A stretch of DNA of 64,000 nt. It comes from Acinetobacter sedimenti (GTDB lineage Bacteria; Pseudomonadota; Gammaproteobacteria; Pseudomonadales; Moraxellaceae). Below, piece after piece: positions 1-64,000 of this stretch (positions within the stretch are counted from its first letter, which is position 1; every line of letters begins with the position of its first letter). The position numbers and the translations under genes were made by a program. Where the stretch lies: NCBI RefSeq assembly GCF_022601685.1, contig NZ_JAKUML010000001.1:124001-188000 (forward strand), read 5' to 3'. Under the pieces are notes generated by a model. The model was not told where the DNA came from, made no database searches, and saw nothing but the letters and a program-made list of their open reading frames with translations.

Positions 1-347
1 GCTTGGATATGTACCATACGATCGGCTGGATAGAAGTTCAGCACTTTATTCATGCGATCAAGGCTCACCACCATTTCGCCATTAGATGCGACTGCACCTG
101 CAGATAAACCTGTACGACCGCCAGATGGTGTGATGGCGATATTGAATTGATTGGCTATTTTAACCAAATCCGCCACTTCTTGTGTGGTGCTTGGGAAAAC
201 GATCACACTTGGGTTTGGCTCAAAATGTTTGGTCCAGTCTTTACCCCAGGTCATCAGGGCGTCGGTGTCAGTTTTGACACGTTGTTCACCGACAATGTTT
301 TGAATAGCGGTAAGAAAATCAGTAGGTAAATTGACAGAAGCATTCAT
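1..347 (-). CDS. FAD-binding D-2-hydroxyacid (probably D-2-hydroxyglutarate) dehydrogenase, 5' part only
   Basis: This is the N-terminal ~115 residues of an FAD-linked oxidase of the GlcD/D2HGDH type; the gene runs off the left edge. Reading from the ATG at 347, the fragment contains VIVFPSTTQEVADLVKIAN followed by TPSGGRTGLSAGA, the PP-loop that holds FAD in the PCMH/VAO fold. The family oxidises D-2-hydroxyacids and passes electrons to ETF or quinone. The gene is divergent from serA with about 100 bp between them. The same neighbours occur in Pseudomonas, where the enzyme was shown to be D-2-hydroxyglutarate dehydrogenase that recycles a SerA by-product. The substrate is therefore inferred from context. 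A glycolate or D-lactate oxidase is the alternative, and the missing C-terminus would decide. Confidence 0.8.
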   Translation of the reverse strand, partial: MNASVNLPTDFLTAIQNIVGEQRVKTDTDALMTWGKDWTKHFEPNPSVIVFPSTTQEVADLVKIANQFNIAITPSGGRTGLSAGAVASNGEMVVSLDRMNKVLNFYPADRMVHIQ

Positions 348-449
348 AGTGCTAAACCCAAATATCGAGATAAAAAGACATGATTAAAAGCCATTGGATA
401 TATGTTATCATACTGCGATTCAATTTTTGGCCTTTGTAGCGGAGTCGTG

Positions 450-1679
450 ATGAGCCAACTTTCACTTCCAAAAGATAAAATTCGTTTCCTCTTGTTAGAA
501 GGTGTGCATCAAAATGCCATCGATACTTTGAACGCAGCAGGTTATACCAATATCGATTATCGTAAAACTGCGCTTGAAGGAGATGAGCTAAAAGAAGCGA
601 TCCAAGATGCCCATTTCGTTGGGATTCGTTCACGTACCCAGTTGACTGAGGAAGTGATTGAGTCGGCGAATAAATTGATCGCCATTGGTTGCTTCTGTAT
701 TGGTACCAACCAAGTAGACTTGAAAGCCGCTATGGCGCGTGGTATTCCAGTATTTAATGCACCGTATTCGAATACCCGTTCAGTTGCAGAATTGGTCTTG
801 GCGCAAGCGATCCTATTGCTTCGTCGTGTCCCTGAAAAAAATATGGTATGTCACCGTGGTGGTTGGGACAAGTCTGCTGTGGGTTCGTATGAAACACGTG
901 GTAAGACTTTGGGTATCGTTGGTTATGGTTCGATCGGCTCACAACTTTCTGTGATCGCAGAAAGCTTGGGTATGCACGTGATCTATTATGATGTCGTGAC
1001 CAAGTTGCCACTCGGTAATGCACGTCAAGTCGGTTCAATGGGTGAGCTACTTGCCAATGCTGATGTTGTGTCGCTTCATGTACCTGAAGTGCCATCTACA
1101 CGTTACTTCTTTACCAAAGAGCAATTTGCTCAGATGAAAGAAGGCGCAATCTTTATGAATGCGGCTCGTGGTACGTGTGTAGTCATCGAAGATTTGGCTG
1201 ATGCGTTGAAATCAGGTCATTTGGGCGGTGCAGCAGTAGATGTATTCCCGAAAGAGCCGAAAGCCAATGGTGAAGAATTCCAATCTCCGCTACGTGGTCT
1301 AGACAATGTGATCTTGACACCACACGTTGGTGGTTCAACCATGGAAGCGCAGGCGAACATCGGTCTTGAAGTTGGTGAGAAATTCGTTGCGTATTCTGAC
1401 AAAGGTATGACTTTATCTGCGGTGAACTTCCCTGAGATCGCATTGCCATTGACCGAAGGTCAACATCGCCTATTGCACATTCATAAGAATGTTCCGGGTG
1501 TATTGTCAAAAATCAACACACTATTTGCTGAGCAAGGCATCAATATCGCAGGTCAATCTTTGATGACTAAAGGCGATGTCGGTTACTTGGTCATGGATGT
1601 GGACGCATCTGCATCACAAGAAGCCTTGGATACTTTGTATAATGTCGAAGGTACGATTCGAGTACGTGTTTTATTCTAA
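450..1679 (+). CDS. serA: D-3-phosphoglycerate dehydrogenase
   Basis: First step of serine biosynthesis: NAD-dependent oxidation of 3-phosphoglycerate to 3-phosphohydroxypyruvate, in the cytosol. The protein is 409 aa (E. coli SerA is 410). The Rossmann loop GYGSIG is at 158-163. The catalytic set Arg240 (NAARG), Glu269 (PKEP) and His292 (PHVGG) falls at the E. coli positions. A C-terminal ACT domain (about 337-409, starting near HIHKNVPGVLSKIN) is the usual serine-feedback site. I chose the ATG at 450 because GGAG lies at 441-444; an in-frame ATG at 402 would add 16 unrelated residues. SerA enzymes of this class also reduce 2-oxoglutarate to D-2-hydroxyglutarate, which gives the divergent neighbour a purpose. 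Confidence 0.97.
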   Translation: MSQLSLPKDKIRFLLLEGVHQNAIDTLNAAGYTNIDYRKTALEGDELKEAIQDAHFVGIRSRTQLTEEVIESANKLIAIGCFCIGTNQVDLKAAMARGIPVFNAPYSNTRSVAELVLAQAILLLRRVPEKNMVCHRGGWDKSAVGSYETRGKTLGIVGYGSIGSQLSVIAESLGMHVIYYDVVTKLPLGNARQVGSMGELLANADVVSLHVPEVPSTRYFFTKEQFAQMKEGAIFMNAARGTCVVIEDLADALKSGHLGGAAVDVFPKEPKANGEEFQSPLRGLDNVILTPHVGGSTMEAQANIGLEVGEKFVAYSDKGMTLSAVNFPEIALPLTEGQHRLLHIHKNVPGVLSKINTLFAEQGINIAGQSLMTKGDVGYLVMDVDASASQEALDTLYNVEGTIRVRVLF

Positions 1680-1710
1680 GTATCGTTAAAGCAATAATCC
1701 TACAAAATCT

Positions 1711-1735
1711 AAACCATTCTTCGGGATGGTTTTTT
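1711..1735 (+). terminator. Rho-independent terminator of serA
   Basis: Stem AAACCAT/ATGGTTT closed around a TTCG-containing loop and running into a T-tract, about 30 bp past the serA stop. Confidence 0.8.
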
Positions 1736-1761
1736 AATGGGCTGAGCGTGGGTTGAATCCG

Positions 1762-2184
1762 CTAATTCAATAGTTGTAATTGTTTGAGTTTTTTCCAATC
1801 AACAAGGGAAACTTGATCTTTGGCAATCCAAAGATGAATTGGCTTTTCATCTTTATTTTCAAATTGAAAGAACAATAATATACCAAAGGATTGAATTGAT
1901 TTTAATTCGGCTTGCTGTTGAAGATTTGATTTAACGACTTGAGAATTTTTAAGTGAATTTTTTGCGAGTGTCCACGTGTTTTGATCTAAATGTGCCATTG
2001 CCGTGATGGGCGAGCGATTTCTAAAAAATAAAGAGAAGAAACCTGCTACGACGGTCAATAAGAGCGCCCAAATACTTGGCATAGTTTGTAAAGCAAGTAC
2101 AAATAAAATAGCCAATAAACCAATTTGAATCAGTAATTTATAAAAACTAACTTTGAGCTGTACATATAGGTTTGACGCATCCAT
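1762..2184 (-). CDS. YgfX/CptA-like inner-membrane protein
   Basis: 140 aa with two adjacent hydrophobic segments (about residues 15-32 and 36-53), then a basic patch (FRNRSP) and a soluble C-terminal half rich in Lys and Gln. This is the layout of the YgfX (CptA) family, PF07254. The gene lies directly downstream of sdhE, as ygfX does in E. coli, with 37 bp between them. In E. coli YgfX was described as a membrane toxin acting on FtsZ/MreB, but its link to SdhE suggests a role near flavoprotein assembly. Sequence similarity in this family is weak, so the call rests mainly on topology and neighbourhood. Confidence 0.6.
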   Translation of the reverse strand: MDASNLYVQLKVSFYKLLIQIGLLAILFVLALQTMPSIWALLLTVVAGFFSLFFRNRSPITAMAHLDQNTWTLAKNSLKNSQVVKSNLQQQAELKSIQSFGILLFFQFENKDEKPIHLWIAKDQVSLVDWKKLKQLQLLN

Positions 2185-2221
2185 AACTCAATATTTCAAA
2201 GTGTTTGTGGTGACAGGACAG

Positions 2222-2482
2222 TTAGTTGCTGTGTACGAAACTTTTCATCTTCGCAATCAAATCAAGCAAGGCTTTATTCTCAGGCTCAGACACTGCCATA
2301 AACCAATCAAGTAAATCAGGATCTTCTTGTTCGACCAATTCTTCAAATAAGGCTTGCTCATCAGCGGGTGCTGTTAAGTATTGAGTTTTCACATATGGGT
2401 CAAAATAAATATCCAACTCTTTTAAGCCACGACGGGCACGGTAGATGACTTTGCGCTGTTCTAAAGTAGGTTCGACTGACAT
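2222..2482 (-). CDS. sdhE: Succinate dehydrogenase assembly factor SdhE (YgfY/CptB)
   Basis: 86 aa, all-helical DUF339 family. The hallmark RGxxE motif is present as R18-G-L-K-E22, followed by the conserved LDIYFDPY stretch and the C-terminal DPDLLDWFMAVSEP helix. SdhE binds the flavoprotein subunits SdhA and FrdA and promotes covalent FAD attachment in the cytosol. It is the first gene of a two-gene unit with the YgfX-like membrane protein. The sdh operon itself is not in the window. Confidence 0.93.
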   Translation of the reverse strand: MSVEPTLEQRKVIYRARRGLKELDIYFDPYVKTQYLTAPADEQALFEELVEQEDPDLLDWFMAVSEPENKALLDLIAKMKSFVHSN

Positions 2483-2759
2483 AAGGGATCCTCAATGAAT
2501 GAATCGGCATTCAACCGATTAAATTCGTGAAATTGTAAACTATTTTTCTAGATTTCTCTGATTTTCCTGATTGGATTGACTGAATTTACCTGAATTGTGG
2601 TCTTGGCAAAATCTGCCAGTTCCTCACTGGATTTGAGCATTGTGCGCATTGTTTGCACATTAGCTTTCCTTTTAACTAAATGGCGAATTGAATGGTAAAA
2701 ATTTTCACGTTTTGAAGATTGAATGTTTTTTTAAATGATTTTGAATACAAGGATTTGTT

Positions 2760-3932
2760 ATGTCTGAAGGTGCGATTCGTCCGATTGCCAATATGCTTCC
2801 CCGCAATTTATTTAATGCTGAACACGATGCTTTTCGTGACACGGTGCGTCGCTTCTATGAAAAAGAAGTCGTGCCAAATATCGAAAAATACGAAACCCAA
2901 CAGCATGTTGATCGTGACTTGTGGAACAAGGCGGGCGAGCTCGGTTTGCTCTGTGCGACCATGCCTGAGCAGTACGGTGGCTCAGGTGTAGATCGCTTGT
3001 ACAGTATGATCTTGATCGAAGAACAAGCCTATGCGATGGACTCCAGTACAGGCTTCTCTCTGCACTCTGATATCGTCGCCAATTACATTAATAACTTCGG
3101 TAATGATGCACAAAAAAGTCACTGGCTACCGAAAATGGCAGCTGGTGAAACCGTCACAGCGATTGCCATGACTGAGCCGGGTACAGGTTCAGATTTGCAA
3201 GCGGTGCGTACTACCGCAGAGCTTGATGGTGATGACTATATTATTAATGGTTCAAAAATCTTTATCACCAATGGCTATCTTTGCGATATGGCGATCGTGG
3301 TCTGCAAAACAGGTAAAGAAGAAAAAGGCTCTGCGAATTTATCCTTGATCATCGTTGAAGCGGATCGTGCAGGCTTTAGCAAAGGCAAGCCACTCAAAAA
3401 AGTTGGGATGAAAGGGCAAGATACTTGCGAGCTATTTTTTGATAATGTCCGAGTGCCAAAAGAAAACTTACTTGGTATGCAAGGCATGGGATTTATGATG
3501 TTGATGAAAGAACTTGCATGGGAGCGTATGTTAGTTGCGATCATCTGTCAGGCAGGTGCAGAAGCAGCGCTCGCACATACTATTCAATACACCAAAGAGC
3601 GCAAAGCCTTTGGTAAAGCGGTAGCAAGCTTTCAAAATACACGCTTTAAACTGGCGGAACTACGTACCGAGATAGATTTCTGTCGTGCTTATTTGGATCG
3701 TTGTATGGAGCTTCAACTCGAAGAGAAACTCGGCATTGATGCGGCGGCGGCAGCGAAGTATAAGATTTCGGATATGTTCTCCAAAGTCGTCGATGAATGT
3801 GTGCAGCTGCATGGTGGCTATGGCTATATGCTTGAGTACCCAATCGCTCGTGCCTATATCGACAACCGAGCCAATCGTATTTATGCAGGCACCAATGAGA
3901 TCATGAAAGAGTTGATTTCAAGAACATTGTAA
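2760..3932 (+). CDS. Acyl-CoA dehydrogenase
   Basis: 390 aa, full length for the family; FAD-dependent alpha,beta-dehydrogenation of an acyl-CoA with electrons going to ETF. It shows the first family signature (AMTEPGTGSDL), an ITNG substrate/FAD strand, and the C-terminal signature around QLHGGYGYMLEYPIARAYID. The catalytic base is probably Glu359 of LEYP, the short/medium-chain position. RIYAGTNEIMKELI is the usual C-terminal FAD-contact segment. AAGGA sits just upstream of the ATG at 2760. The gene stands alone, so neighbours give no clue to the substrate, which could be a fatty acyl-CoA or a branched-chain acyl-CoA. Confidence 0.93.
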   Translation: MSEGAIRPIANMLPRNLFNAEHDAFRDTVRRFYEKEVVPNIEKYETQQHVDRDLWNKAGELGLLCATMPEQYGGSGVDRLYSMILIEEQAYAMDSSTGFSLHSDIVANYINNFGNDAQKSHWLPKMAAGETVTAIAMTEPGTGSDLQAVRTTAELDGDDYIINGSKIFITNGYLCDMAIVVCKTGKEEKGSANLSLIIVEADRAGFSKGKPLKKVGMKGQDTCELFFDNVRVPKENLLGMQGMGFMMLMKELAWERMLVAIICQAGAEAALAHTIQYTKERKAFGKAVASFQNTRFKLAELRTEIDFCRAYLDRCMELQLEEKLGIDAAAAAKYKISDMFSKVVDECVQLHGGYGYMLEYPIARAYIDNRANRIYAGTNEIMKELISRTL

Positions 3933-4036
3933 ATGTGAAGTCATTGGCGATCAGGAAATTGTTAGACAAATTATCAAGATTGAAGACTATTTTTGTATAG
4001 TATGAAAATTCATCAACTGAGATAGAGGTGAGTGAA

Positions 4037-4144
4037 ATGATTATTCCAACTTATCTTTTCGTCCTGCTAGCCACTGTTCTTGCAATCGTCATTGGTCGTG
4101 CTGGCACTGTACTTCGTGAAATGTTAGATCATCAACATTCTTAA
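4037..4144 (+). CDS. Small single-pass membrane protein (35 aa)
   Basis: The ATG at 4037 is preceded by GAGGTG with good spacing. The reading frame encodes MIIPTYLFVLLATVLAIVIG followed by a polar tail RAGTVLREMLDHQHS and TAA. Residues 3-20 form one clear transmembrane helix, and a positively charged tail follows it. The gene is followed 30 bp later by a strong terminator, so it looks like a stand-alone transcription unit. I do not recognise a function. The ribosome binding site, start, stop and terminator together argue for a real small protein. Confidence 0.6.
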   Translation: MIIPTYLFVLLATVLAIVIGRAGTVLREMLDHQHS

Positions 4145-4176
4145 AAAATAAGCACTCCATGCTTTAAGTTGTACAC

Positions 4177-4213
4177 AAAAACAAGTCTATTCTCCCATAG
4201 GCTTGTTTTTTTT
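4177..4213 (+). terminator. Rho-independent terminator
   Basis: Stem AAAACAAG.CTAT / ATAG.CTTGTTTT around TCTCCC, followed by eight Ts. It ends the 35-aa protein unit, or read-through from the acyl-CoA dehydrogenase gene. Confidence 0.85.
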
Positions 4214-4377
4214 ATGCCTAGAATTAAAAAATAATGCTGTAGAATATTTGATCTGAGCGGTAAATTGACTATACTGCCAAGTAACACTTGCAAAGCGGTC
4301 TTTTCAACAACAATAAGCTTTGCTATGGTGAGTGGTTAGGGACATCAAAAAAATATTGAGATAGAGGACGTCTATTT

Positions 4378-5631
4378 ATGCCTAAGGTTCAGAAGTTGTG
4401 CCAGGGTGTGGCGCTTGCGATGACTGTTGCGGTGACTTTTACGGGGTGTTCGCACATCATTAAGTCAGGGGCGAATATTGCACTACGTTTTAGTGAAAAT
4501 CATATCGTACCGCCAATCCTAGCTATGGATGATGCCGACATGGCATGTGCATCAGGGAACGCATTAACTCCTGCAATTATGTCTACCAAAGACATGGGTG
4601 CCGATCCCACCAAAATGGCTGTTTTACTGTACACATCTGCAGGACTTTGTGCAGAAACAGAAGCCTTAAATGCAGAGTTGCGCTACTTACGTGCTGCTAA
4701 AGCAGGTAATGTTGCAGAAGCACAAGATGCACGTATTGAACAAAAGCGTTGGGCTGCGATCGCTGCACATCGTCAATATGCAGGCTATCAAATCTTTGCC
4801 GAGCGTTGGGAAACCAAATACAAATTCAGATTGGGTGATTCATGCCCAACGATGAAAAAAGATTTAGATAAAACTGTTTACCTATTGGGTATGCTCAGTG
4901 GTCTACAAGCTGTGACCAATGATATTAACTCTGGCGGTGAAGTCGAAGTACCGAAGGACATCGCTGCGATTGTTGAGCGTGGTATGGCGTGTCTAGACAA
5001 TGAACAGTTCTGGGGCACGCCAAACGCAACACGTGCGGTCATTTGGCAGCTACTTCCAGGTGCTGAAGAAGGCAAGCCTGATCCACAACAAACATTGCGT
5101 GACTCAATGGCGATCGGTGAGCGTACGGGTGTTCGCCTACCACATGCGCTCTATGCAGTCGCAGCACAAGCCAGCGGTGATCCTGCTCGAATTCGTGAGG
5201 CGCTCCGTGCGTATGGTAATTCGATTGGTGAAGGTAAGGCAGTGAATCCTGACTATCGCCTTGTCAATACAATGGCAGGCTTGATGGTGCGCTCGGTTGC
5301 AGATCGTTATTGGACTGAAAATACTGGCGTGCGTATGGCAGATGGTGGCTTTAACACCTTCTGGGATGAAACGCCTGATGATGGTTTAGGTGATCTTGGT
5401 GCGGACTTGTTTGATGCCCTAGACGCTGATAATGTGCCAGCGGTTGAAGCTGAGACAGAAGCTGTCGAAGAAACCGTAGAGGCAGAAGCAGTTGAAGAGC
5501 AAGCAACTGAATCTGAAGCGACAGAATCTGAAGCGACAGAGAGTCAAGCAGAAGAAGCTGTTGAATCTGAAACTGTAGAAGAAGTAGTCGAAGATGAGGC
5601 GGTAGAGTCTGATAGCCAACCTGCGGAATAA
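4378..5631 (+). CDS. TatT-like (TRAP transporter T-component) lipoprotein with acidic C-terminal tail
   Basis: 417 aa. A lipoprotein signal ends in the lipobox FTGC, with Cys24 as the lipidated residue. The body (about 25-340) is helix-rich with TPR-like Ala/Leu spacing and matches the TatT family (PF16811), a periplasmic lipoprotein that in Treponema partners a TRAP substrate-binding protein. The last ~60 residues are a low-complexity Glu/Ala/Val/Ser tail with repeats of ESEAT and VEE, absent from the family core and probably disordered. GAGG precedes the ATG at spacing 10. The large TRAP permease two genes downstream supports a transport role. The substrate is unknown. Confidence 0.75.
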   Translation: MPKVQKLCQGVALAMTVAVTFTGCSHIIKSGANIALRFSENHIVPPILAMDDADMACASGNALTPAIMSTKDMGADPTKMAVLLYTSAGLCAETEALNAELRYLRAAKAGNVAEAQDARIEQKRWAAIAAHRQYAGYQIFAERWETKYKFRLGDSCPTMKKDLDKTVYLLGMLSGLQAVTNDINSGGEVEVPKDIAAIVERGMACLDNEQFWGTPNATRAVIWQLLPGAEEGKPDPQQTLRDSMAIGERTGVRLPHALYAVAAQASGDPARIREALRAYGNSIGEGKAVNPDYRLVNTMAGLMVRSVADRYWTENTGVRMADGGFNTFWDETPDDGLGDLGADLFDALDADNVPAVEAETEAVEETVEAEAVEEQATESEATESEATESQAEEAVESETVEEVVEDEAVESDSQPAE

Positions 5632-5682
5632 CAGTCTGTACTCAAAAGCAGTAGGCTACTGAAAATCAAGTTAAGGTAGCGA

Positions 5683-6273
5683 ATGAAATCAGAGCAAGGC
5701 AAATTGATGTTGATTGTACTCAGTGCAGTGCTGAGTGCAATTATGCAATTTGCGCCTGATTTTTTTATTTATCTAAGTGAGGTGATGTTGTCACAGCCGT
5801 GGCGATTTATTACAGCGCATTGGGTGCATGTGGGGTGGGTACATTATCTACTCAATCTCATTGCCTTTATCTGTTTTCCTTTTATTTTCCATAAAATTCG
5901 CACACGCCTACTGTTACTTTTTATTGTCATCTTACCGTTGATGATCAGCTTAGGCTTTTATTGGTGCTTTCCTCAGATCGAAGCCTATGCAGGGTTTTCA
6001 GGTGTACTACATGGCTTGTATGCAATGGCAGCGCTTGTGTCTTTGCAATTTCCACGTGAACGATTATTTGCGACACTTATCCTTGCAGGTTTGATCGCTA
6101 AACTGATTTGGGAAGCAACAGTCGGTGAAATCTCTGCCACGATGCAAATGATAGGTAGTCCGATCTTGATCGAAGCCCATCAGCTCGGCGCATTGATGAG
6201 CATCATACTGCTGTTGATGGTTTTGCTTTGGAATCGTATCTGTTCAAAATGGGCACTTCGTTTGGTCTATTAA
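5683..6273 (+). CDS. Rhombosortase-like rhomboid-family intramembrane serine protease
   Basis: 196 aa with about six membrane segments. The rhomboid core is visible: HWVHVGWVHYLLN (46-58), the active-site motif GFSGVLHG (104-111, nucleophile Ser106) and His166 in EAHQLGAL as dyad partner. The small size and the W.H..LN/GxSGxLHG pattern fit rhombosortases, which cut GlyGly-CTERM tails from exported proteins before release by type II secretion, better than GlpG. It starts at the ATG at 5683 behind AAGG, 51 bp after the TatT-like gene. No GlyGly-CTERM substrate is encoded in this window, so the substrates must lie elsewhere. Confidence 0.75.
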   Translation: MKSEQGKLMLIVLSAVLSAIMQFAPDFFIYLSEVMLSQPWRFITAHWVHVGWVHYLLNLIAFICFPFIFHKIRTRLLLLFIVILPLMISLGFYWCFPQIEAYAGFSGVLHGLYAMAALVSLQFPRERLFATLILAGLIAKLIWEATVGEISATMQMIGSPILIEAHQLGALMSIILLLMVLLWNRICSKWALRLVY

Positions 6274-6505
6274 AAGCGATGGATATTCGCAGATTCGACG
6301 GTAAAGACTTGGCAAGAGTTGACTAAATTAACGCAAATAATTTGAAAATAGCTATTTTCAATTGCTTAGAAATACTGCAAATTACACAAAACTGGAAAGT
6401 GAGATGTCGGGATCGGCATCAAATGGATGTAATAACAACAAGCAGATGCAATGGTCGAGAAAATGAGCTTCTCAGACTGGCGTTTGTAATCAATGTGGGA
6501 TACAT

Positions 6506-8689
6506 ATGCAAGATAGTAATCAACACCACGATGCACATAAGGTTGATCCAGGGAAGCCTAGAAATGGATATGAATGGTTATCGACCATTGCCATCTTTTT
6601 CTTATTGCTACTTACCCTGATCATTGGTACTGGAGAGATGATCCACGGACAGCTATTGCGTGTCGGTGAGCAAATCTACGGTGATCCTGATACTGGGATT
6701 CAATACTCCTTCCTGCGTGCAGAGCCTGAAAAACCGAGTTGTGAGCGCAATATTGATATTGATGCTGCAGTTCAACAACAGATGGCAGCCAATCAAAATG
6801 ATGAATTTGCGGACTTCTTTGGCGTAGCCTCAGAGGAAGATGTACGTAATTCAATCATTGCAGGACAAGCGTCCTGTGTAGAAAAGCATAATTTTTATGA
6901 TCAGATCGTCACACATATGGACGAGCATCCGAGTGTTCGGACTTATCGTGCCTTTGAAACGACTTTCTTTGGCATCTTTAAGTTTGGTACGGAATACCGT
7001 GCGTTACTACTGATGCTCATGGTGGCGATTGCCTCGATCATTACGACCTTTAATATTCATCATATTGGGCTTCGAGCGCCGAGCACCAAGATCGACTTTA
7101 AGGTCTATGGTGTGGCAATGGTGATTGCCAACCTATTCCTGACCAGTGCCTGTATTTTCCAGTACAATTCGGCGATGAATGCAGGGGTCGAAGTTGCAAC
7201 CAAGATGCAGATTATTTACTGGCTGTGGATTGGTTTATTCTCGCTGTTGACCTTGATCAGCTTGTATAAATTGGTGAAACCGCCTGTGCCAACCCAAGAG
7301 GGTGGTAGCATCGGGCTAGCATTGTTAAGTGTGCCGTTATATGCCTACATGGCGATTTCTACAGGTGCAAACTTTACATTCCTGATGAATTATCCGATGG
7401 GTCAAGCGATCTATTTGGGACAACTCATTGAGTTCTCAAATATCTTCTTGAGCTTATCATTATTCATTTGGGTGGGTATGTTGCTCAAGCGAACTCGTGT
7501 CGTCGATTTATTTTTGAATATTCTACGTCCGTGGAACTTCGCGCCTGAAACCTTAACATGGTTGATTCTATTGGCTGCGGCTCTACCAACAGCATATACA
7601 GGTGCTTCGGGTATCTTCGTAATCGCTGCGGGTGCGATCATTTATCGTGAAGTATGGAATGCGGGTGGTCGTCGTCAGTATGCGATTGCTGCTGCAGCGA
7701 TGTCTGGTTCGATGGGTGTGGTACTTCGTCCATGTCTATTGATTGTGGTCATTGCATCACTGAATAAAGAAGTCACAACGGACTTGCTCTACCATTATGG
7801 TGTGTACGTCTTCTTGTTGACCTCGACTTTATTCTTGATCATTTCATTGTTCTTGGCGAAAGAGAAGTTCCGTATTGCATCACCTGCGGTCGCATTGCCA
7901 AACTCTGCCAAAGCATTGGTACCTGTATCACCGTATATCGTGATCGCAGTAGCAGTTTGGGCATTCTACAAGTTTGTACTTGATACCAACTTGAATGAGT
8001 TCACAGCGCAAGTGATCATGCCGATTATTCTGTTGGCAATGGTATTGTTTGATTCACTGCGTAAAGCACCTGAACCACAACCTGCAACAGGTCATTGGGA
8101 TGAGTCGCTAAAAGACTACGAACATGCCAATGCACCGACACATGAGCCACGTGAAAATATTGGTTTCTTCAAGTCGGTGAGTTATGCGACCTTTGAAACC
8201 ATTGGTCATATTGGCGCATTGATTATGCTGATGGCATTGTCTGTGAGTGTTGGTGGTTATCTTGAGCGTATCGAAGTGATGAGCATCATGCCAACTGACT
8301 TGAGCAGTATCGTGATGGCATTGACCATGCTTGCGATCTTGATGGTCTTCGTCGGTATGGTCATGGATCCATTCGGTGCGGTGATCTTGATCTCTGCGAC
8401 AGTTGCGCCAGTGGCTTACTCGTATGGTATTGAACCAGTTCACTTCTGGATGATTGCATTGATCAGCTTTGAGTTGGGTTATGTATCTCCACCAGTTGCG
8501 TTGAATCAGCTTCTCGCAAGGCAATCCATTGGTGATGCCGAGGTCGCAGAAGCCGATGCAGAAGTCCGTCACAAGTCGTTCTACTATCGATTTGAGCGCT
8601 GGTTGTTACCACTGATGGTGATGTTCCCTGCGATGTTGATCGTGACCTTTATTCCATACTTACTCAAGCTATTTGGTTGGTATCAGTAA
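6506..8689 (+). CDS. TRAP transporter large permease (DctM-type) with extended N-terminal domain
   Basis: 727 aa, well above the ~430 aa of a plain DctM. TM1 (about 24-44) is followed by a ~115-residue extracytoplasmic segment with two cysteines (Cys79, Cys124) that could form a disulfide. Several helices in the DctQ position come next, then the DctM core with AAALPTAYTGASGIFVIAAGA, the internal repeat VGMVMDPFGAVILISATVAPV and SFELGYVSPPVALN. TRAP systems couple sodium influx to uptake of organic acids delivered by a periplasmic binding protein. No dctP gene is adjacent. GGGA precedes the ATG. It probably works with the TatT-like lipoprotein upstream. Confidence 0.88.
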   Translation: MQDSNQHHDAHKVDPGKPRNGYEWLSTIAIFFLLLLTLIIGTGEMIHGQLLRVGEQIYGDPDTGIQYSFLRAEPEKPSCERNIDIDAAVQQQMAANQNDEFADFFGVASEEDVRNSIIAGQASCVEKHNFYDQIVTHMDEHPSVRTYRAFETTFFGIFKFGTEYRALLLMLMVAIASIITTFNIHHIGLRAPSTKIDFKVYGVAMVIANLFLTSACIFQYNSAMNAGVEVATKMQIIYWLWIGLFSLLTLISLYKLVKPPVPTQEGGSIGLALLSVPLYAYMAISTGANFTFLMNYPMGQAIYLGQLIEFSNIFLSLSLFIWVGMLLKRTRVVDLFLNILRPWNFAPETLTWLILLAAALPTAYTGASGIFVIAAGAIIYREVWNAGGRRQYAIAAAAMSGSMGVVLRPCLLIVVIASLNKEVTTDLLYHYGVYVFLLTSTLFLIISLFLAKEKFRIASPAVALPNSAKALVPVSPYIVIAVAVWAFYKFVLDTNLNEFTAQVIMPIILLAMVLFDSLRKAPEPQPATGHWDESLKDYEHANAPTHEPRENIGFFKSVSYATFETIGHIGALIMLMALSVSVGGYLERIEVMSIMPTDLSSIVMALTMLAILMVFVGMVMDPFGAVILISATVAPVAYSYGIEPVHFWMIALISFELGYVSPPVALNQLLARQSIGDAEVAEADAEVRHKSFYYRFERWLLPLMVMFPAMLIVTFIPYLLKLFGWYQ

Positions 8690-8726
8690 AGTGTGGTAAT
8701 TGAAAAAAGTTGAACATCAATAACAA

Positions 8727-8757
8727 AAAATAAGCATCTTCGGATGCTTATTTTTTT
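8727..8757 (+). terminator. Rho-independent terminator of the TRAP permease gene
   Basis: AAATAAGCATC-TTCG-GATGCTTATTT stem followed by Ts; a stable UUCG tetraloop hairpin 40 bp after the stop. Confidence 0.9.
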
Positions 8758-8809
8758 ACCTAAAAGAGTAGATATTTTAGCAGTTGTGAAGCTGTTAAAA
8801 GAGAAGTCG

Positions 8810-9688
8810 CTATGAAAATAGACGTTGTACTTTGCGCTGAATCTGTGGCGAACACATCAATAACGCAATAAAAATTAAACTAAAACCAATGACGTTGAGT
8901 ACATCAGGATATTCTTGCCAAAGCAAAGCTGCCCATATCCCTGCAAAAATAATTGCTAAATAATTCGCAGGACCGATCTGACCCGCAGGTGCGAGCTTAT
9001 AGGCATGTGACATGCAGAGCTGACTTGTGGTTGCCAAAACGCCTGCACCAACGAGATAAATCATTTCCATCATATCGAATGCACGCCAACGCCAAAACAT
9101 GGGTACCGCAGAAATGATGGTGGCGATTAAGCAAAAATAGAACACGATACGCACGGGAGGCTCAGTACTGGTCAATGCACGAACCGTGACGAATGCCATC
9201 GCTGCACAGAAGCTAGCGGTGATACCAATGGCAGACAAAGTATTAAATAAACCACTATCAGGCTTTGCCACAAAAAGTACGCCGATCATGCCCAAGATAG
9301 AGGTGATGATCATCCATGAGGTAATGCGTTCTTTTAAAAATAACCAGGCCACTAAAGGAATAAAAATTGGTGAAGAGTAGGTAAATACCATCGCATTGGA
9401 CAAGTTCATATGTGCAATAGCATAGAAAAAGCCATACATCGCAATCAGACCGATCACTGCACGCCATGTATGCATCCACAGCTTTTGCGTTTTTAGATTT
9501 TGAAAACCTGATCGAATGACCAATGGAAAAATAAAAATCAATCCGATCGCATTACGAAAAAATACGATCGTGGCATTATCAACCGTATGAGAGGCAAGGC
9601 GAATCAGTACGCCCATCGTCGCAAAAAGAAAGGCGGATATTGCTAAGAGATAGAGCGCAGTACGGATATTGGAGGTGCTGTCATGCAT
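8810..9688 (-). CDS. DMT-superfamily (EamA) exporter
   Basis: 292 aa with ten predicted transmembrane helices in two EamA halves. The sequence NAMVFTYSSPIFIPLVAWLFLKER in the first half, and AGQIGPANYLAIIFAGIWAALLWQE in the second, are typical of RhaT/EamA drug/metabolite transporters. The substrate cannot be read from sequence; relatives export amino acids, nucleobases or metabolites. I use the ATG at 9688; a longer frame would need a TTG at 9706. The 107-bp repeat copy begins only 26 bp upstream of this start, so it lies in the promoter or 5' UTR. Confidence 0.85.
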   Translation of the reverse strand: MHDSTSNIRTALYLLAISAFLFATMGVLIRLASHTVDNATIVFFRNAIGLIFIFPLVIRSGFQNLKTQKLWMHTWRAVIGLIAMYGFFYAIAHMNLSNAMVFTYSSPIFIPLVAWLFLKERITSWMIITSILGMIGVLFVAKPDSGLFNTLSAIGITASFCAAMAFVTVRALTSTEPPVRIVFYFCLIATIISAVPMFWRWRAFDMMEMIYLVGAGVLATTSQLCMSHAYKLAPAGQIGPANYLAIIFAGIWAALLWQEYPDVLNVIGFSLIFIALLMCSPQIQRKVQRLFS

Positions 9689-9713
9689 ATTAGAAAGTTG
9701 GCACAATAATCGC

Positions 9714-9820
9714 TATAGTCTGAGAACTTAATTCCTGCTAAAGCGTTAACCTCGTTCGCAGTACTATTTGTACATATTCGCTCAGTTGCCTTGTATCAGA
9801 AATCAATTTCTTCGACTATA
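9714..9820 (-). repeat. 107-bp dispersed repeat with TATAGTC terminal inverted repeats, copy A
   Basis: Read on the minus strand, this segment aligns without gaps to 42436-42542 on the plus strand, with 85 of 107 positions identical. Both copies begin TATAGTC and end GACTATA, and share the internal core GAGGTTAACG and TAGCAGGA. The length is identical in both and the termini are perfect, so this is a defined element and not chance similarity. It lies between the DMT exporter start and the 3' end of the coiled-coil protein gene. It encodes no protein. It behaves like a small non-autonomous mobile element (MITE) or a REP-like repeat. Confidence 0.85.
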
Positions 9821-9879
9821 TTGTACCGAAATTCTTAAATGATGCGATGTTTCTTATGTTGTGGATTAATTTTAGTGAA

Positions 9880-10356
9880 TTATTGTACTGAAGTTTGCGT
9901 ATTTTCAGAATTTTGCAATTGTGCCTCGAGCTCTGCAAGTTGTTGCTCTTTCAGTTCAAGCAATTTATCGGCATCTTGATGTTGTTGTTCAAGCAAAACT
10001 TTTTGTTCACCCAGTTGCTTTTGGACTTCCTCAAGTTGCGCAATTTCATCTTTTTGTAGCGCTTGATCTTCAGCGATCGGCTGTTCAACCAGTGAGTCGT
10101 CTACTAAGGCCGCAAATTCTTCGCTATTTTCTTGCATTTGCTCGGTTTGTTCGGTCGATTGTTTAGCAATATCTGTGAGCTGTTCTTCGCTAAGCCCATG
10201 CTCTTCAAGTGGACGAGCTGATGATGCTTTGTCTGCTGTCGCACTTTTGGCAGGTTGATTATCCTGTAAACCCACGTAGGCTGCGATCGCCAAAACAACG
10301 ATGCAAATTACACCGATAATGATCCATAAATTTTTATTTGAATTTTCACTCGACAT
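9880..10356 (-). CDS. Membrane-anchored coiled-coil protein of unknown function
   Basis: 158 aa. One N-terminal transmembrane helix (NLWIIIGVICIVVLAIAAYVGL, about 9-28) is followed by a polar, Gln/Glu-rich domain. Residues ~100-150 show long heptads of Leu with Gln/Glu (LEEVQKQLGEQKVLLEQQ), a predicted coiled coil facing the periplasm or cytoplasm. GGAAG lies six bases before the ATG. No domain is recognised. It precedes the convergent exporter gene, and the same-strand yheV-prlC pair is upstream. Confidence 0.8.
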   Translation of the reverse strand: MSSENSNKNLWIIIGVICIVVLAIAAYVGLQDNQPAKSATADKASSARPLEEHGLSEEQLTDIAKQSTEQTEQMQENSEEFAALVDDSLVEQPIAEDQALQKDEIAQLEEVQKQLGEQKVLLEQQHQDADKLLELKEQQLAELEAQLQNSENTQTSVQ

Positions 10357-10379
10357 GATGTCTTCCGTAAATACTAAAA

Positions 10380-10586
10380 TTATTTGTGTTGCCGTGGTTT
10401 AAACTGTATCACCCCAATATCGTCAGGCGCTTCAGGCTCGACATAGCTTTCTTCGCTAGGTCGTTGCTCTGTATAGTCGCATTCGACACATTCGATCCAC
10501 TCATCATCAGCGGTGGTGATCATGACGACACGATCTTGTGCCTGACATTTTGGGCATTTCGCCCCTGCGATAAAACGTCGCTTCAT
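10380..10586 (-). CDS. yheV: YheV-family zinc-ribbon protein
   Basis: 68 aa of the DUF2387/YheV family. Two CxxC knuckles (Cys11/Cys14 and Cys33/Cys36) form a rubredoxin-like zinc ribbon, followed by an acidic linker and a C-terminal GVIQFKPRQHK. The function is unknown in any organism I can name. The family is commonly found beside prlC, which is also the case here (same strand, downstream of prlC). Confidence 0.85.
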   Translation of the reverse strand: MKRRFIAGAKCPKCQAQDRVVMITTADDEWIECVECDYTEQRPSEESYVEPEAPDDIGVIQFKPRQHK

Positions 10587-10711
10587 GAATACAACCTATG
10601 AATTTCAATTGATTGTCACAATGAGATGCTTTGCGATCATTGGATCAAGGCTAAGTGTAGCGAATTCACCTCACCTCGTCCAATATTTCACATGGTTAAG
10701 TTTTTAAGGGT

Positions 10712-12736
10712 TTAAGAAACCGTCCAACCATTATGACGCAATAACGCATCAATGCTTGGCTCACGACCACGAAACTCGGTGAAGGCTTGCAGTGCTTCGA
10801 CTTGTCCACCCACGGCGAGAATGGCTTTGCGGAAGTCTTGACCTGTTTCCACATTAAAAATACCTTCTTGCTCAAAGCGATCAAAGGCATCACTGGCAAG
10901 CACTTCCGCCCATTTGTACGAGTAATAACCCGCTGCATAACCGCCTGCAAAGATATGGCTAAAGCTGTGTTGGAATCTGTTGTCACTTGGTGTATTGAGT
11001 ACCGCAACTTGACTCCGCACTTGATCTAAAATCTGCTGAATTTGTGCGGTTGTTGGCGCAGGGCTTTGCGCATGAATATCCAAGTCAAATAGTGCAAACT
11101 CGACTTGTCTTAAAGTTTGCATCCCTGTTTGGAAGAAGCGTGCTGCGAATAATGCGTCCAACAGTGACTTTTCAAGTGGTGCACCTGAGTCGATATGCGC
11201 ACTGATCAAGTCTAAACCTTGCTCTTCCCACGCCCAAAACTCCATAAATTGACTTGGTAGCTCCACAGCATCCCACGCTACGGCGTGCGTACCTGCCACG
11301 CCGATATGATCAGCTTCAGTCAAGATATGATGCAAACCATGTCCAAATTCATGGAACAAAGTGGTGATTTCATCATGGGTGAGCTGTGCAGGGTGATCGC
11401 CAACAGGGGGTGCAAAGTTACACACCATAAACGCCACAGGTTTTTGATCGAGTTGCTGATCTTTGACTTTTGAGCGGAAGCCACTCATCCACGCACCGCC
11501 ACGTTTATTTTCACGAGCATACAAGTCAAAGTAGAATCCGCCTATCACCTGACCTTGTTCTTCTACTTCATAATATTTGGCGTCAGGATGCCAAAGATCC
11601 GCTTGCTTCTCAACGATATTCACCGCATACAGTTTTTCCGCAATTTGGAACAAACCATTGACTACTTTTTGAATTGGGAAATATGGCTTTAAGGCTTCTT
11701 GTGACAGGTTGAAATTTTGTTGTTTAATTTTTTCAGCATAATACGCCGTGTCCCATGCTTGTAATTCGCTGATACCGTCTTTTGCAGCAAAGGCTTGGAT
11801 TTCCGCCAGTTCTTGCTTGGCAGGCGCTTTGGCTTTGTCGGCAAGATCGATTAGAAATTCACGGACTTTTTCTACGCTTGGTGCCATTTTTTTCGCCAAT
11901 GACAATTCAGCATAATTGGCAAACCCGAGCAACTGCGCTTGTGATTCACGCAGTGCCAAAATCTCTTGCATGATGGCACTATTGTCAAACTCGGCATGTC
12001 CGCCAAGCTCTGAGGCGCGCGTGGTATAGGCATGATAGATGGTCTTGCGCAGTTCACGATCATCGGCATAAGTCATGATGGCGAGATAGGCTGGAATGTC
12101 TAGGGTTGCGACTGCTTGATCTAAGCCTTTTTGTTCACCGTACTGACGCAGTAGCGCTTGGCTACTGGCAGGAATGCCTTTGAGCTGTGCATCATCAAGT
12201 GGCAAATGATATGCCTGCGTGGCATCGAGTACATGATTGGAAAAGTCTGAGGAAAGCTGAGATAAACGAGCGACATTTTCCGCATAAATCGCTTTTTTCT
12301 CAGGTGGAAGTGCCACACCAGAGAGTTTAAAGTCTTTGATGGCATGTTGAATTGCGCTTTGCAGTGCAGGACGCAAGTTGGCAAATTCGGCTTGATCAGC
12401 GATGAATTGATAAGTTTGATACAGCGCTTCGTTTTGCCCTGCTTGGGTATAAAAGTTGCTAATTTCAGGCAAGAGCGATTGATAGACTTCACGGACCTCA
12501 GGCGTGTTCATCACCGCATTAAGATGTGACAGCACACCAAACAGCTCACTGAATTGATTTTCAAATTCATCAAACTGTTCAACAGTATGTAAGCTGTGCT
12601 GAAAATCCTGCGGGGTTTGGACCTGCGCAAGCAGATTCAGACCACGTTGAATCAGGTCGAGAATGTCTTGTTTTAATTGTTGAATATTGATTTGACTGAA
12701 TTGTGGTAAAGGTAATGTCGCTGGTTGGGGTTGCAT
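10712..12736 (-). CDS. prlC: Oligopeptidase A (M3 metallopeptidase)
   Basis: 674 aa, close to E. coli PrlC/OpdA (680). The M3 zinc site HEFGH is in TLFHEFGHGLHHIL, with the third ligand expected in the downstream ELPSQFMEFW segment. The enzyme is cytosolic; it degrades peptides including cleaved signal peptides. I take the ATG at 12736 because GAGTG precedes it at a normal distance. A GTG two codons earlier (12742) overlaps that sequence and is less likely. It is probably co-transcribed with yheV, 125 bp downstream. Confidence 0.95.
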   Translation of the reverse strand: MQPQPATLPLPQFSQINIQQLKQDILDLIQRGLNLLAQVQTPQDFQHSLHTVEQFDEFENQFSELFGVLSHLNAVMNTPEVREVYQSLLPEISNFYTQAGQNEALYQTYQFIADQAEFANLRPALQSAIQHAIKDFKLSGVALPPEKKAIYAENVARLSQLSSDFSNHVLDATQAYHLPLDDAQLKGIPASSQALLRQYGEQKGLDQAVATLDIPAYLAIMTYADDRELRKTIYHAYTTRASELGGHAEFDNSAIMQEILALRESQAQLLGFANYAELSLAKKMAPSVEKVREFLIDLADKAKAPAKQELAEIQAFAAKDGISELQAWDTAYYAEKIKQQNFNLSQEALKPYFPIQKVVNGLFQIAEKLYAVNIVEKQADLWHPDAKYYEVEEQGQVIGGFYFDLYARENKRGGAWMSGFRSKVKDQQLDQKPVAFMVCNFAPPVGDHPAQLTHDEITTLFHEFGHGLHHILTEADHIGVAGTHAVAWDAVELPSQFMEFWAWEEQGLDLISAHIDSGAPLEKSLLDALFAARFFQTGMQTLRQVEFALFDLDIHAQSPAPTTAQIQQILDQVRSQVAVLNTPSDNRFQHSFSHIFAGGYAAGYYSYKWAEVLASDAFDRFEQEGIFNVETGQDFRKAILAVGGQVEALQAFTEFRGREPSIDALLRHNGWTVS

Positions 12737-13028
12737 ATTCACACTCTAAAATATTGTCTTCATTGAATTTAATAAGTGCAAAAGCATGTAAAATCAAGCG
12801 ATCTAGACAAAATAATTAAAATAAAACGTTATTAGCGTTTATATAGGTATTAGCCTTTTAAAAGTAACTATAAAATCTTTTGCAAAATATGAACAAATCG
12901 ATATTTTTTGTATATTTGCGTCTATCTCTCTTGGTGTTTATATGAAAAACAAGTAAATTGATCATAATTTCTCTTTGCTCGAGAAATATAAATAATGCTG
13001 AACAATTTGTAATCTGGAGATTTAGCAC

Positions 13029-13460
13029 ATGGGCATGGTACAAGAATTTAAGGAATTTGCCTTAAAAGGCAATATGATGGATTTGGCGATTGGTGTGATC
13101 ATCGGTGGTGCATTTGGTAAAATTATTGATTCATTGGTCAAAGATGTGATTATGCCTTTGATTTCATGGATTTTGGGCGGTGAAGTAGATTTCACCAATA
13201 TGTTCGTGATTTTGGGTGACAACCCAAACAATATTCAAACTTTAGAAGCTGCCAAAGAAGCAGGTTTGAATATCTTCCATTATGGTAACTTTATTACCAT
13301 TTTCATCAACTTTATCTTGTTGGCATTTGTGGTGTTCTTATTGGTGAAAGCCATGAACAAAATGCGTCGTAAAGAAGAAGCTGCGCCTGAGCCGGCGGCA
13401 ACACCTGAAGACATCGAGTTGCTTCGTGAAATTCGTGATCAATTGAAAAACCGACCATAA
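13029..13460 (+). CDS. mscL: Large-conductance mechanosensitive channel
   Basis: 143 aa. The MscL signature [33 protein letters not shown] covers the N-terminal helix and pore-lining TM1; TM2 is at about 87-107, followed by the charged C-terminal bundle helix. The channel is a homopentamer in the inner membrane that opens on hypo-osmotic shock. GGAG lies nine bases before the ATG. It is a single-gene unit ended by a strong terminator. Confidence 0.97.
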
Positions 13461-13491
13461 GTCGCATTTTTTTAAATCACTATTAGCTACA

Positions 13492-13518
13492 GAAAAACGG
13501 CATTCATTGCCGTTTTTT
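13492..13518 (+). terminator. Rho-independent terminator of mscL
   Basis: AAAACGGCA-TTCAT-TGCCGTTTT stem and T-run about 30 bp after the mscL stop. Confidence 0.9.
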
Positions 13519-13613
13519 ATGGTCATTTTTAAGCTAACTTGAGCTAAGTTTTTAATAGAAAGTTTATGGTTTTCAGTTTACCATGCCTGAAAATTTGATC
13601 ATGATCGAGTGAA

Positions 13614-13949
13614 ATGAATACGCTATTTGTCTATGGGACATTACGACCAAATCAAGCAAATGAACATATTCTTGCACCGTTAAACGGAGGTTGGCAAAAG
13701 GGCTATGTACATGGTGTGGTTCATACACTGGATTGGGGGCCTGATATTGGATTGCCTGCAATCGTCCTTGATTCTAACGCAGATCAAGTCGAAGGTTTAT
13801 TCTTTATTCATGATCAGCTTGATGTGCATTTGCAGATGTTGGATGAGTTCGAAGGTTTGCAATACGAGCGCGTCGAAGTACAAGGCTTTGATGACAATGG
13901 ACAGCCCATTGATGCGTGGGTATATATCATGAAAAATTTGCACGACTGA
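13614..13949 (+). CDS. Gamma-glutamylcyclotransferase-like (AIG2/GGCT fold) protein
   Basis: 111 aa. The YGTLR loop at 7-11 binds the substrate in this fold, and the LDEFEG segment near 76-81 supplies the catalytic glutamate (Glu80 likely). The family includes enzymes that release 5-oxoproline from gamma-glutamyl amines or amino acids, but many bacterial members (YtfP type) have no assigned substrate. It stands alone, convergent with ppiC. Confidence 0.85.
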   Translation: MNTLFVYGTLRPNQANEHILAPLNGGWQKGYVHGVVHTLDWGPDIGLPAIVLDSNADQVEGLFFIHDQLDVHLQMLDEFEGLQYERVEVQGFDDNGQPIDAWVYIMKNLHD

Positions 13950-13998
13950 TTTCTATATTAAGCACAATTTTAAGTGTCTATTCTTAAACTCAAAAAAA

Positions 13999-14289
13999 TC
14001 AGCGAAAACCATCCATTCGGAATTTAATTTCAAGCAGATGAAAGCCAAATTGGCTTTTGATTGGACCGTGCAGTTTGCGTTCTTCTGCGCTAAAAACCAA
14101 TTTATCAATCACAGGAACGAGTTGTCCTTTCTTGACCTCGCCGAGCTCACCGCCACGTTTCGCTGAGTTGCAGGTGGAGTGCTGTTTGGCGATCTTGGCA
14201 AAATCTGCACCTGCGAGGATTCTTTGCTTAAGCGCTTCGGCAAGTGCTTTGTCTTTGACCAAGATATGGCGAACGATCGCAGTCTTCAT
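13999..14289 (-). CDS. ppiC: Parvulin-type peptidyl-prolyl isomerase
   Basis: 96 aa, a single rotamase domain with no signal peptide. ARHILVKDK-type start (VRHILVKDKALAEAL), FAKIAKQHSTCNSAKRGGELG, and the C-terminal GPIKSQFGFHLLEI strand are the parvulin landmarks. It acts on cytosolic proteins, as E. coli PpiC (93 aa) does. Its ATG overlaps the mutM stop, indicating translational coupling. Confidence 0.93.
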   Translation of the reverse strand: MKTAIVRHILVKDKALAEALKQRILAGADFAKIAKQHSTCNSAKRGGELGEVKKGQLVPVIDKLVFSAEERKLHGPIKSQFGFHLLEIKFRMDGFR

Positions 14290-15179
14290 TTAACCACTCC
14301 ATTTGTTTTTCTCGCACTGACTTGAGTCGCCTTTTTCTTCGATTTTGTTGCTGTTGTTTTTATCTTTACCTTTTTCAAAGGCTGACATTGTGGGCAAAAA
14401 GCACTGGCACGTTGTCCGAGTTTGATATTTTCAATCGGTGTTTCGCAGTTGACGCACATCTCTCCAACACGCCCATAGGCAAGTAAGGTCTGTTGGAAAT
14501 ACCCATTCTCACCGCTGGCGTTACTATAATCCCGAAGCGTTGAGCCACCGAGTTGGATGGCATGTGCTAAGACTTTTTTAATTTCTGCGACCAAAGCAAT
14601 TACCTGCGCTTGGCTTAAACTATTGGCAGGCTGAGCAGGGTGAATCGCTGTGTTAAAAAGACATTCTGTAGCATAGATATTGCCCACACCAACCACAATA
14701 TGATTGTCCATCAAACCGACTTTAATGGCGACTTGCTTGTTTTTTAATTTTTCAAATAAATAATCGGCGCTGAAATCATCGGATAAGGGTTCTGGTCCTA
14801 GAGGATCAATGAGTTTTTGTTGATTCAATTGGTCGAGCCAAAGCAAGCAACCAAAGCGTCTAGGATCGTGGTAACGCAAGTGAATATCGCCAAAATCAAA
14901 AACCACATGATCGTGCTTTCTAAGTTCGGTATAGGGCTCACAGAGGCGAAAGCTCCCTGACATGCCGAGATGCCAAAGCATCTGTTTTCCCTCAAAATCG
15001 GCGATGATGTACTTTGAGCGACGACTTAAATGATTGAGTGTTAAGCCAATGAGTTGTGAAAGATCAGCAGGCACAGCCCAACGCAACGAGGGTTGATAGA
15101 CCGTGACATTGACTAAGCGTAATCCCAATAAGGGTTCAAGGCTAGCTTTGGTGGTTTCGACTTCTGGAAGTTCAGGCAT
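14286..15179 (-). CDS. mutM: Formamidopyrimidine-DNA glycosylase
   Basis: 297 aa. It starts MPELPEVET, exposing Pro2 (Schiff-base nucleophile) and Glu3 after Met removal. The conserved lysine lies in RRSKYI, the helix-two-turn-helix is near NIYATECLF, and a four-cysteine zinc finger (CVNC...CPQC) lies near the end. It removes 8-oxoguanine and Fapy lesions. It is longer than the usual ~270 aa because a Lys/Thr/Ala-rich tail of about 28 residues follows the zinc finger (KKVKIKTTATKSKKKATQ), probably an extra DNA contact. Confidence 0.97.
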   Translation of the reverse strand: MPELPEVETTKASLEPLLGLRLVNVTVYQPSLRWAVPADLSQLIGLTLNHLSRRSKYIIADFEGKQMLWHLGMSGSFRLCEPYTELRKHDHVVFDFGDIHLRYHDPRRFGCLLWLDQLNQQKLIDPLGPEPLSDDFSADYLFEKLKNKQVAIKVGLMDNHIVVGVGNIYATECLFNTAIHPAQPANSLSQAQVIALVAEIKKVLAHAIQLGGSTLRDYSNASGENGYFQQTLLAYGRVGEMCVNCETPIENIKLGQRASAFCPQCQPLKKVKIKTTATKSKKKATQVSARKTNGVVK

Positions 15180-15334
15180 TCTGAAAGCATATGGCTAAAA
15201 ATTTTAAGTGTGTAAATCATATCACTATTTGTTTCATCCTTTATTCATATGTTTTCGTGCATACCACGATCAGAGCGTTTGTTACTAAGTATTCGTTAGT
15301 GTCGTTGTATTAAGTTTTCATATTTTACAGGTAA

Positions 15335-15365
15335 TAAAAAACGGATGATGAACATCCGTTTTTAT
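15335..15365 (-). terminator. Bidirectional-looking terminator of dsbC
   Basis: AAAAACGGATG-ATGAA-CATCCGTTTTT hairpin 20 bp beyond the dsbC stop, with A- and T-runs on both sides. Confidence 0.85.
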
Positions 15366-15383
15366 CACGCTAATTAGGCTTTT

Positions 15384-16103
15384 TTACTTTACGGTTTCAA
15401 GTAACATTTCTAACTCTTGCGCAGTACGACCACCCGAAATACGTTGTCCATTATTGAGAAATAATGTTGGTGTACCTGTGATATTCAAGGTCGCTGCAAG
15501 GTCAATATTTTGTGCGATTGGGTTTTTGCAGTTCTCTACAGCACTCGGCGCTTGTTTGTGAAGCATGTAGTCTTCCCATGCTTCGTAGCGATTTTGAGAA
15601 CACCATACCTTTTTGGCGATCGTTTCAGCATTTGGGTGTAATGCTTTTAAAGGCATGAGAAATGTGTAAATCGTGACGTTATCCACAGTTGTCAACTCTT
15701 GCTCTAGTCGTTGGCAATACGGACAGTCAGGATCGCTAAACACATAGAGTTTACGCTCACCTTTGCCTTTGACATTTTTAACTGCATTTTCTAAAGGGAG
15801 CTGACTGATATTGATCTGATTCAACTCTTGTTGACGTTGTTCAGTCAAGTTGGTTTTGGTCTTGAAATCGACCAAATTTCCAACAAAGAAGTAGCGAGCA
15901 TCTTCATCGGTATAGACTAGATTGCCTGCAACTTGAACCTCATAAATGTCATCGACAGGGCTTTTACCAACGACTTTGGCACTCAAGTTTGGATAATTGT
16001 TTTTTAAATTTTTTGTCAATGTATCAGCATCGGCAAAACTTGCACTACTGAAAGTTAGCGCCAACCCCATCAATACGATAGTTGCCTTATGTAGGATCTT
16101 CAT
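15384..16103 (-). CDS. dsbC: Thiol:disulfide isomerase DsbC
   Basis: 239 aa, near E. coli DsbC (236). Signal peptide MKILHKATIVLMGLALTFSS-ASFA is cut around residue 24. The N-terminal dimerisation domain (about 25-85) leads to a thioredoxin domain with the CPYC active site (Cys127, Cys130), and the cis-Pro loop is GTPTLFL. The protein shuffles wrong disulfides in the periplasm and is kept reduced by DsbD. I use the ATG at 16103; the frame could extend four codons to 16115, which would lengthen the signal peptide n-region without a better ribosome binding site. Confidence 0.93.
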   Translation of the reverse strand: MKILHKATIVLMGLALTFSSASFADADTLTKNLKNNYPNLSAKVVGKSPVDDIYEVQVAGNLVYTDEDARYFFVGNLVDFKTKTNLTEQRQQELNQINISQLPLENAVKNVKGKGERKLYVFSDPDCPYCQRLEQELTTVDNVTIYTFLMPLKALHPNAETIAKKVWCSQNRYEAWEDYMLHKQAPSAVENCKNPIAQNIDLAATLNITGTPTLFLNNGQRISGGRTAQELEMLLETVK

Positions 16104-16311
16104 ATCATTACTCATTCCATGTTTTAGACATAATGCAGAAACATCGCAGAATATACAAGATTAGATATGTTCAAAGGCATACCACGTTGAGGGTCGTATT
16201 CAAAAGAAAAATCTTTACTGTCGCAATAGTGGAACGATATGTTGACTTTATTGGCTATTTATTCGGCAAATCAACTCCTATAATAGCTTCATAACGAATT
16301 GGAGATGAATC

Positions 16312-17187
16312 ATGAGAAAAGTGATCGCAAATATTAACAACAACCAAATGCACTGGGTGGGCGATGGATTCCCAGTACGAAACTTGTTTTCCTATGATCG
16401 TTTAGGTCAAGCGATTAGCCCATTCTTACTTTTGGACTATGCTGCACCTTATCCATTCCAACCGACTACTGAAAAACATGGCGTGGGTTCACATCCGCAC
16501 CGTGGCTTTGAAACAGTGACGATTGCATACAGTGGCGAGGTTTCGCACCGTGACTCAAGTGGCGGTGGTGGTACTATCAAAACAGGTGATGTGCAATGGA
16601 TGACCGCAGCATCAGGTGTGGTGCATGAAGAGTTCCATTCCACAGATTTTGCTCGAGATGGCGGTATCTTTGAGATGGTTCAGCTTTGGGTGAATTTGCC
16701 AGCCAAAGACAAAATGACACCACCAAAATATCAAGGTATCACTGCGGATGAAATTCCAAATGTCACCCTCGATGATGAAGGTAGCAACTTGCGTGTGATC
16801 GCAGGTGAATACCTTAACCAAAAAGGTGCGGCTTCAACCTACTCACCTGTCAACATGTGGGATGGTGTGTTGAGAGCAGGCACTACACATCGCTTCTTTG
16901 TCCCTGTGACACATAATGCGATGTTGGTCATCTTGAATGGTGAAGTGGTGGTCAATGGTGATCAAACTGTCAAAGCCAATAGTGTTGCAGTCTTGGCACG
17001 AGATGGTGAGGCAGACTTTGAAGTCGTGGTCAATCAAGATGCAAAATTCTTGATCCTCACAGGTGAACCATTGAATGAGCCAATCGAAGGTTATGGTCCA
17101 TTCGTGATGAATACTCAAGCTGAAATCAAACAAGCTTTTGTAGATTTCCAAAGTGGTAAATTTGGTGAGATTCCAACTGAGGCATAA
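16312..17187 (+). CDS. Pirin family protein
   Basis: 291 aa bicupin. The metal-binding set of pirins is complete: His61 and His63 (SHPHRGFET), His105 and Glu107 (GVVHEEF). Bacterial pirins of this group can have quercetin 2,3-dioxygenase activity or modulate metabolic enzymes; sequence alone does not decide. It is a single-gene unit with an immediate terminator, and a good SD (GGAGATG) lies before the ATG at 16312. Confidence 0.92.
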   Translation: MRKVIANINNNQMHWVGDGFPVRNLFSYDRLGQAISPFLLLDYAAPYPFQPTTEKHGVGSHPHRGFETVTIAYSGEVSHRDSSGGGGTIKTGDVQWMTAASGVVHEEFHSTDFARDGGIFEMVQLWVNLPAKDKMTPPKYQGITADEIPNVTLDDEGSNLRVIAGEYLNQKGAASTYSPVNMWDGVLRAGTTHRFFVPVTHNAMLVILNGEVVVNGDQTVKANSVAVLARDGEADFEVVVNQDAKFLILTGEPLNEPIEGYGPFVMNTQAEIKQAFVDFQSGKFGEIPTEA

Positions 17188-17214
17188 TGTCTGAGTAGAA
17201 AATGTGAAACACAT

Positions 17215-17247
17215 GAAAAAACGAGGTCAAGTGCCTCGTTTTTTTGT
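17215..17247 (+). terminator. Rho-independent terminator of the pirin gene
   Basis: AAAAACGAGG-TCAAGTG-CCTCGTTTTT hairpin with a T-run, between the convergent pirin and GNAT genes; it may serve both. Confidence 0.88.
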
Positions 17248-17269
17248 GCAAAAAATGGCTAGAAATGGC

Positions 17270-17728
17270 TTAAGTATAGCGCTTTAGAAAAAGAACCTTT
17301 GTGGAACCAAATTTCTCAACTTTAAATGGTTTGTAGCCTCGTCGTTGATACATCGCAAGATTCTTTTGACTATGCTCACCTGTAAATAGTTCAAACCGTT
17401 GTGCGTTCGGAAAAGTCTTTTCTAAGGCTGTAAATAGTTGCGAACCGATACCTTGACCTTGCAACTTTGGAAGGACAGCCATGCGACCAATATGGACCGA
17501 TGCATTTTTAAAATAGACTTGTCCACTTGCAACTAATTCGCCGTTGAGGATGACTTTAAGAATAGTTTTATGCTCAAATTCCGTAATCAGTTCTGCTAAG
17601 GTTTGGGTTAATGGTGGAATATTAAAATCATTATTTAATTCTGCCTCGGAAATAAAAGCTACTCTTTGTAAATCGAGTAATGCGTCTGCGTTCGCAGTCG
17701 TTGCACGGTGAATTTCCATTTTAGCCAT
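17270..17728 (-). CDS. GNAT-family N-acetyltransferase
   Basis: 152 aa. The acetyl-CoA pyrophosphate loop QGQGIGS lies in motif A (IGRMAVLPKLQGQGIGSQLF), and motif B follows with NLAMYQRRGYKPF. It transfers acetyl from acetyl-CoA to an amine; the acceptor is unknown. A second ATG three codons in (17719) is also possible and has AGGA nine bases upstream. Confidence 0.85.
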   Translation of the reverse strand: MAKMEIHRATTANADALLDLQRVAFISEAELNNDFNIPPLTQTLAELITEFEHKTILKVILNGELVASGQVYFKNASVHIGRMAVLPKLQGQGIGSQLFTALEKTFPNAQRFELFTGEHSQKNLAMYQRRGYKPFKVEKFGSTKVLFLKRYT

Positions 17729-17766
17729 TCCTACTCTATTGCTAATTTATCTTTAAGCATTAGGAT

Positions 17767-18096
17767 TTAATCCACCAAAACCCAGCCACTTTCACCTTTT
17801 GCCACACGTAGATCGGCGGTATTGGTTTGTGCGCCTAAGAATGGCATCTCGACGGTGACATTGACTCGGCAATTCAGATCTTTGGTTTTATCCACCTTAT
17901 TACAATCCAACTTTTCAAAGCGAGTCACTTTCATGATCTCACCCTCTTGCTTCATGATTCGAGAGGCAAGATCATTGGTTTGATTGATCTGTTCTTGGTA
18001 GAGCGCATGTAGTTCTTCTTGACTTGGCTCACGGCTACAGCCTGTTAAAACCAAGCTCGACATCAGGATAATGGCGATAGATAGGATATTCTTCAT
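17767..18096 (-). CDS. Small periplasmic lipoprotein
   Basis: 109 aa. MKNILSIAIILMSSLVLTGC is a typical lipoprotein signal with Cys20 as acyl site, followed by Ser-Arg, so outer-membrane sorting is expected. A helical stretch (EELHALYQEQINQTNDLASRIMKQ) precedes a small beta domain with two further cysteines (DCNKVDKTKDLNC), which could pair. I chose the internal ATG at 18096 because the longer frame adds nine residues that would disturb the signal peptide. No function is recognised. Confidence 0.8.
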   Translation of the reverse strand: MKNILSIAIILMSSLVLTGCSREPSQEELHALYQEQINQTNDLASRIMKQEGEIMKVTRFEKLDCNKVDKTKDLNCRVNVTVEMPFLGAQTNTADLRVAKGESGWVLVD

Positions 18097-18340
18097 TGTG
18101 ATGCTTTCTCGAGTTTTTGTCATTAAGTGATATGGTTAAAAACGAACGATTTTATTGTATGGTGACTTAGTAACTTTTTAAAGCTTACGTTACTGTTTAA
18201 AGCATAGTAAATGTTACATAAAAACATAAATTGTAAATTATTATTCGATAAAACAATGAGATTCGACAACAATACGTCATGCAGATATTTGCTTTAATGA
18301 ATTTAAATTTTTCCATTCAAACTCATTGGAGTAGACGACA

Positions 18341-18949
18341 ATGTACAACAAAAAAGCATGGCACAACAAAAAAGCATGGCTGACTTTTGCCACCATCACA
18401 GGAATGGTACTTTTAATGAGCTCGGCATATGCACAGAACAGTGAAATTGCGACACAAACTCCTTCACAAGGAAAGCCTAAAGCGGTTGATGCGATTGACG
18501 TGCAAAAATATGCAGGCACGTGGTATGAAGTGGCACGATTGCCGATGTATTTTCAACGCAACTGCGTCAGCGATGTGCAAGCCAAGTATAGTTTAAATGC
18601 CGATAAAACCATTCGGGTAAAAAATCAATGTATGAATAAAGAGGGTGAGCTAGATATATCGGAAGGCGTTGCCTATCCACAAAATGATGGTAACAGCCAA
18701 TTGAAAGTCAGCTTCTTACCAAAAGGGTTGCGTTGGGTGCCTTTTAGCAAGGGGGATTATTGGGTGCTTCGTGTCGATGAAGATTACCAAGTCGCATTAG
18801 TGGGCGGACCTTCGCATCGCTATCTGTGGTTATTGTCACGGACACCTGATGTGGATGAAGCGGTGATAGAAGATTATCTCAATACCGCCAAAGCACAAGG
18901 CTATGATTTATCGAAACTGGTTCGGACGAAGCATATCGCCGAGAAATAA
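18341..18949 (+). CDS. blc: Bacterial lipocalin (Blc type)
   Basis: 202 aa. The lipocalin first structurally conserved region is GTWYEVARLPMYFQRNC, and the C-terminal strand/helix is PSHRYLWLLSRTP...VIEDYLNTAKAQGYD. Blc proteins bind lipids or lysophospholipids in the envelope. E. coli Blc is a lipoprotein, but here there is no lipobox cysteine: the signal peptide ends SSAYA-QNS, so a soluble periplasmic form is expected. The n-region carries a duplicated NKKAW block created by an 18-bp tandem repeat. GGAG lies about nine bases before the ATG. Confidence 0.92.
   Translation: MYNKKAWHNKKAWLTFATITGMVLLMSSAYAQNSEIATQTPSQGKPKAVDAIDVQKYAGTWYEVARLPMYFQRNCVSDVQAKYSLNADKTIRVKNQCMNKEGELDISEGVAYPQNDGNSQLKVSFLPKGLRWVPFSKGDYWVLRVDEDYQVALVGGPSHRYLWLLSRTPDVDEAVIEDYLNTAKAQGYDLSKLVRTKHIAEK
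18345..18380 (+). repeat. Perfect 18-bp tandem duplication in the lipocalin signal-peptide codons
   Basis: ACAACAAAAAAGCATGGC occurs twice back to back (18345-18362 and 18363-18380) with no mismatch. Being a multiple of three, it keeps the frame and adds six residues to the positively charged n-region. Confidence 0.95.
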
Positions 18950-18982
18950 TTGATCTATTGATAAAAGTCTTTTCAGCAAAAA

Positions 18983-19010
18983 TAACGCCTCAAAATAGAG
19001 GCGTTTTTTA
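18983..19010 (+). terminator. Rho-independent terminator of blc
   Basis: AACGCCTC-AAAATA-GAGGCGTT hairpin followed by Ts, 35 bp after the lipocalin stop. Confidence 0.88.
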
Positions 19011-19020
19011 ATTTTAAGGC

Positions 19021-20214
19021 TTAATTAGACGCGCAAGCTTTTGCTTCAGTTGCAGTGTCAGAGCTGTTGTCAGATCGACGACGCATTTGCCAAAGAACCA
19101 ACAACATCGCAATGCCTGCCAAAACAGCACCTGTGAGCGATACCGCCACATAGCCAAGTCCTAGACTGAGCACCGCACCACCTGCGGCTGCACCCACAGC
19201 ATTGCCCAAGTTAAATGCACCGATATTCACAGAAGATGCCAAACCTTGCGCTTCATGTGCCACCTCCATAACACGCATTTGTAATGGTGGCACCACAGCA
19301 AAGGTTGATGCACCCCAAATCACTAAGGCAATACCCGCACCAATCGCTGTTTTTGCCAAGATTGGAAACAACAGCATCATCACACTCAATAAACTTAAAA
19401 AGCCTAGTAATGTTTTATCAATCGATTTATCTGCAAACTTACCGCCGAGATGATTACCAATCGAGAAGCCAATCCCGATCATCACTAACATAAAGGTAAT
19501 CAATGTTGGACTGGCATCAGTGAAAGTTTACAAACTTGGCGCAATGTAGGTATAGAGGGTAAACATGGCACTGGCGCCAAGCACCGTCGTCGAAAGCGCA
19601 AGTAGCACCGCAGGTCGTGTAAGTACCGCAAGCTCTTGTTTCACATTCGGCTTGTTGCCTTTTTGTCCTTTTGGCAGTACCGCCCACAGTGCAAGCATGG
19701 TCACCATACCCAGCCCAGAAATTACCGCAAAAGCATTACGCCAACCGACATTTTGACTAAACCAAGTGGCAAGTGGTACGCCACCAATATTGGCAATGGT
19801 CAGTCCCATAAACATCATGGCGACCGCACTGGCTTGTTTCTCTTTCGGTACAAGGCTGGCTGCTACCACCGAACCTATGCCAAAGAATGCACCATGATTC
19901 AAACTGGTAATGATTCGTGCGCCCATCAGACTGGAATAGTTTGGTGCGAATGCTGCCAAGATATTGCCAATGGTGAAAATCGCCATCAGCAAGATCAAAG
20001 CCTTACGGCGTGTCGCAGATGACAATAGTAGCGTCATAAATGGCGCACCAATCATCACACCCATAGCCTAAGCGGTGATTAGCATCCCCGCTTGAGGAAT
20101 AGAAATATCCAAACCTGCGGCAATCTCAGGTAAGAAGCCCATCGGTGAAAATTCAGTAGTCTCAATGGCAAATGCACCGACCGCAAGTGCCAACACAGGG
20201 AGAGATGATTTCAT
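19021..20214 (-). pseudogene. MFS transporter (AraJ/YdhP-like), interrupted by two in-frame stops
   Basis: A single minus-strand frame from ATG 20214 to TAA 19021 reads as one 398-codon major facilitator protein. It starts MKSSLPVLALAVGAFAIETT, typical of sugar-efflux/AraJ-like transporters. The frame is cut by TAG at codon 49 (20070-20068, inside LITA-stop-AMGVMIGAP, where relatives have Tyr) and by TAA at codon 229 (19530-19528, after YTYIAPSL). There is no frameshift, so decay is recent. It is divergent from a LysR gene that is also broken. Read-through of the stops is possible but unlikely to give useful protein. Confidence 0.88.
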
Positions 20215-20351
20215 TCGCAATACTCAAAAAATTGAGAAAAACCCAAGTGTTTTAAGATGATGCTATTCTCTCTAAAAAACGCTTATTGAAAAATTGGACT
20301 TTAGGCAAAATGTTGTTGACTAAAAATCAATAATAGTTGTGCTCAATATAG

Positions 20352-21256
20352 ATGAAATCCTCAATTGAAGAACTGATTGCCTTTGTCACCATCGTTGATA
20401 GTGGTGCGATCGTCTGTGCAGCGGCACAGCTTGATCAAACTACATCGGGTGTTAGCCGTACCGTGCCTTACAACGCCTTGAATCCAAGCTTGGTGTGACT
20501 TTGCTTGAACGTACTACACGCAAGATTAACCTCACGCAAGAAGGGCAAATCTTCTTAGAAAAAGCACGGCAGATACGGCGGGATTTAGAAGCTGCCGAAG
20601 ATGCCCCATAGGCTTTTGATCAAGAAATTTCAGGCTTGATTCGGATCGACTCGGCAACACCGTTAATTTTGCATGTGGTGGCACAGCTGATTCAGGAGTT
20701 TATGCAACTGTATCCTGCAATCGAAATCGAGATGAATAGCAATGACCAAGTCATTGATTTATTGGAGCAACGCACCGATGTGGCATTTCGCTTTGGGCAA
20801 CTGCAAGATTCGAGTTTGCACGCCAAGTTGCTGTGTCGCAGCCGTTTGTATATTGTTGCCAGTCCAGAATATCTAGCAAAGCATGGTTATCCTGAATCGC
20901 CAAATGTCTTGGATCAACATCAATTGATTGGTTTTAGTAAAGTCCCTGCACTGAACACTTGGCATTTAGAGGTAGATGATCGGGCGCTCACCATTCATGC
21001 AAAACTCAAAGCCTCTAATGATGAAACGGTGCGCCAATTGACCTTGATGGGCAATGGGATTAGCTGTCTGTCGCAGTTTTTGGTGTCTAAAGACCTGCAA
21101 CAAGGACGTTTAGTTGCCCTGTTTGAGGATGAAATTACCACACATCATCAAACTATCCATGCGGTGTACTATCAGCAAGATCATTTGCCGAAGCGAGTAC
21201 GGATTTTTATTGAGTTTTTGGCAGAAAAATTAAAAAATATAGAGATAACTAAGTAG
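20352..21256 (+). pseudogene. LysR-family regulator, frameshifted and interrupted
   Basis: The N-terminal helix-turn-helix is readable from ATG 20352 (IAFVTIVDSGAIVCAAAQLDQ...SGVSRTV). After codon 38 the frame must shift at about 20466-20470 (apparently five extra bases) to continue as QRLESKLGVTLLERTTRKINLTQEG. A TAG at 20609-20611 then interrupts the linker, and the effector domain runs to 21256. Two independent lesions mean no full-length protein. It is divergent from the broken MFS gene that it presumably controlled. Confidence 0.88.
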
Positions 21257-21292
21257 CTTTACTTTTGGATATTACAACAAAAGATTGCAAAC

Positions 21293-22309
21293 TTAAATCC
21301 ACTTTTTCCAACGGAAATAAATAATCGGTCCAATAAAAAAGATCATGATCAAAATCGCCACGATAATAAAGCTCGTCGTGCCATGCGCAAAAGGCAAGAC
21401 ATCAGTGTTCATACCATAGATACTGGCGATGAGCATCGGTGGCGCAAGCATACTTGGCAAAATCGAGAATCGTTTGATGGTGTCACTTTGTTCAGTATTA
21501 ATGAATCCTGAGGTGGTATCCATCAGGAAGCGCACTTTTTGAAATAAGAAAGCGTTGTGTTCTACGAGTGAGCGGACATCTTCGTTGAGCTCTCGAATAT
21601 CCGCATCATAGATATGACTGCCGAGCGCACGAGGGCGTGATAAGAAAGTCAAAACACGACGTAAATCAATCAAACACAGTTGTGCTTTTCCGAGCATATC
21701 TTCTTGATGGGCAAGACGTGTAATCATGTCGTCAAGATCAAGAATCTGCTCACGATGATGATTGTTGAGTACTTCGGTGGCGTATTTTTCCAAGTCCTTG
21801 TGGATATCTTCCAAGATATCCGCAAGCTCATCGAGTTTGGCTTCAAGTAGTCCTAAAAGTATCCAAACAGGATCTTTAAAATCCATATCGTAATCATTAC
21901 GACGTGCACGTGCACGGAAAGCACGGAAAGCAACGAGCTTCTCACCACGCAAGGTAATCAAACGATCTTTGGTCAGAATGAAAGCAACGGTCTGAATGGT
22001 CGCTGCCAACATATTTTCAAATTCTTCACTTTCACCATCGGCTTGGAAGTTTTTATTTTTGGTGAGGAAGTAAGTGCTGATGTGCAAAATCCCTTCGTCA
22101 TCACGATAAAAACGTGCTGAAGAAGAAATGTCTTCTAAAGATTTGAGCGTTGGTAGGTTTTGCTTATACGCCTCAAGCACCCAATCTTGCTCTTCATGAG
22201 TTGGCGCAATCAGATCAATCCACACCAACTCAGGGTGTAGATCAAAACCACCATTGATGGTGTCATCTTCTAAACTACCGCGATCGGTGGCATAAAACGC
22301 TTCAAGCAT
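21293..22309 (-). CDS. corA: CorA-family magnesium/divalent cation channel
   Basis: 338 aa. The large N-terminal cytosolic domain is followed by a long stalk helix, then TM1 ending in the signature Tyr-Gly-Met-Asn (IASIYGMNTDVLP), the selectivity loop, and TM2 (SFIIVAILIMIFFIGPIIYF) with a basic C-terminus (RWKKWI). It forms a homopentamer in the inner membrane that takes up Mg2+, Co2+ and Ni2+. A strong AGGAGG lies six bases before the ATG at 22309. Confidence 0.94.
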   Translation of the reverse strand: MLEAFYATDRGSLEDDTINGGFDLHPELVWIDLIAPTHEEQDWVLEAYKQNLPTLKSLEDISSSARFYRDDEGILHISTYFLTKNKNFQADGESEEFENMLAATIQTVAFILTKDRLITLRGEKLVAFRAFRARARRNDYDMDFKDPVWILLGLLEAKLDELADILEDIHKDLEKYATEVLNNHHREQILDLDDMITRLAHQEDMLGKAQLCLIDLRRVLTFLSRPRALGSHIYDADIRELNEDVRSLVEHNAFLFQKVRFLMDTTSGFINTEQSDTIKRFSILPSMLAPPMLIASIYGMNTDVLPFAHGTTSFIIVAILIMIFFIGPIIYFRWKKWI

Positions 22310-22491
22310 AGTCGTCCTCCTTGCGCTAGTTGGTCAGATTGAGTTGGTTTTTAAAAGATAAACCGATTAAGTTTGCCTATTGTAGTCAAGCTATTGCAAA
22401 AATTGCACTACTTAAAATCACTTTTTGCAAAAAAGCGAGTATGGTTATACTAACCGCTTATGACCAATTAATGAATATCTGAGTTTTCCTT

Positions 22492-23073
22492 ATGCAAGCG
22501 ATCGCTATTTTTTGTGGTTCATCTTCTGGCAATGATACGCACTATATCGAGTCGGCGCAGTTGGTCGGTGAGTATCTCGCTAAGCATCAACTCACCCTCA
22601 TTTATGGTGGGGGCAAAGTTGGGCTGATGGGTGCTGTGGCAGATAGTGCACTGGCGAGTGGTGGCAAAGTAATCGGCGTAATGCCCAAAGATTTGGTCGA
22701 CCGTGAAATAGCCCATCAAGGCTTGTCCGAACTGCATGTGGTGGCAAATATGCATGAACGGAAGCAGAAAATGGCGAAGCTTGCCGATGGCTTCATTGCC
22801 TTGCCAGGTGGCGCAGGGACATTAGAAGAAATCGCTGAACAATGGACGTGGGCACAGCTTGGCATCCATCAAAAGCCGTGCGCTTTTTTGAATGTGCTTG
22901 GTTATTATGATCCGTTGATCACCATGGTGAATCAGATGGCGAATAAACATTTCACCAAGCAGATGTATGCCGATATGTTGATTCACAGTGATTCGATCGA
23001 AACCATCATTAGCGAATTTCAAAACTATCAAGCACCGCATGCTAAGTGGATAAAAGGGGCGGTGGAGCCGTGA
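22492..23073 (+). CDS. LOG-family nucleoside 5'-monophosphate phosphoribohydrolase (TIGR00730)
   Basis: 193 aa Rossmann-like protein. The lysine-decarboxylase-like/LOG motif PGGAGTLEE is at 105-113 and the companion MHERKQKM at 87-94; CGSSSG at the N-terminus is also conserved. These enzymes hydrolyse the N-glycosidic bond of AMP or cytokinin ribotides; the old name lysine decarboxylase is wrong. The physiological substrate in this organism is not evident. Confidence 0.92.
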   Translation: MQAIAIFCGSSSGNDTHYIESAQLVGEYLAKHQLTLIYGGGKVGLMGAVADSALASGGKVIGVMPKDLVDREIAHQGLSELHVVANMHERKQKMAKLADGFIALPGGAGTLEEIAEQWTWAQLGIHQKPCAFLNVLGYYDPLITMVNQMANKHFTKQMYADMLIHSDSIETIISEFQNYQAPHAKWIKGAVEP

Positions 23074-23079
23074 TTTTAT

Positions 23080-23301
23080 TTAAGGATTTTCAACTCTATA
23101 GACCTCATCCGAAATTGGATGATAGAAGGTGTTATCAAGATTCAAATCGATAATTTCTCCCTCAAGGCGTACAGCAATAATAGTAATATCGTAGGTTTTA
23201 AACTTACTATCGATTGATGTTGTATCTATCTTCTGTGTTATTGCATCAACTTGGATTGATTCGAGTGTTTTTAAATTCGTTGCTTTCACTTTAGAATTCA
23301 T
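23080..23301 (-). CDS. Small hypothetical protein (73 aa)
   Basis: 73 aa, soluble, no signal peptide or membrane helix, with alternating hydrophobic residues suggesting a small beta-rich fold (YDITIIAVRLEGEIIDLNLDNTFYHPI). GGAG stands eight bases before the ATG, which supports a real gene. It is convergent with the LOG gene, with only 6 bp between stops. No family is recognised. Confidence 0.6.
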   Translation of the reverse strand: MNSKVKATNLKTLESIQVDAITQKIDTTSIDSKFKTYDITIIAVRLEGEIIDLNLDNTFYHPISDEVYRVENP

Positions 23302-23410
23302 GGTTTCAACTCCGTGCTTTAAGAGTTTTAATTATAGATAGCTGTATAATGGATTTGAATATCAAACTTTCCTTAGGCGACATTCCGTGTCGCTTTTAAT
23401 GATTGGAAAA

Positions 23411-24076
23411 TTAATGCCTCGCATCACACAAACATGCTACCTGCACATTGCTACAACCAAGCTCGGTGAGTAGATTTTTCACCGCAAGTACACTTGCGCC
23501 AGTGGTGATCACATCATCCAAGATCAGTACCGAGTTATAGCGTTTTTCCGTGGTATTCAGCATCATCTGCGCTTCGGCATGGATTAGTCGCTCACTGCGA
23601 TCTGCGCCACGTTGGCTGATGCCAGACTCACGAGAGATTGGTCGCCAAATCGGCAGTTGCCATGCTTTGCTTAATTCTTGTGCCAACAGCTCGGATTGAT
23701 TAAAACCTCGAAAGATCAGTTTATCTGTAGAGATCGGCATTGGCACGATGGCTTGTACACGAGGTTTCGGCATAGTGAGTAAACATGCAACCAGTAGATC
23801 GACATATTGCAACTGCGCTTGATCCTTATACGCATGCAAGATGCGATTCATTGGGAAGCGATATTCACACGCCACCCAACAACTTACCTCATGGCGTTCG
23901 ATCAACTGTTGTTTCCACGGCAAAGTCTGCCAACATTGATGACAGACACCATGTTGCTTGGCGCGTGACGTCTGACACAGCAAACACGGTTGCAAGCCAA
24001 AGGTTGGTAGCCGAAACGTCGCATTGGAAAAAGTCCGTTGTAGCTTTTCAAACAAAGGCAAATTAGATAAAGGCAT
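23411..24076 (-). CDS. comF: ComF-family phosphoribosyltransferase-like protein
   Basis: 221 aa. N-terminal double zinc knuckle (CLLCQTSRAKQHGVCHQCW) followed by a type I phosphoribosyltransferase fold with the PRPP-binding motif VLILDDVITTGAS. ComF/GntX proteins are needed for DNA uptake during natural transformation in several bacteria, including naturally competent Acinetobacter, though the biochemical step is not settled. Its start overlaps the end of recG by 14 bp, so the two are translationally coupled. Confidence 0.92.
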   Translation of the reverse strand: MPLSNLPLFEKLQRTFSNATFRLPTFGLQPCLLCQTSRAKQHGVCHQCWQTLPWKQQLIERHEVSCWVACEYRFPMNRILHAYKDQAQLQYVDLLVACLLTMPKPRVQAIVPMPISTDKLIFRGFNQSELLAQELSKAWQLPIWRPISRESGISQRGADRSERLIHAEAQMMLNTTEKRYNSVLILDDVITTGASVLAVKNLLTELGCSNVQVACLCDARH

Positions 24077-26159
24077 AGCGTGGTGCCTCGGGAAGCCAGC
24101 GTTGCATCAGCGCATCGGCATGCTGTGGATGCGTATGTAAAATCTGTTCGGCAACTTGATGGGCACGTGCCAGCAAATAATCGTCCCGTTGCAGATCGGC
24201 CACTCGAAAGCTCAAGTTACCTGTTTGCTTTGTACCCAGCACATCACCCGGACCGCGCAGTTCTAGATCACGCTCTGCAATCTCAAAACCGTCATTGGTT
24301 TGACGCAAAATATCTAAGCGAGCTTGACCGTTCTGTGATAGTGGTGATTTATAGAGTAAAACGCAGAAACTCTGCTGTGAGCCTCGTCCAACACGTCCAC
24401 GAAGCTGATGTAGTTGTGAGAGTCCGAGTCGTTCTGCATTTTCAATGACCATGATGGAGGAGTTTGGTACATCGACACCGACTTCGATCACCGTGGTAGC
24501 GATCAACAGTTGTAGATCATGATTTTTGAATTGTTGCATGACCAGTTGTTTTTGTTCGGGTTTGAGTTTGCCATGTGCTAGTCCGATTTTTAAATCAGGA
24601 AATTTCTCGGACAGTTCTTGAAAAATCGCTTCAGCAGCCTGCGCATCTAATGTTTCCGATTGCTCAACGAGGGTGCAGACCCAGTAGGCTTGCTTGCCTT
24701 CCATGCAGTTTTGATAGATGCGTTGTAGTACCTCTTCACGGCGTTCGATCGGCATGGCGACCGTTTGGATCGGTGTACGTCCAGGTGGCAGTTCATCAAT
24801 GATCGAGGTGTCCAAATCACCATAAGCACTCATTGCTAGCGTCCGTGGAATCGGTGTGGCAGTCATCACCATCTGATGCGGTGTCATGCCATCTGCGCCT
24901 TTGTCCCGTAAAGCGAGGCGTTGATCAACACCAAAACGATGTTGCTCATCAATGATGACTAAGCCCAAACGCTTAAATTCAACCTGTTCTTGAAACAGCG
25001 CATGCGTACCAATCACAATCTGCGCTTGTCCTTGTTTGATCTTCTCAAGGGCGATATTTTTCTGTTTTGTGCGTAGTTTTGATGCCAAAAAAACCACTTC
25101 TAAGCCACTTTTTTCAGCATCGAGTTCACGAAACCATTGATCAAAGTTGAGATAATGCTGTTCCGCTAAAATTTCAGTCGGTGCCATGATTGCCACTTGC
25201 CAACCTGATTCTAAAACATGGCAGCTTGCCATCGCAGCGACTAAGGTTTTTCCTGCACCCACATCGCCTTGTACAAGGCGGAGCATTGGTTTATTGGTTT
25301 GCAGATCATTGAGAATTTCTTGACTCACTCGTTGCTGTGCATTGGTGGGTGTAAATGGAAGTTGCGCTAAAAGTCCTTTGAGTAGGTTTTTACTCGGCGA
25401 CATTTTTGGCGCTTGGATTTGTTGAATATAATGCCTGCGTTGTAAAAGACTGATTTGATGGGTGACCAATTCTTCAAAGATCAGCCGTTGCTGAGCAGGG
25501 TGGCGTGCTTCACGAAGCTGTGCCACATTCGAGCTCAAAGGCGGATGATGGATAAAATTTAAGGCTTGGATTAGATCAAATTTCTTGGCAATCCCTTCAG
25601 GCATCAGCTCTTGTAGGTCGTGCGCATATTGTTTTAAACATTGACCAATGATCTGACGGAGTTTGGCTTGTTTGAGTCCATCAGTGCTTGGGTAAATTGG
25701 TGTAAGCTGTGAATTCGCTTGCATTTGTGCAGATTTAGAAATGATTTCAGGGTGATACATTTCCAAGCCACGTGCGCCTAGACGCACCTCACCAAAAACA
25801 CGTATCTGCTCGCCGACCGCCAATTGTTCAGTTAATGCTTTATAGAAATGATAAAAGCGTAAAGTGACTTTGCCCACACCATCGGAGAGCAGTACCGCCA
25901 TGGATCTCTTTTTGCCTGCGGGAAAATCGACTGATTTGACTTCGCCTTCGATCAATACCGTGCGACCAACCTGTAAGGATTGCATATCGAGCAAAGTGCC
26001 ACGATCTTCATAATCACGTGGCAGATGAAATAAGGCATCGTGTGTGGTGAATAGGTTGAGTTTTTCCAGTTGCGCAAGATTGGCATCGGTGATTTTGGCA
26101 AGTTTGGAAAGCGGGATATTCATTGATGATGAATGTTTTATTTGTTGATTTGCACTCAT
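24063..26159 (-). CDS. recG: ATP-dependent DNA helicase RecG
   Basis: 698 aa. An N-terminal wedge domain (OB fold, around 50-160) grips branched DNA. The superfamily 2 helicase core has Walker A GDVGAGKT, DEQH as motif II, TATPIPRT as motif III and QLRGRVGRG as motif VI, followed by the TRG hairpin region. It remodels stalled forks and Holliday junctions. The start is uncertain: ATG 26159 is used here; ATG 26123 (giving MNIPLSKLAK) is equally plausible, and a TTG at 26168 is unlikely. None has a clear ribosome binding site. Confidence 0.95.
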   Translation of the reverse strand: MSANQQIKHSSSMNIPLSKLAKITDANLAQLEKLNLFTTHDALFHLPRDYEDRGTLLDMQSLQVGRTVLIEGEVKSVDFPAGKKRSMAVLLSDGVGKVTLRFYHFYKALTEQLAVGEQIRVFGEVRLGARGLEMYHPEIISKSAQMQANSQLTPIYPSTDGLKQAKLRQIIGQCLKQYAHDLQELMPEGIAKKFDLIQALNFIHHPPLSSNVAQLREARHPAQQRLIFEELVTHQISLLQRRHYIQQIQAPKMSPSKNLLKGLLAQLPFTPTNAQQRVSQEILNDLQTNKPMLRLVQGDVGAGKTLVAAMASCHVLESGWQVAIMAPTEILAEQHYLNFDQWFRELDAEKSGLEVVFLASKLRTKQKNIALEKIKQGQAQIVIGTHALFQEQVEFKRLGLVIIDEQHRFGVDQRLALRDKGADGMTPHQMVMTATPIPRTLAMSAYGDLDTSIIDELPPGRTPIQTVAMPIERREEVLQRIYQNCMEGKQAYWVCTLVEQSETLDAQAAEAIFQELSEKFPDLKIGLAHGKLKPEQKQLVMQQFKNHDLQLLIATTVIEVGVDVPNSSIMVIENAERLGLSQLHQLRGRVGRGSQQSFCVLLYKSPLSQNGQARLDILRQTNDGFEIAERDLELRGPGDVLGTKQTGNLSFRVADLQRDDYLLARAHQVAEQILHTHPQHADALMQRWLPEAPRYAFI

Positions 26160-26460
26160 GATATGCAAGCGTTACAGAAAGTGCAATGCAATGACGAAAA
26201 TGCACCAAATTCCACAATACTGTTTAAATTAGTGCAGTTTTTCTATAAAACTGGTCAAAATTGTCAATTTCAAAAAATTATAAATCAGTTATGATCAGTT
26301 AAAAGATGATCAATATGTGTGTGCATAATATATTGTGATGCGTAAATTTTATTATGTGTCACCATCCAATCAAATGTGATGCAGACAGGGTGAAGTCGTT
26401 TTTTTGATCATCACCGATGAAAACAAGAATATTGCAATAGCAAAAAAGTGAGGGAACACC

Positions 26461-27450
26461 ATGCGAACTTTGAATTCGTTGATGCTGGGGACACTGTGTG
26501 TAGTGGCAGTTGGTAGTGCTCAGGCGGCGTCAAAACAACTTTGTGTTTTTGATATTATGGGTAGTAATGGCGATATCATGGCACTGGCTAAAGATTACGC
26601 TTTAGTCGCCAAACAGTGGGGCGTTGATATTGAACCCAAAACCTATACCAGTTTAGATGATGCACTTGCCGATTTTGAGGTAAAAAAGTGTCAAGGCATC
26701 ATTGCGGACAATTATGCTACCAAAAAATACAACTCATTCATGGGAACAGTTGGCGCAGTTGGTGCGATTCATGATTATGAGCTGGCAAAAAAAGTTTTGA
26801 TTGCTCTTGGTAGCCCAAAGCTAGCCTCTAAGCTTAAAAATAAAAACTATGAAGTTGCAGGCTATATTCCTTACGGATTGGCGTATATTTTCACTAAAGA
26901 TCGTTCAATTAACTCGATTGAAACAATGAGGAATAAACGTTTTGGTGTTCTAGGCATTGATCCATCTCAGGCACGTATAGCGAAGCGTGTTGGTATGAAG
27001 CCTGTAAGTATGACCTTTGATAATGCTGCATCCAAATTTCGTAAAGGTGAAATGGATATTATTCCTGCACCAAAAGTTGTGTATAAGCCGTTTGAAGTTC
27101 AAAAAATCATTGGTGAAAATGGTGGCGTGGCGAATTATCCATTGGCGTTCATGAGTATGAATTTAATCCTGCATAAGAGTGAGTTTCCGAATACGCTTGG
27201 GCAAAAAAGTCGTTCTTGGTTTTCAAAAAAAACCCCTCAAATGATCAAAATAGTTGAAAAATGGGATGCTACAGTTCCTGAAAAAGTGCAGTACGGTATT
27301 CCTGAAATTGATCGTAGTAGTTACGACTTACTCTTATCCCAACTACGGAAGGAATTCATTGATAACAGAATGTATGATGCCACGATGATTACACTGATTC
27401 GTCATCTACGTTGTAATCAAGAGCCAACGTTCATTGAGTGTAAAAAGTGA
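26461..27450 (+). CDS. AdeT-type putative periplasmic solute-binding protein, copy 1
   Basis: 329 aa. Signal peptide MRTLNSLMLGTLCVVAVGSAQA is cut after AQA. The mature protein looks like a type II periplasmic binding protein: QLCVFDIMGSNGDIM, an Asp/Asn-rich hinge (GIIADNYATKKY) and a repeated alpha/beta layout. Four cysteines (QLC, KKC, LRC, IEC) could make two disulfides. In Acinetobacter such proteins were named AdeT and linked to drug efflux, but there is no membrane segment, and the DUF6091-type description, putative solute-binding protein, fits better. It is the first of a tandem pair; no permease is adjacent. Confidence 0.82.
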   Translation: MRTLNSLMLGTLCVVAVGSAQAASKQLCVFDIMGSNGDIMALAKDYALVAKQWGVDIEPKTYTSLDDALADFEVKKCQGIIADNYATKKYNSFMGTVGAVGAIHDYELAKKVLIALGSPKLASKLKNKNYEVAGYIPYGLAYIFTKDRSINSIETMRNKRFGVLGIDPSQARIAKRVGMKPVSMTFDNAASKFRKGEMDIIPAPKVVYKPFEVQKIIGENGGVANYPLAFMSMNLILHKSEFPNTLGQKSRSWFSKKTPQMIKIVEKWDATVPEKVQYGIPEIDRSSYDLLLSQLRKEFIDNRMYDATMITLIRHLRCNQEPTFIECKK

Positions 27451-27478
27451 TTTGGTTCAAGGTCGAGTCAATATCGGG

Positions 27479-27497
27479 GTCGTGGTGAGATCACGAC
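27479..27497 (+). other. Hairpin between the two AdeT-type genes
   Basis: GTCGTG-GTGAGAT-CACGAC inverted repeat without a T-run, in the 96-bp gap. It could be an mRNA-stabilising or weak attenuating stem; a terminator is not supported. Confidence 0.4.
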
Positions 27498-27546
27498 GTC
27501 CCATAAAACAAAAAAATATTTTAGGCGAACTAAGTAGGGGAATAGC

Positions 27547-28536
27547 ATGCGAATTTTAAATTCGTTAGCGATAGGGACATTGTATGCGATGACAATCGGT
27601 AGTGTGCATGCTGCAACATCACAATTGTGTGTTTTTGACATTATGGGCAGTAACGGTGACATGATGGCAGTTGCAAAGGACTATGCACTGGCTGCCAAGC
27701 CGTGGGGTGTAAATATTGAACCACAGGTCTATACAAGCTTGGATGATGCAGTGTCCGACTTTGAGTCAAAAAAGTGTCAAGGCATTATTGCCGATAACTA
27801 TGTGACGAAGAAATATAATAATTTTGCTGGGTCTATTGGTGCAGTTGGTGCCATCAATGATTATGATCTAGCTAAAAAAGTGCTGATTGCACTAGGTAGC
27901 CCAAAGCTCGCCTCAAAGATGAAAACGAAAGATCATGAAGTGGTCGGTATGGTGCCTTTTGGACTGGCTTATTTTTTCTCTAAAGATAAAAGTATCAATT
28001 CACTTGAGAAAATGGCTGGTAAGCGTATCGGCGTCTTAAAAGATGATCCATCGCAACAGCGTATGGCGAAACGTGTTGGTATTAAACCTGTGTTTATGAC
28101 CTTTGATAATGCGATTGCAAAATATAAGAATGGTGACATGGATATTGTGCCTGCACCGCTGATTGTTTATAAGCCGTTTGAAGTAGGGAAATTGGTGGGG
28201 GGGCAAGGTGGGGTTGCTGATTTTCCAATCGCATTAATGACCATGAGTGTGGTCTTTCATCGTGGCGATTATCCTGCAGACTTTGGGCAAAAGAGCCGTA
28301 AATGGTTTGCAGGGAAACAATCTCAATTTATCAAGATGGTCGAGCGATGGGATGCAACCGTACCGAAGAATATTATGTACGAGATTCCTGAGATTGATCG
28401 AAAAAGTGGTGATTTATTACTTTCTCAACTTCGAAAAGAGTTTATTGCAGATAAAACCTATGATGGGACGATGATTACTTTGATTCGCCACTTACGTTGC
28501 AATCAAGAACCGAATTTCATCGAATGTAAGAAGTAA
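27547..28536 (+). CDS. AdeT-type putative periplasmic solute-binding protein, copy 2
   Basis: 329 aa, exactly the length of copy 1 and aligning to it without gaps at 227/329 identical residues (69%). Signal peptide and all four cysteines are retained. Differences cluster in 161-175 and 231-265, where ligand contacts could sit, so the two may bind different ligands. AGGGG precedes the ATG at normal spacing. The pair probably arose by tandem duplication and is followed by a strong terminator. Confidence 0.82.
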   Translation: MRILNSLAIGTLYAMTIGSVHAATSQLCVFDIMGSNGDMMAVAKDYALAAKPWGVNIEPQVYTSLDDAVSDFESKKCQGIIADNYVTKKYNNFAGSIGAVGAINDYDLAKKVLIALGSPKLASKMKTKDHEVVGMVPFGLAYFFSKDKSINSLEKMAGKRIGVLKDDPSQQRMAKRVGIKPVFMTFDNAIAKYKNGDMDIVPAPLIVYKPFEVGKLVGGQGGVADFPIALMTMSVVFHRGDYPADFGQKSRKWFAGKQSQFIKMVERWDATVPKNIMYEIPEIDRKSGDLLLSQLRKEFIADKTYDGTMITLIRHLRCNQEPNFIECKK

Positions 28537-28552
28537 ATATTCCTAAAAAAAA

Positions 28553-28581
28553 TCAAGGCGGTCAGATGACCGCCTTTGTTT
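28553..28581 (+). terminator. Rho-independent terminator of the AdeT-type pair
   Basis: AAGGCGGTC-AGAT-GACCGCCTT followed by TGTTTTGT, about 18 bp after the stop of copy 2; it lies between convergent genes. Confidence 0.85.
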
Positions 28582-28618
28582 TGTCTTTGCAATGAATTTA
28601 CTTAGCTTTACCATAAAT

Positions 28619-31201
28619 TTATTTGGCTTTGGGCTTCTTACGTAGACGTGAGGTCTTCTGCTGTGCAAGTGCTTCAAGTGCAACTTTCAGCTCTTCATCA
28701 TCAAAAGTGGTAATGTGCTCCAGCATATGTAGCGTCGATTCATCGAGCACCAAGTGCGCATTTTGAGCAATATTGCTTAAACGCTCTTGATACTCAATCA
28801 AGCCTTCATTGATCTCAATAAAGTTGAGCTGTGTCAGTACTTTTAAGAAGCTTTGGAACAAAGCTTTGTCAAAGAACTCTGGAGAGTTGAAGTCATAGAG
28901 CACAGACAGTCGTTGACCTAACAGGTGACTGAGTTCTTCAACTTGCTTACTACTGATTTTGCCACTACCACGTTGGGTAATCAGCGCAATAGTCATAAAA
29001 TAGCGTTCTAAGCTTTGCTTAACAGGTTTTGCCAAGATCAACAGTTGCTTGTGCTGTTCGCTGTTTGGTGTTGGGCTATACAAGGTTTGCTCATGATCAA
29101 CAGTCATCAACTTGGCTGCAACCAAAGCGTCACTATACTGATCAATGATCGGCTCAATCTCTTTAAGCTCCCATTTTAAGAACAATTCAGCTTTTAAGAA
29201 TGGGTAAAGTGCTTTGATCACGTTGATTAAATCAGTACGTTCTAGGCGGCCGTTATGCTCAACTAAAGCTGCAATGAGTGATGGCAAGATATAGAGATGC
29301 AATACATTGTTGCGGAAGTAGGTGAGTAGAACCGCTTGATTATCCTCAATACCAATGATGTCGCCAAGCGCATGTTTAATGCGTTTTATGAGTTTCAACT
29401 TCAGACCGTAGGCAATCATCTCTTTGCCAGAAAGTGGTGTGACCTGACTCCGCTCGTCATATGGCAACTGTTGTGCAAGCTTTTGATAAATATCAAGCTG
29501 TGCAGCGCAAGTATCCTCATCGAGTGTGTGCTTTGACGTTGCCAGTAAAACCAAAGATAACAATGTCACAGGGTTGATCACCGCCGCACGGTTGATATTC
29601 ACCATAATATCGTGGGCTGCTGTGCCAATCGCACTAGATACTTCACTTGGTAGGCTTTCGTTATTGCTTGCAACGATGGTGTTTTCCACTTGGTGTTGCT
29701 TTAACACATCATCAAGGAAAACTGGCTCACCAAAATTCACATGAACTTTACCGAAGATGCGTTCGATTTTGCGCAAAGTTTTAATAATGCCGAAGATGGA
29801 TTCTGCTTCTTTGGGTTTACCTTGCATCTCGCCAATGTATGTGCCACCTTCCATTAGGCGTTCATAGCCAATATAAGTTGGAATAAAGGCAATTGGCTTT
29901 GCGCGGTCACGCAGATGGCTATGCACCGTCATGGCAAGCATACCTGTCTTCGGAGGCAATAAACGTCCAGTACGTGAACGACCACCTTCGATAAAGTATT
30001 CCAGTGGTGTATTACGTGACAAGATGCTAAACAAATACTCTTTAAATACCGCAGTATAAAGTGGCGCACCAGTGAAGCTACGGCGAATAAAGAATGCACC
30101 ACCACCACGTAATAATTGACCGACAAACGGCAAGTTGAGATTATCACCCGCAGCGATATACGGCACCATTAAGCCACGTTGATAAATCACATAAGACAAT
30201 AATAAATAGTCGATATGACTGCGATGACATGGCGTGTAGATGATTTCATATTTATCCGCAAGTTCACGCACGGTACTAAAGTTATGCACCTCTACGCCAT
30301 CGTAGAGCTGAGTCCATAGGCGAGTCAGCGTGCTTTCAGCAAAACGAATCGCAGAATAAGAATAGTCTGAAACGATCTCATTTAAGTGACCAATCGCAAG
30401 ACGTTCAGCTTCTTCAACGCTGATCTTTTTACGGATACTTTCTTGCACAATCGCATCTTGAATGTCACGAGATTTGATCAAACTCTGCATCACATTGCGA
30501 CGATCAGAAAGATCGGGACCAAGTACAGCTTCACGTTTGCTATCAAGATAGTCATTGATATGACTGACGACAAAAGTCGCAGGAGAAAGATTTGGATGTT
30601 GCACTTTTGCATAGTCAACAAGCTGACGTAGCGAACGCCCTTCATGGAACTCAATATAAGTCTGGCGACCGTGAATACCGATATTTGCCAATTGTTTGAT
30701 TTTACCCGGTGTACTCCACGAGTCGGTAAATAACAGCTTTAACCATGAATCTTCTTTGTCAGGCGCACGTCCCCACAAAATGGTGACAGGTACCAGTTCA
30801 ATATCGAGTTCAGGGTTTGCCTCGAGTGCTTCGATCAAACGAAGTAAACGTGGTGGGAAGTTGTGTGCAGGCGGATTAAGCAAATTATTTTCATTGCGGT
30901 GTTGTAAGAAAATGACCGATTTCTTCTCATGGACATCGGCAAAATTCAATGGATATAGCGCACGATCCAAGCCCTGTCGCTTGGTTTCATTGTCGAGCAA
31001 AATCGCATTGCTTCGTGAATAATTCTGCAAAACATACAGCGTCAGTTTGTTGCGAGCTTCACTATCTGTTTGTGGTTCAGCTTGCGCATCTGTCTTATTT
31101 TTTTGTTTTGGTAATTCGCCCAAAAGATGAGGCTTCACCGCAAAATTCAATAACTTACTTGAAAGTCGGCGAGATAGTTTTGTAAAACCAGACTGATCCA
31201 C
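28619..31201 (-). CDS. plsB: Glycerol-3-phosphate 1-O-acyltransferase PlsB
   Basis: 860 aa inner-membrane enzyme that acylates sn-glycerol 3-phosphate, the first step of phospholipid synthesis. Acyltransferase block I is HRSHIDYLLL (catalytic His/Asp), block II is GGGAFFIRRSF, block III is FIEGGRSRTGRLLPPKTG and block IV is IAFIPTYIGYE. The start should be the GTG at 31201 (protein begins with VDQSGFTKL, V read as Met): AGGAG lies seven bases upstream. An extension to a TTG at 31231 would put that ribosome binding site inside the gene. Confidence 0.95.
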   Translation of the reverse strand: MDQSGFTKLSRRLSSKLLNFAVKPHLLGELPKQKNKTDAQAEPQTDSEARNKLTLYVLQNYSRSNAILLDNETKRQGLDRALYPLNFADVHEKKSVIFLQHRNENNLLNPPAHNFPPRLLRLIEALEANPELDIELVPVTILWGRAPDKEDSWLKLLFTDSWSTPGKIKQLANIGIHGRQTYIEFHEGRSLRQLVDYAKVQHPNLSPATFVVSHINDYLDSKREAVLGPDLSDRRNVMQSLIKSRDIQDAIVQESIRKKISVEEAERLAIGHLNEIVSDYSYSAIRFAESTLTRLWTQLYDGVEVHNFSTVRELADKYEIIYTPCHRSHIDYLLLSYVIYQRGLMVPYIAAGDNLNLPFVGQLLRGGGAFFIRRSFTGAPLYTAVFKEYLFSILSRNTPLEYFIEGGRSRTGRLLPPKTGMLAMTVHSHLRDRAKPIAFIPTYIGYERLMEGGTYIGEMQGKPKEAESIFGIIKTLRKIERIFGKVHVNFGEPVFLDDVLKQHQVENTIVASNNESLPSEVSSAIGTAAHDIMVNINRAAVINPVTLLSLVLLATSKHTLDEDTCAAQLDIYQKLAQQLPYDERSQVTPLSGKEMIAYGLKLKLIKRIKHALGDIIGIEDNQAVLLTYFRNNVLHLYILPSLIAALVEHNGRLERTDLINVIKALYPFLKAELFLKWELKEIEPIIDQYSDALVAAKLMTVDHEQTLYSPTPNSEQHKQLLILAKPVKQSLERYFMTIALITQRGSGKISSKQVEELSHLLGQRLSVLYDFNSPEFFDKALFQSFLKVLTQLNFIEINEGLIEYQERLSNIAQNAHLVLDESTLHMLEHITTFDDEELKVALEALAQQKTSRLRKKPKAK

Positions 31202-31644
31202 TCGAGGACTCCTGTGGTTGGTCAAATGCAAATATCGGCTATTTTGCAGAGATTGGCTTAAAAAAGAATGGTATTTTATGCCAACTTTGCACAGAAGTGT
31301 TTAATCACCTTACTTTGTTACAAGTTTCTCTTGAGCTAGGCATATCATTGAAAAGATTAGCATCAATTTATGGCAATGTAGTTCGGTATTTTGTGAAAGA
31401 AAGGTGCGTATTTGCATCTGCCAAATTATCCAAGTGGGGCAGTAAATGATGACTTCGCAGTTTTTCTTGATAGAAAAATGATTCTCATATGATATTTTTA
31501 TCTTAATTTGATAAATATTTATGAAATGCGAATTAAGTCATCGTGGCTATAGGTTGAATAAGTCAAATATGGCACAATGATGTTGACAACAGCTATTTCC
31601 TATTTTTATTCACTGCAACATAGACAAAGCAGAACAGGTGCGCT
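31202..31644. other. 443-bp intergenic region between divergent plsB and tesB
   Basis: AT-rich. It holds the upstream regions of both genes, a perfect 12-bp palindrome ATAAATATTTAT at 31511-31522, and a weak Fur-like stretch at 31476-31496. I see no gene, RNA or repeat. Confidence 0.6.
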
Positions 31645-32526
31645 ATGACTTCACTCACTAAAGAATTAATTGATCTTCTGACGCTAGAGCGAATCGAAGA
31701 TGGGCTGTATCGTGGGCAAAGTCGTAACCTTGTTGGCAAGCGTGTCTTTGGTGGACAGGTACTTGGTCAGGCATTAATGGCTGCATCGTATACCGTTGAA
31801 AATCGTCCTGCGCATTCGCTACATGCCTACTTCTTATTTGGTGGTGATATCAATGCACCGATCGTCTATGAAGTCGATAAACTGCGTGATGGTAAAAGTT
31901 TTTCCAGTCGTTGTGTGAAAGCCATTCAACATGGTCGAGTGATTTTTCAAGCGATGGTATCGTTCGCTGAGCCTGAAGAAGGCTTGGAATACCAAATGGA
32001 TGCACCTGACTATCCGCTCGCCAAAGATTTACCAAATGAAGAAAAACTCAAAGGCTCATTGATCAAATTTGTCCCTGAAAATTTGCGTGCTGCATTTCAA
32101 CGACGTCGTCATATTGAGATTGCACCGATCAATCCAAGTAATCCATTTGATCCACAACCCGAAGCACCATCTCAAGCGCATTATCTACGTACTTGGGACA
32201 AGATTGATGGAGAACATGACACGATCGCTTTGCATCAGGCGATTGCCGCATTTTGTTCAGATTTTACTTTGTTGAGTACAGCTTTGCGTCCACATGGCTT
32301 GTCGTGGATTTCACCAAGCCTGCAGTCGGCAAGTATAGATCATGCAATGTATTTTCATAAACCATTCCGAGTAGATGAGTGGTTGCTCTATGATATGGAA
32401 GCAACGCAGACTGCAGCCTCTCGTGGATTAAACTTTGGTCGCATGTGGCAAGATGGACAACTGGTATGCAGTACCACACAAGAAGGTTTAAATCGTCTTA
32501 GAGAAGTTGATTTGGGTCGAGCTTGA
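31645..32526 (+). CDS. tesB: Acyl-CoA thioesterase II
   Basis: 293 aa (E. coli TesB is 286). Double hot-dog protein: VFGGQVLGQALMAASYTV in the first half; in the second, the conserved LHQAIAAFCSDFTLL (with the family aspartate) and WLLYDMEATQTAASRGLNFGRMWQDGQLVCSTTQEGL. It hydrolyses medium- to long-chain acyl-CoA to free acid and CoA in the cytosol. AGGT lies just upstream of the ATG. Confidence 0.95.
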   Translation: MTSLTKELIDLLTLERIEDGLYRGQSRNLVGKRVFGGQVLGQALMAASYTVENRPAHSLHAYFLFGGDINAPIVYEVDKLRDGKSFSSRCVKAIQHGRVIFQAMVSFAEPEEGLEYQMDAPDYPLAKDLPNEEKLKGSLIKFVPENLRAAFQRRRHIEIAPINPSNPFDPQPEAPSQAHYLRTWDKIDGEHDTIALHQAIAAFCSDFTLLSTALRPHGLSWISPSLQSASIDHAMYFHKPFRVDEWLLYDMEATQTAASRGLNFGRMWQDGQLVCSTTQEGLNRLREVDLGRA

Positions 32527-32579
32527 AAGGGTAAAGGTTCAAACCCTTAAAAATCATTTTAACAACTCACGTTAAAAAC

Positions 32580-32620
32580 AAACTCGCTAAAAGAACACGA
32601 CATCGTGTCGAGTTTTTTTC
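32580..32620 (+). terminator. Terminator of tesB
   Basis: Inverted repeat ACACGA/TCGTGT extended by outer AAACTCG/CGAGTTT and followed by seven Ts. Confidence 0.75.
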
Positions 32621-32672
32621 TGCCTTGTATTTTATGCTAATGTGTAGTCAATTGAAAAATAGATAATTCGCT

Positions 32673-33941
32673 ATGTGGAAATCACTCAATACGCAGATTT
32701 TTATTGCCGCCATTTTGGGCTTGGCATTCGGGTGGCTCTTGTCGCTTGGTGATCCTACACATGTTGAAGTGACAACATGGCAGAGTGGCAGTTTATATAT
32801 TCTTGGTTTGTTGAGTGGCGTTTTTATTGGCTTGCTCAAGATGCTATTGATTCCACTGATTTTTTGCTCCATCGTGGTTGGCGTGGCAAATCTTCAAGCT
32901 ATTGGGCGCTTTGGTCGTGTTTGGAAAATTACATTATTATGTTTTATGACCACGACAACGTTGGCACTATTTTTAGGTTTAGCTTGCGCACATATTTTTG
33001 ATACAGGTAAAGGGCTAGACATTGCCCTGTTCCAAGATCAGATGGCGAATTATCAAGCGCCAGATACGCTGAGCCCATCGGCATTTTTTAGCAATTTTAT
33101 TCAAAATACGTTGATCAATCCGTTTAAAGCATTTAGTGATGGTAATGTGCTGTCCGTGGTGATTTTTGCTTTATTAGTTGGTGCGGTGATTGTCGCAGGG
33201 CGTGGGCAGTTTGACACGGCGCAGCAGTTTTTTCAGCAAGGCTTTGAGATGATGATGAAGTTGGTGCAATGGGTGATGTACATTGCGCCAATTGGTATTT
33301 TTGCATTACTAGCAAAGCTGGTGGCGACTTCTGATTTTGAAGTGCTTGGCAGTTTGGCGAAGTTTGCCACAGTGGTGACAGGGACGACGATTTTTCATGG
33401 CTTGGTGGTATTACCGCTGTTGCTGTGGCTATTTGGGCGGATTTCGCCGTGGCGCTTTTTTAAAGTCGCTCGTCCTGCATTAGTCACGGCATTTGCCACC
33501 AGTTCAAGCTCGGCGACTATGCCTTTATCTATGCGCTGCGCACAGGAGCTAGGCGTGAGTCCGCAAGTTTCAGGTTTTGTGATTCCGCTTGGTGCACAGC
33601 TCAATATGGATGGTACGGCATTGTATGAAGCCGCCGCAGCATTGTTTATTGCCAATCTGATGGGGCTTGAGCTCAGTTTGACTCAGCAGATTATTGTGTG
33701 TTTGACCGCTATGCTTGCTTCACTGGGTGCGCCAGGGATTCCAAGTGCAGGGATGGTCACCATGATCATGGTCTTGCAGTCTGTAGGATTGCCTGCCGAA
33801 GCGATTGCCATACTTTTACCAATTGATCGTTTGCTCGATACGGTGCGTACTGCGGTGAATGTACAGGGCGATATGATGGTGAGTGCAGTGGTGCAACGGC
33901 ATGTTAGTGATGCAGATTTACTCGAACAAAATATGGCTTAA
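32673..33941 (+). CDS. Dicarboxylate/amino acid:cation symporter (DAACS family)
   Basis: 422 aa, about eight membrane helices and two re-entrant loops. The serine-rich HP1 tip is ATSSSSATMPLSMRC, the sodium-site NMDGT motif is in GAQLNMDGTALYEA, and the HP2 loop is SLGAPGIPSAG, followed by LPIDRLLDTVRTAVNVQGD with the substrate-binding Asp/Arg. These are GltP/GltT/DctA relatives that take up glutamate, aspartate or C4-dicarboxylates with Na+ or H+. It is convergent with the glutamate ABC operon, suggesting two uptake routes for the same class of solute. Confidence 0.94.
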   Translation: MWKSLNTQIFIAAILGLAFGWLLSLGDPTHVEVTTWQSGSLYILGLLSGVFIGLLKMLLIPLIFCSIVVGVANLQAIGRFGRVWKITLLCFMTTTTLALFLGLACAHIFDTGKGLDIALFQDQMANYQAPDTLSPSAFFSNFIQNTLINPFKAFSDGNVLSVVIFALLVGAVIVAGRGQFDTAQQFFQQGFEMMMKLVQWVMYIAPIGIFALLAKLVATSDFEVLGSLAKFATVVTGTTIFHGLVVLPLLLWLFGRISPWRFFKVARPALVTAFATSSSSATMPLSMRCAQELGVSPQVSGFVIPLGAQLNMDGTALYEAAAALFIANLMGLELSLTQQIIVCLTAMLASLGAPGIPSAGMVTMIMVLQSVGLPAEAIAILLPIDRLLDTVRTAVNVQGDMMVSAVVQRHVSDADLLEQNMA

Positions 33942-33951
33942 CACTTATATA

Positions 33952-33982
33952 AAAAGGCAGATCAATGATCTGCCTTAGTTTT
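33952..33982. terminator. Shared terminator between the symporter gene and gltL
   Basis: AAGGCAGATC-AAT-GATCTGCCTT hairpin, 10-bp perfect stem, between convergent genes; followed by TTTTG on the plus strand and by A/T-rich sequence on the other. Confidence 0.85.
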
Positions 33983-34009
33983 GTCATATTACATGACTGA
34001 ATAAAAATT

Positions 34010-34753
34010 TTAATGCAGAATCTTATCTAAGAATTGTTGCGCACGTTCGCTACGTTGTCCTGTAAAGAACTCATCCGTTGTACAGTCTTCCAAGATTTTG
34101 CCTTGATCCATAAAGATAATGCGACTTGCCACTTGCTTGGCAAAACCCATTTCGTGCGTCACACACATCATGGTCATACCTTCTTTGGCAAGTCCAACCA
34201 TCACATCGAGCACTTCATTGATCATCTCAGGATCGAGTGCTGAAGTTGGCTCATCAAAGAGCATCGCAATCGGATCCATACTGAGCGCACGAGCGATTGC
34301 AACACGTTGTTGCTGACCACCTGAAAGCTGTGAAGGGAACTTGTGCGCATGTGCACTCAAACCAACTCGATCAAGATAAGCCAAGCCTTTCTTCTTGGCA
34401 TCTTCTGGCTTGCGTCCCAAGACTTTGACTTGAGCAATGGTGAGATTTTCGGTAATGCTCAGGTGTGGAAAAAGTTCAAAATGCTGAAACACCATACCGA
34501 CTCGACTGCGTAACTTGGTCAAATCCGTTTTTGCATTGGCGATCGACATACCATCAACGACGATATCGCCTTGTTGAAAAGCTTCTAGTCCGTTGACGGT
34601 TTTGATGAGTGTTGATTTCCCCGAACCTGATGGACCACAAACGACGACGACTTCACCTTGACGGATCGCAGTTGAGCAGTCGGTTAACACTTGGAAATCC
34701 CCATACCATTTATTGACATTTTGAATATCAATCATGACTTCATTCATGCTCAT
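34010..34753 (-). CDS. gltL: Glutamate/aspartate ABC transporter ATP-binding protein
   Basis: 247 aa. Walker A GPSGSGKST, ABC signature LSGGQQQRVAIARAL, Walker B AMLFDEPTSALD and switch His in CVTHEMGF are all intact, in the order of polar-amino-acid ABC ATPases. Last gene of gltIJKL. Its ATG at 34753 overlaps the gltK stop by 4 bp, with AAAGG eight bases upstream. In-frame ATGs at 34747 and 34735 are possible later starts. Confidence 0.93.
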   Translation of the reverse strand: MSMNEVMIDIQNVNKWYGDFQVLTDCSTAIRQGEVVVVCGPSGSGKSTLIKTVNGLEAFQQGDIVVDGMSIANAKTDLTKLRSRVGMVFQHFELFPHLSITENLTIAQVKVLGRKPEDAKKKGLAYLDRVGLSAHAHKFPSQLSGGQQQRVAIARALSMDPIAMLFDEPTSALDPEMINEVLDVMVGLAKEGMTMMCVTHEMGFAKQVASRIIFMDQGKILEDCTTDEFFTGQRSERAQQFLDKILH

Positions 34754-35436
34754 ACTTGTAACCTTTTTTGCAATTTTTTGACGGTATATGTGGCAAGTAA
34801 ACTAATACTGAAATAGACCAAACCTGCGAACAGAATATATTGAGTCAGCAATGCCATCAGATCACCACGGACGTAGTTGGTACGGAAAAAGTCTAATAAA
34901 CCAATCGCATACACCATCGTGGAATCTTGAAAGAGAATAATGGTTTGCTGTAAGAGTAGCGGTGTCATTTTGCGAAAAGCTTGAGGCAAAATGATCAAAC
35001 GCATATTCTGACCATAGCTCATGCCCAGTGCATAAGCGGCAGCCGATTGACCTTTTGGGATAGACTGAATCCCTGCACGGACAATCTCGGCAAAGTACGC
35101 CGCTTCAAATAGCATAAACGCCACGATACTCGATACCAGTGCGGTATCAATGGTCAGGTATTTGCCAGTCACCCCTGTATAGATAAATGGCACCGCAAAG
35201 TAGAACCACATCAATACCAAGAGCAGTGGAATGGAACGGAATAAATTTACGTAGCTTTTGGCAATCAAGTTCAACACTTTAATGGATGACAATCGCATCA
35301 ATGCCAAGATGGTTCCGATAAAGACACCGCCGATGGCAGCTACGACGACGACTTGCACAGTGATCTTAAAACCATGCCAAAGCGCAGGGCCTGAAAGCTG
35401 TAGATCGTTAATAAAACTCGTTAACCACTCCATCAC
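34750..35436 (-). CDS. gltK: Glutamate/aspartate ABC transporter permease GltK
   Basis: 228 aa HisM/GltK-type permease with about five helices. The EAA cytoplasmic loop that docks the ATPase is GIQSIPKGQSAAAYALGMSYGQNMRLIILPQAFRKMTP. It overlaps gltJ by 4 bp at its start and gltL at its end, so the three inner-membrane components are translationally coupled. Confidence 0.92.
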   Translation of the reverse strand: MMEWLTSFINDLQLSGPALWHGFKITVQVVVVAAIGGVFIGTILALMRLSSIKVLNLIAKSYVNLFRSIPLLLVLMWFYFAVPFIYTGVTGKYLTIDTALVSSIVAFMLFEAAYFAEIVRAGIQSIPKGQSAAAYALGMSYGQNMRLIILPQAFRKMTPLLLQQTIILFQDSTMVYAIGLLDFFRTNYVRGDLMALLTQYILFAGLVYFSISLLATYTVKKLQKRLQV

Positions 35437-36179
35437 TTACCTCCTTCTGCGATCAAACCTGGGATTTGAAAGCGTTTTTCAAGGAAGTTCATAAAGAGAA
35501 TTAGACAAATATTGACGGAGATAAAAATCAGCGTCACATAGGTGTAAATCTCAATAGTATTTTGCGTATATTCGCTGATGGTTTTCATCTGTGCGATGAG
35601 TTCTGATACACCAACCAGCGATGCCACAGAAGTGTTTTTGACGCAGTTGGTCAGTTCAGAGCTGAGAGGCGGTAAGATCATGCGAAAAGATTGCGGTAAG
35701 ATCACATGGCGATACAGCTGTGGCGTGGTAAAACCCATTGCATAGCCTGCATTGATCTGACCTTTTGGAATCGCTTCGATACCAGTACGGACTTGCTCGC
35801 AGACCCGAGCTGCGGTAAATAATCCTAAACCGATACTTGCCGATAAAAATGCTGTCGTACCGACACTTAAATCATTCATCCACCATGCTTTGATTGGCGC
35901 AGGTAGAAAGTTGGGGATGACATAAAACCAAATAAACAGTTGAATCAATAAAGGCACATTACGAAAAATCGTCACATATCCTGTACCAATCGCACGTGCA
36001 GTCTTATTCGGTAACGTACGCATAATCCCAAGCACACTACCGAGGATGAGCGCAATACTCCATGATACCAGTGTAATCAGGAGTAACCACTCAATCCCGA
36101 GCAGTACCCAATGCAGATAAGTCGTATTGTCTACACCTGTGGACTGAAACAGCATCGCCCAATTCCAATTGTAATTCAT
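35433..36179 (-). CDS. gltJ: Glutamate/aspartate ABC transporter permease GltJ
   Basis: 248 aa, the larger of the two permeases. EAA loop GIEAIPKGQINAGYAMGFTTPQLYRHVILPQSFRMILP is present. N-terminal MNYNWNWAMLFQ is typical of GltJ. It pairs with GltK in the membrane. A 138-bp gap containing a hairpin separates it from the binding-protein gene. Confidence 0.92.
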   Translation of the reverse strand: MNYNWNWAMLFQSTGVDNTTYLHWVLLGIEWLLLITLVSWSIALILGSVLGIMRTLPNKTARAIGTGYVTIFRNVPLLIQLFIWFYVIPNFLPAPIKAWWMNDLSVGTTAFLSASIGLGLFTAARVCEQVRTGIEAIPKGQINAGYAMGFTTPQLYRHVILPQSFRMILPPLSSELTNCVKNTSVASLVGVSELIAQMKTISEYTQNTIEIYTYVTLIFISVNICLILFMNFLEKRFQIPGLIAEGGK

Positions 36180-36271
36180 ACGTACTCCAATAGTTTAAAT
36201 CGCACCATTGTCAAAGTGTTTTAAATGAAACCACTACACAAGGATGCTTGCATTAAAGCCGTCAGTAAAAT

Positions 36272-36306
36272 CGCCACGCCACCATTTATAAAACAGTAAC
36301 GTGGCG
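36272..36306 (-). other. Intercistronic inverted repeat between gltI and gltJ
   Basis: CGCCACG and CGTGGCG, 7-bp perfect arms separated by 21 bases, 12 bp past the gltI stop. No T-run follows. Such stems often protect the abundant binding-protein mRNA from 3' decay so that gltI is expressed above gltJKL; that role is inferred. Confidence 0.5.
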
Positions 36307-36317
36307 GAATATATGAA

Positions 36318-37250
36318 TTACTGATCACGGTCGTGTGGATTGGCGATCAATGCTTTGACATCATCTGACATCGGGAAGTTCAGGTTGATATTCTTCGGTG
36401 GAATTGGCGATTCAAACCATTTCGTATACATGCTGTTGATTTCACCTGAAGCGTATGTCGCTTTGATGGCATCATCGACGATTTGTTTAAATGCGGTATC
36501 ACCTTTACGCATCATACAGCCATAAATCTCTTTAATTGGCGCTGTACCCACGATCACCCAGTTGCTTGGATCTTTGGCTTTTGATTGCTCACCTGCAAGT
36601 AGAATGTCATCCATCATAAAGGCTGCGGCACGACCACTTTGTAGCATTAAGAATGATTCTGCGTGGTCTTTTGCAGAGATTACTTCGCTGACACCAAGCT
36701 CAGTTGCATGTTGCTTCAACCAGCGCTCAGAGGTTGTCCCTGCGGTGGTGACGACTTTTTTATCTTTCAAATCTTCATAGTCTTGAATGCCAGAATCTTT
36801 GGCAGTCAGTAAACGACCGCCTACCTCAAAATAACCCACAGAAAACGCAACTTGCTGTTGACGCTCTTTATTATTGGTCGTCGAGCCACATTCCAAATCC
36901 ACTGTACCGTTTGATACCAGTGGAATACGGTTTTGACTGGTCACGAGGTTATAACGAATTTTTAAATCAGGAATGTTGAGTTGCTGTTTTAAAGCTTCGA
37001 CGACTTTCAGTTGTAAGTCATGTGCATAGCCTTCAGGTTGATTTGGGTTGCCTGAAATATATGAAAAAGGAATGGATGAGTCACGATGACCGAGTACGAT
37101 GGTTTTTGATTGTTTGATCTTATCCAGTGTACCAGAGGCACTTTCAGCACCACCTGTTGCAGGTGCTTTATTGCCACTATCACAAGCCGTTAGTCCAAAC
37201 ATGAGTGTGCTTGCACAAAGCGTCGAAATCAAAAAACGTTGATTTAGCAT
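36318..37250 (-). CDS. gltI: Glutamate/aspartate-binding periplasmic lipoprotein
   Basis: 310 aa type II solute-binding protein (SBP family 3). It has a lipoprotein signal with Cys23 (GLTAC) in place of the plain signal peptide of E. coli GltI. The family segments GHRDSSIPFSYI, VDLECGSTTNN (ligand contacts and conserved Cys), TAGTTSERWL and MDDILLAGE are present. It delivers L-glutamate or L-aspartate to GltJKL. First gene of the operon. Confidence 0.93.
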   Translation of the reverse strand: MLNQRFLISTLCASTLMFGLTACDSGNKAPATGGAESASGTLDKIKQSKTIVLGHRDSSIPFSYISGNPNQPEGYAHDLQLKVVEALKQQLNIPDLKIRYNLVTSQNRIPLVSNGTVDLECGSTTNNKERQQQVAFSVGYFEVGGRLLTAKDSGIQDYEDLKDKKVVTTAGTTSERWLKQHATELGVSEVISAKDHAESFLMLQSGRAAAFMMDDILLAGEQSKAKDPSNWVIVGTAPIKEIYGCMMRKGDTAFKQIVDDAIKATYASGEINSMYTKWFESPIPPKNINLNFPMSDDVKALIANPHDRDQ

Positions 37251-37614
37251 AGAGAAATTCCTTCTTTAACTTCATAGAGCGAACAGATTTCGATCTATAA
37301 ATTTGCATCTGCATCCATTGATAAGGTGAGATGAATATGTCCATAAATGTTGCGTTGTTGCTGTAAGATAAATCGCAAAAATTCTGCTGCATTTATTCAA
37401 TACACAACACGCTTTGATACAAAAATATATGAGAAAGAAAAACTGTACAAGAAAACTAAGCAAGTATCATGCTAAAGAATAACATGCAGTGGTGAATGAT
37501 TAATTAAATTGAGAGATTTTCCGTAAAAGCAGAGCTCAAATCTGACCCATAAAAATGCACCCAAAAAGGTGCATTTTAAGATGCTTAGATTCGCATTTGA
37601 GTATTTAATTCATT
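37251..37614. other. 364-bp intergenic region upstream of gltI
   Basis: Contains the gltI promoter region (not resolved by eye) and, at its far end, the terminator of the ferritin-like hydrolase gene. AT-rich; no gene is visible. Confidence 0.6.
37551..37580 (-). terminator. Terminator of the ferritin-like putative hydrolase gene
   Basis: AAAATGCACC-CAAAAA-GGTGCATTTT hairpin with A/T-runs on both sides, about 40 bp beyond the stop at 37615. Confidence 0.8.
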
Positions 37615-38574
37615 TTATGCAGCGGCATGCGTTCCTGTCAGCTCGGCGCGTTTTGCTGCGGGAGATTGATCGAGATAGCGAATTGCATCTTCGGTATTCG
37701 CCTCATGTAAAGGGTTATACCAAGGCATCAAATAATCAATCTGCTGTGCAACCAGCCAAATTGGATTTGGGATCAATTTGTTTTTACTGCGTTTTGCTGT
37801 TGAATACCATTCTAACCAAATCCACGGTTTGAGCAGATGTGGTTTTTTATGAGCAAAACGAGGGTCTTGCTTCATAATATTGGCTGCACCATCGACCCAT
37901 AAACCGAGAACCCCGACGATCACAGCAATACTCAAATAATAGCGTGCAATATAGCCACCACCGAGATGACGGTATAGGTCAAATGCGACGGTACGATGTT
38001 CGACTTCTTCTGCGCCATGCCATTTGACCAAGTCCACCATTTCAGGATCAGCACCGAGCATTTCCCAGTAGTTATTTTCCAAAGCATATTTTCCGAGAAC
38101 ACAGGTCATGTGTTCAACTGTGGCGATGATGCCAAGTCGGAATAAATCCCATTGTTTTTCAAGTGCTTTGGGTACGGCGATACCAAGTGGCTTATCTGCG
38201 AGTAATTTGTTAAATAGCAGATTCATCACTTCAAGATTACGTGCTGGATCAATATTCCGCACGCTGAGATATTCACCATTGGCAGAGCTGTGCGCTTTGG
38301 CGTGCATGGCTTCCTGACGGATAAAGGCTTGCACATCTTGTTTGAGCTTTGGATCGTCGATTTGATGTAAGACTTTGTTGTATAAACGGCAAAACCAAAA
38401 CTCACCCGCAGGCAAAATCATATTGATTTCGTTGACAAAGTAGCTTGCAAAAGGTTCATTCGGAATCCAGTCTATAGGCGTTTCTTGCCAATCAAATTTT
38501 ACCTTACGAGGTTTGATTTGGTAAGCAATCGAAGAAAGGACTTTTTTACGCTTAAAAATTGAAAGTAATGACAT
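37615..38574 (-). CDS. PF10118-family putative metal-dependent hydrolase (ferritin-like fold)
   Basis: 319 aa. Helical protein with two carboxylate/His metal motifs, FIRQEAMHAKAH and WHGAEEVEHRTVAFD, matching the di-iron E..ExxH pattern of the Metal_hydrol family. One hydrophobic segment (YYLSIAVIVGVLGLWVDGA) may contact the membrane. The hydrolase name is traditional; the fold suggests a di-iron oxidase or hydroxylase acting on lipids. Actual activity is unknown. Single-gene unit. Confidence 0.82.
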   Translation of the reverse strand: MSLLSIFKRKKVLSSIAYQIKPRKVKFDWQETPIDWIPNEPFASYFVNEINMILPAGEFWFCRLYNKVLHQIDDPKLKQDVQAFIRQEAMHAKAHSSANGEYLSVRNIDPARNLEVMNLLFNKLLADKPLGIAVPKALEKQWDLFRLGIIATVEHMTCVLGKYALENNYWEMLGADPEMVDLVKWHGAEEVEHRTVAFDLYRHLGGGYIARYYLSIAVIVGVLGLWVDGAANIMKQDPRFAHKKPHLLKPWIWLEWYSTAKRSKNKLIPNPIWLVAQQIDYLMPWYNPLHEANTEDAIRYLDQSPAAKRAELTGTHAAA

Positions 38575-38702
38575 GATGATGAACCTTAATGCACCGATAG
38601 CTATGTATCATTGGTTTTATTTAAGCTCAGCGATACTATTTGCGCAAAGGAATTGAGGTCAAAGCATGTCATTTTGGGACGATTGTTTTGATGAAAAACG
38701 GC

Positions 38703-39554
38703 TTATTTCTCAGGATGATCGCTATCCACTTCACCTAAGATCGGAATAGCATCAAGGTCAATCCCTTCAAGCAGATCGAGCTCTTGAATATTCTCTTGTG
38801 TGCTGTCGTTTTCACCGTCACGATCTGATTCATCAGATTGATTAATGGTAAAGCCTAAGCGACCAGCCATCACCATAGCGAGTTCATCCAAACCTTGACG
38901 ATCGAGTGATGAAAACAGTTGAATAGAAAATTTGAGTTTTAACTGATTCAGGTCTTTTTTGACTTCAAGCAAAGCTTTGTTTGCAGGGCCACGATTCAAT
39001 TTGTCTGCTTTGGTGAGCAAGATGTGTACAAACAAGTTTCGTGCGTGCGCCCATTCCAGCATCATACGGTCAAAGTGTTGTAGCGGATGGCGAATATCCA
39101 TCAGCAAGACTAAACCTTGCAAGCTCTCCCGATGAATCAGGTAGTTTTCCAGTTCTTTTTGCCAAACTTTCTTCATTTCTTCAGGAACAGCAGCATAGCC
39201 ATAACCCGGTAAATCGACTAGACGTTGCTCAGGATTACCCAGTGTAAAAAAGTTGATCATCTGCGTGCGACCCGGTCGTTTCGATGCACGAGCCAGTTGC
39301 TTTTGATTGGTCAATGTATTGATCGCACTGGATTTTCCTGCATTGGAACGTCCTGCAAAAGCAATCTCATAGCCTGTATCTTCGACACATAAATCGAGCT
39401 TTGGCGCACTCATCAAAAACTCCGCCTGACGTAGCCAGTTCAACGCCTGCGATGAATATGCACTGGTGGCATCATCAGTTTTTTTCGTATAGCTGATTTT
39501 ATGCTTTGGTGCGAGTTTGGCTTTGGTGTCTTTGGACTTTTGATAGCGGTGCAT
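38703..39554 (-). CDS. engB: Ribosome biogenesis GTPase EngB/YihA
   Basis: 283 aa, longer than E. coli YihA (210). G1 is GRSNAGKSS (68-76), G2 is GRTQ, G3 is DLPGYG and G4 is TKAD, as in the EngB/YsxC subfamily needed for 50S assembly. About 45 extra N-terminal residues are basic and about 50 extra C-terminal residues are strongly acidic ([12 protein letters not shown] and beyond). A later start is possible, as no convincing ribosome binding site precedes ATG 39554. Confidence 0.93.
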
Positions 39555-39591
39555 TTCAATTCATTGTGTCGTTGATTAATAGGTATTATAA

Positions 39592-39786
<195 letters not shown>

Positions 39787-39824
39787 AATTGTTTAATTAT
39801 TCATAATTTTAAAGAAATAAAATC

Positions 39825-39854
39825 CCATCAAGTGCCATGCTTGGTGGTTTTTTT
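39825..39854 (+). terminator. Rho-independent terminator after the gene remnant
   Basis: CCATCAAG-TGCCATG-CTTGGTGG (one G:U pair) followed by a run of Ts. Confidence 0.75.
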
Positions 39855-39950
39855 GTAGATCATTCTTATTGAGTCATGTTTCAGAAGTGACGAAAGTAAA
39901 CTCGGTGTTTAAATAATTTGTTTCACATTTAGTGGCTTTTGAAATTCATA

Positions 39951-39968
39951 ATCACCCAAATGGGTGAT
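39951..39968. promoter_or_regulatory. Palindrome, possible operator
   Basis: ATCACCCA-AA-TGGGTGAT, 8-bp perfect arms with a 2-bp centre, about 170 bp upstream of the vWA lipoprotein start. The short centre favours a dimeric repressor site over an RNA hairpin. The regulator is unknown. Confidence 0.4.
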
Positions 39969-40140
39969 GTTTTACATCTTCCTTTAATTTAGTGTTTATA
40001 TAATATATTCTTTAATTGGCATATAAGGCTCTAATTTAGAAAAAGTGACCGATTTTGATGTTATTTTTTTGTTTATATCATGAGTTGCCAAGAAAATATT
40101 TTAAAAAAATGATGAATCTCTAAAAATGAGGAGCAAGACG

Positions 40141-41790
40141 ATGATTTTTAATAAAACCTTATTAGCATTATTTGTGAGTACGTCCATCTTATTAACAGGA
40201 TGTGGAAGTGACTCAGATAACGATGATACGAATCCAACACCAACCACACCTTCGGAGCCTGAGGATAATACGGTTCAGTCTGAGGCAACTTTGGTCAGCG
40301 AGGATGCCAATATTGCAGTATTTGGTAATGTTGAAAGTGCAAATTTTTCTGAAACCCAATTGAAGTCGGGGAAAGGAGTTTTACTGCTTGATGATAAAGC
40401 GGTGAACGCAGTTGGTTTTGCTTTGGAAGCAGGGGGTGAAACGCAAGATTTAAATCAGTTTGCTTCAGAAAATCTCGCTGACTTCATTACCCTTCTGCAA
40501 GAAAATAATGCAACGGTGAATGTACTAGTGAACCGAGTTTCTACGAATACTCAAGGCCAAGTGTCAAATGTTACATTGGATATTGATTTTGCAAGTGCAG
40601 AAAATGTGACAAAGGTGCGTGATCTGTTGCTTGCATTTCTCAATGGAGGTTCAAGTGTTTCTACGCCTGCAAAGGTTACCCTTGCAGAGAATAAGCTTCG
40701 TCTAAATCTTTCATTTTGGGTCGTTGGAGATACAGGCTTTATATGGGCCAATACTTATGCCGCAAAAGATGCTACTGCAGTCAATAAAGTTTATGGTGAC
40801 TTAAACTTGGCAAGTGCTTTAACTAGCAATGTGGCGCTGAGTGTGAAATCGGCAACGGAAAAATTTACTCAGAACGCGCAAGGTTCGAATGCTGTAGATA
40901 TTCTGTGGAATATTGATTCTTCAGGATCAATGGGCGAAGAGCAAGCAAATTTGGCGGATGGTGCAAGTCAGTTCTTCACGACCTTGAATCAAGCAGGAAT
41001 AGATTATCGTCTTGCAGTGAATACCCAAGATAAGGCAGATTGTAAACAGTTAAGAACACTGACTGATACGACAACGAAGTTTATTGATAAGAACACACCC
41101 GATGCTCTTACAGAGTGGGCATCCTTAGCTAGTCCTGGTACGTATGATTCAAGTAATGAAACAGGTTTTTATTGTACTCGTGAAGCAGATTTGACAGGAT
41201 TTGATCGTGAAAATGCAAAAAATCTTGTTGTCTTCGTTTCTGATGAGCCTGAAAATGAAACTGCAGAAGAAAATATTTATATTTCTAGCGACTATATGGC
41301 ACGGGACTTTGCAAACTATAAGAATTACTTTGTCGGCACAGGCTTCACCTACTTTGCAATCGTAGGTACAGGCAATTATGTGCGAAATACTTTCAGTGAC
41401 CCAGCAAATAATTACTATTCGACGCCAAGCGAGAATTGTAGTGGAGAGGGTGGTTCGGCTGTTGGTGGTGGGCACTTTAAAGAAATTGCAAAACTTACAG
41501 GTGGAAGCTCTGCCTCAATATGTGCTGATGCCTCAAGTTGGACGGTCGTGTTTGATGAAATTATAAAAGCGGCATCAGCTTTGGCGAGTCAATTTGCCTT
41601 AAAGCAAGTGCCAATTCCATCAACTCTTCAAGTTAAAGTTGCTGGCAAAGATGTTGCTCGTGATACTGCGCATCAAAATGGATTTGATTTGGTCTACAGT
41701 GTAGATGGCGCAACAGTTGTGTTCTACGGCGATGCACTTCCAACAGCGAATCAAAAAGTTGATGTGAGTTATGACTATTTGCAGCAATAA
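40141..41790 (+). CDS. von Willebrand factor A domain lipoprotein
   Basis: 549 aa. Lipoprotein signal MIFNKTLLALFVSTSILLTGC (Cys21), an acidic/Pro-Thr linker, a beta-rich N-terminal domain (about 50-240), and a vWA domain from about 250. The MIDAS motif DxSxS is Asp259-Ser-Ser-Gly-Ser263, with a further aspartate in VFVSDEPENE. Metal-dependent protein binding at the cell envelope is expected. I start at ATG 40141 because GAGGAG stands seven bases before it; an upstream ATG at 40126 precedes that site. No partner genes are adjacent. Confidence 0.82.
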   Translation: MIFNKTLLALFVSTSILLTGCGSDSDNDDTNPTPTTPSEPEDNTVQSEATLVSEDANIAVFGNVESANFSETQLKSGKGVLLLDDKAVNAVGFALEAGGETQDLNQFASENLADFITLLQENNATVNVLVNRVSTNTQGQVSNVTLDIDFASAENVTKVRDLLLAFLNGGSSVSTPAKVTLAENKLRLNLSFWVVGDTGFIWANTYAAKDATAVNKVYGDLNLASALTSNVALSVKSATEKFTQNAQGSNAVDILWNIDSSGSMGEEQANLADGASQFFTTLNQAGIDYRLAVNTQDKADCKQLRTLTDTTTKFIDKNTPDALTEWASLASPGTYDSSNETGFYCTREADLTGFDRENAKNLVVFVSDEPENETAEENIYISSDYMARDFANYKNYFVGTGFTYFAIVGTGNYVRNTFSDPANNYYSTPSENCSGEGGSAVGGGHFKEIAKLTGGSSASICADASSWTVVFDEIIKAASALASQFALKQVPIPSTLQVKVAGKDVARDTAHQNGFDLVYSVDGATVVFYGDALPTANQKVDVSYDYLQQ

Positions 41791-41902
41791 GTTGCAAAAG
41801 AATGCTCTGAAAGGCAATTAGTAAACCTGCACTGACTTGATTGTTAGTGTGGGTTTTAAGTTTTATGTGGGAATCATTAGCTGATGCACAGAAATTTAAG
41901 CT

Positions 41903-42358
41903 TTAGCGAATCGTTACATTGGCAATTTTTTCTAAATCCGCATCTTCGGTGAGGCTATAGAGTACAGGTTGATGCAGTGCGTCACGAAGTTGAAAACCAT
42001 TGAGATGTTGGTAGAACTGCTCTAATGCTTGATCTAATAAGGATTTTAGCCCACAGCTAAAGCGCAAAGCGCAAGCGGGTTCTAGGCAATTCACTGCTTT
42101 TTGGTCATGTTCTAAGGTTCGTACGATCTCACCAATCGGCAATTCGTAAGCTTTAGGTGCAAGTTGAATACCGCCCCCCTTACCACGTGTGCTGATAATC
42201 CAACCTTGTTTGACCATAAAATGTGTGACTTTCACCAAGTGATTTTCGGAGATTTTGAGGGCTGTTGCTGCTTGCGCAATAGTGACCAGTTCTTCACTCG
42301 GTTTGAGTAAGAACATGAGTAGGCGTAGACCATAATCACTAAATTTATTCAGTTGCAT
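41903..42358 (-). CDS. nsrR: Rrf2-family nitric-oxide-sensing repressor NsrR
   Basis: 151 aa. Winged-helix N-terminus (LNKFSDYGLRLLMFLL...ISENHLVKVTHFMVKQGWI) with the NsrR-type RGKGGGIQL wing. The iron-sulfur cysteines are Cys91, Cys96 and Cys102, with the same numbering as E. coli NsrR. NO destroys the cluster and releases DNA. The gene lies just downstream of hmp on the same strand, and an NsrR-like site is present in the hmp promoter. The 107-bp repeat copy B separates the two genes. Confidence 0.92.
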   Translation of the reverse strand: MQLNKFSDYGLRLLMFLLKPSEELVTIAQAATALKISENHLVKVTHFMVKQGWIISTRGKGGGIQLAPKAYELPIGEIVRTLEHDQKAVNCLEPACALRFSCGLKSLLDQALEQFYQHLNGFQLRDALHQPVLYSLTEDADLEKIANVTIR

Positions 42359-42435
42359 AGACAGCAGAGCAGTTCAAAAAGGCAAAAGACGAGTATAGCA
42401 TTGACTCGTCTTTTGCTATTGGTTTTAAAAAAACC

Positions 42436-42542
42436 TATAGTCGAAGTAACTTATTCCTGATACAGGGCAACCAAGTGAAGGTGTATAAGTCGTACTGCGA
42501 GCGAGGTTAACGAAGTAGCAGGATTAAAGTGCTTTGACTATA
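42436..42542 (+). repeat. 107-bp dispersed repeat with TATAGTC terminal inverted repeats, copy B
   Basis: Plus-strand copy of the element also found, inverted, at 9714-9820 (85/107 identical, no gaps). Its ends are TATAGTC and GACTATA. The similarity between the two ends continues imperfectly for roughly ten more bases (GAAGTAACTT versus AAAGCACTTT). It fills most of the hmp-nsrR gap and stops 3 bp short of the hmp stop codon. Coding potential is nil. Confidence 0.85.
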
Positions 42543-42545
42543 CAG

Positions 42546-43763
42546 TTAAGCACTGAGTTTTACACCACCAGTACCAAAGGCTTCGCTATGGATATTCTCG
42601 GCAGGAATTCCACGAGCTACGAGCGCTTTCTGTTGTTCAGCCATAAACGGCATTGGACCACAAAGATAATAATCTGCATCTTTAGGCAATTGATCATCAG
42701 AGAGTGCACTTAAATCTAAGCGACCTGCAATGTCATAATCTTGCCCAAGTTGGTCATGGGTTTCAGGAAACTCATAAGCCACTAAATGAGTAAGCTGTGG
42801 AAATTTTGCATTCAGTTCTTGCACATGTGACTTCATTGCATGCACTTTACCATTGCGACATGCATGATAGAAATATACGGATTCAGGCATATCTAAGCTT
42901 GCCAAATGATTGAGCATGGAAATCATCGGTGTGAGTCCAACTCCGCCACTGATCAACACATTTGGACGATCTTTATCAAATAAGAAGAAGTTACCTGTTG
43001 GTGCAGACACTTCGATTTCAGCACCTTCAGTTAGACCATGTAGTGTATTCGATACCCAACCACCTGCGAGATCGCCTTTTTCATCTTCACGTTTTACAGA
43101 GATACGTAAATAATCCTGCTGTGGACTATCAGATAATGTGTACTGACGTGGTTGCTTCAAGCCCAACTCTTCGACCAAAACACGTACCGAAATATATTGC
43201 CCTGCCTGATGTGTTGGTAGGTCGCCATCATCACTTGGCTTCAGATAAAAAGAGGTAATTTCACTGCTTTCTTGCACTTTTTTCGCAATTTTAAAGCTTC
43301 TCCAACCGAGCCAACTACCTTTGGTTTGCTGATGTTGTTCATAAATGGCTTTTTCTGCATTTATAAACACATCGGCAAGCTGACCGTACGCAACACCCCA
43401 AGCTTCAATCAATGGATCGTCCATTGAAATACTCAAGACTTCACTAATGGAATGCAATAAATTCTCACCAACAATCGCATAGTCAGGCGATTGAATATTC
43501 AAGCTCACATGTTTGTGCGCAATCAACTCAATCACTGGGGCAAGGACAGATGGATCATCAATATTCTCCGCATAAGCAAGCACCGCACCTGCGAGCGCCT
43601 GTGCTTGTGCGCCACTACGTTGGTGTCCCATATTAAAAGTTTCTTTTAACTCAGGGTTATTGCTGAGCATGCGATTGTAAAAATAGGAGGTGAGGGCTAC
43701 GCCACTTTCACGTAGAACAGGAACTGTGGCTTTGACGAGGTCTTTTTGGCTTTCAGTAATCAT
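42546..43763 (-). CDS. hmp: Flavohemoglobin / nitric oxide dioxygenase
   Basis: 405 aa. N-terminal globin domain with proximal His85 (IAHKHVSL), followed by a ferredoxin-reductase-like FAD/NAD domain: RQYTLSD binds FAD, GGVGLTPM binds NAD(P)H, YLCGPMPFM is near the end. It converts NO and O2 to nitrate using NAD(P)H. The promoter carries an NsrR-like site, and nsrR is the next gene downstream. Confidence 0.96.
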   Translation of the reverse strand: MITESQKDLVKATVPVLRESGVALTSYFYNRMLSNNPELKETFNMGHQRSGAQAQALAGAVLAYAENIDDPSVLAPVIELIAHKHVSLNIQSPDYAIVGENLLHSISEVLSISMDDPLIEAWGVAYGQLADVFINAEKAIYEQHQQTKGSWLGWRSFKIAKKVQESSEITSFYLKPSDDGDLPTHQAGQYISVRVLVEELGLKQPRQYTLSDSPQQDYLRISVKREDEKGDLAGGWVSNTLHGLTEGAEIEVSAPTGNFFLFDKDRPNVLISGGVGLTPMISMLNHLASLDMPESVYFYHACRNGKVHAMKSHVQELNAKFPQLTHLVAYEFPETHDQLGQDYDIAGRLDLSALSDDQLPKDADYYLCGPMPFMAEQQKALVARGIPAENIHSEAFGTGGVKLSA

Positions 43764-43820
43764 GATCGTTGGCTCTTTTTGGGATGGTGGATTAAAATAT
43801 ATATTTAAAATACATCTTTA

Positions 43821-43843
43821 AAGATGTATTTGCAATATATCTT
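43821..43843. promoter_or_regulatory. nsrR box: NsrR-like operator in the hmp promoter
   Basis: Half-sites AAGATGTATTT and CAATATATCTT around a central G give the 11-1-11 layout of the E. coli NsrR consensus; the first half matches the consensus AAGATGYATTT exactly and the second agrees with its mirror at 9 of 11. It lies 58 bp upstream of the hmp ATG. A flanking perfect palindrome (about 43809-43832) shares one half-site. On the minus strand a possible -35 TTGCAA (within the site) and -10 TATTTT are 17 bases apart, so binding would block RNA polymerase. Confidence 0.75.
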
Positions 43844-43962
43844 TTTTGTGGCAACTATATTGTTAACTTAAGCTTTTGTTTAAATTGATATTAAATATGA
43901 AAATGCCTTTGCGCATTGTTATGCAAAGGAATTTTATGATCTGTCTTAATGATTGCTTCTAA

Positions 43963-45546
43963 TTATTTCCGCCCAAAAATCGACCCGAGAATACCTCGCA
44001 TGATTTTTTGCCCAGTGCGTCCACCTAAGCTACGTGCTGCACTTTTTGCAAAAGTACCCACAGTGTCTTGAATCAACTTTTCACGTTGTCTTGCGGCACG
44101 CTCGGCTTCTTTTTGTTGCTCTTTTGCGATGCGTTCTTGTTCACGGGCTTGCTGTTTTTCTAAAGCGGCTTGTTCTTTAGCTTGTTGTTTCGCCAATGCT
44201 TCCTGTGCTTTTGCATTCTCAGCAGCTTGGGCATCAGCGATCTTTTGTTGTTCGAGTTGCGCCACTTTTTGATTTAAAAGCTCATAAGCACTTTCACGGT
44301 CGACCATCTGCTCATAGACACCTGCAACGATGCTATGAGTCATAAAGGCTTTACGTTCTTCTACGGTGATTGGACTAAATGCTGAGTATGGAGGCATCAC
44401 CCAACCACGTTCAACGATTTGTGGTGTACCTTGCGCATCAAGACAGCTAATCAGGGCTTCGCCGACGCCAAGCTGAGTAATTGCATCAGCGACTTCAAAT
44501 TCAGGATTAGCACGGAATGTATCAGCAGCGGTTTTCACTGCTTTTTGATCTTTTGGCGTGAATGCACGCAGGGCATGCTGTACACGATTACCGAGTTGAC
44601 CCAACACACTTTCAGGAATATCCAGTGGACTTTGTGTCACGAAGTAAATCCCAACGCCTTTGGAGCGAATCAAGCGCACCACTTGTTCGATTTTCTCTTG
44701 CAGTGCAGGACTAGCATTATCAAAGAGTAAATGCGCCTCATCGAAAAAGAACACCAATTTCGGCTTGTCCATATCACCGACTTCGGGCAGTTGTTCGAAC
44801 AATTCAGATAACATCCACAATAAGAATGTGGCATAAAGTTTCGGGCTATTCATCAGCTTATCGGCAGCCAATACGTTGATATAACCTAAGCCATTACCAT
44901 CAGTTTGGATAAAATCCATAATGTTTAGACTTGGCTCACCAAAGAAGTCCTCACCACCTTGATCACCAAGTGCTAACAAATTGCGTTGAATTGCGCCAAG
45001 ACTGGCAGGAGAGAGGTTACCGTATTCTGATTTCAGTTCAGATGCATTTTCACTGACATAAGTCAGCATTGATTTTAAATCTTTAAAATCAATTAGCAAC
45101 ATGCCTTGATCATCAGCCACACGGAACACTGCTGAGAGGACGCCTTCTTGGGTGTCATTTAGATTGAGCATTTGCGCAAGGAGAAGTGGTCCAATCTCAG
45201 ACACCGTGGTGCGAATCGGGTGCCCTTGCTCGCCAAATAAATCCCAAAAAGTCGTCGGACAACCTGCAAAAGGAACGCTATCAATGCCAAGTAATTTTAA
45301 GCGTTCTTCAAATTTCGGACTGGTTGTCCCTGCTTTGGCGATACTCGATACATCCCCTTTGGCATCGGCAAGAAATACGGGTACGCCGATCCGAGAGAAA
45401 TTTTCCGCCAAGACTTTTAAGGTCACGGTTTTCCCTGTACCCGTTGCGCCTGCGATCAAGCCGTGACGATTGGCAAATTTGGAAAGGAGGTCAATATTTT
45501 GCGTGGTATCTGTTGTTTTTTTGGCGATGGTTAAGGCTTGGCTCAT
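43963..45546 (-). CDS. yjgR: YjgR/DUF853-family HerA-like ATPase
   Basis: 527 aa. Walker A GATGTGKT (33-40), Walker [13 protein letters not shown], and the conserved [27 protein letters not shown]. The last ~110 residues form a Gln/Ala/Glu/Lys coiled coil followed by a basic GR-rich end ([20 protein letters not shown]). The family is related to HerA/FtsK-type translocases, but the cellular role is unknown. Single-gene unit. Confidence 0.9.
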
Positions 45547-45683
45547 TGATGATGCTCATAAAAAGGCGAATTGAGCAAAACATAACATATTCAAAATGTT
45601 TGAAAAAGCCATTTCAATGTAGCCATTTTGATAAAGCCAAGCTGTGAATTGGTTCTCGCTTAAATAAGTGTAATAGTTCTGTC

Positions 45684-46364
45684 TTAACGTGCTCGCTTCT
45701 GCAAAGAAGATTTAAAACTTTGCACCAAATACTCGTTATTCAGCCAATATTGCAGTTGCGGATCGTTGCTGTCTTTGATGTGATTAAAGGTATGCCACAA
45801 TGAGCTTAACGTAGCATCAGGTTCAGGGCGTTCGATTAACTGACATTCATCATCGAGTTTGAAATGTCCATTTTGCACAATGCGGTAATACCAACCGATA
45901 CAGCCCTCATCCAGTAAAAATTTGGCAATACCACGACGATTCAGTTGCGCATCAATTTTCCAACACGGTTTACGAGGACGAGTGACTTGCATTTTCACCG
46001 TGCCGATTAGATAAATATCACCAACGCAGACATTCGACTCATTCATACTGGCTTGATCCGCATCGCCGATAATCAGATTTTCACCAAGCATGCCTTCATA
46101 AATCGTTACATCTGGAAAATTGGCTTTGATCAGTGGATAAACCGAAGCAGGCATTTGGTGAATCGCTTGAAATTGCCCACCATGAAAAAATGGATCGGCT
46201 TGTTCATCTCCGACAATGCCTAACGTAGTGACATCAGCTTCGGTAATGGTGAACTTATTAATGGCACTGGTTTGTTCTCGTGCGAAAGGCATGGCTTCGC
46301 CGATTTGAATGCGAGTGACTTTACCACAATTTAGTGGTAAATCAGGATGTGTGAAGTCGCTCAT
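45684..46364 (-). CDS. MOSC-domain protein (YiiM-like)
   Basis: 226 aa. MOSC core with GDEQADPFFHGGQFQAIH, GENLII and the conserved cysteine in TRPRKPCWKID, followed by a C-terminal three-helix extension as in E. coli YiiM. Such proteins bind a molybdenum cofactor sulfurated at that cysteine and reduce N-hydroxylated purines. It lies 17 bp downstream of the metC-like gene, in the same transcription unit. Confidence 0.88.
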   Translation of the reverse strand: MSDFTHPDLPLNCGKVTRIQIGEAMPFAREQTSAINKFTITEADVTTLGIVGDEQADPFFHGGQFQAIHQMPASVYPLIKANFPDVTIYEGMLGENLIIGDADQASMNESNVCVGDIYLIGTVKMQVTRPRKPCWKIDAQLNRRGIAKFLLDEGCIGWYYRIVQNGHFKLDDECQLIERPEPDATLSSLWHTFNHIKDSNDPQLQYWLNNEYLVQSFKSSLQKRAR

Positions 46365-46381
46365 CTCATTCTCCAGTGCGT

Positions 46382-47644
46382 TTAGTTCTGCAATGTATTT
46401 AAGGCTTGCTGAATATCCTTGATCAAATCATCTGCATGCTCAAGCCCAATGCAGAATCGTACCAACCAACCGTCTTGCAAATGTGGCGTTGGCAATTTGC
46501 GAATTGCTTTGAGGTCATAATACATCACCAAACTGGTCGGTCCTCCCCAACTAAAGCCGAGGTGGAATAGCTGTAAGGCATTGCAAAATTGCTGAATCTG
46601 TTCAAGCTGATATTCCGCTTTAAAAATCACACTGACAATCCCTGCGCCCAGTCCTGTTGTACAAATCTCTTGCCAATGTTGATGTCCTGCATGACTCACA
46701 ATACTTGGGTGTAGCACTTGAGCAAATTCAGCACGAGATTGTAAAAATGGAATCAGTTGTAAGGTGTTTTGATGGTGCTGTTGATAGCGTAGTGCCATGT
46801 GGCTGAGGCTTCGGCTGATTTGGGCGCAATCATCACCTGATACAGCAATGCCTTGTAAGGCGTGCATACGCAGTAATTCAAGATGCAACTTTTTATCAAT
46901 GGTGCTGATGCTTCCCATCAGCATGTCGCCACCACCGCTTGGATATTTGGTTAAAGCATGTACGCTGATATCGACTGCAAGTTTTTCACTATCGTTACTC
47001 TTATTAGCGTTATTTGTATCACGAATGTCAAAAGGTGAGAAAGCTAAACATGCGCCCCATGTGTTATCCAGTGCGGTCGTTACGCCATGCGCTTTGGCTT
47101 TTTTAATCAGTGTGGCTAAGTCAGGAAATTCTAAAGTGATCGAGCCTGCCACTTCGATCCACAGCAATTTTGACTGTGCGCTAAATTGAATACTATCTAC
47201 GTCGGTTGGACTATAGAATTTTAACACCACACCATATTTCTGCTGTAAGGCAACTAGATGATCATGGTTTGGGCTGTAAATATTGTCAGGAATCCACACT
47301 TCATCGCCCGTATTTAATAGTGCGCTATTGACCAAATTGATCGCAGACAATCCACTTGGTGCAAGCAGACAGTATTTTGCACCTTCAATGTGCGTAATTT
47401 GATCAGCGAGATTGTAGGTCGTCGGCGTGCCGTGCGTGCCATAACTATAGTCATAATCATCTGACCAGTGGCGATTGTTCAGTGCATCGGTATCTTTGAA
47501 AATAATGGTTGAAGCACGATAAATCGGCGTCTGTACCGTGTGTATATATTGTGGCGCTTGGCGAATCGGTTGGCTTATCGCCGTTTGTAAGTGAAGTTGC
47601 TGCTGTGCTGTGTTTGATTCGCTTGTATTGGTATGCTTAGACAT
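46382..47644 (-). CDS. metC: PLP-dependent cystathionine beta-lyase-like enzyme
   Basis: 420 aa, Cys/Met-metabolism PLP family. PLP phosphate contact PSGLSAI (97-103), cofactor Asp193 in ALDNTWG, Schiff-base Lys233 in HALTKYPSGG, and the C-terminal SWGGPTSL carboxylate-binding arginine region. Most likely cleaves cystathionine to homocysteine, pyruvate and ammonia; related enzymes are gamma-lyases, so the exact reaction is inferred. Upstream of and probably co-transcribed with the MOSC gene. Confidence 0.85.
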   Translation of the reverse strand: MSKHTNTSESNTAQQQLHLQTAISQPIRQAPQYIHTVQTPIYRASTIIFKDTDALNNRHWSDDYDYSYGTHGTPTTYNLADQITHIEGAKYCLLAPSGLSAINLVNSALLNTGDEVWIPDNIYSPNHDHLVALQQKYGVVLKFYSPTDVDSIQFSAQSKLLWIEVAGSITLEFPDLATLIKKAKAHGVTTALDNTWGACLAFSPFDIRDTNNANKSNDSEKLAVDISVHALTKYPSGGGDMLMGSISTIDKKLHLELLRMHALQGIAVSGDDCAQISRSLSHMALRYQQHHQNTLQLIPFLQSRAEFAQVLHPSIVSHAGHQHWQEICTTGLGAGIVSVIFKAEYQLEQIQQFCNALQLFHLGFSWGGPTSLVMYYDLKAIRKLPTPHLQDGWLVRFCIGLEHADDLIKDIQQALNTLQN

Positions 47645-47756
47645 TGTTAATAAATGATAACGAAGTGTGAATAAATATCATTTTTTCATATTTTAACGAG
47701 GGCTTGGCTTCAATTTTGCAATCCAATTGTAAATCGTCAAACAATGGAATAACGAC

Positions 47757-48569
47757 ATGACAACGCAACTGCGAGTGCATTATTTTCAGCATATTGCTGG
47801 TGAAGGATTTGGGAGCTGTGAAAATTACTTAAAAAGTAAAAATGCCAAGATCAGCGCCACAGAGTTTTTTGCACTACCAATCGAATATAAGTTGGATATC
47901 GAAGCTTTGCCCAATATCGAGGATGTGGATTTGCTGATCATTATGGGTGGCACGATGAGCGTCAATGATGAAGCAACTTATCCGTGGCTTGTGATCGAGA
48001 AGCGTTGGTTGCGTCGTTATATCGCCAGTGGTAAGCCTGTGATTGGTCTTTGCTTGGGTGGGCAGTTGATCGCTAGTGCTTTGGGTGCAAGTGTGACTCA
48101 AAATACACAGCGTGAAATCGGTTGGACGGCGATACAGGCGGTCAATCCGTATCCGATCGATTGTTTTGTGATGCCTGAGCAATGTGAAATCATGCAGTGG
48201 CATGGTGAAACTTTTGCCTTACCGCAAGGCGCGAAACGCTTGGCAGAAAATACAGTGTGTAGCAATCAGGCTTTTCAAATTGGGAATAATGTCCTTGGAT
48301 TTCAATTTCACCCTGAGATCACACAATTGGCATTAAAAAATCTGCTAGAAAATGAGCAAGAGGTAGAGTTGTTCGTTGAACAAGTGCCGAATGTCAGAGA
48401 TCGCCTGAAACAAGCTGTTTCTCACGATGCTTTAAAAAAATTCCAAACTGGTAATCTATTGCTCAATCAAGCAATCGACTATGTATTAGCGCATAGTGTG
48501 TCCATGCAAAATTTGATGGTTGACGGTTTGAGAGCAACTTTTTCTGATGATGAAGCAGTGATTGTGTAG
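47757..48569 (+). CDS. Class I glutamine amidotransferase (GMP synthase GATase-like)
   Basis: 270 aa. Nucleophile Cys99 in GLCLGGQL; His185 and Glu187 in GFQFHPEIT complete the triad. The oxyanion segment IIMGGTMSVND matches stand-alone GuaA-like amidotransferases such as YfeJ. No synthetase partner is encoded nearby. It may hydrolyse a gamma-glutamyl compound; the substrate is unknown. Divergent from metC, and the last gene before the S10 promoter. Confidence 0.88.
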   Translation: MTTQLRVHYFQHIAGEGFGSCENYLKSKNAKISATEFFALPIEYKLDIEALPNIEDVDLLIIMGGTMSVNDEATYPWLVIEKRWLRRYIASGKPVIGLCLGGQLIASALGASVTQNTQREIGWTAIQAVNPYPIDCFVMPEQCEIMQWHGETFALPQGAKRLAENTVCSNQAFQIGNNVLGFQFHPEITQLALKNLLENEQEVELFVEQVPNVRDRLKQAVSHDALKKFQTGNLLLNQAIDYVLAHSVSMQNLMVDGLRATFSDDEAVIV

Positions 48570-48661
48570 TTGTTTATTGAATGCGTTTAATAGGACAAAT
48601 TATTCATAAAAATAAGGACTGGAAGACAGTAGATAGATTAAAAAATATTCGTCGTGTTTCC

Positions 48662-48690
48662 TTGCTTTACAAGGCTTACATGGATATAAT
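48662..48690 (+). promoter_or_regulatory. Sigma-70 promoter of the S10 operon
   Basis: -35 TTGCTT (48662-48667) and a perfect -10 TATAAT (48685-48690) with a 17-bp spacer. Transcription from about 48697 gives a leader of roughly 195 nt before rpsJ. Confidence 0.75.
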
Positions 48691-48696
48691 GAGCGA

Positions 48697-48892
48697 CCTT
48701 CGAATTTCGAAGACGAGTTGATCTGGTTTAAATTATTGATTTATTTCTTTAATTTAAATGTTGATGGTCAATTTATCGTGACAGTCGTGGCATCGATCAC
48801 GACCTTAGTGATATTCACTGCCCTTGACACTTGCCGAAAGGTGAGGTGCGTCATGGGTGATTCTTTATATTTTAAGCTTGGAGTTTACTGGT
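48697..48892 (+). promoter_or_regulatory. Structured S10 operon leader
   Basis: Four stems can be drawn in order: CTTCGA/TCGAAG at 48698-48712; GTCGTG/CACGAC at 48784-48803; AGTGA/TCACT following it; and CTTGCC-GAAA-GGTGAG at 48830-48845 extended by GAC/GTC outer pairs (48826-48852), a GNRA-capped hairpin. In E. coli the S10 leader is bound by L4, which represses the operon; the position and complexity here suggest the same control, but the fold is not obviously that of E. coli. GGAG for rpsJ is at 48880-48883. Confidence 0.6.
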
Positions 48893-49204
48893 ATGTCTAA
48901 CCAGAGAATCCGTATCCGTCTTAAGTCTTTTGATCATCGTCTGATTGATCAATCTTCTCAAGAGATCGTGGAAACTGCTAAGCGTACGGGCGCACAGGTG
49001 TGTGGTCCGATTCCAATGCCTACACGCATTGAGCGCTTTAACGTTTTGACTTCACCTCACGTGAACAAAGATGCACGTGATCAGTACGAAATCCGCACCT
49101 ACAAACGTTTGATCGACATCGTTCAGCCAACAGACAAAACTGTTGATGCATTGATGAAATTGGATCTTGCGGCTGGTGTAGACGTTCAGATCGCATTGGG
49201 ATAA
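48893..49204 (+). CDS. rpsJ: 30S ribosomal protein S10
   Basis: 103 aa, same length as E. coli S10. Starts [19 protein letters not shown] and contains the [12 protein letters not shown] loop that reaches the 30S head; also the NusE transcription antitermination factor. I start at ATG 48893 (GGAG nine bases upstream), not at the longer frame from 48857, which would read into the leader. First gene of the S10 operon. Confidence 0.98.
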
Positions 49205-49271
49205 GGCTTTCGGATGATTAAGTCGATTTATAGAAAGATTTAATCAGCTGTATTTTAAGAGGTTTACACAC

Positions 49272-49910
49272 ATGGCTATTGGTCTAGTCGGTCGCAAGTG
49301 CGGTATGACCCGCATCTTCACTGAAGCCGGCGTCTCTGTGCCAGTCACAGTGATCGAAGTCGATCCAAACCGTATTACACAAATCAAAACACTTGAAACT
49401 GATGGTTATCAGGCGATTCAAGTGACTACTGGTGAACGTCGCGAATCTCGCGTAACGAGCGCTCAGAAAGGTCACTTTGCAAAAGCTGGTGTGGCTGCTG
49501 GTCGTCTTGTGAAAGAGTTTCGTGTAACTGAAGCGGAACTTGAAGGTCGCGAAGTTGGTGGAACTATCGGTGTTGATCTGTTTGAAGTTGGTCAAGTAGT
49601 TGACGTAACAGGTCAGTCGAAAGGTAAAGGTTTTCAAGGTGGTGTTAAGCGTTGGAATTTCCGTACGCAAGATGCAACTCATGGTAACTCTGTATCTCAC
49701 CGTGTTTTGGGTTCTACAGGTCAAAACCAAACACCTGGTCGCGTGTTCAAAGGCAAAAAAATGGCTGGTCACTTAGGTGATGAACGCGTAACTGTGCAAG
49801 GTCTTGAAGTGGTATCTATCGACGCAGAACGTTCAGTTCTTGTTGTTAAAGGTGCTATTCCTGGTTCAACTGGCGGTGACGTTATCGTACGTCCTACCAT
49901 CAAGGCTTGA
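49272..49910 (+). CDS. rplC: 50S ribosomal protein L3
   Basis: 212 aa. [16 protein letters not shown] start and the [23 protein letters not shown] extension that approaches the peptidyl transferase centre, including the Gln methylated by PrmB. Binds 23S rRNA early in assembly. Confidence 0.98.
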
Positions 49911-49921
49911 GGGGAAATAAA

Positions 49922-50524
49922 GTGAATTTAAAAACTGTTTCCGGCTCTGCGGTTGAATTGTCTGAAGTTGCTTTCGGTCGTGAGTTTAACGAAGCGCTTG
50001 TACACCAAGTTGTAACAGCTTACTTAGCTGGTGGTCGTCAAGGTTCTCGTGCACAAAAATCACGTGCAGACGTATCTGGCGGTGGTAAAAAGCCATTTCG
50101 TCAAAAAGGTACTGGTCGTGCTCGTGCTGGTTCTATTCGTAGCCCTATCTGGGTAGGTGGTGGTAAAACTTTTGCTGCTCGCCCACAAGATTGGTCTCAA
50201 AAAGTTAACCGTAAAATGTATCGTGGTGCGATGCAATGTATTTTGGCTGAACTTGTTCGCCAAGATCGTTTGGTATTGGTTGAAGATATTCAAGTATCTG
50301 CACCAAAAACCAAAGAGCTTATTTCTAAGTTGAATGACTTGAATGCAAGCCGTGCATTAATCGTAACTGATGCTGTTGATGAGAATCTTTACCTAGCTGC
50401 TCGCAACATTCCACATGTTGATGTGGTCGACGCAACTGCAATCGATCCAGTAAGTTTGATCGCATTTGATAAAGTTGTTATGTCTGTTGCTGCTGCGAAG
50501 AAAATTGAGGTAGAACTCGGATGA
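49922..50524 (+). CDS. rplD: 50S ribosomal protein L4
   Basis: 200 aa with a GTG start at 49922: GAGGGG lies seven bases upstream, just after the rplC stop. A longer frame from TTG 49907 would overlap that site. The tunnel-lining loop ([20 protein letters not shown]) is complete. L4 represses the whole S10 operon in E. coli through the leader and is the candidate regulator here. Confidence 0.97.
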
Positions 50525-50853
50525 ACAACGAACGTATCTATCAAGTCCTACGTGGACCTGTATTCTCAGAGAAAGCACAAGTTTTAGGCGATACTGCTGG
50601 TGTTCAAGTGTTCAAAGTTGATATTCATGCAACTAAACTTGAAATCAAAAAAGCGGTTGAACAACTCTTTGGTGTGCAAGTTGTGAAAGTAAATACAACA
50701 ATCACTAAAGGTAAAACTAAACGCTTTGGTAAAACATTAGGACGTCGTTCTGATGTGAAAAAAGCATACGTCACCCTGAAAGCTGGCCAAGATGTAGAAA
50801 TGGCTGACTTGGGCGATACCGCTGCTGATTCAATAAGCAATACAGCGGAATAA
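50521..50853 (+). CDS. rplW: 50S ribosomal protein L23
   Basis: 110 aa; starts [20 protein letters not shown]. It sits at the tunnel exit and docks trigger factor and SRP. ATG overlaps the rplD stop by 4 bp. The C-terminus carries about ten residues beyond the E. coli protein. Confidence 0.97.
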
Positions 50854-50864
50854 GGACGAAAATT

Positions 50865-51689
50865 ATGCCAATTCAAAAATGTAAGCCAACGTCTCCAGGG
50901 CGTCGCTTTGTGGAAAAAGTGGTGCATAACCACCTTCATAAAGGAAAGCCGTTTGCAGCGTTGACTGAAGCTAAAAAACGTACTGGTGGTCGTAATAACA
51001 ACGGTCACATCACGACTCGTCACGTTGGTGGTGGTCATAAGCAACAGTACCGTATTGTAGACTTCAAACGTAATAAAGATAGCATTCCAGCGGTTGTTGA
51101 GCGTATCGAATACGATCCTAACCGTACAGCGCACATCGCATTGTTAAAATATGCTGATGGTGAGCGTCGCTATATCATTGCGCCGAAAGGTTTGCGTGCA
51201 GGTGATAAAGTTCAATCTGGTAACGATGCACCAATTCGTCCAGGTAACTGTTTGCCACTTCGCAATATGCCAATCGGTTCTACGATTCACAACATCGAGC
51301 TTAAAATCGGTAAGGGTGCACAGTTGATGCGTTCTGCTGGTACTTCAGCACAGTTGTTGGGTCGTGATGGTATTTACGCAATTATTCGTCTGCGTTCAGG
51401 TGAAATGCGTAAAGTGCATGTTGAGTGCCGTGCTGTGTTAGGTGAAGTATCTAACTCAGAAAGCAACCTTCGTTCATTGGGTAAAGCTGGTGCATCGCGC
51501 TGGCGTGGTGTTCGTCCTACCGTTCGTGGTATGGCGATGAACCCAGTTGACCATCCACATGGTGGTGGTGAAGGGCGTAACAAAGGTATTCAACCTGTAA
51601 GCCCATGGGGTCAAAAAGCGAAAGGGTACAAGACTCGTACCAATAAGCGTACGACTAAGATGATTATTCGCGATCGTCGCGTCAAGTAA
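50865..51689 (+). CDS. rplB: 50S ribosomal protein L2
   Basis: 274 aa. RNA-binding core plus the conserved [12 protein letters not shown] loop near the peptidyl transferase centre and the basic tail [16 protein letters not shown]. Needed for subunit association. Confidence 0.98.
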
Positions 51690-51701
51690 GGAATCTAACT
51701 A

Positions 51702-51977
51702 ATGCCTCGTTCATTAAAAAAAGGTCCATTCGTCGACGCACACTTGTTTGCTAAGGTTGAAGCTGCAGTCGCTGCGAACAACCGCAAGCCGATCAAGACA
51801 TGGTCACGTCGTTCGATGATCCTCCCAGATTTTGTTGGTTTAACAATCTCTGTTCATAATGGTCGTAACCACGTTCCAGTAATTATTACTGAGCACATGG
51901 TTGGACATAAACTTGGTGAATTCGCGCCAACCCGTACCTATCGTGGTCACGGTGTTGACAAGAAATCTAAACGTTAA
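51702..51977 (+). CDS. rpsS: 30S ribosomal protein S19
   Basis: 91 aa; starts [12 protein letters not shown] and carries [27 protein letters not shown]-type sequence typical of S19 at the 30S head near the A-site tRNA. Confidence 0.98.
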
Positions 51978-51985
51978 TAGGTGTC

Positions 51986-52318
51986 ATGATGGAAGTAACT
52001 GCAAAATTACGCGGTGCCGCTATCTCGGCACAAAAAGCACGTTTAGTTGCTGATCTTATCCGTGGTAAGTCAGTTGCGCGCGCACTCGATATTTTGAGCT
52101 TCAGCAACAAAAAAGCTGCTGTGTTAGTCAAAAAAGCACTCGAATCTGCGATCGCCAATGCTGAACACAACAACAGCTTAGATGTTGATGATCTCAAAGT
52201 AACAACGATCTTCGTTGACGAAGGTATGAGCCTTAAACGCATCATGCCACGTGCAAAAGGTCGTGCGGATCGTATCACTAAGCGTACCTGTCACATCACT
52301 GTTAAGGTAGGAGTTTGA
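51986..52318 (+). CDS. rplV: 50S ribosomal protein L22
   Basis: 110 aa. Its beta-hairpin ([16 protein letters not shown]) lines the exit tunnel at the macrolide-resistance constriction; no deletion is seen there. Two consecutive ATGs leave the start uncertain by one codon. Confidence 0.97.
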
Positions 52319-52319
52319 T

Positions 52320-53069
52320 ATGGGTCAGAAGGTTCATCCAATCGGTATCCGCCTAGGTGTTGTGAAGCGTCATAACGCCAACTGGTATGCGAGCCCGAAA
52401 CAATACGCTGAATATTTGCTAAAAGATCTTCAAGTTCGTGAGTTTTTGAATAAAAAACTTAAGAGTGCGATGGTCAGCAAAATTCTTATCGAACGTCCAA
52501 CAGGTGCTGCTAAGGTAACAATTAGCACTGCTCGTCCTGGTATAGTTATCGGTAAAAAAGGCGAAGACATTGAGAAATTACAACGCGAATTAACATCTAT
52601 TATGGGTGTTCCTGCGCAAGTAAGCATTCATGAAATTGATCGCCCTGACTTAGACGCACGTTTGGTTGCTGAAGCGATTGCTTCACAACTCGAAAAGCGC
52701 GTAATGTTCCGTCGTGCTATGAAGCGTGCGGTACAAAACACTATGCGTGCTGGTGCGAAAGGTATCAAGGTAGAAGTTTCTGGTCGTTTAGGTGGTGCAG
52801 AGATTGCACGTACTGAATGGTATCGTGAAGGTCGTGTGCCTTTGCATACACTTCGTGCGGACATCGACTACTCTACTTTCCGTGCAGAAACAACTTACGG
52901 TACGATCGGTGTTAAAGTTTGGATTTTCCGTGGTGAGATCTTGGGTGGCATGAAACAAGTCATGAACCCAGCACCTGCTGAAGAGCGTCCAGCTAAACGT
53001 GGTCGTGGTCGTGGTGAAGGTCAAGAGCGTCGTGGTCGTCGTTCAGACCGTGCAGACAAGGGAGAATAA
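52320..53069 (+). CDS. rpsC: 30S ribosomal protein S3 with Arg/Gly-rich tail
   Basis: 249 aa, 16 longer than E. coli S3 (233). KH domain with GKKGEDI, then the conserved [11 protein letters not shown] and [11 protein letters not shown]. The extra length is a C-terminal tail rich in Arg, Gly and Glu ([18 protein letters not shown]), likely disordered. S3 is at the mRNA entry channel and has helicase activity. Its ATG follows the rplV stop by 1 bp. Confidence 0.97.
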
Positions 53070-53072
53070 TCC

Positions 53073-53486
53073 ATGTTGCAACCTAAACGTACCAAATTCC
53101 GTAAAGTGCACAAAGGCCGTAACACTGGTCTAGCGCATCGTGGTAGTACAGTATCATTCGGTACGATCGCATTGAAAGCGACTGAACGTGGTCAAATGAC
53201 TGCGCGTCAGATCGAAGCAGCGCGTCGTACGATTAGCCGTCGTGTAAAACGTGGTGGTAAGATTTACATTCGTGTATTCCCTGACAAGCCAATTACCGAA
53301 AAACCATTAGAAGTTCGTATGGGTAAAGGTAAAGGTTCTGTTGAATACTGGGTTTGCCAAATCAAGCCAGGTAAGATCCTGTACGAAATGGAAGGTGTGA
53401 ACGATGAGTTGGCACGCGAAGCATTCACGCTTGCAGCTGCTAAGCTCCCGTTTAAAACCACTATCGTAACTCGGACGGTAATGTAA
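53073..53486 (+). CDS. rplP: 50S ribosomal protein L16
   Basis: 137 aa; [17 protein letters not shown] start, and a conserved Arg81 region ([22 protein letters not shown]) hydroxylated by YcfD in other species. Contacts tRNA in the A site. Its stop overlaps the rpmC start by 1 bp. Confidence 0.98.
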
Positions 53487-53683
53487 TGAATACTAAAGAT
53501 CTACGTGAAAAATCGGTAGAAGAGTTGAAAGCTTTGCTTGATGAGCAACAGCTAAACCAATTCCGTCTTCGCATGGCGAAAGCGACTGGTCAATTGGGCA
53601 AAACGCACGAAGTGCAAATTGCTCGTAAGGCGATCGCACGCATCAAGACACTCCTTACCGAAAAACAGGGGAACGGACAATGA
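53486..53683 (+). CDS. rpmC: 50S ribosomal protein L29
   Basis: 65 aa two-helix protein; starts [18 protein letters not shown]. It neighbours L23 at the tunnel exit. Overlaps rpsQ by 4 bp. Confidence 0.97.
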
Positions 53684-53937
53684 GTGAGAATACAGTTCGC
53701 ACTTTAACGGGTAAAGTTGTAAGCGACAAAATGGATAAGTCTATTGTTGTACTTATCGAACGTCGTGTTCAACACCCGTTGTATGGCAAATCAATCCGCC
53801 GTTCAACTAAGTTACATGCTCATGATGAGAACAATACTGCCAAGATTGGTGATGTTGTAACCATCAAAGAAAGCCGCCCAATTTCTAAAACTAAAGCTTG
53901 GACTTTAGTGGAAGTGGTTGAAGCAGCTGCTGAGTAA
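53680..53937 (+). CDS. rpsQ: 30S ribosomal protein S17
   Basis: 85 aa OB-fold; [20 protein letters not shown] and CES-like [12 protein letters not shown] are the family segments. Primary 16S rRNA binder. Last gene of the S10 unit; an 89-bp gap with a promoter follows. Confidence 0.97.
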
Positions 53938-53950
53938 TTCAACGTTCTTG

Positions 53951-53979
53951 TTGCATCATTGGTTAATTTCGAGTAGGAT
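53951..53979 (+). promoter_or_regulatory. Probable promoter of the spc operon
   Basis: -35 TTGCAT (53951-53956), 17-bp spacer, -10 TAGGAT (53974-53979), in the 89-bp rpsQ-rplN gap, the place where the spc promoter is found in E. coli. Confidence 0.6.
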
Positions 53980-54026
53980 TTACGCCTTTCGAATGAGCCA
54001 GTGATGCTCGGTTTTGGAGTAGGGCA

Positions 54027-54395
54027 ATGATTCAAACCGAAAGTATGCTCGACGTAGCAGATAACAGTGGTGCACGCCGCGTACAATGTATTAAAGTACT
54101 TGGTGGCTCGCATCGTCGTTACGCTTCAGTTGGCGATATTATTAAAGTAACAGTAAAAGAAGCAATTCCACGTGGTCGTGTTAAAAAAGGCGACGTAATG
54201 AATGCTGTTGTTGTTCGTACCAAGTTTGGTATTCGTCGTCCAGATGGTTCTGTGATCCGTTTTGATGACAATGCTGCGGTGATTTTGAACAATAACAAAG
54301 CACCGATTGCAACTCGTATTTTCGGACCAGTGACTCGTGAGCTTCGTACTGAACAGTTCATGAAAATCATCTCATTGGCTCCAGAAGTTCTATAA
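54027..54395 (+). CDS. rplN: 50S ribosomal protein L14
   Basis: 122 aa; [28 protein letters not shown] start is diagnostic. Located at the subunit interface, also the RsfS silencing-factor site. First gene of the spc unit. Confidence 0.98.
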
Positions 54396-54404
54396 GAGAC
54401 AGTC

Positions 54405-54725
54405 ATGGCTAAAATCAAAAAAGGCGATCAAGTGATCGTGATCGCTGGTAAAGAAAAAGGCAAGCAGGGTACTGTTCTGTCTATTTCAGAAGATCGTGTT
54501 AAGGTCGAAGGCCTTAACTTGGTGAAGAAGCATCAAAAGCCAAACCGTGTAACAGGCGCTGAAGGCGGCATTGTTACTCAAGAGGCTTCGCTTCATATCT
54601 CTAACGTGGCAATATTTAATGCTACAACCCAAAAGGCTGACCGTATTGGTTACCAAGTTGATGCAGAAGGCACGAAAACTCGTGTTTACAAGTCAAATGG
54701 TGAAGCAGTGGCGGCGGCGAAGTAA
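54405..54725 (+). CDS. rplX: 50S ribosomal protein L24
   Basis: 106 aa with a KOW motif at the N-terminus ([21 protein letters not shown]). Assembly initiator for 23S rRNA. Confidence 0.97.
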
Positions 54726-54740
54726 TAGGTTGATAGGGCA

Positions 54741-55277
54741 ATGGCCAGACTTAAAACTCGTTATAACGACGAACTTAAAGCTAAGCTTAAAGAAGAGCTA
54801 GGCATTAAGAATGTGATGGAGATTCCTCGCATCACAAAAATCACTCTAAACATGGGTGTTGGTGCAGCTGCAACTGATAAGAAATTATTAGATGGTGCTG
54901 TAGCAGACATGACGTTAATTGCTGGTCAAAAACCAGTAGTTACGCTTGCACGTAAATCAATCGCTGGTTTTAAAATTCGTGATGGTTGGCCAATCGGATG
55001 TAAAGTTACATTACGTGGCGACCAAATGTATGAATTCTTAGATCGCTTGATCTCTATTGCAATCCCACGTATCCGTGACTTCCGTGGTTTCTCATCGAAA
55101 TCATTTGATGGTCGTGGTAACTACTCAATGGGTTTGAAGGAGCAAATCGTTTTCCCTGAAATCGATTTCGATAAGATTGATCGTATTCGTGGTATGGATA
55201 TTACCGTTACTACGACTGCTCGCACCGATGACGAAGGCCGTGCGCTTATGCGTGCATTCGGCTTCCCGTTCAAATAA
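54741..55277 (+). CDS. rplE: 50S ribosomal protein L5
   Basis: 178 aa; TGxRPxxTxA-like [32 protein letters not shown] and the C-terminal [19 protein letters not shown]. Binds 5S rRNA and the P-site tRNA. Confidence 0.98.
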
Positions 55278-55286
55278 GAGGTCGAT

Positions 55287-55592
55287 ATGGCTAAGAAAGG
55301 TATGATTAATCGCGAATTAAAACGTGAGAAAACAGTCGCTAAATACGCTGCAAAACGTGCTGAATTAAAAGCAATCATTGCAAACGTAAATGCGTCTGAA
55401 GAAGAGCGTTTTGAAGCGATGATGAAATTTCAAGCATTACCACGTAATGCATCTCCAGTGCGTCTGCGTAACCGTTGTGGTTTGACTGGTCGTCCACATG
55501 GTTATTTCCGCAAGTTCGGTCTAAGCCGTAACAAATTGCGTGATACCGTGATGCAGGGTGATGTCCCAGGCGTTGTTAAGGCAAGCTGGTAA
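55287..55592 (+). CDS. rpsN: 30S ribosomal protein S14
   Basis: 101 aa, the long zinc-free (C-) form: the [20 protein letters not shown] segment keeps only one cysteine, so no zinc ribbon. It binds the 16S 3' major domain. Confidence 0.97.
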
Positions 55593-55605
55593 GGAGCGAC
55601 TATAA

Positions 55606-56001
55606 ATGAGTATGCAAGATACCGTTGCCGACATGCTAACACGTGTTCGTAACGCACAAATGGCAAATAAAGCAACTGTTGCTATGCCAAGCTCTAAATT
55701 GAAGGTTTCAATTGCAAACGTTCTAGAGCAAGAAGGTTATGTTTCTGGCGTTGAAGTATCTGAAGAAGGTGCTAAAGCGACATTGACGATTACCTTAAAA
55801 TATTTTGAAGGCAAACCAGTTATCGAAAGCATTAAGCGTGTAAGCCGTCCAGGTCTACGCCAATATCGCAATAAAGATAGCTTACCGAGCGTTAAGCAAG
55901 GTTTGGGTGTTGCAATTGTTTCTACAAGCAAAGGTGTCATGACTGACCGTGCGGCTCGTGCTGCTGGTGTTGGTGGTGAAGTCCTTGCTTTTGTATCTTA
56001 A
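55606..56001 (+). CDS. rpsH: 30S ribosomal protein S8
   Basis: 131 aa; [18 protein letters not shown] start and the C-terminal [23 protein letters not shown]8 binds 16S helix 21 and, in E. coli, represses spc translation at the rplE start; an equivalent site was not identified here. Confidence 0.98.
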
Positions 56002-56014
56002 TAGGTGATTCCTC

Positions 56015-56548
56015 ATGTCTCGTGTGGCTAAAGCCCCAGTAACTGTACCGAATGGTGTAACAGTTACTCAGAACGGCCGGCAGGTCGAAGTGAAAGGCAG
56101 CAAAGGTACGTTGTCTCTCAACCTGCATGCGCTGGTCGAGCTAAAACAGGAAGAAGGTCAACTTCAAATTGCTCCTAAGCAAGAGTCGAAAGACGCTTGG
56201 ATGCAAGCTGGTACTGCTCGCGCTGTATTAAACAACCTTGTGAAGGGTGTAAGTGACGGTTTTGAACGTAAATTACAACTAATCGGTGTTGGTTATAAAG
56301 CTGCGGTGAAAGGTAATGTAGTTAACCTTAGCCTTGGTTTTTCTCATCCAATCGATTACAACTTGCCTGAAGGTGTGACAGCTGAAACACCTACTGCGAC
56401 TGAAATTATTTTGAAGTCTGCAAATAAGCAATTATTAGGTCAAGTTGCTTCTGAAATCCGTGGCTATCGTCCGCCAGAGCCTTATAAAGGTAAAGGTGTG
56501 CGTTATTCTGACGAAGTTGTACTTCGTAAAGAAGCTAAGAAGAAATAA
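56015..56548 (+). CDS. rplF: 50S ribosomal protein L6
   Basis: 177 aa, two duplicated domains; the C-terminal signature [19 protein letters not shown] is intact. It lies near the factor-binding site; changes in this tail cause aminoglycoside tolerance elsewhere, none seen. Confidence 0.98.
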
Positions 56549-56562
56549 GGCGCGAGGTTCTT

Positions 56563-56913
56563 ATGAACGAAAAGAAACAATCCCGCTTGCGTCGTGCAAA
56601 AAGCACACGCTTGCACATTCGTGCATTGGGTGCGACTCGTTTGTGTGTAAACCGCACACCGCGTCACATTTATGCGCAAGTTATCTCTGCAGATGGTGGC
56701 AAAGTATTGGCGCAAGCTTCTACTTTGGATGCAACTTTGCGTAGTGGTACTACGGGTAACGTTGATGCTGCAACTAAAGTTGGTGCATTGATCGCTGAAC
56801 GTGCGAAAGCTGCTGGCGTAACAAAAGTTGCATTTGACCGTTCTGGTTTTAAATTTCATGGTCGTATCAAAGCCTTGGCTGATGCTGCTCGTGAAAACGG
56901 CTTGGAGTTCTAA
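56563..56913 (+). CDS. rplR: 50S ribosomal protein L18
   Basis: 116 aa; basic N-terminus [20 protein letters not shown] then [15 protein letters not shown] and [21 protein letters not shown]. Binds 5S rRNA with L5. Confidence 0.98.
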
Positions 56914-56915
56914 TC

Positions 56916-57413
56916 ATGGCTAAAGTTGAACAAAACGAAGGTCTTGTTGAAAAGCTGGTTGCCGTTGATCGTGTAGCCAAAGTGGTTAAAGGTGGTCGTA
57001 TCTTCTCTTTCACAGCATTAACTGTTGTAGGTGATGGTAACGGTCGCGTAGGTTTTGGTCGTGGTAAAGCACGTGAAGTTCCAGCTGCTATTCAAAAAGC
57101 ACTTGAAGCTGCTCGTCGCAACATGATTACAGTTGACCTAAAAGGCACAACTTTACAACATCCTGTGAATGCGCGTCATGGTGCAAGCCGTGTGTACATG
57201 CAACCTGCATCTGAAGGTACTGGCGTAATTGCTGGTGGCGCAATGCGTGCTGTTTTAGAAGCAGCGGGTGTACATAACGTACTTGCGAAATGTTATGGCT
57301 CTACAAATGCCGCTAACGTAGTAAACGCAACTTTTAATGGTTTGCGTGACATGACTTCTCCTGAGAAAGTCGCTGCGAAACGTGGTAAATCAGTAGAAGA
57401 AATTCAAGGGTAA
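56916..57413 (+). CDS. rpsE: 30S ribosomal protein S5
   Basis: 165 aa; double-stranded RNA-binding N-terminal domain ([19 protein letters not shown]) and the [18 protein letters not shown] loop where spectinomycin-resistance changes occur; the loop has normal length. Translational accuracy protein. Confidence 0.98.
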
Positions 57414-57418
57414 TAATC

Positions 57419-57595
57419 ATGAAAACGATTAAAGTTACCCAGACTAAATCATCAGCGCATCGTTTGAAAAATCACAAACTTTGCCTACAAGGTTTAGGTC
57501 TGCGTCGCATTGGTCATACTGTAGAAGTTGTTGATACTCCTTCTAACCGCGGTATGATCAATAAAGTCTACTATATGGTTAGTGTAGAGGAATAA
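57419..57595 (+). CDS. rpmD: 50S ribosomal protein L30
   Basis: 58 aa, too short for common ORF cut-offs. Reads [20 protein letters not shown] at the start, then [21 protein letters not shown] and [11 protein letters not shown] 57419, TAA 57593-57595, nested correctly between rpsE and rplO as in the spc operon. Confidence 0.96.
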
Positions 57596-57599
57596 GCCC

Positions 57600-58040
57600 A
57601 TGACTCTGCGTTTAAATGAACTTGCACCTGCAGAAGGTGCAAAACGTGACAATCTTCGTCTAGGTCGCGGTATCGGTTCTGGTGTCGGTAAGACTGGTGG
57701 TCGTGGTGTGAAAGGTCAAAAATCACGTAAAAGTGGTGGTGTTCGCCCAGGCTTCGAAGGTGGTCAAACAGCGTTGTATCGTCGTTTACCGAAATTTGGT
57801 TTTACTAGCCAAATCGCATTAAAAACAGCTGAAGTACGTTTGTCTGAGCTTGCTAAAGTTGAAGGTGATATCGTTTCACTAGAAACTTTGAAAGCTGCGA
57901 ACGTAGTACGTAAAGATATGTTGCGTGCTCGTATTGTACTTTCTGGTGATGTTGCTCGTGCATTCACTATTCAAGGTGTTGCATTGACTAAGGGTGCGAA
58001 AGCTGCTGTTGAAGCGGCTGGTGGTAAAGTCGAGGAGTAA
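57600..58040 (+). CDS. rplO: 50S ribosomal protein L15
   Basis: 146 aa; [20 protein letters not shown] and the glycine-rich [22 protein letters not shown] tail that threads into 23S rRNA. Starts 4 bp after rpmD. Confidence 0.98.
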
Positions 58041-58046
58041 TCGTCG

Positions 58047-59399
58047 GTGTCTATGTCTCCTAGTTCTTCGGGTCATGTGCATTTGCAAAAAGGGCAACCT
58101 TTTTATGTGAAGTATCGTGAAATTATTAACCGATTGATGTTCCTTGTTGGAGCATTATTGGTGTTTCGACTAGGAGCGCATATACCTGTACCTGGTATTA
58201 ATAATGCTGCACTAGAGAATTTATTTAATGCAAACCAAGGAACTATCCTTGGTATGTTTAATATGTTCTCTGGTGGTGCGTTAGAGCGTATGTCGATTCT
58301 TGCGCTTGGGATCATGCCGTATATTTCGGCATCGATCATTGTGCAGCTCATGTCTTCTGTCGTGCCTTCGTTAGAAGCATTAAAGAAAGAAGGTGAGCAA
58401 GGTAAACGTAAAATCCAACAATATACTCGTCAGGGTACATTATTACTTGCACTGGTTCAGTCAGTCGGTATGTGTGCTGGTTTGATTAGTCAAGGGATTA
58501 CGTTATCTACAGGCTTAGCATTTTATGTTCCTGCTGTGACCTCTTTGGTTGCAGGTACCATGTTTTTGATGTGGTTGGGTGAGCAAATTACTGAGCGTGG
58601 TGTAGGTAATGGTATCTCGATGATTATCTTTGCAGGTATTGTTGCAGGTTTACCAACATTGGTGATGCAAACTTTCTCATCTGTTGAAAGCGGACAGAGT
58701 AGTTTGATTGCGATATTAGTGTTTGCGGTATTGTCTTTGATCGTTTTGGCGGCCATTGTCTTTATCGAAAAAGCACAACGTCGTGTCCCAGTGAACTATG
58801 CACAAAAGCAGCAAGGTCGTCGTGTCTTTACTGCACAGCAGACACATTTGCCATTAAAGATTAATATGGCGGGTGTGATTCCTGCGATCTTTGCAAGCTC
58901 ACTGCTATTGTTCCCTGCAAGTTTGGGTCAATGGGTGGGAAGTAATGATCCAGATGCGGGCATTATTAAACGTGCTTTACAAGATTTGGCATTGGTTTTG
59001 TCACCTGGACAGCCGTTATATTTAATTCTGTTCGGTGCTTTAATTATCTTCTTCTGTTACTTCTATACCGCTTTGGTATTTAGTCCTAAAGAAGTTGCTG
59101 AGAATCTAAAACGTAGTGGTGCATATGTGCCAGGTATTCGCCCAGGTGAACAGACGTCACGGTATTTAGATCATATTCTCAATCGGTTGACCTTCATCGG
59201 TGCGATCTATATGACCATCATCTGCTTGATGCCGATGGTGCTACAAAGCTCTTTCGGTGTGCCATTTTATTTAGGTGGAACATCGTTGCTGATTGTTGTG
59301 GTTGTTGTGATGGATTTTATGGCACAGCTACAAGCTCATTTAACATCGCATCAATATGATAATCAAACATTGATGAAAAAATCGACCGCTCAACCATAA
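58047..59399 (+). CDS. secY: Preprotein translocase subunit SecY
   Basis: 450 aa with ten membrane helices; the channel-forming subunit of SecYEG. Plug/TM2 region [29 protein letters not shown], cytoplasmic loop C4 [18 protein letters not shown], and the C5 loop [15 protein letters not shown] that contacts SecA and ribosomes. I use the GTG at 58047, nine bases after GAGGAG; the ATG two codons on (58053) is the alternative. Confidence 0.97.
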
Positions 59400-59421
59400 G
59401 TTGGAGCAATAGAGGTTTATC

Positions 59422-59538
59422 ATGAAAGTTCAAGCTTCAGTGAAAAAAATTTGTGGTAACTGTAAAGTTATCCGTCGTAATGGGGTGATTCGCGTAATTT
59501 GTAGCGCAGAGCCTCGTCATAAACAACGTCAAGGTTAA
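59422..59538 (+). CDS. rpmJ: 50S ribosomal protein L36
   Basis: 38 aa. [19 protein letters not shown] with Cys11, Cys14, Cys27 and His32 (ICSAEPRH), the zinc-binding C+ form. Last gene of the spc unit, as in E. coli. Confidence 0.96.
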
Positions 59539-59555
59539 TCTTAATCTTAGACCTG

Positions 59556-59584
59556 TTGATTTATTAGGTTTTTTGGGTTAATAT
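59556..59584 (+). promoter_or_regulatory. Probable promoter of the alpha operon
   Basis: -35 TTGATT (59556-59561), 17-bp spacer, -10 TAATAT (59579-59584) in the rpmJ-rpsM gap. The predicted transcript starts at about 59591, about 55 nt before rpsM. Confidence 0.65.
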
Positions 59585-59611
59585 CCGCCCCTCAAGATTT
59601 TTGTGGGGCGG
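59585..59611 (+). other. GC-rich inverted repeat overlapping the alpha operon start
   Basis: CCGCCCC and GGGGCGG, perfect 7-bp arms with a 13-base loop, placed directly after the -10 box. No T-run follows, so it is not a terminator. Only transcripts reading through from the spc unit would contain the complete stem. Confidence 0.6.
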
Positions 59612-59646
59612 CTCATTATCACGAGTGCCTTGTTGGAGAAAAGTCA

Positions 59647-60003
59647 ATGGCTCGTATTGCCGGTGTAAACATTCCGGATAACAAGCATGCTGTTATCTCT
59701 CTTACGTATATCTTTGGTGTTGGTCTTCACACTGCTAAGAACATCTTGGCTGCTGTGGGTATCGCTCAAACAACGAAGATTCGTGAATTGGATGACGCTC
59801 AGCTAGATGCGATTCGCTCGGAAATTGCTAAGGTTCCTACCGAAGGTGATTTACGTCGTGAAATTTCCATGAACATTAAACGTTTAATGGATTTAGGTTG
59901 CTACCGCGGCCTTCGTCATCGTCGCAGCTTGCCTGTCCGTGGTCAACGCACCAAAACTAACGCACGTACCCGTAAAGGTCCGCGCAAACCGATTAAAAAG
60001 TAA
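59647..60003 (+). CDS. rpsM: 30S ribosomal protein S13
   Basis: 118 aa; [24 protein letters not shown] and the C-terminal [24 protein letters not shown]. Contacts P-site tRNA and bridges to the 50S. First gene of the alpha unit. Confidence 0.98.
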
Positions 60004-60022
60004 GATTTTTGGAAGCTAAAAG

Positions 60023-60409
60023 ATGGCTAAAGATACTCGCACACGCAAGAAGGTCTCTCGTACCGTCTCTGAAGGTGTTGCACACATTCACGCGTCTTTT
60101 AATAACACCATTGTAACGATTACCGATCGTCAAGGTAATGCATTGGCTTGGGCTACCTCTGGTGGACAAGGCTTCCGTGGATCACGTAAATCAACTCCGT
60201 TTGCTGCTCAGGTAGCGGCTGAAGTTGCTGGTAAAGCAGCTTTGGACTACGGTTTGAAAAACTTGGACGTCCTTGTAAAAGGTCCTGGTCCAGGTCGTGA
60301 ATCTGCGGTTCGTGCATTAGGTGCAGTGGGTTATAAGATTAACAGCATTACCGATGTGACCCCAATTCCTCACAACGGTTGCCGTCCACCTAAAAAACGT
60401 CGCGTGTAA
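60023..60409 (+). CDS. rpsK: 30S ribosomal protein S11
   Basis: 128 aa; [40 protein letters not shown] and the terminal [17 protein letters not shown]. Forms the mRNA cleft of the platform. Confidence 0.98.
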
Positions 60410-60421
60410 GGAGAAACATTC

Positions 60422-61048
60422 ATGGCTCGTTATATTGGTCCTAAATGCAAACTCTCTCGCCGCGAAGGGACAGACCTGCAACTTAAATCTGGCGTTAAAC
60501 CTTTTGACGTCAAAACTAAAAAACATGCTAAAGCGCCTGGTCAACATGGCGGGGCTCGTGGCAGTAAGCAATCTGAGTATTCACTACAATTACGTGAAAA
60601 ACAAAAAGTACGTCGTATGTACGGTGTTTTAGAGCGTCAATTTAGTAATTACTATAAAGAAGCTGCTCGTGTAAAAGGTGCAACTGGTGAAAACTTGTTG
60701 AAACTCCTTGAAAGCCGTTTAGATAACGTTGTTTATCGTATGGGCTTTGGTTCTACTCGTGCAGAAGCTCGTCAGTTAGTTTCTCACCGTAGCATTACTT
60801 TGAATGGTCGCCGTGTAAATATTGCATCAATTCAAGTGAAAGCAGGTGATGTGATTGCTGTGCATGAAGGCGCTAAACAACAATTACGTATTAAAAACGC
60901 AATTGAATTAGCGACTCAACGTGGTATTCCAGAGTGGGTTGATGTAGATCACTCTAAATTGGAAGGCACGTTTAAATCTGCACCAGATCGCGCTGATCTA
61001 TCTGCTGAAATTAATGAAAGCTTGATTGTAGAATTGTATTCTAAATAA
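60422..61048 (+). CDS. rpsD: 30S ribosomal protein S4
   Basis: 208 aa. N-terminal [21 protein letters not shown], then the S4 RNA-binding domain ([23 protein letters not shown]). It nucleates 16S folding and in E. coli represses the alpha operon through a leader pseudoknot. A pseudoknot is not obvious in the short leader here. Confidence 0.98.
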
Positions 61049-61064
61049 TCCTTGAGGTGGCAAT

Positions 61065-62072
61065 ATGACGCGTACTGCAAACGAGTTCCTTACTCCGCAA
61101 GCGATCAAAGTCGATGCGGTTACAGGAACCTCGGCAAAAGTAATTCTTGAGCCTTTAGAGCGTGGTTTCGGTCACACTCTTGGTAATGCTTTGCGTCGCA
61201 TTCTATTGTCTTCTCTACCTGGCGCTGCTGTGGTAGAGGTGGAAATAGAAGGTGTCGAGCATGAGTACAGTACCTTAGAAGGCTTGCAGCAGGATATCGT
61301 CGAGCTCTTGCTGAATCTAAAAGGGTTGTCAATTAAACTGTTCGATCAGAGCGAAGCATATTTAACATTAGACAAACAAGGCGCTGGAGAAGTAACTGCA
61401 GCTGATCTTCGTTTGCCACATAATGTTGAAGTTGCAAATCCTGAACATGTATTGGGTACTTTGAGTGCTAATGGTCATTTAAAAATGCGACTAAAAGTTG
61501 CTCAAGGTCGTGGTTATGAGCCATCTGATGCGCGTTTCCCTGAAGGTGAAACTCGTCCAGTGGGTCGTTTACAGCTTGATGCAAGCTATAGTCCAATCAC
61601 TCGTGTGTCATACACAGTCGAAAGTGCTCGTGTAGAACAACGTACTGACTTGGATAAGTTGGTTATTGATCTTGAAACCAATGGTACTGTTGATCCTGAA
61701 GAAGCGATTCGTAAGGCAGCTACTATTTTGCAACAACAAATCGCGATTTTTGTTGATTTGCAAAAAGATCAAGCCCCTGTTGCACAAGAACCACGTGAAG
61801 AGGTCGATCCGATCTTACTTCGTCCAGTGGATGATTTGGAGCTTACTGTTCGTTCGGCGAACTGTTTGAAAGCAGAAAATATTTACTACATTGGTGATCT
61901 TGTTCAACGTACTGAAGTTGAGTTGTTGAAAACTCCTAACTTAGGTAAGAAATCGTTGACTGAGATTAAAGATGTGTTGGCTTCTAAAGGCTTACAACTC
62001 GGCATGCGCTTAGAAAACTGGCCACCAGCTAGTTTGCGTATGGACGATCGTTTTGCCTATCGTAGCCGTTAA
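61065..62072 (+). CDS. rpoA: DNA-directed RNA polymerase alpha subunit
   Basis: 335 aa. N-terminal assembly domain with the [20 protein letters not shown] signature; C-terminal domain from about 250 with [22 protein letters not shown] and [16 protein letters not shown], the part that binds UP elements and activators. Located in the alpha unit between rpsD and rplQ as usual. Confidence 0.98.
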
Positions 62073-62091
62073 TTGAGTAGGACTATTCACC

Positions 62092-62466
62092 ATGCGTCAT
62101 CGTAATAGTGGTGTTAAATTAGGCCGTACTAGCAGCCATCGCAAAGCGTTGTTCCAAAATTTGACGAATGCTCTTGTAGAGCATGAGTTAATTAAAACAA
62201 CTTTGCCAAAAGCGAAAGAACTTCGCCGTGTTGCTGAGCCTTTGATCACCTTAGCGAAAAACGATACTGTTGCAAACCGCCGTTTGGCATTTGCTCGTAC
62301 TCGTTCAGCTGCAACTGTTGGTAAATTATTTACCGTTCTTGGCCCTCGTTATAAAGAACGTAACGGCGGTTATCTACGTGTGCTTAAAGCAGGCTTCCGT
62401 GCAGGTGATGCTGCGCCAATGGCTTATGTTGAGCTTGTAGATCGTGAGATCAAATCTGCAGAATAA
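62092..62466 (+). CDS. rplQ: 50S ribosomal protein L17
   Basis: 124 aa; [24 protein letters not shown] start and the C-terminal [27 protein letters not shown]. Lies near the tunnel exit. Last gene of the supercluster. Confidence 0.98.
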
Positions 62467-62482
62467 TTCTATTATTCGCAAT

Positions 62483-62513
62483 AAAAAAGGTCAGCTTATG
62501 CTGACCTTTTTTG
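62483..62513 (+). terminator. Rho-independent terminator of the ribosomal supercluster
   Basis: AAAAAGGTCAGC-TTAT-GCTGACCTTTTT hairpin with T-run, 17 bp past rplQ. Confidence 0.93.
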
Positions 62514-62644
62514 TGTTTGTGATTTTTCTAAATATATTCCTTACGGCTTATATATGACTAGGGCGGTGTATTTTGTTTAGCCAACAATTGCTGTGAAAGA
62601 CTATGATATGGATGAACTAGTTGTGGTGATTATGGGGGGGATTT

Positions 62645-62868
62645 ATTGACAATTACAAAGTAGAGGAACATCCATATCTAACCAGTAGTGTAAAGGCTTT
62701 AATTAATTTCATTATTGTTCTTAATTTTGGTTGCTGGAAAAGCCTTTATAAATGATACATTGACCTACTATGGATTTACGCTGAACTTTTTAGTCGCTAC
62801 AGTAATATAGTCATTTCTAGCGGTTACTTTTAGCTTTATAGAGTTTGTTTTTAAAGGACGTAAATAAC
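62645..62868 (+). pseudogene. Degraded small two-helix membrane protein gene
   Basis: Two overlapping frames together read like a ~75-aa protein. The first begins DNYKVEEHPYLTSSVKALIN and has a hydrophobic segment (FIIVLNFGCW). The second, after a shift near 62730-62745, reads GKAFINDTLTYYGFTLNFLVATVI, a TAG stop, then SFLAVTFSFIEFVFKGRK and TAA at 62866-62868. The codon where Met is expected is ATT (62645), preceded by a G-run that could be a ribosome binding site. Lost start, frameshift and stop indicate decay. Function unknown. Confidence 0.6.
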
Positions 62869-63193
62869 TATTCAAAAAATCAAATGAGCTTATTTGTTAA
62901 TGATTATCAATATTTGCTTTTTTAAAACAATAGTGCTTAGATGGAAAACAAAACCATTTGATAAGCTGACCTTTTAGAAATCAATCGCAATTGATTGCTT
63001 TTGTAGGAAACTAAATTAATAAAAACAATCCTTTGAATGCTATCTAAAGTTAATGTTAGCTTGATTTTGCACGGTTGTATTTTCGATGATTTATCATGTT
63101 GTCATCGAATAAACATAAAAATTTCCCAAATTGACATTGTTCATTGTCAAGTTTGTGCTAGAGTAAGATCAAAGCAAAACTCGGAACAGAATA
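62869..63193. other. 325-bp intergenic region upstream of the flavin monooxygenase
   Basis: AT-rich. Holds the inverted repeat at 63131-63150 and the SD GGA before the ATG at 63194. No gene is visible. Confidence 0.6.
63131..63150. promoter_or_regulatory. Inverted repeat, probable operator of the monooxygenase gene
   Basis: Arms TTGACA and TGTCAA, 8 bases apart, 44 bp upstream of the start codon. The left arm is also a perfect sigma-70 -35 hexamer, so a bound repressor would mask the promoter. Confidence 0.5.
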
Positions 63194-64000
63194 ATGGCTC
63201 AGCATATTAATACATTGATCATCGGTGCAGGGATCTCGGGCATTGGTACAGCGGTACATCTCCAAAACGACGCACCGCAACGTGACTTCCTTATTTTTGA
63301 ACGTCGTGACCGTATCGGTGGGACTTGGAGTTTATTCCAATATCCAGGCATTCGTTCTGATTCAGATATGTCTACCTTTGGTTTTGAGTTTAAGCCGTGG
63401 CGCAAAGCGAGTGTACTTGCTGATGGGGCTGCAATTTGTGAATATCTGCAAGAAACTATTGATGAAAATAGATTAAATCAAAAAATTAAATTTAAGCATG
63501 CGATTGTATCTGCGAATTGGAATTCTGAAGCACAATTGTGGGAATTGAATGTTGATAACAATGGTAAAGCAGAGCAGTGGACTGCAAACTTTGTGGTGAG
63601 CTGTACTGGTTATTACAACTATGCCAACGGTTTCCAACCTGATTTTCCACAAGCAGATCGTTTCAAAGGGCAATTTATTCATCCACAGCATTGGCCTGAA
63701 AACCTAGATTTTGTCGGTAAAAAAGTGCTGATCATAGGTAGTGGTGCAACGGCGATTACATTGGTACCTGCGATGGCAAAACAAGGTGCAATCGTGACCA
63801 TGCTTCAACGCTCACCGACTTATATTGCGACGGTGCCTTCAGTCGATATGGTGTACAAAACCATGCAGAAATTTATGTCGGAAGATCGTGCATATCAACT
63901 GACGCGTAAACGTAACATCGCTGTGCAACGTGGGATCTATGCTTTTGCAAAAGCACAGCCTAAGCTGTTACGCAAATTGCTCCTTGCAGGTGTAAAACAA
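63194..64000 (+). CDS. Baeyer-Villiger-type flavin-containing monooxygenase, 5' part
   Basis: 269 codons, open to the right edge. FAD-binding GAGISG at 11-16, and the Baeyer-Villiger fingerprint FxGxxxHxxxWP is exact at 157-168 (FKGQFIHPQHWP). The second, NADPH-binding Rossmann loop GSGATA follows. These enzymes insert an oxygen into ketones or oxidise sulfides with NADPH and O2. Relatives in Acinetobacter include cyclohexanone and long-chain ketone monooxygenases and the EthA-like group; the substrate here cannot be assigned. Confidence 0.88.
   Translation, partial: MAQHINTLIIGAGISGIGTAVHLQNDAPQRDFLIFERRDRIGGTWSLFQYPGIRSDSDMSTFGFEFKPWRKASVLADGAAICEYLQETIDENRLNQKIKFKHAIVSANWNSEAQLWELNVDNNGKAEQWTANFVVSCTGYYNYANGFQPDFPQADRFKGQFIHPQHWPENLDFVGKKVLIIGSGATAITLVPAMAKQGAIVTMLQRSPTYIATVPSVDMVYKTMQKFMSEDRAYQLTRKRNIAVQRGIYAFAKAQPKLLRKLLLAGVKQ

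Follow-up and report, generated by a model that had tools for sequence, protein, structure and literature searches.

Introduction

Work on Correia elements (CREE) dates from the 1980s onwards and treats them as a peculiarity of Neisseria, with regulatory roles and no known mover. They are described as unique to that genus (PMC2649163, PMC5039591), fall into length classes of 104-108, 153-157 and 69-73 bp with an IHF site in the long form, duplicate the target sequence upon insertion, and carry at their ends the 26-bp Correia repeat, for which patterns of the type TATAG[CT]GGATTAA... have been given (PMC2649163). Reported activities include binding and cleavage of CREE transcripts by RNase III, promoters at the element ends, and an effect, through RNase III, on neighbouring mRNAs. 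Within Acinetobacter, one described small element is MITEAba12, which derives from the parent ISAba12, is 113 bp in length, and has 16-bp terminal repeats and a 9-bp target duplication (PMC6382973). Here we describe a 107-bp repeat from an Acinetobacter genome and show how it compares with these systems.

Results

Two copies of a 107-bp element

The window (the whole 64-kb stretch of DNA that was analysed) contains two full copies of the element and no more, copy 1 at 42436-42542 on the plus strand, with its 107 bp counting the flanking TA at both ends, and copy 2 at 9714-9820 on the minus strand, also 107 bp. The first-pass annotation had described these two segments as starting with TATAGTC, ending with GACTATA and aligning without gaps at 85/107 identical positions, and our recomputation gave the same coordinates, ends and identity, with the next-best ungapped 107-nt match to copy 1 inside the window reaching 58-60/107. 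Based on the single TA found at the empty sites of other copies, the left TA (42436-42437) and the right TA (42541-42542) of copy 1 are the two putative halves of a target duplication. Using alignments A7-A9 we placed the 5' side of an internal loop at 42464-42468 (AGGGC here, AAGGC in the family consensus) and its 3' side at 42509-42514 (AACGAA here, AACGCN in the consensus), both on the plus strand, with an apical hairpin at 42483-42495 (+; GTAT-AAGTC-GTAC, consensus GTAC-N5-GTAC).

To the right of copy 1 is hmp (42546-43763, minus strand), encoding an NO-inducible flavohemoprotein (NCBIfam NF009805, above cut-off), and 3 nt separate the stop codon of this gene from the element's right end. 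Downstream of copy 1 is a gene for an NsrR-like, Rrf2-family regulator (41903-42358, minus strand), which scores below the NsrR equivalog cut-off, and between the two (window 42359-42435) we also observed a terminator-like inverted repeat, AAAAGACGAGT...ACTCGTCTTTT. Copy 2 has an EamA-family transporter gene downstream (8810-9706, minus strand) and an ORF of 158 aa without family upstream on the same strand (9880-10356, minus). It is identical to its orthologue in sister species G162 (107/107), while copy 1 has an orthologue at the same site in sister genome G199 (L183/L062). The copy 1 site lacks the element in the related MAG REDSEA-S32_B1, where divergence hides the junction.

The element is repeated genome-wide and inserts at TA

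The suggestion of a repeatedly copied element depended on there being further copies in the complete genome. Using blastn we detected 12 near full-length copies, plus fragments, in the 2.5-Mb host genome (G000), and a covariance model built from these 12 oriented copies alone (R1) matched 23 copies in G000, 34 in G162 and 24 in G199 at E<1e-8. The usual copy length in the three genomes is 105-109 bp, with internal-deletion derivatives of 81, 38 and 33 bp; in G199, a perfect 18-bp match to an element end, considered as the end of a longer element, proved to be the 33-bp form. Nearly all copies are intergenic, with 3/85 overlapping a long ORF. Comparison of flanks resolved 55 distinct sites, 25 present in two or three genomes and 30 in a single genome, and the site sets differ widely among the three sister species. 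Searches with a single copy using blastn had pointed to scarcity outside this clade, with almost no other Acinetobacter matched, but this was overturned by the covariance models described below, the few blastn relatives being due to limited sensitivity and sampling. A 22-bp match in G028 sits within a desaturase-like gene and is a chance match, and no copy of the window element was found in plasmid and phage collections. Separately, at G208:C36:9979-10161 we noted two same-strand core matches ~105 bp apart, which suggests a tandem or nested arrangement.

Sister-species comparison of occupied and empty sites showed X-TATAGTC...GACTATA-Y in the former and X-TA-Y in the latter, and several empty sites hold a single TA in place of the 107-bp unit. 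The clearest are L048 (TA in G000, TG in G199), L037 and L021 (each reading TA in the two remaining genomes, and the filled copy at L021 having its right TA decayed to CG), and the L146/L159 pair, in which insertions in G162 and G199 lie 79 bp apart in one intergenic region, each genome lacking the other's insert and the empty counterpart of the G162 insertion reading TA. Clean empty sites are few; L060 reads CA rather than TA, and at L143, L164, L004 and L024 divergence prevents a reading. These sites show that the 107-bp units are non-autonomous mobile elements which insert at TA. Without the TA on either side, the element itself measures 103 bp (TAGTC...GACTA), although two bases are too few to tell whether a DDE enzyme truly duplicated the TA or whether an element that itself ends in TA was inserted beside one. 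Of the two labels offered by the first-pass annotation, MITE-like therefore holds in the sense of mobility, and REP-like is not needed.

Pairing is maintained between families and lost in resident copies

A conserved structured element had been raised as an alternative to a mobile one, and strong covariation bears out this structure. In alignment A9, which comprises 42 sequences aligned by sequence alone, all of the core pairs tested (17/17) showed changes on both sides, giving 244 two-sided change cells against a shuffle mean of 81 (0/500 shuffles), and 91% of cells were paired, dropping to 28-43% in slid controls. The unpaired CAAGGC and AACGC are nearly invariant. On the element strand, paired positions contained G-T 44 times versus A-C 6 times, an excess that the finding of relatives could partly cause, as the models accept G-U and not A-C and the clade copies were aligned to structure. 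Both window copies fold clearly better on the element strand (z of -4.8 and -4.1) than on the opposite strand (-1.9 and -1.8).

Orthologous copies at 21 common sites behaved differently. Identity was 94.5% in the element versus 93.4% in the flanks, with 63 pair-breaking changes, 26 wobble changes and one compensatory change, and G-T (32) and A-C (28) showed no strand bias. Resident copies drift neutrally after insertion, so it must have been during spread that copies and families retained their pairing, which suggests that folding matters while elements are spreading and not once they are inserted. The ends follow the same pattern, as symmetric variants occur among copies (TATCGTC/GACGATA, TATAGCC/GGCTATA, TATAGTT/AACTATA, TTTAGTC/GACTAAA and GATCGTC/GACGATC), which are hard to reach through post-insertion drift and indicate that end pairing, like core pairing, was kept while the elements were spreading.

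The core extends across Gammaproteobacteria

A core model made from Acinetobacter sequences only (R2) matched 78/176 Acinetobacter genomes (E<=0.001) and 185/349 Moraxellaceae genomes, in 8/16 genera. After addition of sequences from Neisseria and from the Moraxellaceae genus g52 (R3), matches were obtained in 60 of 369 genomes sampled evenly across the class (54/272 genera), often with many copies, where the stated E-value gives a chance expectation of <1 such genome, with rough calibration. Across the families, including the 29 class-level loci inspected with R3, the core, which is the CAAGGC/AACGC loop between covarying helices, is constant and the outer ends differ. Copies in g52 (genomes of ~3.2 Mb) have ends like TATAGTGGATTCA, reminiscent of the Correia repeat; in most other Acinetobacter examined, TAGGGTCTGTTGACA bounds a ~255-bp element that contains the core; and at many class-level loci it is within a longer element running from TAGGGCCTGTTAACACTA to its complement ~270-300 bp away.

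The ~255-bp Acinetobacter repeat has the ends TAGGGTCTGTTGACA / TGTCAACAGACCCTA and bears the core (L235-L261). The ~270-300-bp repeats, which run from TAGGGCCTGTTAACACTA to TAGTGTTAACAGGCCCTA, contain a second hairpin domain and are present, often as multiple copies, in diverse Gammaproteobacteria (L278-L303; examples are L281, L290 and L295 around 1458-1760). We found no name for either in Rfam or in the literature searched by sequence strings, and the longer relatives were almost absent from plasmid and phage collections. Rfam gave no match above the gathering score for the window, four relatives and eight class-level loci, and the matches obtained were chance only.

The nature of the mover

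The first-pass annotation had also called for a transposase with matching ends, and this was not found in the three genomes. In G000, G162 and G199 no IS630-type DDE_3 transposase (PF13358) scored above cut-off, and a search for longer elements sharing these ends gave none. Weak DDE_3 matches in the sister genomes, considered as IS630, are instead IS3-type (rve-like) transposases near contig edges. We infer that movement takes place in trans.

The main alternative is an ordinary MITE, an internal-deletion product of a TA-duplicating IS (IS630/Tc1-mariner or IS5/IS427 type), for which the terminal inverted repeats would be recognised by sequence and the hairpin would simply follow from the long inverted repeats. 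TA duplication is also what a classic DDE transposase would produce when it works on terminal repeats, which would account for the TA at both junctions; inverted ends and lack of coding capacity fit as well, and relatives from other Acinetobacter and from further Gammaproteobacteria show distinct terminal repeats of 16-20 bp (TAGGGTCTGTTGACATTTC, TAGGGCCTGTTAACACTA) that also start with TA. However, an IS630/Tc1-type MITE has both a TA target duplication, which we observe, and a DDE_3 parent of the same termini, which is absent above cut-off from G000, G162 and G199, as is any longer element with these ends. Moreover, under terminal recognition one would expect the reverse of what is seen, namely an inner core conserved across families of differing termini; the ends vary yet remain paired, and G-T is far above A-C on one strand. 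We consider this origin possible but doubtful.

Placement beside stop codons

Copy 1, with the hmp stop codon at its right end, exemplifies a wider pattern. Across the 55 sites of G000, G162 and G199, the right end was ≤15 nt from a facing stop codon at 24 and the left end at 2 (p=1e-5), and such adjacency was commoner at shared, older sites (15/25) than at unique ones (9/30; p=0.03), the distances resting on mechanical ORF calls with some error. As we found no strong consensus in the flanking sequence beyond the TA, this one-sided adjacency seems to reflect differential survival more than a choice of target. No such pattern was seen in gonococcal CREE, of which only 12 copies were examined.

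This placement could also be read as that of a host-beneficial structured RNA, either an sRNA or a 3'-UTR element, which was duplicated and retained to regulate the adjacent gene. The right-end adjacency and its enrichment at older sites fit such an RNA, as do strong covariation and strand asymmetry. Yet orthologous resident copies drift like their flanks, with pairs broken without compensation, the sites vary widely among sister species, and the stop-codon pattern is missing from the 12 gonococcal CREE, all of which make a host function unlikely to explain the element.

Relation to Correia elements

R1, which contains no Neisseria sequence, aligned over the full length of a 107-bp gonococcal CREE (55.4 bits, E=3e-12), with the best E-values on gonococcal CREE reaching 1e-12, and also matched a 106-bp CREE and the 155-bp forms more weakly. 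Over six 50-kb gonococcal stretches (300 kb) it gave 10 matches, all of them CREE; nine had been found independently by their end pattern and one is a 73-bp CREE, with one 155-bp CREE in this DNA being missed. The R1 matches and alignment A8 show that the Acinetobacter element and CREE have in common the conserved core between their inverted ends. Most copies (105-109 bp) also agree with the 104-108-bp CREE length class, and the empty TA sites agree with target duplication. However, the 26-bp Correia repeat is not conserved at the element ends, where just TATAG and scattered letters are held in common, and we therefore refer to the element as Correia-type and not as a CREE. That this likeness arose by convergence, with any long TATAG...CTATA quasi-palindrome scoring, draws on the unconserved Correia repeat and on models that are palindromic by design, but is very improbable given that a Neisseria-free model picked ten CREE and nothing else from 300 kb of gonococcal DNA and that the common unpaired letters (CAAGGC, AACGC and the GTACAAATAGTAC loop) are not required by palindromy.

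A search of the open-access literature, with most subscription journals beyond its scope, found no report of CREE outside Neisseria. In N. gonorrhoeae records the Correia sequence was present at 100% in at least 40 places each, and in viral contigs too. Among these searches we noted that PLSDB NZ_CP119140.1 and NZ_CP119142.1, listed as 2.17-Mb N. gonorrhoeae "plasmids", look like mislabelled chromosomes.

Discussion

Taken as a whole, our results are best explained by a Correia-type non-autonomous element that inserts at TA, has a core homologous to that of CREE, is moved by a trans-acting factor that would read its fold, and drifts after insertion, a reading to which we assign a probability of roughly 0.8. 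Under this model the quasi-palindrome, which has no gene, must be moved by a protein supplied in trans, and it inserts at TA, leaving TA at both junctions. We infer that the mover reads a folded single strand, with recognition presumably falling on the CAAGGC/AACGC internal loop between helices rather than on fixed termini, in which case the ends may change together provided that they still pair. Copies drift neutrally after they have inserted.

A broader proposal is that a single mobile superfamily spans the class and takes in CREE, the 107-bp repeat of Acinetobacter and many unnamed repeats of 250-300 bp. In it the conserved and selected part would be the folded RNA or single-DNA-strand core, read during movement by a trans-acting factor, and the terminal repeats would be free to turn over; we regard the chances of this as about even. 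What was supposed to be a curiosity of one genus looks like a widespread, undescribed superfamily. The relatives in Acinetobacter and the class-wide core offer dozens of new species in which the CREE-type mover can be sought, and the conserved part (the core structure) can now be separated from the variable part (the ends). Pairing that is maintained between families yet lost in resident copies also provides a test of where selection acts, and these abundant, apparently undescribed elements are relevant to genome annotation and to intergenic RNA data.

Among known systems, MITEAba12 resembles the element in being small, non-autonomous, of about equal size and from the same genus, but its duplication is 9 bp compared with 2 bp (TA) here, and neither this 9-bp duplication nor ISAba12-like 16-bp ends were found in the 107-bp element. 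RUP and ERIC are intergenic quasi-palindromes of ~100-130 bp, RUP being 107 bp and TA-flanked, and both are likened to the element by description, as functional analogues only. Integron attC sites were considered and rejected, as the copies are dispersed and not in cassette arrays; the attC R boxes also do not fit the core letters of the element. The ~255-bp repeats of other Acinetobacter, with TAGGGTCTGTTGACATTTC ends, and the ~270-300-bp repeats of other Gammaproteobacteria, with TAGGGCCTGTTAACACTA ends, have the structured core in common with the 107-bp element but differ from it in being longer, in having a second hairpin domain and in their other terminal repeats.

The closest comparison is with CREE (also NEMIS). 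The two differ in host (Acinetobacter, not Neisseria), in terminal repeat (TATAGTCGAAGAAATTAATTTCTG in the Acinetobacter element, TATAG[CT]GGATTAACAAAAATCAG in CREE), in the lack of a 153-157-bp form among the Acinetobacter copies listed, and in placement, with the Acinetobacter element behind stop codons in one orientation and CREE mostly 5' of genes. Nevertheless, they are alike in their 104-108 bp length, TATAG...CTATA ends, target duplication, copy numbers in the tens to hundreds, absence of coding capacity and internally deleted short forms, and they possess a homologous structured core, CAAGGC ... GTACAAATAGTAC ... AACGCNGTA.
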